DNA of 48,907 nucleotides from NCBI GenBank assembly GCA_016937975.1, contig JAFGVN010000004.1:1-48907 (forward strand), given 5' to 3'. Source of the stretch: Clostridia bacterium. Lineage in GTDB: Bacteria; Bacillota; Clostridia; Peptostreptococcales; Acidaminobacteraceae. The notes beneath the pieces were generated by a model, which saw only the letters and a program-made list of their open reading frames with translations, ran no database searches and was not told the origin of the DNA. Below, piece by piece: positions 1-48,907 of this stretch. Each line of letters begins with the position of its first letter. Within the stretch, counting starts at the first letter, position 1. The position numbers and the translations under genes were made by a program.

Positions 1-40
1 CATCACTTCGTTTGAGGTATGTTTCAGTTGAAATAAGAAA

Positions 41-77
41 CCCCCACTTCAAGTCGAATTGATAGGCTAAGCGGGGG
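41..77. repeat. G/C-rich inverted repeat before the GGDEF gene
   Basis: The arms CCCCCACTT (41-49) and AAGCGGGGG (69-77) pair with one mismatch around a 19-nt loop. No T-run follows, so this is not an ordinary intrinsic terminator. It ends in a purine-rich GGGGGAGG that could serve as a ribosome binding site for the next gene. It might be the 3' end of a structured RNA that starts before the window. I cannot identify it. Confidence 0.35.
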
Positions 78-93
78 AGGTTCATTTGATACA

Positions 94-555
94 TTGACAG
101 GTTTATTTTCTAGAGCCGTCTTTGATATTCTACTAATCAAAGAAATGAGTTATTCGAGAAGAAGTAAAACTGATCTAAGTCTACTGATGTTGGATATTGA
201 TGATTTCAAAGAGATTAATGATCACTTAGGACATCAGGAGGGTGATTTCATTTTAATGGCATTGGGAAAAATCCTAAAAGAGAAAAGTAGAAGTATGGAT
301 ATTGCATGTCGATATGGAGGTGATGAGTTTATCGTGATTATGCCAGGTTCCACTTTGGAAGATGCTCAGGTTTATGCTGTGAGAATAAAAGCTGCATTAG
401 AGGACATCAAAAGGTTGAATAAAAGTATTACAGTCAGCATCGGTTTATCCTCAATGGACGATGATGATTATACTGGTGATATGTTAATAAAGCGAGCAGA
501 TGAAAACTTGTATCATGCAAAAATCCAAGGAAAAAATCAGGTGGTTTTCAGTTAA
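94..555 (+). CDS. GGDEF-domain protein (diguanylate cyclase), probably 5'-truncated
   Basis: This encodes almost exactly one GGDEF domain, the module that joins two GTP into cyclic di-GMP. The metal-binding motif LDIDDF, the catalytic RYGGDEF and, five residues before it, an RxxD inhibitory site (RSMD) are intact, so the catalytic core reads as functional. The only standard start is the TTG at 94, 13 nt after a GGGGGAGG stretch. However, the family motif D-x-L-T-G-L begins before that TTG: frame codons from 85 read FDTLTGL. The frame is closed by a stop at 34-36. With no sensor or membrane region, the gene is either a remnant that lost its N-terminus or uses a rare start codon. The domain call is firm; the gene's integrity is not. 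Confidence 0.7.
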   Translation: MTGLFSRAVFDILLIKEMSYSRRSKTDLSLLMLDIDDFKEINDHLGHQEGDFILMALGKILKEKSRSMDIACRYGGDEFIVIMPGSTLEDAQVYAVRIKAALEDIKRLNKSITVSIGLSSMDDDDYTGDMLIKRADENLYHAKIQGKNQVVFS

Positions 556-617
556 TTGAAGGCGTCATAGTTGAGGGAGAATTTTTCCTTTGGATTTTAA
601 CTAGAAAGGAAAGAGAT

Positions 618-845
618 ATGGATAAAATAAAAGTAGAATTGTGGTTTGATGATAAGTCAACGGTTAGAGAGATCCTATTATCGACAGTGGAATTGGAGCA
701 TTTGTTGATGAACAAGGAAATTCTGTCTGATAATGAAGAATATTTGCTTGGTAAATTTTTATTGATTAATGAAGGCGATAAGATTTGGTACCGTGCTTAT
801 TGTTTTTTAAAAGGAGGTTTGAGATCTCAAGGTTTCATGAAATGA
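618..845 (+). CDS. small hypothetical protein, translationally coupled to a SWIM gene
   Basis: A 75-residue acidic protein with no motif I recognise, no signal peptide and no membrane segment. The start is supported by GAAAGGAAAGAG just upstream of the ATG. Its stop overlaps the probable ATG of the SWIM gene as ATGA (842-845), the usual arrangement for coupled translation. The two products may therefore work together, or the small ORF may have been the N-terminal part of a larger SWIM protein that has since been disrupted. Homology to named families is not visible. Confidence 0.5.
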   Translation: MDKIKVELWFDDKSTVREILLSTVELEHLLMNKEILSDNEEYLLGKFLLINEGDKIWYRAYCFLKGGLRSQGFMK

Positions 846-1222
846 TGACGATGAAAGAGTCACAAATGAAGTTGGAATTTAAAACGTTTTTTTCTGATAC
901 CGTTCTTAACTTAGGCTTTCAAATTTATCAATCGAATAAGATCACACAAATTGAATCAAAGGAGCATATCATTCATGCTCAAGTTTTAGATCATGAAACC
1001 TACGATATTGAAATAAAATACCACAAGAGTAAAATAGAACATATGACCTGTACTTGTTCTTATGCTGATTTTGGATATTATTGCATGCACATGGCAGCTG
1101 TTTGCATATATTTAGAACATAGCAATCTTATAATGAGTAGAGTAGAAGACCCTATTGAAGGCGATGTTAGTATCCCGTGTAAAAGTGAAGTTGAAGAAAG
1201 AAAAAAGCAACTTAATCCTTGA
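842..1222 (+). CDS. SWIM zinc-finger protein (C-terminus possibly frameshifted)
   Basis: The core CTCSYADFGYYCMHMAAV fits the SWIM finger CxCx(n)CxH, a zinc-binding module in bacterial proteins linked to SNF2 ATPases and in DNA or protein binding. It sits around residues 74-91 of 126. The ATG at 842 is preferred because it overlaps the stop of the preceding ORF (ATGA) and follows an AAGG; an AAGGAGG at 811-817 lies further upstream. After the finger the frame soon ends at 1222 just beyond an A6 run (1201-1206), while an adjacent frame stays open to 1568. That suggests a frameshift. A second SWIM gene with a different partner lies at 10462. Confidence 0.6.
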   Translation: MMTMKESQMKLEFKTFFSDTVLNLGFQIYQSNKITQIESKEHIIHAQVLDHETYDIEIKYHKSKIEHMTCTCSYADFGYYCMHMAAVCIYLEHSNLIMSRVEDPIEGDVSIPCKSEVEERKKQLNP

Positions 1223-1568
1223 AAAAAATAGAAGAAAAGAAAACTCTAAGGATCCTGTAGCTTTAGTCATGAGTGGTACAATACCAAGGGTATTGGAAAA
1301 TGACATTTTTTTTGTTAATCTGATCAAGTATGCTGATTTGTTGTTGTTGGAAGGTGAAGAAAAAAATAACGTGATGGGTTTAATGGTTAAGTACAAAAGA
1401 AATTACAAAGTGTTTCAATGGTTAATTGATTTTTCACATCTACAAAATAACCGTCTTCTGGAACTTCAGTTGATTGAAGAAGGGATAACTTGGTGCCATG
1501 ATCATGGGGATCATAAACATTTAGAAGACCTGTATCAAACTAGAAAGATATTTTATAGTAACTTGTAG
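1155..1568 (+). pseudogene. probable out-of-frame C-terminal part of the SWIM gene
   Basis: This frame stays open through and beyond the end of the SWIM reading frame and has protein-like composition from about 1269 to 1568. It is a charged, helix-prone segment ending in a His-rich patch (CHDHGDHKH). No ribosome binding site is evident before any internal start (TTG 1155, ATG 1269). The simplest reading is that it is the former C-terminal half of the SWIM protein, separated by a one-base slip at or near the A6 run at 1201-1206. A separate small gene starting at ATG 1269 is possible. Confidence 0.4.
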
Positions 1569-1669
1569 AGAAAGAGATTGGTATTTGCTGGGTAGAAGAA
1601 AGTATCTATCTTTTTTTTGTGGCTGTGTAAATTTAAGCTAATTTTAGTCTACATAAAATGTGTAAAATT

Positions 1670-1693
1670 CCCATATTTAGGGTAATAAATGGG
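1670..1693. repeat. imperfect inverted repeat upstream of the Rieske gene
   Basis: CCCATATTTA (1670-1679) faces TAATAAATGGG (1683-1693) in the 250-bp gap between the SWIM region and the Rieske gene. With no T-run it is more like a protein-binding site than a terminator. Apart from this and A-rich tracts I see nothing else in the gap. Confidence 0.25.
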
Positions 1694-1806
1694 ATAAATG
1701 TTATAGGGTGGACGATACAATTTTAAAAAAAACAAACCAATAAATAGCCCCTAATTTGTATGGTTATGAATAGATTCTGAAAATAAAACCTTAAGGAAGT
1801 TTAAAA

Positions 1807-1824
1807 ATGGTGATGAAAAAATGA
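1807..1824 (+). CDS. five-codon upstream ORF overlapping the Rieske start
   Basis: ATG-GTG-ATG-AAA-AAA-TGA (MVMKK) lies 8-9 nt after an AAGGAAG ribosome binding site. Its stop overlaps the ATG at 1821 as ATGA. The Rieske ATG itself is too far (about 22 nt) from that ribosome binding site, so this micro-ORF could deliver ribosomes to the main start. Alternatively it is fortuitous. Confidence 0.35.
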   Translation: MVMKK

Positions 1825-2807
1825 TAAGAAACCAATGGTATGTTGTTTTAGAGAGTCGAAAAATTAAAAGAAAGCCAGTTGGATTAGTTCGGTTCAACGA
1901 AAAACTCGTGTTCTGGCGGGATGAGGATAATAAAGTACATTGTATTCATGATATTTGCTGTCACCGAGGCGCGAGTTTGTCAAAGGGATGTGTTCATAAA
2001 GATATGATTGCATGTCCATTTCATGGATTTGAGTATGATGCAACTGGACAAGTTAAGGAGATTCCAGCCCTTGGGAAAAATTATGAAGTACCCAAGGACT
2101 TTCGTGTAAAGGCTTATCCTGTTAGAGAAGCTTATGATTTAATTTGGATGTGGTATGGTGAAATGGGATCTGAAACAGATGAATTACATTTTTTTGATGA
2201 TTTGAAAAGTGATTATTTTTATAGTGGTTTTAGTGAAGTTTGGCCAGTTCATTATACGAGAGCCATAGAAAATCAATTGGATGTTGTGCATTTGCCCTTT
2301 GTCCACAAAACAACCATTGGTAAAGGCATGGGAAAAGTTGTGAATGGTCCAGTGGTAAAATGGTCAGAAAATCGTATGACTTTTTATGTCAATAATGTAG
2401 AAGATCATGGACAAGCTGCGTTAAAAGCGAGTGAAATAAAAAACTATGAATCGTTATTTCAACTTCAGTTTCAAATGCCAAACACATGGCAGAATATCAT
2501 TTCTGACAGAGTCAGAATCTTTGCAGCTTTTGTACCCATAGATGACCATCATACAGAAATTATCATTCGCATGTATCAACAATATATAAAAGTACCTATT
2601 CTAGGGAAATTTCTAGGATACATCAGTAATTATTTCAACAAAATTATCTTACATCAAGATCGTGATGTGGTAATGACTCAAATACCTGATAGAACAGATT
2701 TAAAGATGCATGAAAAACTTATTCCTGGTGATTTACCCATCATTGAATATCGGAAGAAAAGAAATGCCCTTTTAAACTTAGATGTAAAAACTAACCATGA
2801 AACGTAA
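1821..2807 (+). CDS. Rieske [2Fe-2S] non-heme iron oxygenase, alpha-subunit type
   Basis: The 328-residue protein has an N-terminal Rieske domain with C46-x-H48 and C65-P-F-H68, which bind a [2Fe-2S] cluster. The C-terminal domain carries NQLDVVHLPFVH, with D154, H157 and H162 matching the family's D-x2-H-x(3,4)-H mononuclear iron site. Such enzymes pass electrons from a reductase to the iron and insert oxygen into aromatic or other substrates, or demethylate them. The size suits a single-component oxygenase of the pheophorbide/vanillate type. No reductase or ferredoxin gene is adjacent, and the substrate cannot be read. Its presence in a probable anaerobe is notable. It is followed after 78 bp by a c-di-GMP gene. 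Confidence 0.88.
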   Translation: MIRNQWYVVLESRKIKRKPVGLVRFNEKLVFWRDEDNKVHCIHDICCHRGASLSKGCVHKDMIACPFHGFEYDATGQVKEIPALGKNYEVPKDFRVKAYPVREAYDLIWMWYGEMGSETDELHFFDDLKSDYFYSGFSEVWPVHYTRAIENQLDVVHLPFVHKTTIGKGMGKVVNGPVVKWSENRMTFYVNNVEDHGQAALKASEIKNYESLFQLQFQMPNTWQNIISDRVRIFAAFVPIDDHHTEIIIRMYQQYIKVPILGKFLGYISNYFNKIILHQDRDVVMTQIPDRTDLKMHEKLIPGDLPIIEYRKKRNALLNLDVKTNHET

Positions 2808-2885
2808 AGGAACACTAGAAGTGATTGACAAATTACTTTTAAGCTAAGAAACTGTGTGATCAATTGAATTTTGAAGAGGTGTAAA

Positions 2886-4790
2886 ATGAAAAGAAATGAG
2901 ATTATGAACTCATTTTTAAGCAAACTAAATCCTTTCTATGACATTATGAATATATTTCTTACCTTATTTACTTTAGGATTTCTTGTGAGCAATTTATTGA
3001 GTGGATTTGACCTGGTGTACATTATTTTAACAATAGGGATTGTATTAGTAGGCTCTCTCCTGTTTGTAATGAGACATCATATAAACATTAAAATAAAAAT
3101 AAGAATTACATTATTGGTCTTTGTTATTTTCTTTATGCATTCGTTAATTAAAAATGGCTTCATAGGCTCAGGGATCTTTGCATTTTGCATCTACATTATC
3201 ATGGCTATTTCTTATTTTGATTTAAAAAAGAGTATTGTTTTTAGCAGCATTGGAATAATTTTATTGGCTTCTGTAGCGGTTATGATTAATCAAGGGGTTA
3301 TTGATTTGTCAATGCATTTAAAATCAGTTGAAGCTTATAAGTCAGAATGGTACAATCAGGTTTTAACTGCATTTTCTTTCATTGTAGTGAGTTACATTAC
3401 CATATCAGTTATTCGTGAACACTTAATTAACACTTTGTTAGAAAATGAAACAGCTAAGGAAGTCTTGGAAAATCAAAAGAATGCGTTGTCACATTACCAA
3501 GAAGAGTTAGAGAAAATTGCTTATTATGATCAACTTACAGGTTTATTCAATCGACAGTATCTGAGAAGTATTCTTGATCATAGAAAAGGTATCCCTTTAG
3601 AAGATTTCTATATGATTGCAATTTTGGATATTGTGAATTTCAAACTCATTAATGCCAATTATGGTATGGAAAGTGGAGATACTTTTTTAAAAAGCATCGC
3701 TGAAATCATTCAAACCAATTTGCCTGTTGGAGGCATTCTTTCTAGAATTGGTGCAAATGAATTTGCGCTCATCATGCCCAAATGGACTTATGAGGATTTG
3801 AGAGTCTTTTCAGAACATTGTTATGAAGCGTTTGAAAGTGTAAAAAACATGGTGTCTATATTGCCAAAACAGCCATATGTCATTGCATATCATAACTGGT
3901 ATCCAGAAGAAAATACAATCGATGAAATGATTAAACTCCTTAGTATTGCAATAAACTATGCTAAAGAAAATCACTTAAATGGTTTAGTTGCCTACCGAGA
4001 AGAAATGAAAGAACAAGTCAATCGACAGGGCTTATTACTTTCAAATGTTGAACGTTCAATAGCAGATGATGCCTTTCAAGTTTGGTTTCAAGGCAAATGG
4101 TCCAGTAAGGAGAATAAGTTTGTCGGTTATGAAGCTTTATCGAGATGGTTTGATCAGGAGCACAAGGTTATCTCTCCAGGGGAGTTTATTCCAATAATCA
4201 ACAATTCTCAATATATGAAGATTTTCAATCAGTATATTATAAGAAAATCTATTGTATCCTTTGAAAGTATTCAAAAGGTATCAAAGAATAGACTTTCATT
4301 GTCATTGAATATTTCACCTTTGTTTTTCTTGTTGGATGACTTTGAGGTCTTTATAAATTCAGTTATTGAGTCCTCCACTTTAGATAAGAATCAAATCGTT
4401 TTAGAAATTACAGAGGATGTTTTTATTGAAGATTATCTGCCTATTTCCGACAAAGTAGATGTTCTTTCCAAGGATGGTTTTAAAATATCCCTGGATGATT
4501 TTGGCTCAGGTTATTCCTCACTAAGTCATATCAACAGCATAAAAATGGACGAAATAAAAGTAGATCGAAGTATTATTGTGAACTTAGAGACCAGTGATAA
4601 ATCTCAACTGCTCATTGAGCTGGTGATTGAAATGGCTAAGCGATTGGGCATTAGTGTTGTTGCAGAAGGTGTTGAAACGAAAATACAAGCAGATTTACTC
4701 ACAGCTATCGGCATAGATATTATTCAAGGATACTATTACTCAAAACCTCAGCCGGCAGAAAAGTTAATCACTGATCTAACTGAAATGTAA
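2886..4790 (+). CDS. membrane GGDEF-EAL protein, probable c-di-GMP phosphodiesterase
   Basis: The N-terminus (about residues 15-190) holds six or seven hydrophobic segments forming a membrane sensor, followed by a short coiled coil. A GGDEF domain begins at DQLTGLFNR, but its signature is GANEF instead of GGDEF, so synthase activity is unlikely; it may bind GTP or regulate. The EAL domain is complete: YEALSRW near residue 415, NISP, LEITED, DDFGSGYSS, KVDRS and VAEGVE supply the metal and catalytic residues. It should hydrolyse c-di-GMP to pGpG at the membrane. ATG 2886 follows GAAGAGGTG; an in-frame TTG at 2871 is less likely. A terminator follows directly. Confidence 0.88.
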   Translation: MKRNEIMNSFLSKLNPFYDIMNIFLTLFTLGFLVSNLLSGFDLVYIILTIGIVLVGSLLFVMRHHINIKIKIRITLLVFVIFFMHSLIKNGFIGSGIFAFCIYIIMAISYFDLKKSIVFSSIGIILLASVAVMINQGVIDLSMHLKSVEAYKSEWYNQVLTAFSFIVVSYITISVIREHLINTLLENETAKEVLENQKNALSHYQEELEKIAYYDQLTGLFNRQYLRSILDHRKGIPLEDFYMIAILDIVNFKLINANYGMESGDTFLKSIAEIIQTNLPVGGILSRIGANEFALIMPKWTYEDLRVFSEHCYEAFESVKNMVSILPKQPYVIAYHNWYPEENTIDEMIKLLSIAINYAKENHLNGLVAYREEMKEQVNRQGLLLSNVERSIADDAFQVWFQGKWSSKENKFVGYEALSRWFDQEHKVISPGEFIPIINNSQYMKIFNQYIIRKSIVSFESIQKVSKNRLSLSLNISPLFFLLDDFEVFINSVIESSTLDKNQIVLEITEDVFIEDYLPISDKVDVLSKDGFKISLDDFGSGYSSLSHINSIKMDEIKVDRSIIVNLETSDKSQLLIELVIEMAKRLGISVVAEGVETKIQADLLTAIGIDIIQGYYYSKPQPAEKLITDLTEM

Positions 4791-4841
4791 AAAAGGGGCA
4801 CTGTCTTATGATGGATGATCATAAAGACAAAGCTCCTTTTT
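4791..4841 (+). terminator. intrinsic terminator after the GGDEF-EAL gene
   Basis: AAAAGGGGC...TGTCTTATGAT pairs with ATCATAAAGACA...GCTCCTTTTT, giving a long stem and a T-run a few bases after the stop codon. Confidence 0.85.
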
Positions 4842-4865
4842 CTTTGATTATAATTCCTTGAATAA

Positions 4866-4979
4866 ATGTTGGTCCATCAATTATGGACGCATAAGATTTT
4901 AACAAGAGCAGAAGCAGCTCAACTTGTAAGAAACATGTTAACGGTTCCGGGTCTAATAGATTACAAAACCTTTGAATAA
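4866..4979 (+). pseudogene. fragment resembling the end of an S-layer-homology (SLH) domain
   Basis: A 37-codon open stretch includes ILTRAEAAQLVRNML, which resembles the C-terminal half of an SLH repeat (typically I-x-R-A-E-x-A-x-L-[IV]). SLH modules anchor surface proteins to cell-wall polymers. There is no ribosome binding site or signal peptide, and a terminator lies about 95 bp downstream with no other gene to serve. I infer a decayed remnant of a deleted surface-protein gene. The match is short, so this is tentative. Confidence 0.35.
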
Positions 4980-5073
4980 TTTGAAGAGATTTATTGTATA
5001 CAAAGATTGAATGGAATAGTAATAAAATGAACCTCGATTTTATTTATGTGGACCATAGTATTTCAGAGCGAAG

Positions 5074-5108
5074 CAGATGCAAACCTTTAGGGGAGCATCT
5101 GTTTTTTT
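5074..5108 (+). terminator. intrinsic terminator without an intact upstream gene
   Basis: CAGATGC (5074-5080) pairs with GCATCTG (5095-5101), followed by T7. It lies between the SLH-like fragment and the arsenic operon. It may have ended the lost gene and now insulates the arsR promoter. Confidence 0.75.
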
Positions 5109-5110
5109 GC

Positions 5111-5139
5111 TTGACAGGTGTAACATAAAATGATAGCAT
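5111..5139 (+). promoter_or_regulatory. promoter of the arsenic operon
   Basis: A perfect -35 box TTGACA (5111-5116) lies 17 nt from a weak -10 TAGCAT (5134-5139). A second candidate -10, TATAAT at 5145-5150, is too distant for this -35. The palindromic operator overlaps the -10 and the probable transcription start. Confidence 0.6.
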
Positions 5140-5165
5140 ATGAGTATAATCGATTATGCTCATAT
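5138..5165. promoter_or_regulatory. 28-bp palindromic ArsR operator
   Basis: The sequence reads ATATGAGtATAATC followed by GATTATgCTCATAT. It is a palindrome with a single mismatched pair, centred between 5151 and 5152. It sits between the -35 box and the arsR ribosome binding site, where bound repressor would block transcription. ArsR/SmtB repressors bind such A/T-rich inverted repeats and release them when arsenite or antimonite binds. Confidence 0.8.
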
Positions 5166-5177
5166 ATGGAGGTTGTT

Positions 5178-5573
5178 ATGTTAGATTATTTTAAGGCACT
5201 AGGTGATGAAAATAGATTAAAGATCTTCTTTTTATTGTCTATGTATGAACTATGTGTATGTGAAATTGAAGTTCTGTTGGATTTAACGCAATCCAATGTC
5301 TCAAGACATTTATCAAGGCTAAAACAAGCCAAATTGATTGTTGGCTTGAAGGATGCTCAATGGATGCATTATAAGCTTGATGAACAATTTAAGTTAAATA
5401 ACCAACATCTGTATGATTATTTGATGTATGAGTTTGCTCGTTTAGATGAATTTAAGCTTCTAAAACAGAAATGTATGAAATATAAAAATAGCGCATACTC
5501 ATGTCAAACCATAACCAATGATAAAGCACTTGTCATTAATTTTCTTGAAGAAGATTTAAAGCCTTTGTTTTAA
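5178..5573 (+). CDS. arsR: ArsR-family arsenic-responsive repressor
   Basis: A winged-helix dimeric repressor of 131 residues. The metalloid site is ELCVCE, with C26 and C28 at the start of the sensing helix, exactly the ELCVCD-type motif of arsenite-sensing ArsR. The recognition helix is LTQSNVSRHLSRLK. The ATG at 5178 is chosen because GGAGG lies about 7 nt upstream. An in-frame ATG at 5130 would place codons across the operator and lacks a ribosome binding site. It heads the arsR-acr3-arsC operon and should repress it through the adjacent palindrome. The Cys-rich tail (KQKC, YSC) may add a further ligand. Confidence 0.93.
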   Translation: MLDYFKALGDENRLKIFFLLSMYELCVCEIEVLLDLTQSNVSRHLSRLKQAKLIVGLKDAQWMHYKLDEQFKLNNQHLYDYLMYEFARLDEFKLLKQKCMKYKNSAYSCQTITNDKALVINFLEEDLKPLF

Positions 5574-5591
5574 GCAAATGAGGAGAAGTTT

Positions 5592-6650
5592 ATGAATAAA
5601 GAAAAATTGGAAGGTATTAGTTTTTTTGAAAAGTATTTAACCCTTTGGGTTATTGGATGTATGATTTTAGGTGTACTGATTGGGCAGTTCTTGCCAGGTG
5701 TACCTGAAACTTTGAGTAAATTTGAATATGCAAATGTTTCTATTCCTATTGCAATACTCATTTGGTTAATGATCTATCCCATGATGTTAAAAGTTGATTT
5801 TCACAGTGTAAAATATGTGGGGAAAAACCCGAAAGGATTATATATCACTTGGATTACCAATTGGTTGATTAAACCTTTTACGATGTTTGGAATTTCTTAT
5901 TTCTTTTTCTATGTCGTGTTTAAAAGTATTATACCAGCTGATTTAGCAAAGGATTACTTGTCAGGGGCAATACTATTAGGTGCAGCACCTTGTACAGCGA
6001 TGGTTTTTGTTTGGAGTCACTTGACTAAAGGTAATGCTGCTTATACGGTCGTACAAGTTGCAACAAATGACTTAATCATTTTGGTTGCCTTCACCCCTAT
6101 TGTAGCTTTTCTTTTAGGGGTAGGTGGTGTTCAAATCCCTTGGGATACTTTGATTTTATCAGTGGTATTGTTTGTGGTCATTCCTTTAGTGGGAGGCATT
6201 ATCACAAGAAATTTAATCGTAAGGAACCATGGCATTGAATATTTTCAAAATGTATTTATTCAAAAGTTTAATCATATCACGATTGGTGGTTTGTTGTTGA
6301 CGTTAGTCATTATATTCTCATTCCAAGGGAAAGTGATTATTGAAAATCCAGTGCATATTGGTTTGATCGCTGTTCCATTAACTTTACAAACTTTTTTAAT
6401 ATTTTTCATTGCCTATTTAACGAGCAAAGCATTTAAATTACCTCATAATATTGCAGCGCCAGCGGGTATGATTGGTGCTTCGAATTTCTTTGAATTGGCA
6501 GTAGCGGTTGCTATAGCATTGTTTGGTGCAGACAGCCCTGTTGCCCTTGCCACCATTGTTGGTGTATTGGTGGAAGTACCCGTGATGTTAATGTTAGTGA
6601 AAATCGCGAATCATACAAAACATTGGTTTGTTCAACCAATCAAATCATAA
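5592..6650 (+). CDS. acr3: Acr3-family arsenite efflux permease
   Basis: A 352-residue integral membrane protein with about ten hydrophobic segments. GAAPCTAMVFVWS contains the conserved cysteine of the Acr3 family, and the neighbouring KGNAAYTVVQVATND is also typical. It expels arsenite (and possibly antimonite) across the cytoplasmic membrane using the proton-motive force. The ribosome binding site is AGGAG 6-7 nt upstream. It lies 18 bp after arsR and 19 bp before arsC, so all three are one operon induced by arsenite. Confidence 0.95.
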   Translation: MNKEKLEGISFFEKYLTLWVIGCMILGVLIGQFLPGVPETLSKFEYANVSIPIAILIWLMIYPMMLKVDFHSVKYVGKNPKGLYITWITNWLIKPFTMFGISYFFFYVVFKSIIPADLAKDYLSGAILLGAAPCTAMVFVWSHLTKGNAAYTVVQVATNDLIILVAFTPIVAFLLGVGGVQIPWDTLILSVVLFVVIPLVGGIITRNLIVRNHGIEYFQNVFIQKFNHITIGGLLLTLVIIFSFQGKVIIENPVHIGLIAVPLTLQTFLIFFIAYLTSKAFKLPHNIAAPAGMIGASNFFELAVAVAIALFGADSPVALATIVGVLVEVPVMLMLVKIANHTKHWFVQPIKS

Positions 6651-6669
6651 AATAAGTTGGAGGTAATAG

Positions 6670-7095
6670 ATGAAATACAAAGTAGCTTTTATATGTGTAC
6701 ACAATTCTTGTAGAAGTCAAATGGCAGAGGGATGGGCCAAGGCATTAGGAAAAAATATCTTTGATGTTTATTCTGCAGGTACTGAGGATTATCCTGAAGT
6801 AAAACCTTTGGCTGTAGAAGTCATGGAAGAAGCTGGTATTGATATGAGCGAGCATCATCCTAAGTTATTGTCTGATATTCCAGAAGAACTGGATATTTTA
6901 ATTACGATGGGTTGTAATGTCGTATGTCCTTTTGTTCCAAACCAGCATATGGAAGATTGGGGCTTAGATGATCCATCAGGTGGTCCAATAGAAGGTTTTA
7001 GAGTCACGAGAGACTTAATTAAGAAGAAAGTAGAAGAATTAATTCAGAGAGTGGAAGAAGGCGAAATTAATCTCCACCAGATAGAATTTAAGTAA
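6670..7095 (+). CDS. arsC: arsenate reductase, low-molecular-weight phosphatase fold
   Basis: This protein reduces arsenate to arsenite, which Acr3 then exports. The phosphatase P-loop is C9-VHNSC-R15 near the N-terminus. Two further cysteines, C82 and C86 in GCNVVCPFVP, can relay the disulfide. DWGLDDPSGG carries the Asp-Pro acid loop. The C82-x3-C86 spacing differs from the seven-residue spacing of the Staphylococcus type, so the reductant (thioredoxin or other) is not certain. It is the last gene of the operon, with GGAGGTAAT upstream and a terminator shortly after. Confidence 0.95.
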   Translation: MKYKVAFICVHNSCRSQMAEGWAKALGKNIFDVYSAGTEDYPEVKPLAVEVMEEAGIDMSEHHPKLLSDIPEELDILITMGCNVVCPFVPNQHMEDWGLDDPSGGPIEGFRVTRDLIKKKVEELIQRVEEGEINLHQIEFK

Positions 7096-7120
7096 TCTTT
7101 GAATGAAGTACTAAAATTAT

Positions 7121-7163
7121 AAAAGGCAGTAAACATCTATGATTAGAGGCGTTTGCTGCCTTT
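7121..7163 (+). terminator. terminator of the arsenic operon
   Basis: AAAGGCAGTAAAC pairs with GTTTGCTGCCTTT (one G-T pair) around a 17-nt loop. The T-run is short. Confidence 0.75.
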
Positions 7164-7547
7164 GGGTATTTCATTTCGAAGACTGCAGAGGATGTATTGC
7201 CTATATAAATTGTAATTGTTAAGTTATTCTGAAAAGAAAAATTTCTCTATAGGTGTGGGTATGATGCACATTTGCAGAAAAATAATCGAGTGGTCTTCTT
7301 TCACATGACTTTAGTGACTCAAACAATAGGTTGAGGCATTCCATGATAAAATATTGTAGAATAACTTCATCAATGAGATTAATATATAAGAGCAATGATC
7401 ATTTAAAAGAAAATGTGAATGATAAAATTAAATATTCAAATAGAAAAACAATGATGGATGAAGTAGAATAAAAGGGTTAATGGAAACAAGATCTCTTCAT
7501 CTAGAAAATTAGGCGTAACCATTATTTTGAAAGAATTAGGAGTAGGT
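7164..7547. other. 380-bp gap without a recognisable gene
   Basis: I see no structured RNA, strong promoter or known repeat. A 32-codon ORF beginning at ATG 7373 (MRLIYKSN...) lacks a ribosome binding site and any family resemblance. It may be a gene fragment or chance. Confidence 0.4.
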
Positions 7548-7799
7548 ATGGGTAAAAATAAGCATAATCCAATGTGGGCAGAGGCAAAAATAAAATGTAG
7601 AATTAACGCTGCTACGGTTCAAATGGCAAAGGAAATGGGACTAAGCCCAAAAAGTCTTATAAAAAATATACCTTCAAAGAATGAACAATGGAAAGCCCCT
7701 GTTCAAATATGGATACAAGAGATGTTTGAGAAAAAATTCGGAGAAGCAAAGCTTAAGGAAGTCATTCAAAAATATAAAAATGTTCCACATCAATCCTGA
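7548..7799 (+). CDS. small conserved hypothetical protein
   Basis: An 83-residue basic protein beginning MGKNKHNPMWAEAK and containing the run GLSPKSLIKNIPSK followed by QWKAPVQIWI. I recognise this pattern as a conserved uncharacterised family in diverse bacteria but know no function. The ATG at 7548 is preferred because AGGAG lies 6 nt upstream; an upstream TTG at 7527 lacks one. It has no membrane segment or signal peptide. It precedes the SNF2 gene by 68 bp on the same strand and may be cotranscribed with it. Confidence 0.65.
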   Translation: MGKNKHNPMWAEAKIKCRINAATVQMAKEMGLSPKSLIKNIPSKNEQWKAPVQIWIQEMFEKKFGEAKLKEVIQKYKNVPHQS

Positions 7800-7867
7800 T
7801 GGAATGACCCATGAAATTAAATGGGGAAGTCCCATGAATTAAGAATAATGATTTATATGGAGGCAGT

Positions 7868-10462
7868 GTGAAAGATATATTAAATGGATACATAACAGTA
7901 GATAGTTTTATAATAGAAAAGCCATTGGATGAAGTCTTGTTAAAAAGATATAATGATTTTTCAAAAGAAAAATATGAAGCCTTATTTTATTTAGGTCTAG
8001 AAGAATCTCCTATGGGATTATCGGGTTGCTTGAGTTTTCTACATCAAGTTTCATCGACTTTTCTAAAGGGTTTAATTCGCTTGCCCGAGCTGGAATTGGC
8101 AAGAGAGCATATTCATCATGAGATTTCCGGTGAAGATGTCGAGGAATTAATGGAAGCCTTGCCTTATGTTCTTGGCATGGAGCATGTTACACCTGCTTGG
8201 ATCAGTTTACAATGTGAAAGGCTTTTAGAGGTTTTTAAGTCTCTAATTAAACAAAGTGATAAAACCGTCAGTGAGTTTTTTCATGAAATCAGTGAAAACA
8301 TTCATGTAGCCGATAAGGTATACTTTCACTTGGTGGAACAGAAGGACAGTGAATATCCTTTTGCTTTTATGGCAACCTATTCTGTTAAATCTAAAAGTAC
8401 AACAAAACATCTGCCTTTAAAACATGCCTTTGATCATTTTAAAGGAGATCAAAGCACTTTAATCCAATTGATTGCTTGTGTTTTGCAAGCTTCTGAAGAA
8501 AGTGCATTTATCTCTGAGCTTTTATCCTCAGGAGAATTGTTTTCTCCCATAGGTTTAACGGCTGAAGAAGCTTATGAATTTTTAAGGGATATAGATGTTT
8601 TTGAAAAATATAATATTATGTGCAGAATTCCTAATTGGTGGAAGCGGAAATCAAAGCAGTTTTCGGTTCAAGTTGCCATTGGAGAAAAGCAGCCTTCCAA
8701 GGTTGGCTTAGAAGGCCTATTGGATTTTAAACCAAAGGTTTATATTGGAAATGAGTCTTTAACAGAAGAAGAGTTAATGACCTTTCTTAATTTATCAGAA
8801 GGTTTAGTTCAATTTAAAGGTCAATGGGTCGAAGTCACGAAGAGAAATCTGGAAAAAATAAAAAATGTTTTAGAAGAATTAAATCACAACTCTGAAAACC
8901 AGCTCAGTGTGCGAGAAGCCTTGCAAATGCAACTGGGCTTGAATCATGATGTGGATTCAGAAGGATTGGTGATTGAATATAACCATGGCTCATGGCTTAA
9001 ATCCTTTGTCTCAACTTTTCAAGCATCTGACAATCAAACGTATCCAATTGAAGAAACCTTTAGTGCAACCTTAAGACATTATCAAGAAGTTGGATACAAC
9101 TGGCTCAATCAAATGAATGATTTTAACCTAGGCGCATGTCTGGCTGATGATATGGGTCTTGGAAAAACCATTCAAGTCATTGCTTTTTTAGATCGAGTAA
9201 GAAAAATAAAGGATCCAAAAGCCTTAATTGTTATGCCGGCGTCCTTATTGTGTAACTGGGAAAAGGAAATTTTAAAATTTGCACCGGAAATATCTTATAA
9301 AATTTTGCATGGCAGTGTTCAGAAAAAGGAAGACTTACACTTAGATGATGCCTTTTTATATTTGACTACCTATGGTATGGTTTCCAAAATAGAAGCCTTA
9401 CAGGAAGAAACTTTTGATTATTTGATTTTAGATGAAGCACAAGCCATTAAGAATCCTGGAACCAAACAAACTAAAACTATTAAGGCATTGAATGCTAAAA
9501 TGTCCATTGCGCTGACGGGAACGCCAATTGAGAATAATTTAGGAGATTTATGGTCCTTGTTTGATTTCCTCAATCAAGGATTGCTTGGGAATTTGACGGA
9601 GTTTAAGAAGTACATTAAAAAATTGGAAAAACATCCGAAAGGATATAGCAAACTACGACAAACCATTCAGCCTTTTATCTTAAGAAGAATGAAAACAGAT
9701 CCTTTCATAGTACCGGATTTACCGGATAAGTTGGAAATAAACAGTTATACAACTTTAACCCAAAAGCAAACGGTTCTTTATAAGAATCTATTGAAGGATT
9801 TGGAGCATAAACTGTATGCATCGGAAGGGATTCAACGACGTGGGATTGTTTTAAGTGCCATTATGAAATTCAAGCAAATCTGTAATCACCCGGACCAATA
9901 TGTGGGTACAGGACATTATGCACCGAATCATTCTGGTAAATTCCTTCAATTGAAGGATATTTGTGAAACTATTTATGAAAAAAGAGAACGGGTGTTGGTC
10001 TTTACTCAATTTAAGGAGATGACGGCACACTTGTCGGATTACCTTGAGACGATTTTCCATACAAAAGGGCTCGTTTTACATGGTGAAACACCAATTAAGA
10101 AAAGACAGGAAATGGTGGACCTCTTTAATGGAGATGACTATATCCCTTATATGGTGATTTCCTTGAAAGCAGGTGGTACTGGTTTAAACTTAACTGGGGC
10201 GAATCATGTCATTCACTTTGATCGCTGGTGGAATCCTGCAGTTGAAAATCAAGCAACAGACCGTGCTTTTAGAATAGGACAGAAAAAGCATGTTAACGTT
10301 TATAAATTTATAACCGAAGGCACTGTTGAAGAGAAAATTAATGAAATGATTGAGGATAAAGTGAAACTATCCAGCGAATTACTGGCTGATGTAGGCGAAA
10401 AATGGATCACTGAATTCAGTAATGAGGAATTGATGAAACTCTTTACACTAGGGGGGAAATAA
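7868..10462 (+). CDS. SNF2-family DNA-dependent ATPase/helicase
   Basis: An 864-residue protein whose C-terminal half is a complete SNF2 motor. Walker A is DMGLGKT (about residues 428-434), Walker B DEAQ (about 522), motif III LTGTPIEN, motif IV VLVFTQF, motif V KAGGTGLNLT and motif VI QATDRAFRIGQ. The long N-terminal region is the extension found in bacterial SNF2 proteins such as Bacillus YwqA. It should translocate on duplex DNA and remodel protein-DNA complexes, acting in transcription recycling or repair. The GTG start follows GGAGG by 5 nt. The stop overlaps the next ATG (TAATG), coupling it to a SWIM protein. Confidence 0.93.
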   Translation: MKDILNGYITVDSFIIEKPLDEVLLKRYNDFSKEKYEALFYLGLEESPMGLSGCLSFLHQVSSTFLKGLIRLPELELAREHIHHEISGEDVEELMEALPYVLGMEHVTPAWISLQCERLLEVFKSLIKQSDKTVSEFFHEISENIHVADKVYFHLVEQKDSEYPFAFMATYSVKSKSTTKHLPLKHAFDHFKGDQSTLIQLIACVLQASEESAFISELLSSGELFSPIGLTAEEAYEFLRDIDVFEKYNIMCRIPNWWKRKSKQFSVQVAIGEKQPSKVGLEGLLDFKPKVYIGNESLTEEELMTFLNLSEGLVQFKGQWVEVTKRNLEKIKNVLEELNHNSENQLSVREALQMQLGLNHDVDSEGLVIEYNHGSWLKSFVSTFQASDNQTYPIEETFSATLRHYQEVGYNWLNQMNDFNLGACLADDMGLGKTIQVIAFLDRVRKIKDPKALIVMPASLLCNWEKEILKFAPEISYKILHGSVQKKEDLHLDDAFLYLTTYGMVSKIEALQEETFDYLILDEAQAIKNPGTKQTKTIKALNAKMSIALTGTPIENNLGDLWSLFDFLNQGLLGNLTEFKKYIKKLEKHPKGYSKLRQTIQPFILRRMKTDPFIVPDLPDKLEINSYTTLTQKQTVLYKNLLKDLEHKLYASEGIQRRGIVLSAIMKFKQICNHPDQYVGTGHYAPNHSGKFLQLKDICETIYEKRERVLVFTQFKEMTAHLSDYLETIFHTKGLVLHGETPIKKRQEMVDLFNGDDYIPYMVISLKAGGTGLNLTGANHVIHFDRWWNPAVENQATDRAFRIGQKKHVNVYKFITEGTVEEKINEMIEDKVKLSSELLADVGEKWITEFSNEELMKLFTLGGK

Positions 10463-11178
10463 TGTCTTACTATGGTTTTAAACCCTATGAGTCTGCTGCG
10501 GACAAGAAGGCAAAGGCAGTCAAGAAACTTAAACAGTTACAAAAGAAAAACAGTGATTTGGAACCTATTTCTATAGAGGGTAACACCATAGCAAAAAAGT
10601 GGTGGGGCAAATCTTGGGTAAAGCATTTGGAAAGTTATGCAGATTATGCGAATCGCATCTCCAGAGGAAAAGCTTATGTGAAACAAGGCGCGATCTTTGA
10701 CTTGAAAATCTCACCAGGTGATATCAAAGCCTTGGTAAATGGCAGTGGTTCTAAAATATATGAAGTGCATATAAAAGTGGATACCCTTCCCAAAAAACAG
10801 TGGGAAGAGATTGTTTCACTGTGTCAAAATAGTGTAGAATCCTTACAAGCTTTAAGTGAAGGAAAATTTTCAAAATCCTTGGAAGGTCTGTTCAACGATC
10901 CTCAATATAGATTGTTTCCTTCACCAAAGGAAATTCACTTCAATTGCTCATGTCCAGACTATGCTTCTATGTGCAAACATGTAGCCTGTGTACTTTATGG
11001 TTTCGGAAGCAAGTTGGATCTGGATCCACTGTTGTTTTTCAAGTTGAGAGATGTCAATATAGAGGACTTACTTAAGAAAACGGTAGATGATAAAATTGAG
11101 TCCATGTTAAAAAATGCTGGAAAGAAAACAAAGCGTACTTTAAATGACAATGCAATAAAAGATTTGTTTCAGGTGTAA
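10462..11178 (+). CDS. SWIM zinc-finger protein partnered with SNF2
   Basis: A 238-residue protein with a SWIM finger CSCPDYASMCKHVACV around residues 157-172, matching CxCx(n)CxH. The N-terminal segment WWGKSWVKHLESYADY is typical of the bacterial YwqB-like family. Its ATG overlaps the SNF2 stop by one base, so the two are co-translated. SWIM proteins adjacent to SNF2 ATPases probably form a complex that brings the motor to nucleic acid or other proteins. The C-terminus is Lys-rich and may touch DNA. Confidence 0.88.
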   Translation: MSYYGFKPYESAADKKAKAVKKLKQLQKKNSDLEPISIEGNTIAKKWWGKSWVKHLESYADYANRISRGKAYVKQGAIFDLKISPGDIKALVNGSGSKIYEVHIKVDTLPKKQWEEIVSLCQNSVESLQALSEGKFSKSLEGLFNDPQYRLFPSPKEIHFNCSCPDYASMCKHVACVLYGFGSKLDLDPLLFFKLRDVNIEDLLKKTVDDKIESMLKNAGKKTKRTLNDNAIKDLFQV

Positions 11179-11283
11179 GCCTTTCATATGAGTTCAAGAA
11201 ATCATGCCTAGTGAAACTTAAGTAATGCTTCTCAATCCTCATATAAGGCAATATCCATTGAAGGAAAAATAAGGAGGTTTCAA

Positions 11284-11670
11284 GTGGCTAAAATTTTAGG
11301 TGTTGGTGGTGTTTTTGTTCATCTAAACCAGAATGTTAAAAGCTTACTGAATTGGTATGATCAAGTTTTGGGTTTGGATGTAAGCGAGTATGGTCTTAAT
11401 TTTCTTGTACCTAATGCATTGACATTAATCAGCTTCGAAGAAGGTGAAGGCCAAACAAGTTTCAATTTTACAGTCGATCATCTTGAAGATTATATTAAAG
11501 AATTAAAAATGAAACAAGTCGTTATTTTAGAAGATATAAAAGAACAGGATATTGGAAAGTTTGCGGTTATTGCAGACCCTTTTGGTCAAAAAATTGAATT
11601 GTGGGAGCCAAAAACTCAAGAATACATTGCTATGGTCAATGATGAGATTAAACAATTCAAAAGCGAATAG
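11284..11670 (+). CDS. VOC-superfamily (glyoxalase-like) protein
   Basis: A 128-residue protein with one to two beta-alpha-beta-beta-beta units: GVGGVFVHLNQNVKSLLNWY at the start and FAVIADPFGQKIELWEP at the end. This is the hallmark of vicinal-oxygen-chelate proteins (glyoxalase I, dioxygenases, resistance proteins). Histidine 18 and the C-terminal Glu could bind metal, but the substrate cannot be deduced. The GTG start has AAGGAGG 6 nt upstream. It stands alone with its own ribosome binding site, about 100 bp after the SWIM gene. Confidence 0.75.
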   Translation: MAKILGVGGVFVHLNQNVKSLLNWYDQVLGLDVSEYGLNFLVPNALTLISFEEGEGQTSFNFTVDHLEDYIKELKMKQVVILEDIKEQDIGKFAVIADPFGQKIELWEPKTQEYIAMVNDEIKQFKSE

Positions 11671-11723
11671 GGTCATGATGACTTCATTAGAGCCAAAATC
11701 CATAAAGTACGAAAAATGTTAGT

Positions 11724-11746
11724 AAAGTCACAGTGAAAGTCACAGT
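11724..11746. repeat. tandem 11-bp direct repeat
   Basis: AAAGTCACAGT occurs twice (11724-11734 and 11736-11746), period 12, followed by TTTGATAATCG. It resembles an OmpR-type regulator site but is followed only by a terminator, not a gene. Confidence 0.45.
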
Positions 11747-11800
11747 ATCATTTGATAATCGTTTAATCCCCATGAAAAGTTCCAGTCGTATAATAGGTAT

Positions 11801-11855
11801 AAAAAAAGACGTTGGATCTCTGTGATTTAAAATCCCAAAGATCTAGCGTCTTTTT
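11801..11855. terminator. bidirectional terminator between convergent genes
   Basis: AAAAAGACG...GATCT pairs with AGATCTAGCGTCTTTTT. There are A- and T-runs on both sides, so it can stop transcription from the VOC gene and from the minus-strand lipoprotein gene. Confidence 0.8.
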
Positions 11856-11877
11856 AGGTTCTGCCTGAAAATATTAA

Positions 11878-13599
11878 TTATTCTTCAACTTCCCAAATTT
11901 CTTTAACTTCAACTGCTGGAACGATAGGCTTACCATCAAGCCACTCTTCCTCCTTATTGGAGAACCAGTATTGAATAAATCCGTTTACTTTAATGGTTTC
12001 ACCATCATGGATACGTTTCAGTAGATCTTCTGAGAAAATATCTATAGGCTCTTCTTTATAAGTCATGACGCGCACAAGACCGGATAAATAGTTAAAATAA
12101 ACTGTTTCATCAGAAAATTCATAATAGAAATTAGCTACAGGTAATTGAATCATGTCTATATAATAAGCAGAGTCAATCGTTGAATAGGATAATAGGCCTA
12201 CAAAGCTTTCGTCTCCCATCATGTTAATATTAAAGGCATCAGCATTGGTTTCCAAATAACTGACTTTACTGTTACCAATTGAGTTTTTTAATTTAAGTGA
12301 CTTTAAGTTGGTTAATGTAATCGGTTCATTTAACAGATTTAACTTTTTGACAAGATTGACTTTTCTGCCACCCTCAAATTGTTTTAAGTCCTCATCTGCC
12401 GAGATTAAAACATTTGGTGCAGGAATTGAAGACGATGCAAATGCCTCATACCCCTTCAACATGACGAGCCAAGCTTTAATACTGCCTTTGTCTACGAGCA
12501 TATCAGTATCTAGGATAGCATGATAAATAGGTAGTGCCAAATCTTCCTGGAATCCAAATTGATAAAATACTTCTCCGTAAGCACCATCAACAATAGGTAA
12601 AGTTTCATAATATGCCATGACACTTTGAAGCTTTGGTTCAACTTGACCATTATTTCTAGCAAAGAAAATTCCTTCATCAGAAACTGTGATATAATCAAAA
12701 GCATTTTTACTTTGATTGTTGAGTTGATTCACAATATCATGTAATTTTTCAACAATTTGATTTGCAAAGGCTTCTTTGTCACCTGCTTTGAACCCATCTC
12801 TATTCAAGTCATAATAAAGAATAGCTCCTTTTAAATCTTCTGCTTTAAAAACTTGTTCAAAGGTTTTTAGTTCAGAGTTCTCACCATAATTCTTTAATGC
12901 GTTTTGGAAGGTTAAAGCACTGTTGGCTTGACTTTGATTGTCTTCAGTGAGATTGTATTTCTTGTTGATTTTATCCAAGAAATAAAGTGTGCTAATGTCC
13001 ATCAGGTCATGAGTTTGCTGACGTTCATCAGTATAAATTGACGTGGTATGAATTGTAAACTTACGCCAGCTGTCTTCGTGCTCAATGGTAGATGTGATCA
13101 CTTCAGTGGTGTTAATATATGGATCAACTATTTTAGTACCACTGATGAGAATAGATTTTTCTGTTACCTGAAAGATCCCTTCATCACTGATATAATAAAT
13201 ATCCATGGTTAGGATATTATCCTTATTGTGATGAACGAGGATATAATCATCTACAATCTCACATGAGGAATATTCATCAGAATCAATTTCTGTAAAGGTA
13301 GAGACATACATCTCATTTTCTACACTCAAAATTAAAACTTGACCACTTTCATTTGTGATGAACAATTCATTGGAATCGTCTTGATGCAGATTAATCTCCT
13401 CTTGTGAGTAGTTTTCTGTATAAGTAAAACCCTCTACAGTTTGAAGATACGCTTGAATCTTTTTGGTGTCCTCTAGTAGTGGTAAAGATTCAACAACCAC
13501 TTCTGGTTCTGTACTCTGATCGTTTGAGCCAGAACCACTGCCTGTGTTGTTGCATGCAACCAAAAGCACGCAACAAAATACTAATAATAATCTCTTCAT
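11878..13599 (-). CDS. large lipoprotein of unknown function
   Basis: A 573-residue exported protein. Its signal peptide MKRLLLVFCCVLLVAC ends in a lipobox (LVAC), so the cysteine is lipidated and the protein is anchored to the outer face of the membrane. A short Gly/Ser/Asn linker follows, then a long acidic globular region without a motif I recognise. The start at 13599 is chosen because GGAGCG lies just upstream and the signal peptide begins there; an upstream in-frame start at 13662 would bury it. It is monocistronic on the minus strand and shares a terminator with the VOC gene. Confidence 0.75.
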   Translation of the reverse strand: MKRLLLVFCCVLLVACNNTGSGSGSNDQSTEPEVVVESLPLLEDTKKIQAYLQTVEGFTYTENYSQEEINLHQDDSNELFITNESGQVLILSVENEMYVSTFTEIDSDEYSSCEIVDDYILVHHNKDNILTMDIYYISDEGIFQVTEKSILISGTKIVDPYINTTEVITSTIEHEDSWRKFTIHTTSIYTDERQQTHDLMDISTLYFLDKINKKYNLTEDNQSQANSALTFQNALKNYGENSELKTFEQVFKAEDLKGAILYYDLNRDGFKAGDKEAFANQIVEKLHDIVNQLNNQSKNAFDYITVSDEGIFFARNNGQVEPKLQSVMAYYETLPIVDGAYGEVFYQFGFQEDLALPIYHAILDTDMLVDKGSIKAWLVMLKGYEAFASSSIPAPNVLISADEDLKQFEGGRKVNLVKKLNLLNEPITLTNLKSLKLKNSIGNSKVSYLETNADAFNINMMGDESFVGLLSYSTIDSAYYIDMIQLPVANFYYEFSDETVYFNYLSGLVRVMTYKEEPIDIFSEDLLKRIHDGETIKVNGFIQYWFSNKEEEWLDGKPIVPAVEVKEIWEVEE

Positions 13600-13770
13600 A
13601 TTCACGCTCCTAAAAATACAATGCTTGTAGATTTTAACATAATTGCGAATGAAATTCTTCAAGATTTAAAAAATTCTTGCCAGTTAAGAAAAGTTTAATA
13701 TCTGAAAAAAAATACTTTTCTCAATAAATACATGTTGACTAATGATGACTTTAATGAGAGAATATATCTG

Positions 13771-13855
13771 CTAGAGGGAGTAACTGCCTAAATGGAACTT
13801 AAGTCGTCAGAACGGAGAAATCCCGGTTTAAGTGATGAAGATCGTGTGAGACTCT
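13771..13855 (+). promoter_or_regulatory. yybP-ykoY-type manganese riboswitch aptamer
   Basis: AGAGGGAGTAACTGCC at the 5' side and GTGATGAAGATCGTGTGAG at the 3' side, with AAGTCGTCAG between, match the conserved segments of the Mn2+-sensing yybP-ykoY RNA (GGGGAGUA, GUCGUCA, GAUGAAG...GCGAGAC). P1 is closed by AGAG and CTCT. The 3' strand of P1 is also the 5' strand of the terminator that follows, so ligand binding should favour read-through into the downstream transporter gene. A -35-like TTGACT lies at 13735. Confidence 0.8.
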
Positions 13856-13887
13856 ACAATTATTTAAAATAATTGTAGGGTCTTTTT
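13848..13887 (+). terminator. riboswitch-controlled terminator
   Basis: AGACTCTACAATTATTT pairs with AAATAATTGTAGGGTCT and a T5 run follows. The first bases (GAGACTCT) are also the 3' strand of the aptamer's closing stem, so the aptamer and terminator are mutually exclusive. Confidence 0.85.
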
Positions 13888-13973
13888 GTATGTGGGCAAC
13901 AGTATGATAAAAGTAAGGATAAGTCACATTCTTATAAAGCAATTATGAGATGTGTCAAAAGAAAGGACAAAAT

Positions 13974-14993
13974 ATGGAACATTTTATTTCTACATTACTA
14001 AATGGACTATCAACGCCTATAATCATTGTTATAGGAATTATTTCATTATTTACACTGGGGAAAGGCGCTGATGTTCTTGTCGATCAGGCCGTTGCCTTAT
14101 CGAAGAAATTAGGAATTTCTAAAGCTGTAATTGGAGCGACTATAGTATCATTAGGAACGACTTTGCCAGAAGCTTCAGTGTCTGTTTTGGCAGCTATAAA
14201 TGGCAATCCTGATTTGGCATTAGGTAATGCCATTGGCTCTATTATTGTCGATACAGGCTTAATCATTGGATTGGCTGCAATGATCAGTCCTATTCTAATA
14301 GATTATAAATCAATTAAAGTTCAAAGTTGGATCCAAATATTGGCAGGGCTTATGATTGTTATTTTAAGTCTGCCCATGCTTTCACATGGCATTATTTATC
14401 AGTGGATGGGTTTTATGATGGTTGGTATGCTGATTCTTTATATGCTATGGTCCTTTAAGCATTCTCAGAACACAAAAGGCAACGATTCGGAAGAAAATCA
14501 TGAAGTGGCTCATTATTCTGGTGAAGAAGTAAAAAATAGACGTCTGTTGTTCCAAATGTTATTTTTAGCAGGAGGTGTTTTCCTTGTGATTATGTCATCA
14601 AAAGTATTGATCCCTTCTGTTGAAATTGTTGCCATACGCATAGGTATACCTCAAAGTATTATAGCTGCAACACTTGTGGCCTTTGGAACGAGTTTGCCTG
14701 AACTTACGACAGCCATAAAGGCTGTTCGAAAGGGACATGGTGATTTGGCGGTAGGTAATATAATTGGCGCTGATATTTTAAACGTATTATTTGTTATCGG
14801 TGCTGCTGCTTCTTTTACACCTTCAGGATTAAAAGTACCAGAAAGTTTCTTTAGCCTTCAATATCCAGTGATGTTGTTTGTACTTGTGGTCTTTAGATTC
14901 TCAACGTTAAATAAGGATCAAAAAATTAGTCGGAAAGAAGCTTTTGTATTGCTATCCACATATATGGTTTATCTTTTGCTAAATTATCTATAA
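13974..14993 (+). CDS. CaCA-family cation exchanger, candidate Mn2+ (or Ca2+) exporter
   Basis: A 339-residue membrane protein with two inverted alpha repeats. The first has ATIVSLGTTLPEASVS with GNAIGSIIVDTG. The second has ATLVAFGTSLPELTTA with GNIIGADILN. The G-T-[TS]-L-P-E motifs carry the acidic residues that bind the cation in Na+/Ca2+ exchangers of the YrbG type. Many relatives have GSN in the second motif; here it is GSI and GAD, which could alter selectivity. The ATG at 13974 follows GAAAGGA. The manganese riboswitch directly upstream indicates that the true substrate may be Mn2+. A strong terminator follows. Confidence 0.88.
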   Translation: MEHFISTLLNGLSTPIIIVIGIISLFTLGKGADVLVDQAVALSKKLGISKAVIGATIVSLGTTLPEASVSVLAAINGNPDLALGNAIGSIIVDTGLIIGLAAMISPILIDYKSIKVQSWIQILAGLMIVILSLPMLSHGIIYQWMGFMMVGMLILYMLWSFKHSQNTKGNDSEENHEVAHYSGEEVKNRRLLFQMLFLAGGVFLVIMSSKVLIPSVEIVAIRIGIPQSIIAATLVAFGTSLPELTTAIKAVRKGHGDLAVGNIIGADILNVLFVIGAAASFTPSGLKVPESFFSLQYPVMLFVLVVFRFSTLNKDQKISRKEAFVLLSTYMVYLLLNYL

Positions 14994-15057
14994 AATCCTT
15001 GGAGGGTTACCTCAAAAGTAATGTCAGGAACTTAATGAAAAAATAAAATTGGGATTC

Positions 15058-15100
15058 AAACGTCTTGCACCATCTTTTGAAGATGATGCAAGGCGTTTTA
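15058..15100 (+). terminator. terminator after the cation exchanger
   Basis: AAACGTCTTGCA.CATCTT pairs with AAGATGATGCAAGGCGTTTT in a long near-perfect stem with a short T-run. Confidence 0.85.
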
Positions 15101-15242
15101 TCATATTTTCATGCAATAATGAAATATTTGCAAGGTTTTACAGAGATTAATATTTTGAGAAATGAGCCGATAATCGTGATTTACAGTTATGCATTGTGAA
15201 TTAAGTTAAATATTAAATCTTTTTGCAATGAGGTTAAACCCT

Positions 15243-15271
15243 TTGAACTCAACTTATTTTTTTGCTAAGAT
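15243..15271 (+). promoter_or_regulatory. promoter of the secreted stalk-domain protein
   Basis: TTGAAC (15243-15248), a 17-nt spacer and TAAGAT (15266-15271) fit a housekeeping promoter, 30 bp before the gene. The rest of the 14994-15301 gap holds the terminator of the previous gene and nothing else I recognise. Confidence 0.6.
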
Positions 15272-15301
15272 TTACTCTGAGGGTAGAAATGAGGAGGAAA
15301 A

Positions 15302-16573
15302 ATGAGAAAATTATTACTAGTTTTATTACTTTTATTGATGGCAATACCTGTAGTATTTGCTGAGGAAGAAGTGGTTGTAACGATACCTGATTCAGATGTT
15401 TATTTAAATGGTATTTTAATTGATAATACCACAGAAAAATATCCATTTATTGTCTACAACAATATTACATATATTCCAATGACTTGGGATTTCGCAAGTT
15501 CTTTAGGTCTTCAGCTCCAGTGGAGTAGTGAAACAGGCTTAAAAATTGAGAAGAAAAGTGATATGAACTACTATGAGCAAAAGAATTTTGGTAAATATGT
15601 TATAGGGAAAAAATATAAAGCAACCATCATAACATCTCCTGTTGAAGTGAATGGAAAAGCAATTAACAATGCTTTGGAAAAGTATCCAATTCTTAATTTT
15701 AACAACATAACCTATTTTCCTATGACATGGAATTTCATGGTGGATGAATTTAACTCAGGCTATCAATGGGATAATAAAATTGGATTAAGTGTATCCGCAG
15801 ATCCTAAGTTGAAAAAAGAATATCCGAAGCCACTGACAGATACTTTTACAGTATATACTGCTGATTTAATGGGAACTGAAGTTTATGTCAATAAAAATAT
15901 TAAGTTAAGAAATTTAAATACAAACTGGATTTTAAGTTTGTATTATGATAATGCTACATACAATAATAGATTAATGAATGTGTTCATTGATTATTATGAT
16001 GAAAAGGGGAAATTCATTTTCACTGAAGTGCATAAAGCAGGACTTTTGTATGAGTACAGTGAAAGTCCTCACCATGGTGGGATTGGCATAGCACTTTTAG
16101 ATGGCGTATCCAAAATGGATTTCCGATTTGAGTATATCAATAGGAATGCAGCAATGGCTCAACTCAAAGAGGATCTAGGCGATGTAAAAATAGAAATCAT
16201 CTCAACCCGTGATTTTTCAAAAGAAATATTTGAAGATGCAGAGTATTTCGCAACAAAGGAAAATAAATGTACTGAATTGTTCTTTGAAGATGATTTAGAA
16301 GCTGCGATGTATAATGCATTTTATTATCCCAGTGGCGCATTGGAAAATGGAGAACCTGCAGAAATAGTTTATATGATGGAAGACAACATTTTAACCGTTA
16401 GAACTGAAGCATATCCTGTTATTTATGACAAAGTATCAGCTTTTTCGGATTTTAAATTGAATTTAAACAAGAACTCACTTCAACTGGAAAAAACTATGAA
16501 TGGAAGAGTCCTTGAAGATGAGGCGGATTTCATATACTTATATGATGCAAACAAAAATTGGAAAAGATTGTAA
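15302..16573 (+). CDS. secreted protein with two copper-amine-oxidase-N/stalk-like repeats
   Basis: A 423-residue protein with a clear signal peptide (MRKLLLVLLLLLMAIPVVFA, cleavage before EEE). Two homologous segments follow at about residues 34-85 and 115-165. Each runs as a V-x-V/L-NG turn, then KYP, a FNNITYxPMTW core, and a final hydrophobic strand; this resembles the copper amine oxidase N-terminal or stalk domain of clostridial surface proteins. The remaining 250 residues match nothing I know. No wall anchor or membrane tail is visible, so it is probably released or loosely bound. The ATG has GAGGAGG upstream and a good promoter. Confidence 0.72.
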   Translation: MRKLLLVLLLLLMAIPVVFAEEEVVVTIPDSDVYLNGILIDNTTEKYPFIVYNNITYIPMTWDFASSLGLQLQWSSETGLKIEKKSDMNYYEQKNFGKYVIGKKYKATIITSPVEVNGKAINNALEKYPILNFNNITYFPMTWNFMVDEFNSGYQWDNKIGLSVSADPKLKKEYPKPLTDTFTVYTADLMGTEVYVNKNIKLRNLNTNWILSLYYDNATYNNRLMNVFIDYYDEKGKFIFTEVHKAGLLYEYSESPHHGGIGIALLDGVSKMDFRFEYINRNAAMAQLKEDLGDVKIEIISTRDFSKEIFEDAEYFATKENKCTELFFEDDLEAAMYNAFYYPSGALENGEPAEIVYMMEDNILTVRTEAYPVIYDKVSAFSDFKLNLNKNSLQLEKTMNGRVLEDEADFIYLYDANKNWKRL

Positions 16574-16616
16574 TCATTCAAGAGTTAATCACTTATTAAG
16601 GTATGTTTTAGAATAA

Positions 16617-16648
16617 GAAAGGCTTAGGAATAAATCCTAAGCCTTTTA
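16617..16648. terminator. terminator after the stalk-domain gene
   Basis: AAAGGCTTAGGA pairs with TCCTAAGCCTTTT around a short loop. Flanking A- and T-runs make it usable from both strands. Confidence 0.85.
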
Positions 16649-16720
16649 TTTCTAATAAAATATAATTTTGAAATTCAATTTTAGACACATTGAATATAGA
16701 GGTTACTTTATTTAATTTCT

Positions 16721-17359
16721 TTAATGATGTCTAACATTTTTAATATGTTGTGTCATGGCATTACAGGCACAAACTTCATCTTTATTTTGCAAACAACTTA
16801 AAATTTTCCCGTATTCTTCAAGGGCTTCCTTCATTCGACCAGAAGATTTAATAGAGACACCTCTTGAAAGTTTCACATAGAATTGATAGTCTGTGAGGAT
16901 CTGTTGTAAAAAACGGCTTTGTGTTCCTGAATAGATCACTTCATGAAATTGAGTACTGAGTTCTAAGAACCTAGAATCATCATTCTTAAAGGCATAGAAT
17001 TCCATTAAATCATGGATTTCTTCCAATCTTTTTAAATGTTCATCAGGCATACGTGCAATTGCCCATTGTATAGCAAGATTTTCCAAAACTTCACGAATGA
17101 TATAAATATCTTCTACATCTTGATAGGAGATGCCTTTAACGATCATACCACGATTAGGAATACATTCAATCAAACCTTCAAGCTCTAATTGCTTTAATGC
17201 CTCTCTCACTGGTGTACGACTGACAGATAATTCGGTAGCAATTTTGGCTTCAATAATTTTTTCGCCATTCTTATAGCGATTGTTTAAAATGTCATCTCTT
17301 ATTTTTTCAAAAACAGTAGTGGATAACGAGGGTGAAAAATGTTTTCCTTCGATTGGCAT
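16721..17359 (-). CDS. GntR-family (FCD/FadR-type) transcriptional regulator
   Basis: The N-terminal winged helix-turn-helix has the GntR signature ELSVSRTPVREALKQLELEGLI (first part shown as LSVSRTPVREAL) followed by PNRGMIVKGIS. The all-helical C-terminal half (about residues 85-212) fits the FCD effector domain, which often binds a metal plus an organic acid; FHEVIYSG carries one typical His. A later expected His is not obvious, so ligand binding may differ. GGAGGAC lies upstream of the ATG. The gene stands alone, so its target and ligand are unknown. An inverted repeat just upstream may be its own operator. Confidence 0.88.
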   Translation of the reverse strand: MPIEGKHFSPSLSTTVFEKIRDDILNNRYKNGEKIIEAKIATELSVSRTPVREALKQLELEGLIECIPNRGMIVKGISYQDVEDIYIIREVLENLAIQWAIARMPDEHLKRLEEIHDLMEFYAFKNDDSRFLELSTQFHEVIYSGTQSRFLQQILTDYQFYVKLSRGVSIKSSGRMKEALEEYGKILSCLQNKDEVCACNAMTQHIKNVRHH

Positions 17360-17382
17360 AGCGTCCTCCGAAATTCATTTGG

Positions 17383-17395
17383 TAGTAAAATACTA
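17383..17395. promoter_or_regulatory. possible GntR operator
   Basis: TAGTA (17383-17387) and TACTA (17391-17395) form an inverted repeat with a 3-nt spacer, about 25 bp upstream of the regulator's start. The size and position suit autoregulation. Confidence 0.4.
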
Positions 17396-17639
17396 TATGC
17401 ATTCATTATAACCTTTCATTATTAAATTGATAATGATTAAGGATAAAAATTAATATTTATTTAAAATTTGAATGTTTTTCTTCCCTGTAATCTTAAAATA
17501 TGAGAAATAGAAAGATTTATTTTATTTTTTAATTGAATAGTGATATAATTTACTAGGGTTATTGCAGGAAAGAACCGTCCCTATATGAACTTTGTAAGTA
17601 GAGTAATAACTTAAATTAAAGAATAGTGAGAGGAAGCGT

Positions 17640-18062
17640 ATGATGAAAAAATTTGGTGTCGTTGTTCATCAAAATGATAATAGTGCAGTATTGAGAATTG
17701 CAAGAAGTACTTCTTGTGGTGGTAATTGTAATAAATGTGGCAGTCATTGTGCAGAACAAAGTAAAATTGAAATAAATATAGAAAATAAATTAGGCGCTGA
17801 GATTGGTGATTATGTGGAAGTTGAATCGACATCAAAACGTATTTTAGGTACTGCTTTTTTAGTGTATATTATTCCTGTTTTAACCTTGATTCTGGGTATG
17901 TTATTATCCAATAAAATTTTCAACACATCCAATGAACTTATAGCACTTTTATTTGGTCTTGTGATGATGTTTATAGCATTTATTGGTATCCATCTTTACG
18001 ATCGATACAGTCAGAAGCAACCTATTTTTACGATGACTAAGGTTATTAAAGGGCAAAAGTAA
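17640..18062 (+). CDS. RseC/SoxR-reducing-system-like membrane protein
   Basis: A 140-residue protein. After a short beta segment comes a cysteine cluster, C26-GGN-C30-NK-C33-GSH-C37, then a small soluble region (IENKLGAEIGDYVEVE), then two membrane helices (about residues 75-95 and 100-120). This order is that of the RseC/MucC family, associated with redox control by the Rsx/Rnf-type complexes in other bacteria. The four cysteines could bind an Fe-S cluster or zinc. AGAGGAAG precedes the ATG. The gene is monocistronic, with no Rnf genes nearby in this window. Confidence 0.8.
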   Translation: MMKKFGVVVHQNDNSAVLRIARSTSCGGNCNKCGSHCAEQSKIEINIENKLGAEIGDYVEVESTSKRILGTAFLVYIIPVLTLILGMLLSNKIFNTSNELIALLFGLVMMFIAFIGIHLYDRYSQKQPIFTMTKVIKGQK

Positions 18063-18081
18063 TTGGATGTTCAATAGCCAT

Positions 18082-18174
18082 ACAAGGAATCACTGTATAA
18101 GAAACGATTCTTCCAAGAAAGCAGTGAGCTTATAAAACAGAAGACATTAAAACGGGCAATCTAATGAAGCTCTT
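18082..18174 (+). other. possible divergent yybP-ykoY-like RNA
   Basis: ACAAGGAATCACTG (18082-18095) matches AGAGGGAGTAACTG of the upstream riboswitch at 10 of 14 positions. CTAATGAAGCTCTTGAGACTC near the 3' end resembles its GTGATGAAG...TGAGACTC. The core GUCGUCA segment is missing. It lies directly after the RseC-like gene and ends in a related terminator. It may be a decayed copy or chance. Confidence 0.3.
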
Positions 18175-18215
18175 GAGACTCAACAATTATTTTAAATAAT
18201 TGTAGGGTCTTTTTT
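18175..18215 (+). terminator. terminator nearly identical to the riboswitch terminator
   Basis: GAGACTCAACAATTATTT pairs with AAATAATTGTAGGGTCT, followed by T6. Apart from two T/A differences it repeats the terminator at 13848-13887. It probably ends the RseC-like transcript. The rest of the 18216-18440 gap shows nothing recognisable. Confidence 0.8.
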
Positions 18216-18440
18216 GTTTTTAATTCTTTATAAGGACATGCTACTGAATTTTGTAAGGAAACCTTGTTTTTAAGCGCTTTGAATGGAAATCATGATTTTT
18301 CTTAGTACCATTATCCTAGATTAAATATTGGTCCTATTTATAAAGCGTGTAATAAAGGATTTGATGGCGATTAGGTTTCAATCATACTGATGACCTTTAG
18401 GGTAATCACCAATATTGAAAAGAAGTAATTTACTTTTTAT

Positions 18441-18473
18441 TGACACAGTACTGTCACAATAACTTTTTATAAT
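18441..18473 (+). promoter_or_regulatory. activator site and promoter of the export operon
   Basis: TGACACAGTACTGTCACA (18441-18458) contains GACACA and GTCACA as direct repeats with an 11-bp period, and is also partly palindromic. A perfect -10 TATAAT (18468-18473) follows after 9 nt. The correctly spaced -35 position has no good box, which fits a promoter needing an OmpR-type activator. The same element and spacing occur at 32592-32624. Confidence 0.65.
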
Positions 18474-18534
18474 ATGGATTAGAAATACATAAATTGGTGT
18501 AAGAAAAAAGTACAAAATAAATTGGAGGGATTGT

Positions 18535-19710
18535 ATGAAAAAATTATGGATTGCTATTGTTGCAATAGCACTTATAGGGGCCGGTATTGTCATATATTTA
18601 CCAAAAAATGATGAAAGTGCAACATCAGAAGAAGTGATTAAAGAAATAAATGTGAAACAATCTGATATTGTGATTGATTTTATAGCAGATGGCAATGTGT
18701 ATATTCCAACTGTGGAACAAAAATTTTTAGCAACGGGCATATTGGCTGAGACCTTTGTTCAAGTAGGAGATCTTGTAGAAAAAGGAGATGTAATTGCAAA
18801 ATTAGATACAAGAGAGCTTGAGTTAAAACTTAAGCAAGCTGAATTGTCTTTACAATCTGAAGAAGATAAATTATCACAAAGTGAAAGTGATGCTGTTTTG
18901 GATATTAAGAAGCAGGAATCCGTGGTCTTGGGATTAAGTTATGATTTAAAAGAAGCTGAAGACCTTTTAGCGACCATGAAAACCTATCCTGAATTATATG
19001 CAGCCAGTGTTATTGCTGCTCAAGAAAATAAAGTTTCAGAAATTGGAAGTAATCTTTCGTTACAAAACAGTATTTTATCCAATATAAAAAATGAGAGCAC
19101 CTTAACAAGTAATACGGCTTATGAACAAGCAAAATTAGATATTGAACTGATTCAAATGGATCTTGAGAATGCATATTTATATGCACAAAGCAGTGGCACA
19201 ATTGCCTATTTGAATCAAGAGCTTGGAAGTAACATTACAACAACTACAGTAAGTTTAGTCATCCAAGATACTACTCATCCTCAGGTGATTTCAAATATTT
19301 CAGAATTGGACATTTATCAAGTCTTTGAAGGTCAAAGTGTAAATTTAAGTTTTGACAGTGACTATGGTGTAGCTTTTAAAGGGAACGTATCTTTTGTGAA
19401 TCCGATTCCCAATATCGACAATAACAATATTGTAACTTATGAAGTCATTATTGATTTAATGGAATATCCAGAAAACCTTCGTTCAGGTTTAACCACTATG
19501 GCGAACATCATCTTAAAAGAAAAAGAAGATATTTTAGTGATTCCCAATACAGCAGTATCTATCGTAGACAATAAGCAAATGGTTGAGTTGAAAACAGAAG
19601 AGGGTTACGAAATGGTCAATGTTATCACTGGATTGACTGATGGCATGAGTGTCGAAGTGATTCAAGGTTTGGTACAGGGTGATGTCGTCATAACAAGAAC
19701 ACAGAAATAG
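18535..19710 (+). CDS. MacA/HlyD-like adaptor protein of an ABC exporter
   Basis: A 391-residue membrane-fusion protein. An N-terminal membrane anchor (residues 5-22) is followed by a lipoyl-like half-motif (AETFVQVGDLVEKGDVIAKL), a long coiled-coil hairpin (about 95-215), the second lipoyl half (AYLNQELGSNI), then beta-barrel and membrane-proximal domains ending in VIPNTAV and VQGDVVITRTQK. The family links an inner-membrane transporter to a TolC-like duct. It is the first gene of a six-gene operon (next gene 10 bp downstream), with GGAGGG before the ATG. It should act on the outer face of the cytoplasmic membrane. Confidence 0.88.
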   Translation: MKKLWIAIVAIALIGAGIVIYLPKNDESATSEEVIKEINVKQSDIVIDFIADGNVYIPTVEQKFLATGILAETFVQVGDLVEKGDVIAKLDTRELELKLKQAELSLQSEEDKLSQSESDAVLDIKKQESVVLGLSYDLKEAEDLLATMKTYPELYAASVIAAQENKVSEIGSNLSLQNSILSNIKNESTLTSNTAYEQAKLDIELIQMDLENAYLYAQSSGTIAYLNQELGSNITTTTVSLVIQDTTHPQVISNISELDIYQVFEGQSVNLSFDSDYGVAFKGNVSFVNPIPNIDNNNIVTYEVIIDLMEYPENLRSGLTTMANIILKEKEDILVIPNTAVSIVDNKQMVELKTEEGYEMVNVITGLTDGMSVEVIQGLVQGDVVITRTQK

Positions 19711-19720
19711 GTGATGTATT

Positions 19721-20905
19721 ATGAAATTATCAGAAATATTTAGATCGGTGTTTACCAATATCCTAGCCAACAAGTTTAGAGTCTTCCTTACCATGTTAGG
19801 TATTATTGTTGGTGCTGCTACTATTATTATGGTCGTAGGCATAGGAAAAGCTTCTGAAAAGGCAGTCGAAGATCAGTTTGCCATGCTAAATGTTGGTACT
19901 TTATATATTCAAAGTGGTCCGGGAAGTCAATTTTTATTAACCGAATCCGATGTGGATATGTTAAATGAAAAATCAGAAAACATTTTAGTCTCGACAATAC
20001 TTTTAAGTACTAGAGGTGAAATCAGTTCAAATTATGATTCCTTTGATGGAACCATTGCAGGTGTAACCAATATCTTTGATGATATCAGCAATCTGTCAAT
20101 GTATATGGGTGATTTTGTTACAGAAGATAATGAAGAACGAAGAGAAAGAGTTGCAGTAATTGGTTATACTTTAGCTGAAACTTTATTTCCAGATGATATT
20201 GATATGGCCGTTGGAGAAACCATTACCATTACGGGAAGAAGATACACAGTTATTGGTGTGGTTGATCGAGTAGGTGATTCAATTCAAGGCTTAGCCATTG
20301 ATGAATCTGTGGTGTTGCCGTATTCAACTGCAGAGAATTATGTAGTAGGCTCTTCCACAAAACCTAAAATAATTGCAGTAGCAAAGGATATCAATTCAGT
20401 TGATGCTGCAATCGTTGAAATCGATGAATTATTTAGAGATGAATATAGAGCGATTGGTGGCGCTGATGTTGTCATCAAAGATGCTGGTAGCAAATTGGTT
20501 GCAGCTCAGGACAGTGCAAGGACCATGTCAGTATTATTGATATCTGTTGCGACAATTGTGTTGATTGTTGGTGGCATTGGTATCATGAATGTTTTATTCG
20601 TTTCAGTTAAGGAAAGAACAAAAGAGATTGGTATATTAAAAGCATTAGGTGCAAAAAAGGAAGACATATTGCTTCAGTTTTTATTGGAATCCATTATTAT
20701 AAGCTTTTTAGGTGGTATTTTCGGTATAGTATTAAGCTTTGGTATGCAACCTTTAATGAAATATTTAGAAGTAAGCGTTTTAGTTTCAGTGAATGGATAC
20801 CTTTTGGCTTTGGCCTTTTCAGTAGTTACAGGAACCTTCTTTGGTTTTTATCCTGCAACAAGAGCGGCAGCATTAAAGCCTATAGATGCATTAAGATATG
20901 AATAG
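19721..20905 (+). CDS. MacB-like ABC exporter permease (FtsX fold)
   Basis: A 394-residue permease. The N-terminal helix (LANKFRVFLTMLGIIVGAAT) is followed by a large extracytoplasmic MacB core domain (about residues 50-265), and three C-terminal helices with the FtsX signature VSVKERTKEIGILKALGAKK. Unlike E. coli MacB, the ATPase is a separate protein encoded three genes further on. Such mechanotransmission ABC systems export peptides, macrolides or lipoproteins by driving conformational change across the membrane. It ends LKPIDALRYE, the usual C-terminus. It lies 10 bp after the adaptor gene. Confidence 0.92.
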   Translation: MKLSEIFRSVFTNILANKFRVFLTMLGIIVGAATIIMVVGIGKASEKAVEDQFAMLNVGTLYIQSGPGSQFLLTESDVDMLNEKSENILVSTILLSTRGEISSNYDSFDGTIAGVTNIFDDISNLSMYMGDFVTEDNEERRERVAVIGYTLAETLFPDDIDMAVGETITITGRRYTVIGVVDRVGDSIQGLAIDESVVLPYSTAENYVVGSSTKPKIIAVAKDINSVDAAIVEIDELFRDEYRAIGGADVVIKDAGSKLVAAQDSARTMSVLLISVATIVLIVGGIGIMNVLFVSVKERTKEIGILKALGAKKEDILLQFLLESIIISFLGGIFGIVLSFGMQPLMKYLEVSVLVSVNGYLLALAFSVVTGTFFGFYPATRAAALKPIDALRYE

Positions 20906-20914
20906 AGGAGATAT

Positions 20915-21457
20915 ATGATGAAAAAAATAACAATATTAATTATGATCGGGATATTGGCTTTGAATATGATCAGTTGTAGTTCAAATGAAGATGTAGCGTC
21001 AACAACAGTTAATGAAGTGAGTGTGGTGACTGAAACCGACACCGCTGAAAAGGTTGTTCCAGATCGAAAAGCAGAAATCAGTGGGGTCGTTAAAAACATC
21101 GTTGGCAATGAAGTAACAATTTCTCTCATTGAAAAAGAAACAACAGGAACACAAGATCAATCAAGTACTGAAGAGTTAACAGAGGAAGAAAAGGCTGAAA
21201 AACAAGCGGCAAATCAAGCTTCAAAAGGAAGTAATAGTTCTAGTGGTACTGGCATGACTGATGTAGCATTATCTGGTGAAACAGTAGATATCATTATTCC
21301 TGTTGGAACATCTGTAGTTAAGAGTGATGGTACAGGTGAATTGGCTGAGTTAAATATCGGTGATATCTTTAAAGGTGACACGGTTAAAGTTTGGATTTTA
21401 GAAGGAGGTGAAGATTCAGTACAAATAGCAGAATTCGTACAAGTACTGGATCAGTAA
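20915..21457 (+). CDS. lipoprotein within the export operon
   Basis: A 180-residue protein with signal peptide MMKKITILIMIGILALNM and lipobox ISC, so it should be lipid-anchored outside the membrane. A low-complexity Ser/Thr/Glu region, including EELTEEEKAEKQAANQASKG and a Ser/Gly run, separates two beta-rich parts containing VKNIVGNEVTISLIE and VDIIIPVGTSVVK. I know no family. Being embedded between permease and ATPase genes (9 bp and 1 bp gaps), it is probably an accessory part of the exporter, perhaps a substrate trap or a spacer between adaptor and wall. Confidence 0.75.
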   Translation: MMKKITILIMIGILALNMISCSSNEDVASTTVNEVSVVTETDTAEKVVPDRKAEISGVVKNIVGNEVTISLIEKETTGTQDQSSTEELTEEEKAEKQAANQASKGSNSSSGTGMTDVALSGETVDIIIPVGTSVVKSDGTGELAELNIGDIFKGDTVKVWILEGGEDSVQIAEFVQVLDQ

Positions 21458-21458
21458 T

Positions 21459-22154
21459 ATGAAAAAAATTATTGAAATGAAAGCTATTCGAAAATCCTAC
21501 AAAATGGGTCATAATACATTAGAAGTTCTTAAAGGCATTGATTTAACCATTCAGGAAGGCGAGTTTGTAGCGATTTTAGGACCTTCCGGTTCAGGTAAAT
21601 CAACGATGATGAATATTATTGGCTGCATCGATACCAAAACTGATGGTGATTATATTTTAGATGGAAAAAATATTGAAAAATTTACAGAGAATGAGTTAAG
21701 TTCAATTCGAAATGATAAAATTGGATTTATCTTTCAGAAATTCAATTTACTAGGTCGATTAAGTACTTTAAGAAATGTAGAAATACCATTGCTTCTTAGA
21801 GGTCGTAATCGAAAGGAAGCTAAAAGCGAAGCGATTAGATACTTAGAGATGGTTGGATTGGGAGATCGAATTCATCATAAACCCATTGAGTTGAGTGGTG
21901 GTCAGCAGCAAAGAGTTGCCATTGCAAGGGCTTTAATTGGACAACCTCAATTACTACTGGCAGATGAACCAACAGGAAATCTAGATCAAGAGTCGGGTAA
22001 AGAGATTATGGAGCTGTTTCTTAAATTAAATGAAGAAGGCAATACCATTGTGATGATAACCCATGATGAGAATGTTGCAAAAAAAGCGAAGAGAGTTATT
22101 CGCATATTAGATGGAAAAATTATGGAAGTAACCAAGTCGGAAAAACTGGCGTAG
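21459..22154 (+). CDS. MacB/LolD-type ABC transporter ATPase
   Basis: A 231-residue nucleotide-binding protein with every catalytic motif: Walker A GPSGSGKST, Q-loop FIFQKFNLL, signature LSGGQQQR, Walker B LLLADEPTGNLD and switch His in MITHDE. It should pair with the FtsX-type permease encoded three kilobases upstream in the operon and power export. The start follows the preceding stop by one base; the upstream GGAGG (in the lipoprotein coding end) is distant, so translation is probably coupled. The cytoplasmic protein is of the usual family length. Confidence 0.95.
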   Translation: MKKIIEMKAIRKSYKMGHNTLEVLKGIDLTIQEGEFVAILGPSGSGKSTMMNIIGCIDTKTDGDYILDGKNIEKFTENELSSIRNDKIGFIFQKFNLLGRLSTLRNVEIPLLLRGRNRKEAKSEAIRYLEMVGLGDRIHHKPIELSGGQQQRVAIARALIGQPQLLLADEPTGNLDQESGKEIMELFLKLNEEGNTIVMITHDENVAKKAKRVIRILDGKIMEVTKSEKLA

Positions 22155-22169
22155 AAAATGGGAGGGCTT

Positions 22170-23297
22170 ATGAAGCGATTACTTATAATGACAATCTTGC
22201 TTGTGATGATCTTTCCAGTATCAGTATTTGCAGAAGTAGATTACACTGAAATAAAAGATGATTTGGAAGAAAACAGCAGTGCTTTAAAACTGTTAAAACT
22301 TGAAGAACTGCAAAGCGAGGTAGATATATATGTATCTAATCTGAATGCTTTTTATGCTCAAAGTCGGTTAAGTAAGTTGGAAGAATCACCAAATCCAGTG
22401 AGTGGACTTACTCGAGCAAGTTTAAATTATCAAATTGAAATTTTGCCTCAGTTTGCTTACTACGAATCGGAGCAACTCATACTAGAAGAAAAAGTGTTGA
22501 TGGGTTCCTTGTCATTAGAAGCAAGAAATCTGATCGAGGCTATTATAAAAGCTGCAAATGATGTTTATGAATCTCAGGCATATTTTGAAATACTAAGTAA
22601 AGCATATAACTTGTACCTCCAAGACTTGGAAGCAGGCAATGTGACTACAATTGATGTTTTGAATGCAAAAGTGGATATGATTGAAGCAGAATATGCCATG
22701 GAAGAAAAAATGAGAGTCTTAGACAACCTTTATCTGAGCTTCAATAGTGCATATGGTTATGATTTAAGGGAAAGATTTGATTTTGCAACGGAAACAAAAC
22801 TAGAGGCACCCATTAATGATGTAAAAGCCTATGTGGAAGCAGCTTTTGCAAACAGAATTGAAATCAGAGATTTATGGGCTCAAATAGAAATTCAGAATAA
22901 CATTATCGAATTCTATAATGACACGAATTATCTGATATACACTGAGAATAGGGAAGCTCAAGAAGCTGCTGCGTTTAAAGTAGAACAATTAACTATGGAT
23001 TTGGAAATCATAAAGGACCAGATCCAACTAGAAATATACGCAGCTATGAATACCCTAGATCAATTAGAAGCGGAAATCAAACTCTTGGCAAATGAGATTT
23101 CATCACAAGAAAATCATGTGAATGTCACAGAAATCATGTATAACCTTGGTGAGGTTAAAGCAATGGATTTGGAATTGGCACAATTAGAACTGGTGACCTT
23201 GGAAAATAATATGGATGAATTGATTTTTAATTACAACACACAGAGATTGACATTAAACTATGGGAGTTCATACGGACCAGGAATAGGAGGCAAGTAA
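22170..23297 (+). CDS. TolC-like efflux protein, copy 1
   Basis: A 375-residue exported protein with signal peptide MKRLLIMTILLVMIFPVSVFA. It is almost wholly alpha-helical with heptad-like Leu/Ile/Ala repeats. The TolC-family hallmark is present twice, in LYLQDLEAGNVTTIDVLNAKVD and YNLGEVKAMDLELAQLEL (quoted in part). It is shorter than TolC (about 470 residues), and I see no beta-strand regions that would form an outer-membrane barrel. It may make a helical duct in the wall space rather than an outer-membrane channel. The ATG at 22170 follows GGGAGGG; an in-frame ATG at 22158 is possible. Confidence 0.8.
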   Translation: MKRLLIMTILLVMIFPVSVFAEVDYTEIKDDLEENSSALKLLKLEELQSEVDIYVSNLNAFYAQSRLSKLEESPNPVSGLTRASLNYQIEILPQFAYYESEQLILEEKVLMGSLSLEARNLIEAIIKAANDVYESQAYFEILSKAYNLYLQDLEAGNVTTIDVLNAKVDMIEAEYAMEEKMRVLDNLYLSFNSAYGYDLRERFDFATETKLEAPINDVKAYVEAAFANRIEIRDLWAQIEIQNNIIEFYNDTNYLIYTENREAQEAAAFKVEQLTMDLEIIKDQIQLEIYAAMNTLDQLEAEIKLLANEISSQENHVNVTEIMYNLGEVKAMDLELAQLELVTLENNMDELIFNYNTQRLTLNYGSSYGPGIGGK

Positions 23298-24382
23298 TGA
23301 TTAAGAAAATAGGCGCATTTGTAATCCTTTTCACTTTAGTCATGAATATCACAGTCTTTGCAGAAGAGGAAACCACTGGTTATACCTACGAAGCGTTAAA
23401 AATAGAAGCTATAGAAGATCACTTGGAATTGGATGCTTCTGCTCTAAATCTTGAAATAAAAGAGATGAATTTAGAAGAGATTCTTGAAATTGCGGCGTCA
23501 ACTTATGATGGTCCAATGGACAGAGTAAATTATATAAAAAATATGATTAAAATCTATTCAGATCCATTAACAGCAGAGTTAGCAGTTTATGTAGCCAAAG
23601 CAAATATGGAAAATCAAATTGAATCCATTCAAAATGAGATTTGGATGAATAGTATGAAATATTTGTTGCTTGAGAAAGAGATTTTACTGAATGAAAATTT
23701 ATTGGCTTATGAAAATTATTATTTGAATGTTGTTGAGAAAAAAGTTGCAGCAGGTTTAGTTTCTCAGGACACTTTTGCAAATCAATTGTTGGTAGTTGAA
23801 AATCAGGAGATTAAGGTTAATTTATTGAAAATTGAACGAAATAGTCTTCAAGTTGAAATCAATCAAATGATTGGGGCGCCTTTTGATTTACCGATTGTCA
23901 TTGATGAATCGTTGGAAATCCTTCCCTTTGAAAGTTATGATATGGATACAGTTTACAATGATACTTTTGAAAAGAATATAGAGATTTATGAAAATCAAAT
24001 CCTTGTGCAGTCAAAAGAAATTGTTTTTGATTTATATGCCGATCAATATTTGGAAACCAATAAGGAATATAAGATAGCACTATATGACCTTCAAATCGCT
24101 GAAATTCAGTTGAGCGATGCCAAGTTAAAATATGAGGCGGCATTAAAAACCAGCTATAACGATTATCTGAATGCTTATGAAGCATATGAACTAGCAGTAG
24201 AACAACTTGGATTGGAAAAGGATATTTATGAGCTGTTGCTAAAGGAATATCAAGCAGGTCTTATTGCAGAAGAAATTTTAAAAAAGGCAGAAACCAGTGT
24301 TCAAAAAAGTGAATATAATGTGAGTGCAAATTTAGTTGCCTTTAATCTTGAAAGAATAAGCTTTTTGAGCTTGTTTCAATAG
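23297..24382 (+). CDS. TolC-like efflux protein, copy 2
   Basis: A 361-residue protein with signal peptide MIKKIGAFVILFTLVMNITVFA. It has long amphipathic helices and the TolC-type turn motif in VEKKVAAGLVSQDTFANQLL and again KEYQAGLIAEEILKKAE. Its ATG overlaps the stop of the first copy (TAATG). The two proteins are only distantly alike, suggesting an old duplication and perhaps a hetero-oligomer. As with copy 1, barrel strands are not apparent. It is the last gene of the operon, ending at a strong terminator. Function is inferred from family and context. Confidence 0.78.
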   Translation: MIKKIGAFVILFTLVMNITVFAEEETTGYTYEALKIEAIEDHLELDASALNLEIKEMNLEEILEIAASTYDGPMDRVNYIKNMIKIYSDPLTAELAVYVAKANMENQIESIQNEIWMNSMKYLLLEKEILLNENLLAYENYYLNVVEKKVAAGLVSQDTFANQLLVVENQEIKVNLLKIERNSLQVEINQMIGAPFDLPIVIDESLEILPFESYDMDTVYNDTFEKNIEIYENQILVQSKEIVFDLYADQYLETNKEYKIALYDLQIAEIQLSDAKLKYEAALKTSYNDYLNAYEAYELAVEQLGLEKDIYELLLKEYQAGLIAEEILKKAETSVQKSEYNVSANLVAFNLERISFLSLFQ

Positions 24383-24399
24383 CATTACCCACCAATTTA

Positions 24400-24435
24400 G
24401 AGAAAACTCTTATTCCTTGAATAAGAGTTTTTCTC
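24400..24435 (+). terminator. terminator of the export operon
   Basis: AGAGAAAACTCTTATTC pairs with GAATAAGAGTTTTTCTCT around a 3-nt loop. Confidence 0.9.
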
Positions 24436-24571
24436 TGAATGTTTACCTTTAAAAATTAAAAATATTTAAAGGTATGGTAGAGACGGTGGGATATCCGTTT
24501 TACTTTCAAAGCATTGGGTATATAAATTGAAGAGATAGAGATATTCGTAATGATCATGAAAAGGAGAAAAT

Positions 24572-24832
24572 ATGATGATTGGAAAGATAAAAAAACTTGA
24601 GTTAGAAAATAGTAAATTAAAGAGAAATATAAAATCCTATGGATTTGGCATGTTTGCCTTAGGTGCAATGATGGGAGCGACCTTAATTTTGCTCAAGGAG
24701 GAAAAACTACAAATAGACAAACTCTTGACCAAGTTTGAGCATATGAAAAATAAAACTTTTGGAGACTTTGAAGCGCCGTATGACGAAGAAACTATGGAGA
24801 TTTTAGAGGAAGAAAAAGATAATTTTGAGTAA
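24572..24832 (+). CDS. small single-pass membrane protein
   Basis: An 86-residue protein: a basic N-terminal helix with heptad pattern (IKKLELENSKLKRNIK), one hydrophobic segment (FGMFALGAMMGATLILL, residues 27-43), then a Lys/Glu-rich helix ending in a very acidic tail (YDEETMEILEEEKDNFE). No family is recognised. AAAGGAG precedes ATG 24572 (a second ATG follows immediately at 24575). It is monocistronic, between two terminators. Confidence 0.65.
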   Translation: MMIGKIKKLELENSKLKRNIKSYGFGMFALGAMMGATLILLKEEKLQIDKLLTKFEHMKNKTFGDFEAPYDEETMEILEEEKDNFE

Positions 24833-24858
24833 GAGCCGAAAGAATTCGGTTCTTTTTA
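24831..24858 (+). terminator. terminator after the small membrane protein
   Basis: AAGAGCCGAA pairs with TTCGGTTCTTTTT (one G-T pair), starting at the stop codon. Confidence 0.85.
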
Positions 24859-24951
24859 CGCGTGCTGATTTCTGTTAAAAGATAAACAATTCTTAAAAGG
24901 TGTTGATAATGGTGTTATAATCTTACTAAATATAAAGAAAGGGAGTTTACA

Positions 24952-25164
24952 ATGCTGGATAAATCAAATACTATTTTAGATTGGGTCGATCAGTTTCCTG
25001 AAACTGAATCTGTTATTCGAGAATATGATGAACATGTAGGTGTTTGCATATTATGTCAATGCTTATTTGAGAGTATTGAGGAAATAGAAAGTATTTTTCA
25101 ATTGGATTTAAATGAAATGTATTTTAGAATGTTAAAAGCAATAAGCTCAAATGAATTAAAATAA
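24952..25164 (+). CDS. DUF1858-like small cysteine protein
   Basis: A 70-residue acidic protein. WVDQFPETESVIREYDEHVGVC followed by ILC and a Glu-rich helix (SIEEIESIFQLD) fits the DUF1858/ScdA-N pattern, in which a [YF]-P-E-[TS] helix precedes a Cys pair. The pair here is C32-x2-C35, with an extra C37. Such domains are thought to handle redox or nitrosative damage with hemerythrin-type partners. A second, more typical DUF1858 gene lies at 30572. GGGAG precedes the ATG. TATAAT at 24916 is a probable -10. Confidence 0.6.
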   Translation: MLDKSNTILDWVDQFPETESVIREYDEHVGVCILCQCLFESIEEIESIFQLDLNEMYFRMLKAISSNELK

Positions 25165-25184
25165 CTATAGAGTTATTTTTTTTT
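25157..25184 (+). terminator. terminator after the DUF1858-like gene
   Basis: AAATAACT pairs with AGTTATTT in a short A/T-rich stem, followed by a long T-run; it overlaps the stop codon. Confidence 0.65.
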
Positions 25185-25330
25185 ATGGATTAATTGATAT
25201 TTTTATGACAATTAATTAAGTTTTAATGTTTATTTTTGTATTGCCATGCTATGATATATTGTGTTGAAATGACTTGATGTACTGAATTTTAGGGTTTTCA
25301 GACAAATTAATTTAGGATTGGGGGTATATC

Positions 25331-27064
25331 ATGACAGAAAGAAGTAATATTCCTTTACGGAATAGGTTGCACTTTAAAATGACCACTTCAATAATTGCTT
25401 TGATTGTTGTGATTATTTTGGTAACAGGTTCAATATTCTACACAAACAGCTATAATCTTCTATTAAACAATATGACAGATAAAGCAGAAGATATTGCGAA
25501 TACCATTGCAGAAGATATGGACATCAGTGCAATTAAGGCTTTAAAAACAAAAGACGATATGAATACAGAAACATATCAGAAATTGGGTAGTTATTTAAAG
25601 CATATTATGGATATGACCGGGGTTAAGTATCTATATATTATGCGAGAAAACGAAAAGGGTGAATTGGTTTATATCATAGAAGGAGATGACTTTGATTCTG
25701 ATAATCCAACGCCAGTTGGGGAAGTAGAAGAGACCATCTATGAAGGTTATACATTAGCATTGGATGGAAAATCATCTAGAGACGATGACATAACCCATGA
25801 TGAGGATGGTGCTTTGTTATCGGCTTATGCACCAATCAAGGAGAATAATCAAGTGATTGCCATTATTGGTGTTGATTATGATGCGACGAGAGAGTATGAA
25901 GCTTTTCAAGCATTTAAAATCCTAATAATTGTTGTTGGTTTGATTATGCTTGTCATTGGCTTTGCATTATCAACTTATATGTCACTTACCATGACGAAAG
26001 GGATTGTAAAACTGAATAGAAACTCAAAGGCTGTAGCAGGTGGGGACTTTACAGTTAAAAGTATTGAATGTAAAAGCAAATCTGAGTTGGGACAGTTAAC
26101 CCATACTTATAATACCATGATAGAAAATGTGAATCACTTAATCCACCAAATAAAAGACGCAGTTGTCGTATTGGATCAAACTGCAGTGGTTTTAACAGAA
26201 TCTACAGATGATTTATCAAGTACTGGCGAAGAAGTGGCTGCAGCTGTAATGGAACTTGCTCAAGGATCTGATAATCAGGCACAGGAAGCCAGTCAATCAT
26301 TAGAGTTGATGCAAGCACTGTCTGTTACTTTAAATGAAATGTTAATGAAATTATCTGTAGCGATTAAAGATGCAGAAGCCATGAAAGCAAAAAACATTGT
26401 GGGTTTGGATGCTATGAACATTTTGAATCAATCCATTGAAGATGACAATAAAATGCGTGAAAAAGTAAGTTTCATGATTGATGGTTTATCGGAAAAATCC
26501 AAGTCTATTGGCACCATTGCTGAGACTATTGATCAAATCGCTGAGCAAACCAATTTATTGGCACTTAATGCTGCCATAGAAGCTGCTCGAGCAGGCGAGC
26601 ACGGAAGGGGTTTTGCCGTAGTCGCTGAGGAAGTTAGAAAATTGGCTGAACAGTCTACGCAATCAACGGATGTTATTCGAGGCACGATTACAGAAATTAC
26701 AAAAATGATTGAGAATGTGGCAACATCAATGACGGCTTCAAATCAAGTTTCTGACGTATCGCAAAGTCATATGAATACTACTAAACAGATTTTTACAGAG
26801 ATTAGCGATTCTGTTGAATCTGTAGTCGATAAATTGGATTCCATTCAAAAGGATATTGATTATGTGAAAGAAACGGAAAAATCTGTTAGTGATGCCATGG
26901 AAACTATTACTTCTATTGCTCAAGAAACATCCGCTTCAACTCAAGAGATTTCAACAGCTGTAGAAGAAGAATCCAGTCATATTGATGGGGTAGCAGATTC
27001 CACTAAAAATTTAAAACAATTAATATCAAAACTGTCTGATTCCATAAAAAAATACAAAGTCTAA
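25331..27064 (+). CDS. methyl-accepting chemotaxis protein (Cache-type sensor)
   Basis: A 577-residue chemoreceptor. Membrane helix 1 (about 18-38) and helix 2 (about 195-215) flank an extracellular sensor of about 155 residues. The sensor's [20 protein letters not shown] and [21 protein letters not shown] elements are typical of Cache/PAS-like folds. A HAMP linker follows, then the signalling coiled coil with the conserved hairpin tip [20 protein letters not shown]. There is no C-terminal pentapeptide for CheR/CheB. It signals to CheA/CheW; the ligand is unknown. GGGGG lies before the ATG. It is monocistronic with its own terminator. Confidence 0.92.
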
Positions 27065-27067
27065 TGT

Positions 27068-27096
27068 GTTAGGTGCCTTATGGCACCTATTTTTTC
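27068..27096 (+). terminator. terminator after the first chemoreceptor
   Basis: TAGGTGCC TTAT GGCACCTA followed by T6. Confidence 0.92.
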
Positions 27097-27192
27097 GTCA
27101 AATAAGAAAAAGAATTAAATATGATTACTACTAATTCGGTCGGGTATGAGTATTGAACATAGCATGACATGATATCCAATCGGGAGGGATAC

Positions 27193-27216
27193 ATGTTTAT
27201 TGAATTGGAGGTTTAG
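27193..27216 (+). CDS. seven-codon upstream ORF abutting the second chemoreceptor
   Basis: ATG 27193 encodes MFIELEV and stops with TAG immediately before the receptor's ATG (27217). It has its own GGGAGGG ribosome binding site about 6 nt upstream, and its codons contain the GGAGG of the receptor. It could couple or tune receptor translation. Confidence 0.35.
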   Translation: MFIELEV

Positions 27217-28923
27217 ATGAAGTGGTTTTTAAATTTAAAGATAGGGGTTAAACTTGTCAGTGGCTTTGTATTTGTTGCACTTGTTGGGCTGATTATTGGT
27301 CTTGTTGGCTTTTTAGGTGTAAATAATATGGATGCTGAAGTTGAGGAACTAGGTTATATTAGACTACCGAGTGTTCAAAGTTTGTTGACCATAAGTGAAG
27401 CTCAAACTGCCATTAAAGTTGTTGAAAGAACACTTCTTATTTATGATCTTTCTGAGGAAGAGTATCAAGACCAGTTAGCTCGCTATGATGCCGCTATGAA
27501 AAGAGCTGATGAGGCATGGCTGAACTATACGGCACTTCCTCAGACCAGTGAAGAGGCAACCGTTTGGAAACAATTTGTGAAGGAATGGGATCTTTGGAAA
27601 AGCGATGTTGTGAACTATATGAGTCTTATTGAGGATTATCACAATTTGGAAGAAGGTTCAAGTTTAATTCAAACCATGGCGGATCAGTTGGAAGCCATTT
27701 CCTTAATTGAAAATGCAGAAACATTTAAAACAGCAGAAGCATCACTTAAGGAAGTAATTGAAATAAATAAAAATATCAGTTTAGAAGCTACTTCGTCTGC
27801 CGATGATGTAATGGCGACCTCAGAAAAACTCTTAATTGGGGTAATGATTTTTGGAATGTTGATTTCATTGCTTTTAGGCATTGTGATTTCAAGAATTATA
27901 AGCAAGCCTTTGAAATTAATGGTACAAACAGCAAATATGATTGCAGCTGGTAATCTAAATGTTGATATAGAAGTTAAAAGTAATGATGAGGTTGGTGAAT
28001 TAGGTCAATCTTTTAGGGTTATGGCGAATAAAATGAATGAATCTTTATGGAATATCAGCTCTGCTTCAGAACAAGTTCTTGCTGGTGCATCACAATTATC
28101 GGATTCTAGCTTATCATTGTCTCAGGGTGCTACAGAACAAGCAAGTTCAATACAGGAGTTAACAGCGTCTGTAGAGCAAATTGCTTCTCAAACCAGACTA
28201 AATGCTGATAACGCCAAAAAGGCAGAACAGTTATCAAAATCAACACATGGTTTTGCAGAACAGGGTAATATTCATATGAACGACATGCTCCTTGCAATGA
28301 ATGATATCAATGAATCTTCTAACAATATTTCAAAGATTATTAAAACGATAGATGACATTGCATTTCAAACCAACATATTAGCATTAAATGCAGCGGTAGA
28401 AGCTGCAAGAGCAGGTGTTCACGGAAAAGGCTTTGCAGTTGTTGCAGAAGAAGTTAGAAATTTAGCTGCAAGATCTGCTGATGCAGCAAAAGAAACTACT
28501 ACAATGATAGAGGGTTCTATTAAAAAAGTGGAAGATGGTACTAAGATAGCAAAAGATACTGCAAATGCTTTGACTCAAATTGTAAAAGGTGTATCAGAAA
28601 CTTCACTCTTGGTATCTAACATTTCTACTGCTTCAAATGAACAAGCAATTGGTGTAGATCAAATTAACTTAGGATTGGGACAAGTCTCAGATGTTGTACA
28701 AACAACAAGTGCTACAGCTGAAGAAACCGCAGCAGCAAGTGAAGAACTTTCAGGTCAAGCACGATTACTGCAAGAACAAGTTGCGGCTTTCAACTTGAAG
28801 ACGAATGTGAAGAATAACCATAAGGATTCATTTCAATATTTAAAGGAAAATCATCCAGTGTCAAAAAAGAAAGTTCCAACAAAACGTATAGCACTGAGTG
28901 ATGACGAATTTGACAAATATTAA
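27217..28923 (+). CDS. methyl-accepting chemotaxis protein (four-helix-bundle sensor)
   Basis: A 568-residue chemoreceptor. Helix 1 (about 10-32) and helix 2 (about 208-228) enclose an all-helical extracellular bundle resembling the 4HB_MCP ligand domain. HAMP follows ([20 protein letters not shown]) and then the signalling domain with tip [22 protein letters not shown] basic tail after the signalling helices ([12 protein letters not shown]) ends the protein without a CheR-binding pentapeptide. GGAGG precedes ATG 27217. It differs from the neighbour in sensor type, so the two receptors probably sense different ligands. Confidence 0.93.
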
Positions 28924-28925
28924 TA

Positions 28926-28957
28926 AACCACCTCCTTATGGAGGTGATTTATTTGAA
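28926..28957 (+). terminator. probable terminator after the second chemoreceptor
   Basis: CACCTCC TTAT GGAGGTG, followed by ATTTATTT rather than a clean T-run. The stem is strong, the tail weak. Confidence 0.55.
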
Positions 28958-28974
28958 CTAACAAAGGAGTTGCT

Positions 28975-29319
28975 ATGACCCATAAAATATATCAGATGAC
29001 TTTTACGAAAGTGTATCCTTTATACATCCAAAAAGCTGAAAGAAAAGGTAGAACCAAAGATGAAGTGGATGAAATTATCTTCTGGCTAACAGGTTATACT
29101 CCTGAGGGTTTGGAAGCCCAGCTTAAAAACGAAGTGACCTTAGAACAATTTTTTGATGATGCGCCACATATGAATGCTTCAAGAACCTTAATTAAAGGTG
29201 TGATATGTGGTGTTAGAATAGAAGAAATTGAGGACCCACTTATGAAGGAAATTAGATATTTAGATAAATTGATAGACGAATTAGCTAAAGGGAAATCAAT
29301 GGAAAAAATATTGCGCTGA
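28975..29319 (+). CDS. DUF2200-family protein
   Basis: A 114-residue cytoplasmic protein beginning [20 protein letters not shown], with [11 protein letters not shown] and [20 protein letters not shown]. These are the conserved elements of DUF2200, a widespread family of unknown role. AAGGAG lies 6 nt before the ATG. It follows the chemoreceptor by 50 bp with a weak terminator between, so partial cotranscription is possible. No catalytic residues are apparent. Confidence 0.8.
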
Positions 29320-29362
29320 AGATTTTCAAAACATGAAAAGAATAAACCTTGAGTAGAATCAA

Positions 29363-29401
29363 AGAAAAAGTATCTTTTGGGTGAAAAAGATACTTTTAAA
29401 G
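29363..29401. terminator. bidirectional terminator between convergent genes
   Basis: AAAAAGTATCTTTT pairs with AAAAAGATACTTTT; usable from both strands, between the DUF2200 gene and the minus-strand hemerythrin gene. Confidence 0.8.
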
Positions 29402-29403
29402 TT

Positions 29404-29952
29404 TCAGATATATTTTTCTTGTAGTTTTCTCAAGGTATTTAAATACTTTGTAGGTCTTGTAGAAAATTCAATTTCAAATTGCTGGGCTTGTTCATTCATG
29501 TGCTCCATGATATCCTTTGGCAATTCTCTAGTGGCTAAGGTAAATACCACACGATCTTCCTTGTGGATATGGCGCTTCAAAAGTTCACCATACGCAATCG
29601 CATTGGAAATGATGTCTATTTTAGAGGCTTTATTGCCATCTAGATAATCCTTTAAGGCATTTAATGTATGCGTAACATACATTCTACCAAAATCGTGTTC
29701 AACTAGCATGCCGTGTGTGATTAATTTATTTGCTGTGGGACCAATGTGCGCGATCATTTCACTAAATAAATATATTTCCTCTTTACCATGATGATGCTGA
29801 TCTGCGTAATTTTTAATGAAATCAAACATGTCATAAAGATCCTCATGATTCAGTTCATCCGTTGCCATGAAAGTATTCATGGCAGAACGGATAACTTCAA
29901 TCATCTTGAGAATGTTTTGATGTTCATCCATCAATACGTTTATAATATGCAT
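29404..29952 (-). CDS. hemerythrin-domain protein
   Basis: A 182-residue four-helix protein with the diiron-ligand pattern of hemerythrin-like proteins: LMDEHQNIL (first helix), DQHHHGKEEIYLF (second), THGMLVEHDFGR (third) and RHIHKEDRVVF (fourth). His, Glu and Asp residues in these segments can bind two irons and sense or carry O2, or, as in RIC/YtfE, repair iron centres hurt by NO. It is the last gene of the three-gene operon starting at 30769, separated by 4 bp from the previous one. AAAGGAG precedes the ATG. Confidence 0.9.
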   Translation of the reverse strand: MHIINVLMDEHQNILKMIEVIRSAMNTFMATDELNHEDLYDMFDFIKNYADQHHHGKEEIYLFSEMIAHIGPTANKLITHGMLVEHDFGRMYVTHTLNALKDYLDGNKASKIDIISNAIAYGELLKRHIHKEDRVVFTLATRELPKDIMEHMNEQAQQFEIEFSTRPTKYLNTLRKLQEKYI

Positions 29953-29956
29953 ATAA

Positions 29957-30571
29957 TTACTCCTTTACGACTATGGTTTTCGTAAAACCATCTCTTGAAT
30001 ACATATGTTTAGAACTTGCGCCGAAAACAAAACCTTCAATGAAGGCGTCTGTTAAAGTGTAGTAAATTTCTACTTCAGGATGCCAATAACCTTTATGCAA
30101 ACATGTCGTTGTTTCCCATTGAATATGCGTCTCAGTGTTTTCAGTTACGGCATTGACTCGATCACAAGGCATACCATCGAGAAGGTGACTATAAATACCC
30201 ATAAAAAGCTGATAAGGGCTATGATCGGGATGATAAACCTTTTGACCATAGGTTAAACCGGATTGATGATATAATTGGATGAGTAAGTTTAGATCCAGTC
30301 CTTTTTCTATTGCTTTTAGTGTTATAAAGCCTTGTCGACTTTCAACACTATGAATACGTTCTTGAAGGTATCCGTGAATATTATTGTGATCGATAATCTC
30401 TTCCAAGTTGCCTTCGATTGCTGTACCAAAATGATCTTCTGCCTCTAAAATATCCCTTCGAAGATCAATATTGTTCTCGTGACTCAATGTAATCAATTGA
30501 TTCAAGAGTTTTTCCTGAAGCAATATTTTATCATATAGCAAATAATGAATTTTTCCTAAAAATGCACTCAT
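29957..30571 (-). CDS. conserved protein of unknown function in a DUF1858/hemerythrin operon
   Basis: A 204-residue soluble protein beginning MSAFLGKIHYLLYDKI. I have an impression that similar uncharacterised proteins occur in other Clostridia, but I cannot name a family. It has several histidines (KIHY, DHNNIHGYL, YHPDHSP, LHKGYWHPE) and one Cys-containing segment (TTCLHKG) that could bind metal or heme; this is speculation. Its ATG begins directly after the DUF1858 stop (TAAATG) with GGTAGG upstream, so translation is coupled. Context suggests a role in redox, oxygen or NO response with its two neighbours. Confidence 0.75.
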   Translation of the reverse strand: MSAFLGKIHYLLYDKILLQEKLLNQLITLSHENNIDLRRDILEAEDHFGTAIEGNLEEIIDHNNIHGYLQERIHSVESRQGFITLKAIEKGLDLNLLIQLYHQSGLTYGQKVYHPDHSPYQLFMGIYSHLLDGMPCDRVNAVTENTETHIQWETTTCLHKGYWHPEVEIYYTLTDAFIEGFVFGASSKHMYSRDGFTKTIVVKE

Positions 30572-30769
30572 TTATTTACCTACCTTTTCTTCTAAAGCTG
30601 CAAGTAGTTCATCTACTTTAAAACCATGGACGAAACATGCTTCCTCTAGCGTTTCTGCTTGTGCAGAAGGGCATCCGACACAACCCATGCCAAATGACAT
30701 GAGCACTTGAATACTTTCTGGATATCCATTAACCAATTGACCTATTTTCAAATCTTTATTAATTTTCAT
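30572..30769 (-). CDS. DUF1858 redox-disulfide-domain protein
   Basis: A 65-residue protein with the full DUF1858 pattern: LKIGQLVNGYPESIQVL, then a GMGCVGCPSAQAETLEEA segment with C30-x2-C33. This domain forms the N-terminus of ScdA/RIC iron-repair proteins or stands alone near hybrid-cluster proteins. The adjacent hemerythrin gene supplies, as a separate protein, the other half of a RIC. AAGGAG precedes the ATG. It is the first gene of its operon, with a Crp/Fnr-type site about 70 bp upstream. Confidence 0.88.
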   Translation of the reverse strand: MKINKDLKIGQLVNGYPESIQVLMSFGMGCVGCPSAQAETLEEACFVHGFKVDELLAALEEKVGK

Positions 30770-30806
30770 AAGAATCTCCTTTACTGATTATGTTATTTAC
30801 AAGTTC

Positions 30807-30848
30807 ATTATATGAAAGAATTCCTTTAAGTTCAGTAACACAGGTTAC
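30807..30848 (-). promoter_or_regulatory. promoter with Crp/Fnr-family (HcpR-like) site
   Basis: On the minus strand a perfect palindrome GTAAC-CTGT-GTTAC (30835-30848) lies upstream of a -10 TATAAT (30807-30812). With a start near 30800 the palindrome is centred at about -41.5, the classical position for activation by Crp/Fnr proteins. GTAACnnnnGTTAC is, as I recall, the pattern reported for clostridial HcpR regulators of nitrosative stress. Confidence 0.7.
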
Positions 30849-30880
30849 ATTATCTACTGTTTTAGTATAAATTCTGCATA

Positions 30881-30905
30881 AAAAAAACCTCAGAAAGAAT
30901 TCTGA
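30881..30905 (-). terminator. terminator of the small membrane protein gene
   Basis: On the minus strand GCCTCAGAATTCTTTCTGAGG is followed by T8. Confidence 0.88.
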
Positions 30906-30914
30906 GGCAATCAT

Positions 30915-31418
30915 CTATTGATCTAGAAACTTTTCTTTAATAAAAATTCCTGTGATGCCAATGGCAGATAATAATGACAAGAAATAGAATAATGTCATTT
31001 TTACGGACTCTTTCCCAAGTATACTGATTACTTGGACATCATCTAGCTTCAACTTGTGGACTGAGCTTGGTAACAGTATTAAAATAAGTGTAAGCAATGC
31101 ATATACACCAATCTTTACATAATCCATCTGTGGGAGTTTCAAATCAAGACCATTGAGTAACAATGCACCAAAGATTGTAACAACAATGGCAATTAGAACA
31201 AGGAATGATCCTGACAAGTCAGGTTTGCTCTTATCAACTTCATCATCGGATTTTGATTTGATTGTTTGATCAAGGCCTAGTCCGAGACTAAAATAATTCA
31301 TGTATTCTTTCATTTCTACTTTAAAACCCATGAATTCTTGATCATAGTCAATTTTAGCTAATGGTAAAAGAAGAAGAACTACCAATACCAAAGACAATAT
31401 TTTCGCTATTTCTTTCAT
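30915..31418 (-). CDS. membrane protein of unknown function, four helices
   Basis: A 167-residue protein with hydrophobic segments at about 5-20, 73-92, 105-122 and 140-160. An exposed loop between the first two (residues 22-70) carries the charged stretch KSKSDDEVDKSKPD. No family is recognised. The ATG at 31418 is favoured because AAGAGGTTT lies 5 nt upstream; an in-frame ATG at 31442 has no ribosome binding site. It is monocistronic with its own terminator. Confidence 0.65.
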   Translation of the reverse strand: MKEIAKILSLVLVVLLLLPLAKIDYDQEFMGFKVEMKEYMNYFSLGLGLDQTIKSKSDDEVDKSKPDLSGSFLVLIAIVVTIFGALLLNGLDLKLPQMDYVKIGVYALLTLILILLPSSVHKLKLDDVQVISILGKESVKMTLFYFLSLLSAIGITGIFIKEKFLDQ

Positions 31419-31562
31419 GTAAACCTCTTTTCTTCTATACAACCCTTAAAATAATATACACCTTAACTATATTATAGCGCATAATTTTTTTTTTTGTCTA
31501 TAAAAGAGAAATTAACAATCGTGAATAACTTTGTGGATAGAAAAACAAACCCTTCACGATAT

Positions 31563-32501
31563 TCACAGATGATATTGCTTAAAGATTTCATTCACACTGT
31601 AATTGTATTCTTGTAAGTTTTGTGTTTGATGGATTTTATCAATATATAAAGTAGAGGGATCAAGGAAGACACCGGTGTATCGCCAGAATTCCTTCATTTT
31701 ATGACACAAGTGTATTTCGTTGGTCATATGCACTTTGTAATCTTCCAACACTGCATCATGTAATGCTCTTAATTTTGAAAGTGGTTTTTCTATGCTATCA
31801 TTAGGATTTTTTATTTGCTGAGGTAGAAATGGATTGTATAAAGCACCTCTACCTAACATGATTTCATCTATATTAGGAAAGCGAGTACGAAAATTATCAT
31901 AATCTTCTTTTGTAATGATGTCACCGTTATAGATTATTTTATGTCTACTTCTTCCATATAGCAGCTCAAAGTCATCATAACTTACTTTTCCTTCGTACTG
32001 CTGAATTCCAGTTCTGGCATGAATAATAATGGTTTTTATAGGATACTCATTGAAAAGCTCAATGAGTTTCAATCCTTCTGATACGTCATTTAAACCCAGA
32101 CGCATTTTAACACTCAAATCACAAATATTTTCTTTAAAAAACTCATCAAGGATTTCTTTAATCCATTGAGGATATGGCATAAGTCCTGATCCTCTATGTT
32201 TCTTAACAACGATGGGGAAAGGACATCCGATGTTCCAGTTGATTTCTGAATAACCCAGTGATTTTATTTTTTTTGCATATGCTGTAAAGTCGTGAGGGCT
32301 GTTGCTCAAAAGTTGAGGAACAAGATTGATTGCCTCATCCTTTGGCAAGATATCTTTAAAATGATGATCGAAATTTTTAAGTTTTTCTGTTGTGACAATA
32401 AAAGGTGTATAGTAGATGTCTATACCTTGAAAAAGTTCATTGAACTTATTCCGATAAGCTTTATTGGTAATGCCCTGGATAGGCGCTAGGTGTAATTTCA
32501 T
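31563..32501 (-). CDS. tRNA-dihydrouridine synthase family protein
   Basis: A 312-residue FMN-dependent TIM barrel. Family landmarks in order are LAPIQGITNKAYR, the catalytic NWNIGCPFP (Cys donates the proton), KHRGSGLM, SVKMRLG, IIIHARTG, YNGDI and MLGRGAL. It reduces uridines to dihydrouridine in the tRNA D-loop. PIQG instead of the more usual APMAG, and its modest length, place it in a divergent Dus subgroup. GGAG precedes the ATG. It stands alone. Confidence 0.9.
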   Translation of the reverse strand: MKLHLAPIQGITNKAYRNKFNELFQGIDIYYTPFIVTTEKLKNFDHHFKDILPKDEAINLVPQLLSNSPHDFTAYAKKIKSLGYSEINWNIGCPFPIVVKKHRGSGLMPYPQWIKEILDEFFKENICDLSVKMRLGLNDVSEGLKLIELFNEYPIKTIIIHARTGIQQYEGKVSYDDFELLYGRSRHKIIYNGDIITKEDYDNFRTRFPNIDEIMLGRGALYNPFLPQQIKNPNDSIEKPLSKLRALHDAVLEDYKVHMTNEIHLCHKMKEFWRYTGVFLDPSTLYIDKIHQTQNLQEYNYSVNEIFKQYHL

Positions 32502-32591
32502 TTTTTCTCCAATCTAGTGAATACATCATATTGTAACAAGAAAAAATAAAAAGGTAAAAATATTTCTTCGAAATTTAAAATTACATGAGAC

Positions 32592-32624
32592 TGACACAAA
32601 ACTGCCACATTTCTTGTTTATACT
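32592..32624 (+). promoter_or_regulatory. activator site and promoter of the DUF2680-like gene
   Basis: TGACACAAAACTGCCACA (32592-32609) has GACACA and GCCACA with an 11-bp period. It is followed after exactly 9 nt by -10 TATACT (32619-32624). The element and spacing are the same as before the export operon (18441-18473), suggesting one activator for both. Confidence 0.65.
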
Positions 32625-32669
32625 CTAATTAGAAAATGAGTTAAAAACTATGAAAGTGAGGAAAGAAAA

Positions 32670-33083
32670 ATGAAAAAATTATTATTGGTAATTGCCGTTT
32701 TAGCAATGGTTGCTATGGGCACAGTTGTCGCTTATGCAGATGAAACTGATTCAAACATGACAAGTGATGTATTTTTAGAACTAAGATTAGAACAAATTGA
32801 TGAGGCTTTAGCTGCAGGCACAATTACTCAAGAGCAAGCGGAATTATTAATTGCTCATATCACTGAAAGAGCAGAAGAAGGCATCTTTGGCTATAGAGGT
32901 ACCAATGAAGAATGCGTTCTTGGTGATGAGTTACAAGGTATTTTCAGAAATGCAAACTCAGGTATGAGAAATGGTGAAGGCAGAGGCGTTAAGGCAAATG
33001 ATGGCACTGGCTTAAGACAAGGTGGCAATGGTCAAAGCAGAGGTGGACAAGGCGTTAGAAACGGTTCGTGCTTAGTTGAATAA
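32670..33083 (+). CDS. small secreted DUF2680-like protein
   Basis: A 137-residue protein with signal peptide MKKLLLVIAVLAMVAMGTVVAYA (cleavage before DET). The mature part starts with a helical pair (VFLELRLEQIDEALAAGTITQEQAELLIAHI). Its pattern of a helix, a G-x-I-[TS]-x-E-[QE] turn and another helix is like DUF2680 proteins of Firmicutes. A Gly/Arg/Asn/Gln-rich tail follows (GLRQGGNGQSRGGQGVRNG) with two Cys in the mature protein. A role as envelope-stress or periplasmic-type chaperone is only inferred from its shared promoter element with the export operon. GTGAGGA precedes the ATG. Confidence 0.7.
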   Translation: MKKLLLVIAVLAMVAMGTVVAYADETDSNMTSDVFLELRLEQIDEALAAGTITQEQAELLIAHITERAEEGIFGYRGTNEECVLGDELQGIFRNANSGMRNGEGRGVKANDGTGLRQGGNGQSRGGQGVRNGSCLVE

Positions 33084-33093
33084 TGATGATAAG

Positions 33094-33119
33094 CAGATGA
33101 TGAAAATCATCTGTTTTTT
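33094..33119 (+). terminator. terminator used as intron insertion target
   Basis: CAGATGAT GAAA ATCATCTG followed by T6. The group II intron begins at the next base. Confidence 0.9.
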
Positions 33120-33751
33120 GTGCGACAGGCAGTCGCATTAGCAGAGTCTAAATACTCTGCTTTCTTACGTATTATGAACAGCGACTACGATACAGATGTA
33201 AAAACGAGTCATGAGTTCAGAACGGTAAGAATTCACGGAGGTGAAAGTCCTCCCCCATGAGCACTGGCGCACATTGGGAAGCTTAATCTAGGGCATTGCT
33301 GTAAAGTAAGGTTTGAAGGAGATGTGGAAAGGCGAGAGCCCCATAGGCGGTTCAGCAGGCCGAAACGAAAAGTGAAACACATGTAGCGGCGAGACAAGTT
33401 GATGACCGTGCGAAAAATCGGGAAATCCAAGTCGTTTATTCAATGAGCCAGTCGGATAAATGGAGCTTGTAGCGTGAAGGTGTTTGGCATGTTGGAAAGG
33501 AAAGTGAGATAACCCTGTGAGAACCCTATACTACCGAAAGGGCGAGTGCATATAAGAGTAATTCGAAGTTGTATGAGCGTATAGGGTAGTCAGACAATCT
33601 CATAGTACAGAAGTAGTTGTGTGACCAAACACACAATGAATGGAAGGGGGTTGACCTCTGTAGACCAAGTCAAGAACGTTTTGTAATGTAAAAGGTAACG
33701 CTGTTTAGGCAAAAACGAACCTGATGAACAAGAAGAAGGACAAGGATAGAA

Positions 33752-35182
33752 ATGAATCAAGAATTAAAACACAAATGGCATAGTATTTATGGTCAAATAT
33801 TATTTGACCGAAAATTAATGGCTGCATGGAAACATGTGAAAGCTAATAAAGGTTGTGGTGGAATTGATTACGAAACCATAGAAACTTTTCAAGCCGATGA
33901 AGACCAGAAAATAATGGAACTACTAGACGAACTTCGGAAGAAAGAATACAAGCCAAAGCCAGTCAAAAGAGTTATGATACCTAAGAAAAATGGTGGTGAA
34001 AGACCATTAGGCATTCCAGTAATAAAAGATCGTATTGTACAACAAAGCATAGTAAATGTGTTGAGTCCAAAGTTTGAAGATGGTATATTTCACAAATGTT
34101 CATGTGGCTATCGTCCCAATATGGGGATAGAGCGAGTGATGCAAATCATTCTTTGGTACATAGAGCATGGTTATAATCATATTTATGATTGTAACATCAA
34201 AGGATTCTTTGATAATATACCACACAAGAAACTAATGAAGACATTAACCAAATATATAGCTGATGGTACTGTACTAGATATGATATGGAAATGGCTAAAA
34301 TCTGGCTACATGGAAGAAGGAAAGTTTATTGATACAACTTCCGGTACTCAACAGGGAGGCGTTATTTCGCCGCTACTCTCAAACGTCTATCTTAATGAAC
34401 TAGACTGGGCTCTAGATAGGGAAGGTATAAAGTTTGTAAGATACTGCGATGATTTTCTACTATTTGCTAAAAGCGAAGAAGAAATTAAACGAGCGGGAGC
34501 TATTGCAAGAGATGTAATTGAAAAATTAGGACTTGAGATAGCTATCAACAAGACTAAGTTTGTTGACTTTGATAAGGATGATTTCAACTTTGTCGGATTC
34601 AGCTTCAAACATTGGCGTAAGAAGAAAAATAGCGACAACACATACTTCATTGTTGAACCAACCAAAGAGTCCTTCAAAGATTTCAAATACAAAATTAAAA
34701 AGGCTACTCGAAAAACACTCACATTAAGCCAACAAGCTTGGATAGAAAAAGTAAATCCAATCATACGTGGTAAGGTCAATTATTATGCAATCCCACACAA
34801 AGCAGTTGAGAAGAATAAAGCATTTGGTATTGAAAGTCATTGCTTCCTCAAAAGTCTCAGCGGAGAACTACACAAAATTGACTCTTATACAAGACAGCGT
34901 CTAAGAGTGTGTATGCTTCATAAGCATCCTAGTGTGCGTAAGGGTATAACCATGACTTATAAGTGGAACATCGAGTACTTCTGTAGGATAAAGTTAATCC
35001 CCGCAAATTGGTTATATTATAACATCATGTGGGATTATCCTATGGAAATGTATATAGAAAGACAAACTTCGAAGAACAAAAGGAAGTTGAAAAGACAAAT
35101 AGAGCGTTTCAAAAGCCTAGGTAAAGAGTACTATACAAAAGAAAGACTAGACGCCATTACATTTTGTAAGGGTCTAGCCTAA
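33752..35182 (+). CDS. ltrA: group II intron reverse transcriptase/maturase with altered active site
   Basis: A 476-residue intron-encoded protein. The reverse-transcriptase domain has RPLGIPVIKDRIVQQ, the fingers/palm CSCGYRPN, GTQQGGVISPLLSNVYL and the catalytic box Y231-C-D-D234 (usually YADD). Domain X (maturase) has IRGKVNYYAI and a basic helical region. There is no C-terminal HNH endonuclease. In motif A the segment YDCNIKGFFDNI has Asn148 where the family has the metal-binding Asp (D-I-K-G-F-F-D), so DNA synthesis may be lost while splicing help remains. AAGGATAG precedes the ATG, which lies in intron domain IV. Confidence 0.92.
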   Translation: MNQELKHKWHSIYGQILFDRKLMAAWKHVKANKGCGGIDYETIETFQADEDQKIMELLDELRKKEYKPKPVKRVMIPKKNGGERPLGIPVIKDRIVQQSIVNVLSPKFEDGIFHKCSCGYRPNMGIERVMQIILWYIEHGYNHIYDCNIKGFFDNIPHKKLMKTLTKYIADGTVLDMIWKWLKSGYMEEGKFIDTTSGTQQGGVISPLLSNVYLNELDWALDREGIKFVRYCDDFLLFAKSEEEIKRAGAIARDVIEKLGLEIAINKTKFVDFDKDDFNFVGFSFKHWRKKKNSDNTYFIVEPTKESFKDFKYKIKKATRKTLTLSQQAWIEKVNPIIRGKVNYYAIPHKAVEKNKAFGIESHCFLKSLSGELHKIDSYTRQRLRVCMLHKHPSVRKGITMTYKWNIEYFCRIKLIPANWLYYNIMWDYPMEMYIERQTSKNKRKLKRQIERFKSLGKEYYTKERLDAITFCKGLA

Positions 35183-35213
35183 AACGGAAATTCATTTTAA
35201 AACTACAGTTGGT

Positions 35214-35246
35214 AAGCCGTATGCCTTAATAGGGCACGTACGGTTT
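35214..35246 (+). ncRNA. group II intron domain V
   Basis: AAGCCGTATGCC, then TTAATA, then GGGCACGTACGGTTT folds as the conserved domain V hairpin: an AGC triad, bulge and capped upper helix. It lies 32 nt after the maturase stop. This is the catalytic heart of the ribozyme and appears intact. Confidence 0.85.
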
Positions 35247-35345
35247 GATAAGGGGGGAGCCTAGAAATAGGTTTCCCTACTTTATATTTTATTGGACACC
35301 TTGAAGGTTTCAAGTTTAAAATTTTGGAGACATACAACTTGATGG

Positions 35346-35363
35346 ATAGTAAATGTTTACTAT
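35346..35363. promoter_or_regulatory. palindrome upstream of the HD-GYP gene
   Basis: ATAGTAAA (35346-35353) and TTTACTAT (35356-35363) are perfect inverted arms around TG. It lies in the 190-bp region between intron and gene. A -10-like TATAAT is at 35406. It could be an operator. Confidence 0.4.
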
Positions 35364-35477
35364 AACTACACATGACAATAGGTATAAAATAACATATAAT
35401 AATCATATAATGTTTATGGTGAAATGATGATGAGATGAGTACCAAATAGGTTAAGTAAATTATTAGAGAGTGTAAAT

Positions 35478-37382
35478 ATGATAAGTTTGAGAAAAACCAT
35501 CAAGAAAATATTAGTCGGTATTTTTATTTTTATAGCTTTTGTTTTGGTTATAAATTTTTATTTTGTTCCAATAACAAAATCATCCATGAATGATTCCAGT
35601 GAGGATTTACATAAAATCCTTACTCAAATTGTTGGTATGGATTTGCCTGTAAGAGTACTAGATAACATTAGAGAACAAGTTATTTTAGATTCAGAGAATT
35701 TAGATAACGATAAATTGATTATAGCTTTTACCAATAATCGGGATAAATTGTTGTCACTCAGTACTGATGTTGAAGAACAATTAATGAATTTAAACGAAGA
35801 TCTAAAGAAAGTAAATCGGTTAAGTTTAAATTTATATCGTCATTCTATTGATCAAATGATGGCAAGTATTGAGGTGATGGTTGAACAATCCATAAATATA
35901 AAGAGCTTTCTGGAGTCAGTTACCATTGAAAATCTCTCTATTGCAGAAATAAATTCCCTTGAAAAAGAATTGTCATCCTCCATTGAGGGCTTGGAACTAT
36001 TAAATCGTCAATTAAATGATAATATTTTAAATGTATTTACTTGGATGATTAATATCATGTTTATCCTTTTAATCATGATGCTACTGCTTTTGAGTTTTGG
36101 CATTTACAAATATATTATCTATGATCAAAAGTTTATTTCAGAAAGTTTTACTTCAATGGCTGAAAAGCATTTTGATTTTAAAGCCTTACCTGAATTTAAA
36201 CCTTTTTTTTCTGAAGAATATATGATCAGGAATCAAGTAAAAGAAATCTTCCGTGAAGAAAAGTTTGCACAAGAAGTTAAAAGCTTGTTATTGTCAACGT
36301 ATCATATTGATGACTTAATACAACAATTATTTCAAGCCATTTCCAAAGAAAATAAGATAGATAGAATTGGTATCGCTTTTGTTGATTATAGCAGACAGAA
36401 ATTTGTAGCTGAGTATGGTATCTCATCTTATACAGATATAGCATTGGGACCTGGATTTGAAGTGGATTTTCATAGAACCTCTCTCAAGGCAATTCTTGAC
36501 ACTAAATCCTCTGTTATTACAAAGGATTTAAATGAAGCTTATAGAGAAAATCCAAAGAGTCCTTCACTAAGATTGATTACAAGTGAGGGAATTCAATCGA
36601 ATTTAGTTGTACCAGTCTTAATGGGTGAAGTCGTTTTTGGTCTTATCTTTTTCAGCTCTCGAGAAAAAGATTATTTCAACGCCACTCATGTTCGAATAGC
36701 AGAAAAAATGATATATGAAATTAGTGGATTTTTAAATCGCTCTTATTTTACCAAAGTTATTTTGTCAAAAATTACAAATAGTTTTTCCGAGCTTGTCGAT
36801 CAAAAGGATAATGAAACTGGTGGGCATATAAGAAGAATGGTTGCATATTCAGTTGTGATCGCCAAGGGATTGTTAAAAAATCCAGTTCCAGGTTATGAAG
36901 TCAACGAGAAATTTGTTCTTGAAATTGAAAGAAATGCTTCAGCTCATGATATTGGAAAAGTTGGTATTCCAGATGAAATATTAAAAAAACCCGGGAAACT
37001 AACGTCTGAGGAATGGGTTATTATGAAAACTCATACAACCATTGGTGCGGATATTTTCAAATCCTTACGAGAAGGTTTAAGAGTTTTCGAATCAGATTTC
37101 TATTTGTTTGCTGAAGAAATAGCAAGATCTCATCATGAACGATACGATGGCACAGGATATCCTCATGGATTAAAAGGTAAAGACATTCCACTGTCGGCTA
37201 GGATTGTTGCAATTGCAGATGTTTTTGATGCCTTAACATCAAAGCGACACTACAAGGATGCCTTTGGCTTTGAGAATTCTTTGAAAATAATAAAGGAATC
37301 TGCAGGCAATCACTTAGATCCTATTTTAGTTGGAGTTTTTTTAGAGCATATAGATGAAATTAAACACATATCACAAATGTAG
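35478..37382 (+). CDS. membrane GAF/HD-GYP c-di-GMP phosphodiesterase
   Basis: A 634-residue protein. Membrane helices lie at about 12-32 and 190-212, with a helical extracellular sensor between. A GAF domain follows (about 265-410). The HD-GYP domain (about 425-630) contains NETGGHIRRM, the catalytic HD in SAHDIGKVGIPD, KTHTTIGADI, SHHERYDGTGYP (HHE and GYP motifs) and IADVFDALTS. The expected metal ligands are all present, so it should degrade c-di-GMP to GMP or pGpG. The start ATG has only a weak ribosome binding site (AGAGAG). It is monocistronic; a terminator follows at once. Confidence 0.92.
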   Translation: MISLRKTIKKILVGIFIFIAFVLVINFYFVPITKSSMNDSSEDLHKILTQIVGMDLPVRVLDNIREQVILDSENLDNDKLIIAFTNNRDKLLSLSTDVEEQLMNLNEDLKKVNRLSLNLYRHSIDQMMASIEVMVEQSINIKSFLESVTIENLSIAEINSLEKELSSSIEGLELLNRQLNDNILNVFTWMINIMFILLIMMLLLLSFGIYKYIIYDQKFISESFTSMAEKHFDFKALPEFKPFFSEEYMIRNQVKEIFREEKFAQEVKSLLLSTYHIDDLIQQLFQAISKENKIDRIGIAFVDYSRQKFVAEYGISSYTDIALGPGFEVDFHRTSLKAILDTKSSVITKDLNEAYRENPKSPSLRLITSEGIQSNLVVPVLMGEVVFGLIFFSSREKDYFNATHVRIAEKMIYEISGFLNRSYFTKVILSKITNSFSELVDQKDNETGGHIRRMVAYSVVIAKGLLKNPVPGYEVNEKFVLEIERNASAHDIGKVGIPDEILKKPGKLTSEEWVIMKTHTTIGADIFKSLREGLRVFESDFYLFAEEIARSHHERYDGTGYPHGLKGKDIPLSARIVAIADVFDALTSKRHYKDAFGFENSLKIIKESAGNHLDPILVGVFLEHIDEIKHISQM

Positions 37383-37409
37383 TAAACCACTTATAAAGTG
37401 GTTTTTTTC
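37383..37409 (+). terminator. terminator after the HD-GYP gene
   Basis: AAACCACTT ATAA AGTGGTTT followed by T-run. Confidence 0.9.
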
Positions 37410-37609
37410 GTTGGATTTGATTTCATTGGATGATTGAATGGACTTTCAAAATAGGTTGAACAATTTGTTAAGATTAATTTAATATTAATATTTATTTTAG
37501 GAATAGGATAGAAGGTTACCATATGATATAATTTTCTTTAGCGAGTTAATTGGTTGAATTGACGCATTAATTATATCATTTAAAACTATTATTCATGATT
37601 GAGGATATT

Positions 37610-39688
37610 ATGGAAAAATTTATGGAGAAGTTTAAAACCTTCATCAAAAATAAAAAACGAAATGCAACGGATGAGAAAACACCTGTTGTTCAAGTTGCAA
37701 AAGAAATTTTCGTTATAGCATTAATTGTACATGTAATACTTGAAATATTAAACAAGCGTTCATTATTTGGTGGGATTGGTTATATCATTCAAAATCCTGC
37801 AATGTTTATTAGTGGTTTATTTTTACTGATTACATTTTACTCTTTCGGTATCTATATTGCGAAAAGACATTTTTGGTATGTCCTTGTGAGTGTTATGTGG
37901 ATTGGATTAGGCGTATCCAATTTTATTCTTCTATTTTTTAGAACAACACCACTTTCAGCAGCAGACTTTAGGCTGTTAGATTCCGTAAAGGAAATTGCCA
38001 GTTTCTATTTAAGTAAATTTCAAATTATGTTGATCACAGTGAGTATTATCTTATTGGTCGTTGGTTTAGTGATTATGTATATGAAATTTCCAAGAAAAAA
38101 AGCGATGCTTATTAAAGGTTTCATCCTAACTGCAGTCAGTTATGGTATCTTTATGGGCAGTTATGGTATTGCATTAGAGACTGGTCTTGTGAAAGAGGAT
38201 TATGACAATATTGCCAATGCCTTTAAGGAATATGGCTTTGCATACAGTTTTGCTGTTAGTGTTGTAAAAATCGGTATGGATGAGCCTGAAGCCTATTCTT
38301 TGGAAGCCCTGGAATTGCTTAAAGAAGAAATGGCCTACGAAGATGATTTTGTTATAGATGAGGCACTTCCAAATATTATATTTGTGCAAATGGAATCCGT
38401 ATTTGATCTTAATCGATTGAATTTTATGGAACTCAATCAAAATCCAATGCCCAATTTTTCTAAATTAAAAAAACAATATTCAAGTGGTTATGTAACAGTG
38501 CCAACATTTGGAGCGGGTACAGCAAACACTGAGTTTGAAGTTTTAAGTGGCATGAATCTAAAATACTTTGGTCCAGGTGAATATCCTTACAAAACGATTT
38601 TGGAAGATACTCCTGTAGAAAGCATAGCGTACAATTTAGCACAGAATAACTTTAGTACCCATGCCATTCATAATAATACAGGAACATTCTACTCAAGAAA
38701 TACTGTATATCCGATGCTAGGTTTTGATACTTTTACCTCCATTGAATATATGGAAGATATTTCTTACAATCCAATTGGATGGTCTACGGATATGGTTTTA
38801 GTAGATGAAATTACAAAAGCTATTCAAAGCACTGAAAATAAGGATTTTGTATTTGCAGTAAGCGTTCAGCCCCATGGCAAGTATCCTGAAACGCAAATCA
38901 TTGAGAATCCTGTCATTGATTACTGGAAACTGCCGGGGAACCGTACAAATTTCAATAATCTGATGACGAAAAGTACAGAACATTCTGATCGTGAAAAGTC
39001 ATCGGATACAAAGAATCAACTTTTGTATTTTGCAAATCAGTTGTATGAAGAAGACTTGTTTATTGGTGGTCTTGTGGATGCTTTGAATCAGCTGGAAGAA
39101 CCTACAGTTTTAGTACTGTATGGCGATCACTTCCCTGGAATTGATATTACCCAGGAGGATTTAAAAGACGGGACACTATTCCAAACAGATTATGTGATTT
39201 GGGATAATATAGGTCTAAAAAAAGAGCATTATGATTTGAAGACGTATGAATTGTATGCTTATGTTTTGGAAAGATTAGGTTATGAAAATGGTATTATGAA
39301 CCAATTTCATCAAAAGATGAAAGAACATGAAGATTATGACGCTCAAATGGAGTTGCTTCAATATGATATGCTCTATGGTGATCATTTTATCTATAATCAG
39401 AATTTCCCTCTTGTCATGACCGAAATGAAAATGGGTGTACTACCTACAAATATCGTTGATATCCATTTAAAAGGAGAAGCTTTAGTCATAAAGGGAAATT
39501 ACTTTACTGAATGGTGCGAAGTCTATGTCAATGATGAAATTGTTGAAACTATTTATTTAGATGAACATACCCTCATTGTTCCTTATTTCGAATTGGAAGT
39601 AGATGATTCCGTTGATGTCAAAGTATGTCATGTGACTGAAAGTGGAAAAGTTCTTGATGAAACGGAGACTTTTGTTTTTACAAAATAG
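37610..39688 (+). CDS. LTA-synthase-like sulfatase-fold enzyme with extra C-terminal domain
   Basis: Five membrane helices (about residues 25-210) precede an extracellular alkaline-phosphatase/sulfatase domain. Landmarks are PNIIFVQMESVFD, then TFGAGTANTEFE (Thr304 aligns with the catalytic Thr of LtaS), AVSVQPHGKYP and VLYGDHFPGID. The family moves glycerol-phosphate units from phosphatidylglycerol to build lipoteichoic acid or related polymers. The last 90 residues (ALVIKGNYFTEWCEVYVNDE onward) look like an added IPT/TIG-like beta domain not found in typical LtaS. The ATG at 37610 follows TGAGG; ATG 37595 is an in-frame alternative. A paralogue lies at 45062. Confidence 0.88.
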   Translation: MEKFMEKFKTFIKNKKRNATDEKTPVVQVAKEIFVIALIVHVILEILNKRSLFGGIGYIIQNPAMFISGLFLLITFYSFGIYIAKRHFWYVLVSVMWIGLGVSNFILLFFRTTPLSAADFRLLDSVKEIASFYLSKFQIMLITVSIILLVVGLVIMYMKFPRKKAMLIKGFILTAVSYGIFMGSYGIALETGLVKEDYDNIANAFKEYGFAYSFAVSVVKIGMDEPEAYSLEALELLKEEMAYEDDFVIDEALPNIIFVQMESVFDLNRLNFMELNQNPMPNFSKLKKQYSSGYVTVPTFGAGTANTEFEVLSGMNLKYFGPGEYPYKTILEDTPVESIAYNLAQNNFSTHAIHNNTGTFYSRNTVYPMLGFDTFTSIEYMEDISYNPIGWSTDMVLVDEITKAIQSTENKDFVFAVSVQPHGKYPETQIIENPVIDYWKLPGNRTNFNNLMTKSTEHSDREKSSDTKNQLLYFANQLYEEDLFIGGLVDALNQLEEPTVLVLYGDHFPGIDITQEDLKDGTLFQTDYVIWDNIGLKKEHYDLKTYELYAYVLERLGYENGIMNQFHQKMKEHEDYDAQMELLQYDMLYGDHFIYNQNFPLVMTEMKMGVLPTNIVDIHLKGEALVIKGNYFTEWCEVYVNDEIVETIYLDEHTLIVPYFELEVDDSVDVKVCHVTESGKVLDETETFVFTK

Positions 39689-39697
39689 AGTATGATT

Positions 39698-39726
39698 TAA
39701 TCCAGCTGTGTGCTGGATTTTTTTTG
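39698..39726 (+). terminator. terminator after the LtaS-like gene
   Basis: AATCCAGC TGTGT GCTGGATT followed by T-run. Confidence 0.9.
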
Positions 39727-39729
39727 CTT

Positions 39730-39825
39730 AAGGTTTATTTAAGGTAAGAGCAATAAAATAAAATTAGGGAAAAAAAGTTTTAAATTTTAAGTTTTTTTTA
39801 AGGTAGTGAAACGATAAAGGTAGTG
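39730..39825 (+). promoter_or_regulatory. AAGGT direct repeats before the response-regulator operon
   Basis: TTAAGGT occurs at 39728-39734 and 39739-39745 with an 11-bp period, the spacing typical of OmpR/PhoB-type sites. AAGGTAGTG then occurs twice (39800-39808 and 39817-39825). The next operon itself encodes an OmpR-type regulator, so autoregulation is plausible. Confidence 0.5.
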
Positions 39826-39852
39826 TAAGTCCTTAGGTAAGGGAGGTAGAAC

Positions 39853-40503
39853 GTGAACATTTCAATGAATAACTTAAATTCTTATATTACTCAGTTGACT
39901 CAGGGGAATTCCAGTTACAGTACTTCAAATCTTCAAAGGGCATTTCAAAGCCAAACTGGTCAAAGAGATGATAAAATGGAAATAAGTGCTGAAGGTCGAA
40001 TGATGAGTCAAATGATGAAAAGGGAAGAGAGAAGAGAAGAAATGGAAGCGCACAAAGTCGCTTTTCAGGAAGCATATACTGAATTAGATCTTGCTAATTT
40101 AGATACTGAAAATATGACGGATGATGAGATCCAAGAAGTTTTAACGGCATTTGAAACTGCTATGGCTGATCATATGCCAGAAGATTATAAACCAGCATCT
40201 GAAATGAACTCATCTGAATTAAGAGAAACATTATCGAATATTCAAAGTATGCAAGAAAACATAAGCAGCGGGAAAGGTCAATATGGACCGCCTCCACGTG
40301 GCCCAGGTGGTCCAGGTGGTCCAGGTGGTGGACAAGGTATGAATGTATTAGATGCTTTAACCTCAGAAGATGATGAGGAAGAAGATGATCTTATTTCATC
40401 TCTACTGGAAGCCTTAAATTCAAGTGAAGACATAACAAGCGGTTTTAGTATAAAGAGTATGACTGAAATTTTAAATCTCATTGGTCAATACAACAACAAC
40501 TAA
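39853..40503 (+). CDS. Pro/Gly-rich acidic protein of unknown function
   Basis: A 216-residue hydrophilic protein with no signal peptide or membrane segment. The N-terminal part is Asn/Ser/Gln-rich, then DKMEISAEGRMMSQMMK (similar in style to the D-x-V-x-I-S segment of FlgM and other flagellar proteins), a charged helix, a collagen-like run RGPGGPGGPGGGQG, and an acidic block (TSEDDEEEDD). Family unknown. The GTG start follows GGGAGGT. The response-regulator gene follows after 24 bp, so they form an operon and may act together. Confidence 0.65.
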   Translation: MNISMNNLNSYITQLTQGNSSYSTSNLQRAFQSQTGQRDDKMEISAEGRMMSQMMKREERREEMEAHKVAFQEAYTELDLANLDTENMTDDEIQEVLTAFETAMADHMPEDYKPASEMNSSELRETLSNIQSMQENISSGKGQYGPPPRGPGGPGGPGGGQGMNVLDALTSEDDEEEDDLISSLLEALNSSEDITSGFSIKSMTEILNLIGQYNNN

Positions 40504-40526
40504 TAAAAATAACCTAAGGATTTACC

Positions 40527-41207
40527 ATGAAAATATTAATTGTTGAAGACAAACTTGAGCATTTGCAAGTTTGTCTTCCCACATTAAAGCATCAAAATAG
40601 TGTTGAAATAGTCAACAGTTATAAGAAAGGTGAAATATTAGCCTTGAGTCACCAATTCGATTTCATTTTAATGAGTGAAAGTTTATGTGATGAAAAGAGA
40701 ATCAAGGCAATGAGATCAAAGGGTTTTCTTGCGCCTATTGTCGTGTTAACTTTTGAAATGATCAACCATAAAAGTGTCTGGTTCCTAGATCATGGCATTG
40801 ATGATATTTTTTCTTATCATATGGATAGTCATTTGATGATTTCTAGAATGAATGCCTTAATGCGTAGATTAAATCTAGAGTATGAATCCGTGTATAAGCT
40901 GGGGGAAATCTTATTTGAACCACAAAGTGGACTCTTGAAAAATGAATTATATACTTTATCTTTGACAAAAAAGGAAACAGATTTGATGAAATATCTCTAT
41001 TTGAATCAGAACATTGCTTTGTCAAAAGAGAAACTTCGACGTGTCATTTGGGGTAATAAACCTTGTGAAGAGAATAATATAGAGGTTTATATTTCCTTTT
41101 TAAGAAAAAAACTGAAAAAACTTGATCGTAATGTGAAAATTGAAACCAAAAGAAATATTGGATATATGCTAACCAATATTTCTGAAGGTGTGATGCGTAG
41201 AATGTAA
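40527..41207 (+). CDS. OmpR-family response regulator with degenerate receiver
   Basis: A 226-residue protein. The receiver keeps the acidic pair (VEDK) and Thr75 (VVLT). But Ser50 (FDFILMSES) is where the phosphorylated Asp belongs, and Tyr97 (DDIFSYH) replaces the conserved Lys. It probably cannot be phosphorylated in the usual way. The winged-helix DNA-binding domain (about 130-220) looks normal: LTKKETDLMKYL, EVYISFLRKKLKK, IETKRNIGYML. No histidine kinase is adjacent. It may bind DNA constitutively or respond to another signal. The neighbouring gene could be its target or partner. Confidence 0.85.
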   Translation: MKILIVEDKLEHLQVCLPTLKHQNSVEIVNSYKKGEILALSHQFDFILMSESLCDEKRIKAMRSKGFLAPIVVLTFEMINHKSVWFLDHGIDDIFSYHMDSHLMISRMNALMRRLNLEYESVYKLGEILFEPQSGLLKNELYTLSLTKKETDLMKYLYLNQNIALSKEKLRRVIWGNKPCEENNIEVYISFLRKKLKKLDRNVKIETKRNIGYMLTNISEGVMRRM

Positions 41208-41233
41208 AAACAAGATGAGTTCATCTTGTTTTT
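41208..41233 (+). terminator. terminator after the response regulator
   Basis: AAACAAGATGA GT TCATCTTGTTT with T-run. Confidence 0.9.
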
Positions 41234-41430
41234 GTTTTTTCAAAATGTTGCATTAAACTCTCATGTCTTTAAAAAACTTTGTGATAATTCAATAGTGTAT
41301 TATTACAGACGAATGTGCTATTATTGTAAAAAAGTGCATACAAAATGAAGCTAATCAGCGACGTTATGAATGTTACATGCCTTTAAGGTGTAAAATTATT
41401 ATTGCTCATCAATCGTTTGTGGAGGATTTT

Positions 41431-41790
41431 ATGAAAAATTTATGGACAACAATTATGGTAAAAGATATGGAAGCTTCAATGGCTTTTTACAATGAAATTT
41501 TGGATTTAAAAGTAGATCGTAAAATGACAACACCAGATCAAGTGGAAATTGTTTTTTTAGGTGAAGGTGAAACCAAGTTTGAGTTGATTTATAATCCAAA
41601 CTTAAAGGATATACAACACTCTAATTTTGTTTCAACTGGATTTGAAACAGATACACTAGATGAGGTGATTACATTATTGGAAAATAAGAAAATTTCTTTT
41701 GAAGGACCATTTCAACCGGCACCTTTTATTCAATTTATCTATGTGAAAGATCCTAATGGTTATAAGATTCAAATTGTACAACACCTTTAA
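41431..41790 (+). CDS. VOC-superfamily (glyoxalase/bleomycin-resistance-like) protein
   Basis: A 119-residue protein with the two-part VOC fold: TTIMVKDMEASMAFYNEILDL at the start and FIYVKDPNGYKIQIVQHL at the end. The D-P-x-G and final Q-x-V features are typical. A metal-ligand His at the first strand is absent, so it may bind a ligand without metal or act in drug sequestration. The ATG at 41431 is chosen because GGAGG lies 6 nt upstream; the longer in-frame start at 41377 has none. It is monocistronic. Confidence 0.82.
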   Translation: MKNLWTTIMVKDMEASMAFYNEILDLKVDRKMTTPDQVEIVFLGEGETKFELIYNPNLKDIQHSNFVSTGFETDTLDEVITLLENKKISFEGPFQPAPFIQFIYVKDPNGYKIQIVQHL

Positions 41791-41839
41791 TCAGATTACA
41801 TTTTTAATGCGCTTCGAAAAGTTCTTGAAGCTGTTTCAC

Positions 41840-41874
41840 AATAGACTCATATTATGATATGAGTCTATTGTTTT
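41840..41874. terminator. bidirectional terminator overlapping the epimerase-like stop
   Basis: AATAGACTCATAT pairs with ATATGAGTCTATT. T-runs flank on both strands, serving the VOC gene and the minus-strand reductase gene. Confidence 0.85.
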
Positions 41875-42644
41875 AGATGTGTATTAAGTGTCGAAACAAC
41901 TTGTTGAACATCTAAAGGCTGTTCAAGTAAAAGTTCTTGAGTACTTTTAAGTGCAAATATTTGAGGAGGAATACTTTCAATGATGATGTCATTTCCAAGG
42001 AAAGACTGATAAAAAGCTTTCATAGAGATAGTATCCTGACTTGTGATATGAAATATACCAGATAGATTTCTTTCAATAATTAAAGCGTGGATATCAGCAA
42101 TGTAAGTATCCAATACAATTGATAATTCCAATAAATCAAGTACTTTAAGTTTTTCCTGAGTGATTAGAATCTTTTGAATTTCTTTAAATCTAGGGGAGTC
42201 CTTACCAAAAACCATGGGTAGTCTAATGATGGCATATGAGGGTAAAGTTTTAATTAAGTTTTCAACTTCAATTTTAAAATTGCCATATGGACTAACAGAG
42301 ATGGTTTGATCCATTTCGCCATGAATGGTTTGGTTGGAACCATCAAACACATTCGCAGTAGAATAAAAGTGAATGGGTATTTGGTGTTGCTTTGAGTATG
42401 TTAATATTTCATGATGTCTTTGTAGCTGTTGATCAAAGTCACCTCGTAATGCACTGATGATCAGTTGTGGTTGAGTACTTTCCAATAGAGAAGTTATTCC
42501 TGTTGATTCTATATTAAAAGCAATGTGTTCATAATCAAAATGAGCTGTAGATCTTGATAAGCCAATGATGTCATGATGGTTTATTAATTTTTGTACTAAG
42601 GCACTGCCTATTAATCCTGTATCACCTAAAATTAGTATTTTCAT
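41865..42644 (-). CDS. NAD(P)-dependent sugar-nucleotide reductase/epimerase-like (RmlD-type) protein
   Basis: A 259-residue extended short-chain dehydrogenase. MKILILGDTGLIGSALV has the nucleotide-binding GxxGxxG. FYSTANVFDGSN resembles the RmlD segment with the catalytic Ser/Thr, and YGNFKIEVE contains Y-x3-K. RLPMVFG follows. RmlD-type enzymes reduce dTDP-4-keto-rhamnose; the exact substrate here is unknown. It is slightly shorter than RmlD (about 290). The start is near an AAAGGTTGACC stretch. It is monocistronic, divergent from csoR. Confidence 0.83.
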   Translation of the reverse strand: MKILILGDTGLIGSALVQKLINHHDIIGLSRSTAHFDYEHIAFNIESTGITSLLESTQPQLIISALRGDFDQQLQRHHEILTYSKQHQIPIHFYSTANVFDGSNQTIHGEMDQTISVSPYGNFKIEVENLIKTLPSYAIIRLPMVFGKDSPRFKEIQKILITQEKLKVLDLLELSIVLDTYIADIHALIIERNLSGIFHITSQDTISMKAFYQSFLGNDIIIESIPPQIFALKSTQELLLEQPLDVQQVVSTLNTHLKQ

Positions 42645-42704
42645 ATGGTCAACCTTTCTTATCTATATTATACCTTAATGTTTACTGGACTAAATATTAT
42701 TTAG

Positions 42705-42733
42705 TTGACAAAATAAAAATCTCATCATAAAAT
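42705..42733 (+). promoter_or_regulatory. promoter of the csoR gene
   Basis: TTGACA (42705-42710), exact 17-nt spacer and TAAAAT (42728-42733). Confidence 0.75.
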
Positions 42734-42738
42734 AGAGA

Positions 42739-42754
42739 TACCCCCAAGGGGGAG
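42739..42754. promoter_or_regulatory. CsoR operator overlapping start and ribosome-binding region
   Basis: TACCCCCAAGGGGGAG contains C5-AA-G5, the G-tract inverted repeat that CsoR/RcnR proteins bind. It lies just downstream of the -10, so bound repressor would block its own gene. Confidence 0.75.
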
Positions 42755-42763
42755 GGAGGCAAA

Positions 42764-43027
42764 ATGAAAACAGATAAGGATAAAGCACTTCAAATGGCAA
42801 AAACTGCTAGAGGGCAAATTGAAAATATTATAAAAATGATGGAAGAAGACCGATATTGTGTTGATATTTCAAATCAAATACTTGCTGTGACCAGTTTAAT
42901 GAGAAAAACGAATTCATTCATTTTAAGACAACATATGAACAGCTGCTTAAAAGATGCCTTTTTAAAAGGCAATGGTGACTCATATGTTGATGAGATGATG
43001 ATGCTCTTAGATAAATTTTCTAAATAG
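42764..43027 (+). CDS. csoR: CsoR/RcnR-family metal-sensing repressor
   Basis: An 87-residue all-helical repressor. The ligands C32, H57 and C61 keep the same 25- and 4-residue spacing as the Cu(I) sites of CsoR (C-H-C), and Tyr31 precedes the first Cys as in CsoR. It should dissociate from the G-tract operator on binding copper(I). The FrmR (formaldehyde) subgroup cannot be excluded. GGGAGG precedes the ATG. It stands alone: no copper ATPase or chaperone gene follows, so its targets are elsewhere. Confidence 0.9.
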   Translation: MKTDKDKALQMAKTARGQIENIIKMMEEDRYCVDISNQILAVTSLMRKTNSFILRQHMNSCLKDAFLKGNGDSYVDEMMMLLDKFSK

Positions 43028-43084
43028 CAGCATGTACTGATGTACGTCATATTTTATAATCAAACAAAATATAAAACATAGTAT

Positions 43085-43126
43085 CCTTGGAATATTCTAT
43101 ATCATGAATTTTTCAAGGTTTTTTTT
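43085..43126 (+). terminator. probable terminator after csoR
   Basis: CCTTGGAA pairs with TTTCAAGG, with an inner ATTC/GAAT pairing, followed by T8. Confidence 0.65.
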
Positions 43127-43202
43127 ACACAATGTCTAAAGACCTAATTGTTTATATCCTTTAAAAAAAGGTATAAATCAATATAAGAAAAAAGGAGTTT
43201 TT

Positions 43203-45029
43203 ATGAAGATGTACGCTATGATGCTATCAACATCAGATGATATGTTTGCAGAAGAATTATGGACCCATTTAAGCGATGTTGTGGAGACTTCCGATAACCG
43301 TCTTTTTTTCTTTTGTGGAAAACCTTTGGAATCATCAGTTGGAGATGAGCACTATAGTAACGTCATCTTCAATTTAATGCAAAATTTTCCGATGGATGGT
43401 CTCATTGTTTCATCCAATTCTTTAAGCAAATATATTGGTATAAATGCTTTGGAAACTTTTATTCAGCGCTATGGTCAAGTCCCTGTAGTCAGTATGAATA
43501 TTCCTTTGGGAAAACATAAATATGTCTTATTGAATGATAAAAATAGTAGTTATAGATTGATGCGCCATTTGCTGGACCAACATAACTTTAAAAAAATAGG
43601 TTATATTACAGGTCAATTGGATAATGATGTTGTTGAAGCACGTTTTGAAGGCTTTTTAAATGCAATTACAGAAGTAAGGGGTAGACCCATAGATTATATT
43701 GTAAAGCATGGTGATTTCTCCAAAGCCTCTGGATATGTCTTGGGAAAAGAACTTATAGAAGAAGGCGTTGATTTAATTGTATGTGGACACGATATTATTG
43801 CTGTTGGTATCTATGACCTTGCAAAGACAATGGGCATTAGCATTCCTGGTGATTTAAAAATTGTAGGTTTTGGTGATATTGAAGAAGCAAAATTGCTGGA
43901 ACCACCATTAACAACAGTGAATCAGTCTTTTTCAGAATTAGCTGAGTTGGCATTAGATGTATTGGTAAACAATAAGGAAAGCTCCATCTTTGAACCTGAA
44001 GTTATTGTTCGTGGATCATGTGGTTGTAAAATGGGATCTCGCGGTGAATCCATTTTGGAAATTAAAGAGAATTATAGAAGAGCCATTGACAGTTATAGAG
44101 ACTCAATGTCCTTATCGGTGGCATTTAACCATATAGATAGTCTTTCAGAATTGAATGAGACCTTGAAGCAATATTTTTATGAAATAAATGGTAAGGAATT
44201 TTATTTGTGCTTGTTTAATGAAGGTAGTTTAGTAATCGATGATCCCTTTAATTTTGATTACCCTAAGATGATGCATATGGTTTTCGGATATAACAATGGC
44301 ACAATACATGAACATATTCAATATGAAGCCAGAGAAGGATTGCCTGATGAAATTTATTTTAAAACGAAAGCAAGTGCTTTTTTGGTTTATCCAATTAATA
44401 TCAATAACAGATGTTATGGACATTTGTTCACGGATGCAACTACAGCAAAAAACTTGAGTTTTGTTGCATTAAGAACTATTATAACCAACACCCTGAACAG
44501 AATATACTCTTATAACCAACTGAAGACTTACAATACTCAGTTAAAAGATTTAGCCTTTAGAGATTCTTTAACGGGTGTATATAACAGAAGGGGCTTTTTC
44601 GATGTCCTTTATAAGGATTTCAATAAAAATATTAATACAGTTAATCAACCGGTACTCCTATATGCAGATGTAAATCGTCTAAAGGAAGTCAATGATACTT
44701 TTGGACATGCAACAGGAGATGATTTAATTATTGCTGCTGCAAATCTTTTGAAAAAATACTTTCCTCATGGTGTCATATCCAGAGTTGGAGGAGATGAATT
44801 TGTTGTTTACATTCGCGCCATAGCAAAAGATACTTTAGAGAAAATCCTAGATGAATTTAACAATGAATCTATAAGATATCTGTTGAATGATAAAAAGGGA
44901 ATTCAAGTAAGCCTTTGTATTGGATATTGTTACTATAATCCTGATGCACATCATGGACTTAGCGAGTGGATTGATGAAGCAGATCAGAATATGTATAAAA
45001 TAAAAAATAAAAGGTATAAGCTGAAATAG
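43203..45029 (+). CDS. LacI-like ligand-binding domain fused to a GGDEF diguanylate cyclase
   Basis: A 608-residue cytoplasmic protein with no signal peptide or membrane segment. Residues 1-275 are a periplasmic-binding-protein fold of the LacI/GalR effector type (FKKIGYITGQLDN, VDLIVCGHDIIAVGIYDLA, KIVGFGDIEEA, PPLTTVNQS), without the DNA-binding helix-turn-helix. A linker region of about 180 residues follows, then a GGDEF domain: RDSLTGVYNRRG, ADVNRLKEVND, SRVGGDEFVVY (about residue 529). The active site is intact; there is no RxxD inhibitory site. It should make c-di-GMP in response to a small, perhaps sugar-like, ligand. AAAGGAG precedes the ATG. Confidence 0.9.
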   Translation: MKMYAMMLSTSDDMFAEELWTHLSDVVETSDNRLFFFCGKPLESSVGDEHYSNVIFNLMQNFPMDGLIVSSNSLSKYIGINALETFIQRYGQVPVVSMNIPLGKHKYVLLNDKNSSYRLMRHLLDQHNFKKIGYITGQLDNDVVEARFEGFLNAITEVRGRPIDYIVKHGDFSKASGYVLGKELIEEGVDLIVCGHDIIAVGIYDLAKTMGISIPGDLKIVGFGDIEEAKLLEPPLTTVNQSFSELAELALDVLVNNKESSIFEPEVIVRGSCGCKMGSRGESILEIKENYRRAIDSYRDSMSLSVAFNHIDSLSELNETLKQYFYEINGKEFYLCLFNEGSLVIDDPFNFDYPKMMHMVFGYNNGTIHEHIQYEAREGLPDEIYFKTKASAFLVYPININNRCYGHLFTDATTAKNLSFVALRTIITNTLNRIYSYNQLKTYNTQLKDLAFRDSLTGVYNRRGFFDVLYKDFNKNINTVNQPVLLYADVNRLKEVNDTFGHATGDDLIIAAANLLKKYFPHGVISRVGGDEFVVYIRAIAKDTLEKILDEFNNESIRYLLNDKKGIQVSLCIGYCYYNPDAHHGLSEWIDEADQNMYKIKNKRYKLK

Positions 45030-45042
45030 CCTATACCTTTGT
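45010..45042. terminator. bidirectional terminator between convergent genes
   Basis: AAAGGTATA pairs with TATACCTTT, with an inner AGCT/AGCC part. A/T-rich tails on both sides serve the GGDEF gene and the minus-strand LtaS-like gene. Confidence 0.7.
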
Positions 45043-45061
45043 TATTGACAGAATTTTGTTG

Positions 45062-46912
45062 CTAATGTTCTGCATCAGGTTTTAATTTAGTCATATCATA
45101 ATTTTTGTTGAAATCATCATTGTCCAGGATAAGCCATGGATTTTCTGAAGAAGTATCATCCTTTGATGTAAATAATACATAGAAGGTTTTCATAAGCTTT
45201 TCATAAATAGGATCATCAGAAGAATATTTGTTGCCATCTGCATCCCATACAAAACCCCTTGTAAAAAGTGGATAGGTTTCATAAAGCCTATAAAGGTCTT
45301 TCATATATTCTGGCGCATCCATATCCATTTCATTTAAAATAATGGATGGCAGATATGAAGCGTTAATTGTACCCAAATCAATGCTTTTATTAGAGTAGTT
45401 GCTCCATAGGATAAATGGAGTAGACATCATTTCAAGGTTTTCATCGACTAAAATGACATCCTTATCAATGTAGTTTGTATCTCTATAAACCAAGTAATCA
45501 TCACCTAAAAGGGGTAAGTGGTCACCATAAAATAATATTATGGTAGGTTCATCGGAGTTTTCCAAATACTCAATGAGTCGCTTCAATTGCAAATCTGTAT
45601 AATAAACAGTATTCACATAAGTATTGATTAAGGTTTGGGTCAAGTGTTCAAATTTCTCATCGGTTTTTACAATTAAATCATTAGGTGCAAAACGTCCATC
45701 ACTAAATGGTGCATGATTTTGCATGGTAATAGCCATATTGAAAACAGGTTCTTCATGATTTTCGATATTTCGAATAATTTCATTTGTCATATAGACATCA
45801 TCCACATAGAGGCCTTGTTTTGTGGCATCTTCCATGAATTCAATGGATTTAAATTCATTGAAACCAAAATATTTATATACGGAATCTCTTTCATAATACC
45901 AACCTAAATAAGGGTGAGTACCGATGGTATAATAACCATTGTTTCTAAAGATAGAGGCTAAAGATACTGAGGGTTCCTTAATGCCATCAGAGAAAACCAT
46001 GTACCAATCACTGTAATAATTTTTTAAGGACATACCTGTAAGAACTTCAAATTCAGTATTAGATGTTCCACCACCGAAAACGGGTACGTACATATAACCA
46101 TGCATACTTTGTTTTTCCAAGGCATTGAAATTTTTAATTGGATTCTCCGAAAATGTAAGGTTCAACTTATTGGGATCCCAAAAGGCTTCACTTTGTATAA
46201 TGATTACATTGGGCTTTTGATCACTTTTGAAAATACCTTCATGATTTGGGTCAAGTTTTCCTTTATTATCTGTTGGAATTAAATCATCTTCGTTAACATC
46301 ATAGTGAATGGTTTGTTCAGTACCTCTTTTAGCATCATTTACAATTGAAATCAATAAGCCTGATTTGATGATACTGGTTTCATTGCCATAACTGATTTGT
46401 CCAATGATTAAAGTAAATGTTGCAATGATTATCAAAGGGAGCATATGGGGTAACTTAAAAGGCTGAAGTCTCTTGGACCATTTAATAATGAAGTAGGATA
46501 GTCCAACCATTAAGATCAAACCCAAAATGACAAGCATTATGGTTTTTTTATCTGCAAACTGGGGTAGTAAATTCATAGCTTCATTGAATAAATGAAAATC
46601 AGATGTAACTAAGGGAACATTTCTTAATGCGATTTTTTTCGAATTCAATAGGCCTAAGATGAGCACAAAGTTTGTTACAAGTAAAAAAGCTAAAGTATAG
46701 CGTTTTAAAATTAAAGCCAATATAAGTGTAACAAGCATGACAAATGCAAGATTCATAAGCACAAGGGGAAATTGTTGGGTAATCCATGTGATCACGTGAT
46801 GGATATCCTTTCTCCAAAACCATTCCACTGCAACAATTAAGGCAAAATTCATCAAGATAATAAAAATCATAGGTAGACTATGCTTTTTGATATATTTTTT
46901 AATAGAGTTCAT
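45062..46912 (-). CDS. LTA-synthase-like sulfatase-fold membrane enzyme
   Basis: A 616-residue protein with five membrane helices (about residues 15-195), then the extracellular sulfatase domain. PNVIIIQSEAFWDP carries the metal ligand Glu, VFGGGTSNTEFE the catalytic Thr283, TMQNHAPFSD a conserved His segment and ILFYGDHLPLL the Asp-His metal ligands. It should polymerise glycerol phosphate from phosphatidylglycerol or act as a primase or related transferase. It resembles the 37610 paralogue but lacks its extra C-terminal beta domain and ends in an acidic tail. GAGGAGG precedes the ATG. It is monocistronic. Confidence 0.9.
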   Translation of the reverse strand: MNSIKKYIKKHSLPMIFIILMNFALIVAVEWFWRKDIHHVITWITQQFPLVLMNLAFVMLVTLILALILKRYTLAFLLVTNFVLILGLLNSKKIALRNVPLVTSDFHLFNEAMNLLPQFADKKTIMLVILGLILMVGLSYFIIKWSKRLQPFKLPHMLPLIIIATFTLIIGQISYGNETSIIKSGLLISIVNDAKRGTEQTIHYDVNEDDLIPTDNKGKLDPNHEGIFKSDQKPNVIIIQSEAFWDPNKLNLTFSENPIKNFNALEKQSMHGYMYVPVFGGGTSNTEFEVLTGMSLKNYYSDWYMVFSDGIKEPSVSLASIFRNNGYYTIGTHPYLGWYYERDSVYKYFGFNEFKSIEFMEDATKQGLYVDDVYMTNEIIRNIENHEEPVFNMAITMQNHAPFSDGRFAPNDLIVKTDEKFEHLTQTLINTYVNTVYYTDLQLKRLIEYLENSDEPTIILFYGDHLPLLGDDYLVYRDTNYIDKDVILVDENLEMMSTPFILWSNYSNKSIDLGTINASYLPSIILNEMDMDAPEYMKDLYRLYETYPLFTRGFVWDADGNKYSSDDPIYEKLMKTFYVLFTSKDDTSSENPWLILDNDDFNKNYDMTKLKPDAEH

Positions 46913-47135
46913 TGTACCTCCTCGATATCTCTAGGTATATTTTAGTGGCAGAGTGGCTATATAGCAAGCTTAAATATGACTTGTATTGACTTTGTAATAT
47001 AACTTATAGGATAGGCTTCATAATATTTCCCAAAAAAGTAAAGCTATATGTAAATTTAGAGGTAAGATTTAGTTAATAGGTTTTTAAATGAAGCTATGCT
47101 ATAATTGTATAGATGCTATAAGAATGAGGTAAATT

Positions 47136-48812
47136 ATGCGGAAACTAATAATAATTTTATGTTTGTTCTTTTCATTTTCCTTTGTTTATGCCGATGATTT
47201 AATTTCGGAGTATATAGATAAGGTGGAGGAAAATAGTTTAACAAACGAAGATTTAGTCCAATTTAAAGAAATGCATAACAATGAGAGTTTGGAACTTTTC
47301 CTTACTGCGCATTTGGCGTTAATCGACTATGATTACAAAACCGCCTATGTGAGTTTGGAAAGAGCATTGGAACTCACAGAGAATGATGCGCTAAAAATAG
47401 AAATTTTATATTATCTTGCACGAATTGATTTGCTATTTTATGATTATGATTCAGCTTCTCAAAATGGACTTGCTTTAAAAAAATTAGCTCATGAATCTGA
47501 AGATTTAACAGGTGTAGTACGTGCAGATGAGATTCTGGCAATTGCCTATTTGGATACATATGATGCCAGTGAGGCAGAAAAATATGCTACTGAAGCGAGA
47601 AATCTGTCTTCAAGCATTGGTTATGATATAGGAGAATGGCATTATTTAAACATTATGGGCTCAATAGAGCTTTATAATGGAAATTATTTAAAAGCACAAG
47701 AAATTTTTGAAAAAGCAGAGCAGTATTCTGAAACTACCAATATGAACAGTATTTTTGAGAATACAGAAATCATAAACCAGATGAATGTTGCGAAAGCTTT
47801 ATATATGCAAAATCGTCAATATCAAGCCATTGATTTGTTGAAACCTCTTTTGAGTTTGGTGGATGAGGAAAACGATTTACTGCGTTCTAAAATTTTATAT
47901 TATATGGGTCATTACGGTGTTGGCAATCATCCCATATCAATTCCGTATTTGTTTGAAGCAAAACAAACCTATGAAAGTGTATCATTGAACGAGGAATTTC
48001 CTATGTTTCTCAATTATATCAATGAAGATCTAGCTTATGCCTATTATATTTCAGGGGAGTATCACAAGGCGGCAGATTTATACTATAAAATGAATCAGTA
48101 CTATAACTCAAATGACTACTATTATGCCTTAAGGGATTCCTATGAAGACTTGGGAAAGTACAAATTCGATGAGGTAACGGAACAGGTTCAGTTGTTAGAG
48201 CAATTGGCAGCTGCAAAATCAGCGGAATTATCTGCACAGAAAAAATTATTGTTCTTTATTGTAGGGACTGTAGTCTTGTTGGTGATTTTGAGTATCATTT
48301 CAGTAGTTGTTTACAATTATAGAAAGAAGATTAAGAAAGATTTATATATTAATTCAATAACAGATTCATTAACAGAGGTCTATAATCGAACGAGAATCAT
48401 TGAAATTTTCAAGTCTAAATTAGAGGGTAATAACGCTGTCATTTTATTGGATGTAGATAATTTAAAAGAGATTAATGATCGTTATGGTTATACTGTAGGA
48501 GATCAAGTCCTGAAAAACATTGCGGATACTTTAAAACATACTGTACGCGGAGATGATGTAGTTGGTCGTTATGGTGGTGGGGAATTTCTCATTATTTTGG
48601 ATTATGCGTCTCAACAGGAATGCTTAATGGTTGCTGAGCGCGTGAGATTAAGTGTTGAAAATATTCAATGGGACTATAAAGATTTAAAATCTACTTGTAG
48701 TGTTGGTGTCACTAGAGTTTATTCAAAAGATCCAGATGAAATCCTCCAATATGTTGATACTTTGTTAAATCAAGCAAAAGATAATGGTAGAAATCAAGTA
48801 GTTTACGGTTAA
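47136..48812 (+). CDS. secreted-sensor TPR protein with degenerate GGDEF domain
   Basis: A 558-residue protein with signal peptide MRKLIIILCLFFSFSFVYA. Repeated helical pairs of tetratricopeptide type fill about 25-350 outside the membrane. A coiled coil leads to a membrane helix (about 373-395, LLFFIVGTVVLLVILS), and a GGDEF domain lies in the cytoplasm. The signature is GRYGGGEF: the metal/catalytic D or E is replaced by Gly, so it may be inactive. The RxxD inhibitory site (RGDD) is intact, so it may bind c-di-GMP as a receptor. LTEVYNR replaces the usual LTGLYNR. It is the last gene in the window. Confidence 0.88.
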   Translation: MRKLIIILCLFFSFSFVYADDLISEYIDKVEENSLTNEDLVQFKEMHNNESLELFLTAHLALIDYDYKTAYVSLERALELTENDALKIEILYYLARIDLLFYDYDSASQNGLALKKLAHESEDLTGVVRADEILAIAYLDTYDASEAEKYATEARNLSSSIGYDIGEWHYLNIMGSIELYNGNYLKAQEIFEKAEQYSETTNMNSIFENTEIINQMNVAKALYMQNRQYQAIDLLKPLLSLVDEENDLLRSKILYYMGHYGVGNHPISIPYLFEAKQTYESVSLNEEFPMFLNYINEDLAYAYYISGEYHKAADLYYKMNQYYNSNDYYYALRDSYEDLGKYKFDEVTEQVQLLEQLAAAKSAELSAQKKLLFFIVGTVVLLVILSIISVVVYNYRKKIKKDLYINSITDSLTEVYNRTRIIEIFKSKLEGNNAVILLDVDNLKEINDRYGYTVGDQVLKNIADTLKHTVRGDDVVGRYGGGEFLIILDYASQQECLMVAERVRLSVENIQWDYKDLKSTCSVGVTRVYSKDPDEILQYVDTLLNQAKDNGRNQVVYG

Positions 48813-48828
48813 GTAAGCTACTTTTTTA
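48796..48828 (+). terminator. terminator after the TPR-GGDEF gene
   Basis: AAGTAGTTTAC pairs with GTAAGCTACTT (one T-G pair) and a T-run follows; it overlaps the stop codon. The last 80 bp of the window hold nothing recognisable. Confidence 0.85.
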
Positions 48829-48907
48829 TAGTATAGGAATTTACATTTTATAATCAAAAAGATATGCATATCTAAGTGTTGGAAAAGCTCACTAAAATTT
48901 AATTGTA

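Follow-up and report, generated by a model that had tools for sequence, protein, structure and literature searches.

A MacAB-type export operon of a monoderm Clostridia bacterium with two TolC-family proteins that lack predicted barrel strands

Results

The window, by which we mean the whole analysed stretch of 48,907 nucleotides (contig JAFGVN010000004.1 of assembly GCA_016937975.1), contains a six-gene operon on the + strand (18535-24382). Open reading frames and Pfam matches reveal, in this order, an adaptor, a MacB-type permease, a lipoprotein, an ATPase and two TolC-family proteins, OEP1 and OEP2 (Table 1). The intergenic gaps amount to 10, 9, 1 and 3 bp from 5' to 3' and are followed by a 1-bp overlap of OEP1 and OEP2. 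The tight operon of the initial annotation, with gaps of at most 10 bp or short overlaps, is thus confirmed in place and spacing. Translation of OEP1 more likely starts at 22170, giving the 375 aa annotated initially, because positions 22160-22166 read GGGAGGG. The -35/-10-like boxes upstream of the operon are separated by a 22-nt spacer, which is too long for the classical promoter type; a perfect 10-bp palindrome (ACAGTACTGT, 18445-18454) lies between or overlapping them, and the pair was not among the sites listed by a consensus-site scan. A terminator-like hairpin follows OEP2; none of 200 shuffles was equally stable, and a simple terminator scan did not list it. A search for the same gene order, as suggested in the initial annotation, was successful: the six genes recur in this order in a second genus (locus L112), with a permease 75% identical to that of the window and with OEPs that show little BLASTP similarity to OEP1 and OEP2 (E 0.005 and 0.26).

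Table 1 Features of the operon and its flanks (positions in the window)
Feature	Position	Strand	Basis
Putative promoter/operator: TTGACA 18440-18445, TATAAT 18468-18473	18440..18473	+	Sequence reading; weak
MacA/HlyD-type adaptor, 391 aa	18535..19710	+	Pfam HlyD_D23 1.8e-9, HlyD_3 4.4e-8
MacB-type permease without fused ATPase, 394 aa	19721..20905	+	MacB_PCD 6.4e-32, FtsX 1.2e-21
Lipoprotein, 180 aa, Glu/Lys- and Ser/Gly-rich linker	20915..21457	+	Alignment A3
ABC ATPase, MacB/LolD type, 231 aa	21459..22154	+	ABC_tran 1.1e-32
OEP1, TolC-family protein without predicted barrel, first of pair	22158..23297	+	Pfam OEP 1.3e-10
OEP2, TolC-family protein without predicted barrel, second of pair, 361 aa	23297..24382	+	Pfam OEP 5.7e-7
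Terminator-like hairpin at operon end, 3' of OEP2	24395..24440	+	-22.8 kcal/mol, z -7.0

The locus has the composition of a MacAB exporter, with MacB core and FtsX domains in the permease and an adaptor of the MacA type (Pfam, NCBIfam). The adaptor reaches 95.8 bits against NCBIfam RND_mfp (cut-off 94.9) and 50.3 bits against MacA, below the cut-off of 342; its long hairpin region carries a tip, M..YP..Y, that is conserved in most rows of the 11-row alignment A6, with the M invariant. MacB is the top NCBIfam model of the ATPase (2.4e-78, under its cut-off). Both the ATPase (264 bits) and the permease (185.6 bits) stay below the 966 bits of this model, which split proteins cannot reach singly because it describes the fused protein.

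The lipoprotein, an unexplained extra part in the initial annotation, is indeed such a part and proved to be a conserved member of a four-gene ABC cassette that was found in the window and in 12/12 related cassettes. Its conserved core (G..V..I.GN..T and GE.....IP.G) includes nine invariant residues in the 13-row alignment A3; no Pfam family matched the protein above cut-off, and we take the pattern to be reminiscent of an OB-like fold. A PDB profile search of the lipoprotein gave four weak matches, none of them useful, the best (E 0.0083) lying over the end of the signal peptide. Searching contigs with a profile of the permease alignment yielded, among the matches listed, mostly distant diderms, the source of our named diderm controls, and Christensenella hongkongensis; no OEP pair adjoins the Christensenella cassette. 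The OEP pair adjoins the cassette in 2 of 11 testable cases; 9 of the 11 are without it. These solitary cassettes would suit a Bce/Ykn-type sensing or defence unit in which adaptor and lipoprotein reach no further than the wall and no duct serves for export, and Gram-positive MacAB-like systems function without TolC according to the available text of PMC5985334 and PMC5768738. We consider this explanation improbable, as it leaves unexplained why two genera carry an OEP pair within the operon and why the coiled-coil part of TolC type is intact.

Two samples were used for comparison, an order sample consisting of the host genome and 60 relatives (61 genomes) and a class sample of 293 genomes. 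Omp85 and LpxC were each found in 0/61 genomes of the former, and Omp85 above cut-off in 0/293 of the latter. The host is a monoderm, and the outer membrane with Omp85/BAM that belongs to outer membrane factors is absent. The initial annotation had come to the same conclusion from two LtaS-like enzymes encoded in the window; the conclusion stands on the missing Omp85 and LpxC, but the LtaS argument is weak, since both proteins match only Pfam Sulfatase and nothing in NCBIfam above cut-off.

By inspection, OEP1 and OEP2 each start with a signal peptide, a hydrophobic N-terminus (19-residue mean 2.4 and 2.0) followed by VFA-E. Each consists of two OEP repeats, shows the helical topology of TolC (Pfam, profile, AF2) and has both conserved glycines. 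AF2 models of the single proteins, a check that had been proposed initially, are all-helix, with the helices in TolC order (OEP1, pLDDT 71.8; OEP2, pLDDT 86.8 and pTM 0.75). No beta strand of at least three residues occurs in either model, in line with the initial description of TolC-like proteins without barrel strands. Each model matches TolC (1ek9) with Z 20.9, and the highest-scoring row that is not from the TolC family reaches Z 9.3 for OEP1 and 8.1 for OEP2; the input alignments included 16 diderm TolC relatives, which tilts AF2 toward a TolC-like answer. Residues 60-100 of OEP1, with pLDDT below 50, are the expected site of the first barrel hairpin.

Outer membrane factors form a 12-strand barrel from two hairpins per protomer. 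The profile of alignment A1 matches E. coli TolC at 1-254 and 321-428; the 66 residues in between correspond to 17 profile positions. The spacing of the two conserved glycines, which reports on the second hairpin only, is 163-183 in 49/49 scorable OEPs of the order sample (58 OEPs) and 141-185 in 51/52 scorable OEPs class-wide (59 OEPs, 40 regions), as against 202-239 in controls (21/28 OEPs from named records, which come almost entirely from diderm phyla). Of the scorable relatives sampled, nearly all lack the segment of the second barrel hairpin; beyond the two modelled proteins, the first hairpin has presumably been lost as well. The very presence of TolC-family proteins could point to an unrecognised outer membrane in which OEP1 and OEP2 sit as ordinary TolC, and diderm members exist among the Firmicutes according to passages of PMC5007114. 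We regard this as extremely improbable given the absence of Omp85 and LpxC, the missing barrel segments and a 19-residue hydropathy mean that never exceeds 1.2 in the mature proteins. The initial annotation had named barrel predictions together with a diderm host, or structures unlike TolC, as speaking against its reading; none of these was seen, and the initial interpretation is supported.

Adaptors and OEPs cross-match, and some Pfam OEP matches are adaptors. For this reason a census by Pfam OEP alone (36/61 genomes) was discarded in favour of a profile built from 48 verified proteins, which at E 1e-12 gave 34/61 genomes. The same cross-matching might suggest that OEP1 and OEP2 are coiled coils of the adaptor kind with no more than a resemblance to TolC. 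This is very improbable, as 48/48 proteins in alignment A1 have a Pfam OEP match and 0/48 a HlyD match at E 0.001, the profile score separates 55 OEPs cleanly from 47 adaptors, the window's two proteins possess both TolC repeats with their glycines, and the best 44 Foldseek rows of OEP1 are all outer membrane factors.

First and second OEP genes separate by one change in a tree of 22 family pairs and by three changes in 40 pairs. Judged from these trees, the two genes of the pair represent two old lineages. A mirror-tree comparison of first and second OEPs in 38 pairs, without the two exceptional pairs L217 and L224, gave r 0.82, a value reached by 0/999 permutations; organism kinship is uncontrolled in it, and we do not take it as proof of contact; the nearest partner is the same in only 18/38 of these pairs. 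At about 33/75 OEP loci a lone OEP is present.

The host genome has 58 SLH matches and very likely carries an S-layer. OEP genes are enriched beside SLH genes, which account for 38/297 at a gene distance of 1-2 and for 9/497 at a distance of at least 3. Across genomes, OEPs occur in 33/48 of those with SLH matches vs 1/13 of those without in the order sample, and in 72/170 vs 13/123 in the class sample. L042, L046, L070 and L076, all relatives from the OEP clade of the window itself, adjoin SLH proteins, so that the pair could serve the S-layer instead of the pump. It might be a part of S-layer or wall (a spacer, an S-layer pore or an S-layer assembly helper) that shares the operon by chance and is not docked on the exporter, and the nine cassettes without adjoining OEPs would agree with this. 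We consider this possible but unlikely: in the window and at L112 the pair lies inside a pump operon, pump genes are found within four genes of OEPs at 29/75 loci (RND 19, MacB-type 10), the models retain an intact TolC coiled-coil part, and 13 OEP-bearing genomes of the class sample, as well as G036, are without SLH matches (E 1e-6 for the class sample). None of RND, MacB or SLH lies within four genes at 22/75 OEP loci.

Discussion

The operon probably encodes a MacAB-type exporter which, in this single-membrane bacterium, is extended outward by a pair of barrel-less TolC-family proteins, a reading in which we have moderate confidence. The separate ATPase would power the MacB-type permease and, through it, the movement of a substrate into a funnel formed by a hexameric adaptor. 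This substrate would be located outside the membrane from the start and is most likely a peptide or a lipid-like compound. OEP1 and OEP2 might jointly build a helical tube that is docked tip-to-tip on the adaptor and adds about 10 nm to the duct, across the wall in the direction of the S-layer. As a fixed part of the ABC unit, the lipoprotein would sit at the outer face of the membrane, where it perhaps feeds substrate or regulates the pump. These TolC relatives appear to have lost the outer-membrane part, so that they may span the cell wall as helical tubes; with the barrel absent, they would need neither an outer membrane nor BAM. A wider generalisation is put forward more tentatively: an old two-subunit, barrel-less TolC duct, kept across many families of the class, might cross the wall and end in the S-layer. 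In such a tripartite export machine, ABC and RND pumps would feed the duct, and the S-layer would stand in for the outer membrane.

With E. coli MacAB-TolC the system shares a MacA-type adaptor, a MacB-type permease and the coiled-coil halves of the TolC family. It differs in its separate ATPase, the extra lipoprotein and its two TolC-family genes, and it operates without predicted barrels and without an outer membrane. LolCDE and DevAB, which operate in diderms, belong to the same ABC superfamily; the window's proteins match the NCBIfam models LolD, LolCE, DevA and DevB, with all four scores below the cut-offs.

Spr0693-0694-0695 of S. pneumoniae and YknWXYZ of B. subtilis are likewise monoderm MacAB-like ABC exporters with an adaptor and a separate ATPase. 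In the available text of PMC5768738 and PMC5985334 a tube into the wall zone is proposed for them, the pneumococcal one rising about 154 A above the membrane; no TolC-family protein is named there, and YknW is termed a membrane protein, unlike the lipoprotein of the window. Passages of a review (PMC5985334) ask what role is left for the adaptors in Gram-positive MacAB-like pumps when no outer membrane exists, and those of PMC8809574 ask how monoderm TolC-like proteins assemble without BAM. A barrel-less paired duct would answer both in a testable manner, as there is no barrel to assemble and a helical tube is offered for adaptor docking. If the tube reaches the S-layer, monoderms own envelope-crossing export machines that were thought to require two membranes.

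In the literature searched, monoderm TolC-like proteins are described at length only in PMC8809574 (Stubenrauch et al. 2022), as far as its available text goes; PMC9145396 has a table entry for an OEP-domain protein of Filifactor alocis. The general idea is known from the former: its passages cover TolC-like proteins of monoderm Firmicutes, an omission within the barrel domain, modelled for a C. difficile protein, and a proposed seating in the S-layer. They describe secreted OEP-domain proteins of BAM-less monoderm Firmicutes, encoded in operons with adaptor and inner-membrane parts and tied to S-layers. The window conforms to this pattern, with a TolC-like gene, an adaptor, an inner-membrane part, no BAM and S-layer genes. 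One operon with two TolC-like genes is mentioned in these passages, which contain neither the old two-lineage pair nor the lipoprotein cassette. They treat the proteins singly (12 examples) and still discuss a modelled hydrophilic barrel domain, whereas the OEPs of the window have no predicted barrel strand and the second hairpin's segment is absent from almost every sampled relative that could be scored.

Operon organisation and host envelope

The genes for an adaptor, a MacB-type permease, a lipoprotein, an ATPase and two TolC-family proteins (Pfam OEP; OEP1 and OEP2) form one tight six-gene block in the window that ends in a strong hairpin, which bears out the single export operon described in the initial annotation. 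A clear Pfam family assignment was obtained for five of the six genes, and OEP1 and OEP2 are the only OEP matches in the 4.03-Mb genome at E 0.001.

Features of the operon, its surroundings and the second cassette of the genome
Feature	Location	Strand	Remark
RseC/MucC-family membrane protein	17640-18062		just upstream of the operon; Pfam RseC_MucC 2.5e-27
Adaptor	18535-19710	+	
Permease	19721-20905	+	MacB-type
Lipoprotein	20915-21457	+	
ATPase	21459-22154	+	
OEP1	22158-23297	+	
OEP2	23297-24382	+	
Hairpin	24395-24440		end of operon
Reverse transcriptase-like ORF	33752-35182		476 aa; presumably resembles a group II intron protein
Second cassette (L121)	G000:C5, 8050-12437		related lipoprotein; longer, 645-aa adaptor ORF

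The outer-membrane markers Omp85 and LpxC were each found in none of 61 genomes (that of the window and those of 60 relatives from the same order); in 14 named genomes serving as positive controls, Omp85 was found in seven and LpxC in four. Across the class-wide sample Omp85 was matched in one of 293 genomes at E 1e-3 and in none over the cut-off. The S-layer domain SLH is present in 48 of the 61 genomes of the order sample, with 58 matches in the window's genome. Because both markers are absent from all 61 genomes and SLH is so frequent in the window's own, the host is a monoderm and very likely has an S-layer. The earlier claim that there is no outer membrane therefore stands, although the LtaS argument behind it comes down to two Sulfatase-domain proteins and is not needed.

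TolC membership and the missing second hairpin

All 48 proteins in an alignment of checked OEPs match OEP and none matches HlyD (E 0.001). At E 0.01 their profile retrieved 28 distinct PDB sequences, every one of them named as an outer membrane factor, with E. coli TolC on top (best E 6.6e-19; 1ek9, 8.3e-15). The best match to TolC falls into two blocks, precursor residues 1-254 and 321-428, between which TolC has 66 residues, containing its second barrel hairpin, and the profile 17 positions. Of 58 complete order-sample OEPs (>300 residues, the window's included), 49 have both of two conserved glycines, at a spacing of 163-183; among OEPs from named records in the matches listed (nearly all from diderm phyla, one titled only 'bacterium'), the spacing is 202-239 in 21 of 28, so that the two ranges do not overlap; a hand count on the profile alignment gives 218 for E. 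coli TolC. In a class-wide set of 40 regions from 39 of 85 OEP-bearing genomes, sharing one gene (of G039) with the order set, both glycines are present in 52 of 59 OEPs and lie 141-185 apart in 51 of these. By this sequence evidence, nearly all of the relatives sampled lack the second hairpin. The only diderm-like value among the 52, 238, belongs to the 720-aa product of gene 5 at locus L238 (genome G133), possibly a different architecture.

A copper amine oxidase N-terminal domain (Cu_amine_oxidN1) was seen in one of the 48 aligned proteins, a monoderm OEP, and also in proteins adjoining OEPs at loci L078 and L083.

Predicted structures

Structure prediction of each TolC-like protein alone, as proposed initially, was done with AF2 on alignments of the two window OEPs and 16 diderm relatives. 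Both models are all-helical (mean pLDDT 71.8 and pTM 0.61 for OEP1, 86.8 and 0.75 for OEP2), and neither contains a barrel, although the diderm rows bias toward TolC-like fold and barrel alike. TolC and its kin are the best structural matches: against 1ek9 both models reach Z 20.9 (rmsd 4.3 over 323 residues for OEP1, 4.6 over 321 for OEP2), and the best rows outside the family Z 9.3 and 8.1, respectively. TolC-like proteins lacking evident barrel strands, as first described, are thus what the models predict. At the sites of the TolC barrel hairpins they have turns of 6-8 residues (OEP1 76-83 and 256-261; OEP2 68-75 and 250-255). The two models suggest that the first hairpin, too, is lost, with pLDDT below 50 at OEP1 residues 60-100, which include its site. 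No 19-residue stretch of mature OEP1 or OEP2 exceeds a mean hydropathy of 1.2.

Many first-gene OEPs (L063, L067 and others) have an extra 20-120 residues before the first conserved glycine, at the site of the first TolC barrel hairpin, and these may form a separate outer cap. Second-gene OEPs mostly lack them, having 149-174 residues up to the glycine.

An old pair of two lineages

In a tree of 22 family pairs, first and second genes lie on opposite sides with one change; with 18 further class pairs (40 in total, without L230, which is truncated at a contig end, and L060, one gene of which is missing from the ORF calls) three changes separate them. Exceptional pairs are L217, a recent duplication, and L224, with one gene between its two OEPs. 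The diderm controls (23 and 7 of the 28 used in the respective trees) form one clade with SH-aLRT 97 and 96, the only support measure, in trees with many long branches where neither window sequence is more than 25% identical to another row. Since first and second genes split with so few changes and the controls stay together, the pair predates the sampled families, an age that argues for distinct roles of its two members or for a tube built from both. Pairing is not universal, since about 33 of 75 OEP loci hold a single OEP and the 14 OEPs in no listed pair mostly branch apart from both lineages in the 22-pair tree.

The cassette and its partners

Searching with the permease identified another 12 loci at >=43% identity, all of which were examined and have the order adaptor-permease-lipoprotein-ATPase. 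The lipoprotein, with nine invariant residues across 13 rows, is a fixed member of this cassette. This comparison of gene order among relatives, also proposed initially, recovered the six-gene order at L112, in a second genus; only there and in the window does the OEP pair directly follow the cassette. It is absent from nine of the 12 loci, and L114 and L121 are cut by a contig end (L121 just past the ATPase, so that OEPs may still follow there). In Christensenella hongkongensis (L124) the cassette is present, its lipoprotein matching weakly, and the 21-kb locus contains no OEP. Because cassettes often lack OEPs and the window's genome has two full-length pumps of the RND class, the pair may work with more than one pump, or with a partner that is not a pump.

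The cassette adjoins an RND gene at L041, L113, L115 and L122 (which overlaps L076); the RND gene's own adaptor is in view at L041, L113, L115 and L076. Between RND gene and cassette, L041, L113 and L122 encode a regulator-like protein of 189 aa, presumably of TetR type, with (D/E)KEI..F.AAW close to the N-terminus.

Linkage to the S-layer and a proposed duct

Within four genes of the OEPs at the 75 loci, SLH occurs at 31, RND at 19, MacB-type genes at 10 and none of these at 22; one region is counted twice (L078, L239), some genomes contribute at least two loci, and neighbours may be missed where a contig ends close by. SLH was found in 38 of 297 genes at a distance of 1-2 versus 9 of 497 at >=3 (p 5e-10), as scored with a model that was itself derived from ten SLH segments in these neighbourhoods. 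By genome, OEPs are present in 33 of 48 with SLH versus 1 of 13 without in the order sample (p 9e-5), and in 72 of 170 versus 13 of 123 in the class sample (p 1e-9), where OEP counts are lower bounds with at most six candidates scored per genome; both p values ignore kinship.

The published model of a pneumococcal MacAB-like assembly extends about 154 A outward from the membrane (PMC5768738). The longest predicted OEP2 helix has 76 residues, about 110 A. Judged from the summed lengths, an OEP tube docking tip-to-tip on the adaptor would give a duct reaching roughly 26 nm, about the typical wall depth.

Comparison with known TolC-like proteins of monoderms

TolC-like proteins in monoderm Firmicutes, with a proposed seating in the S-layer, and an omission within the barrel domain of a C. 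difficile protein model are described in PMC8809574, which also raises the question how such proteins assemble and whose S6 legend refers to one operon holding two TolC-like genes. All of its examples of TolC-like proteins come from S-layer bacteria; the 13 class-sample genomes and G036 that have an OEP but no SLH match would be exceptions to this rule, unless another S-layer anchor is used. Relative to the portions of PMC8809574 available to us, the additions are the lack of the second hairpin across nearly all relatives sampled, the old two-lineage pair, the gene-level linkage of OEP and SLH, the presence of all six genes as one operon in two genera, and the lipoprotein's fixed place in the cassette.
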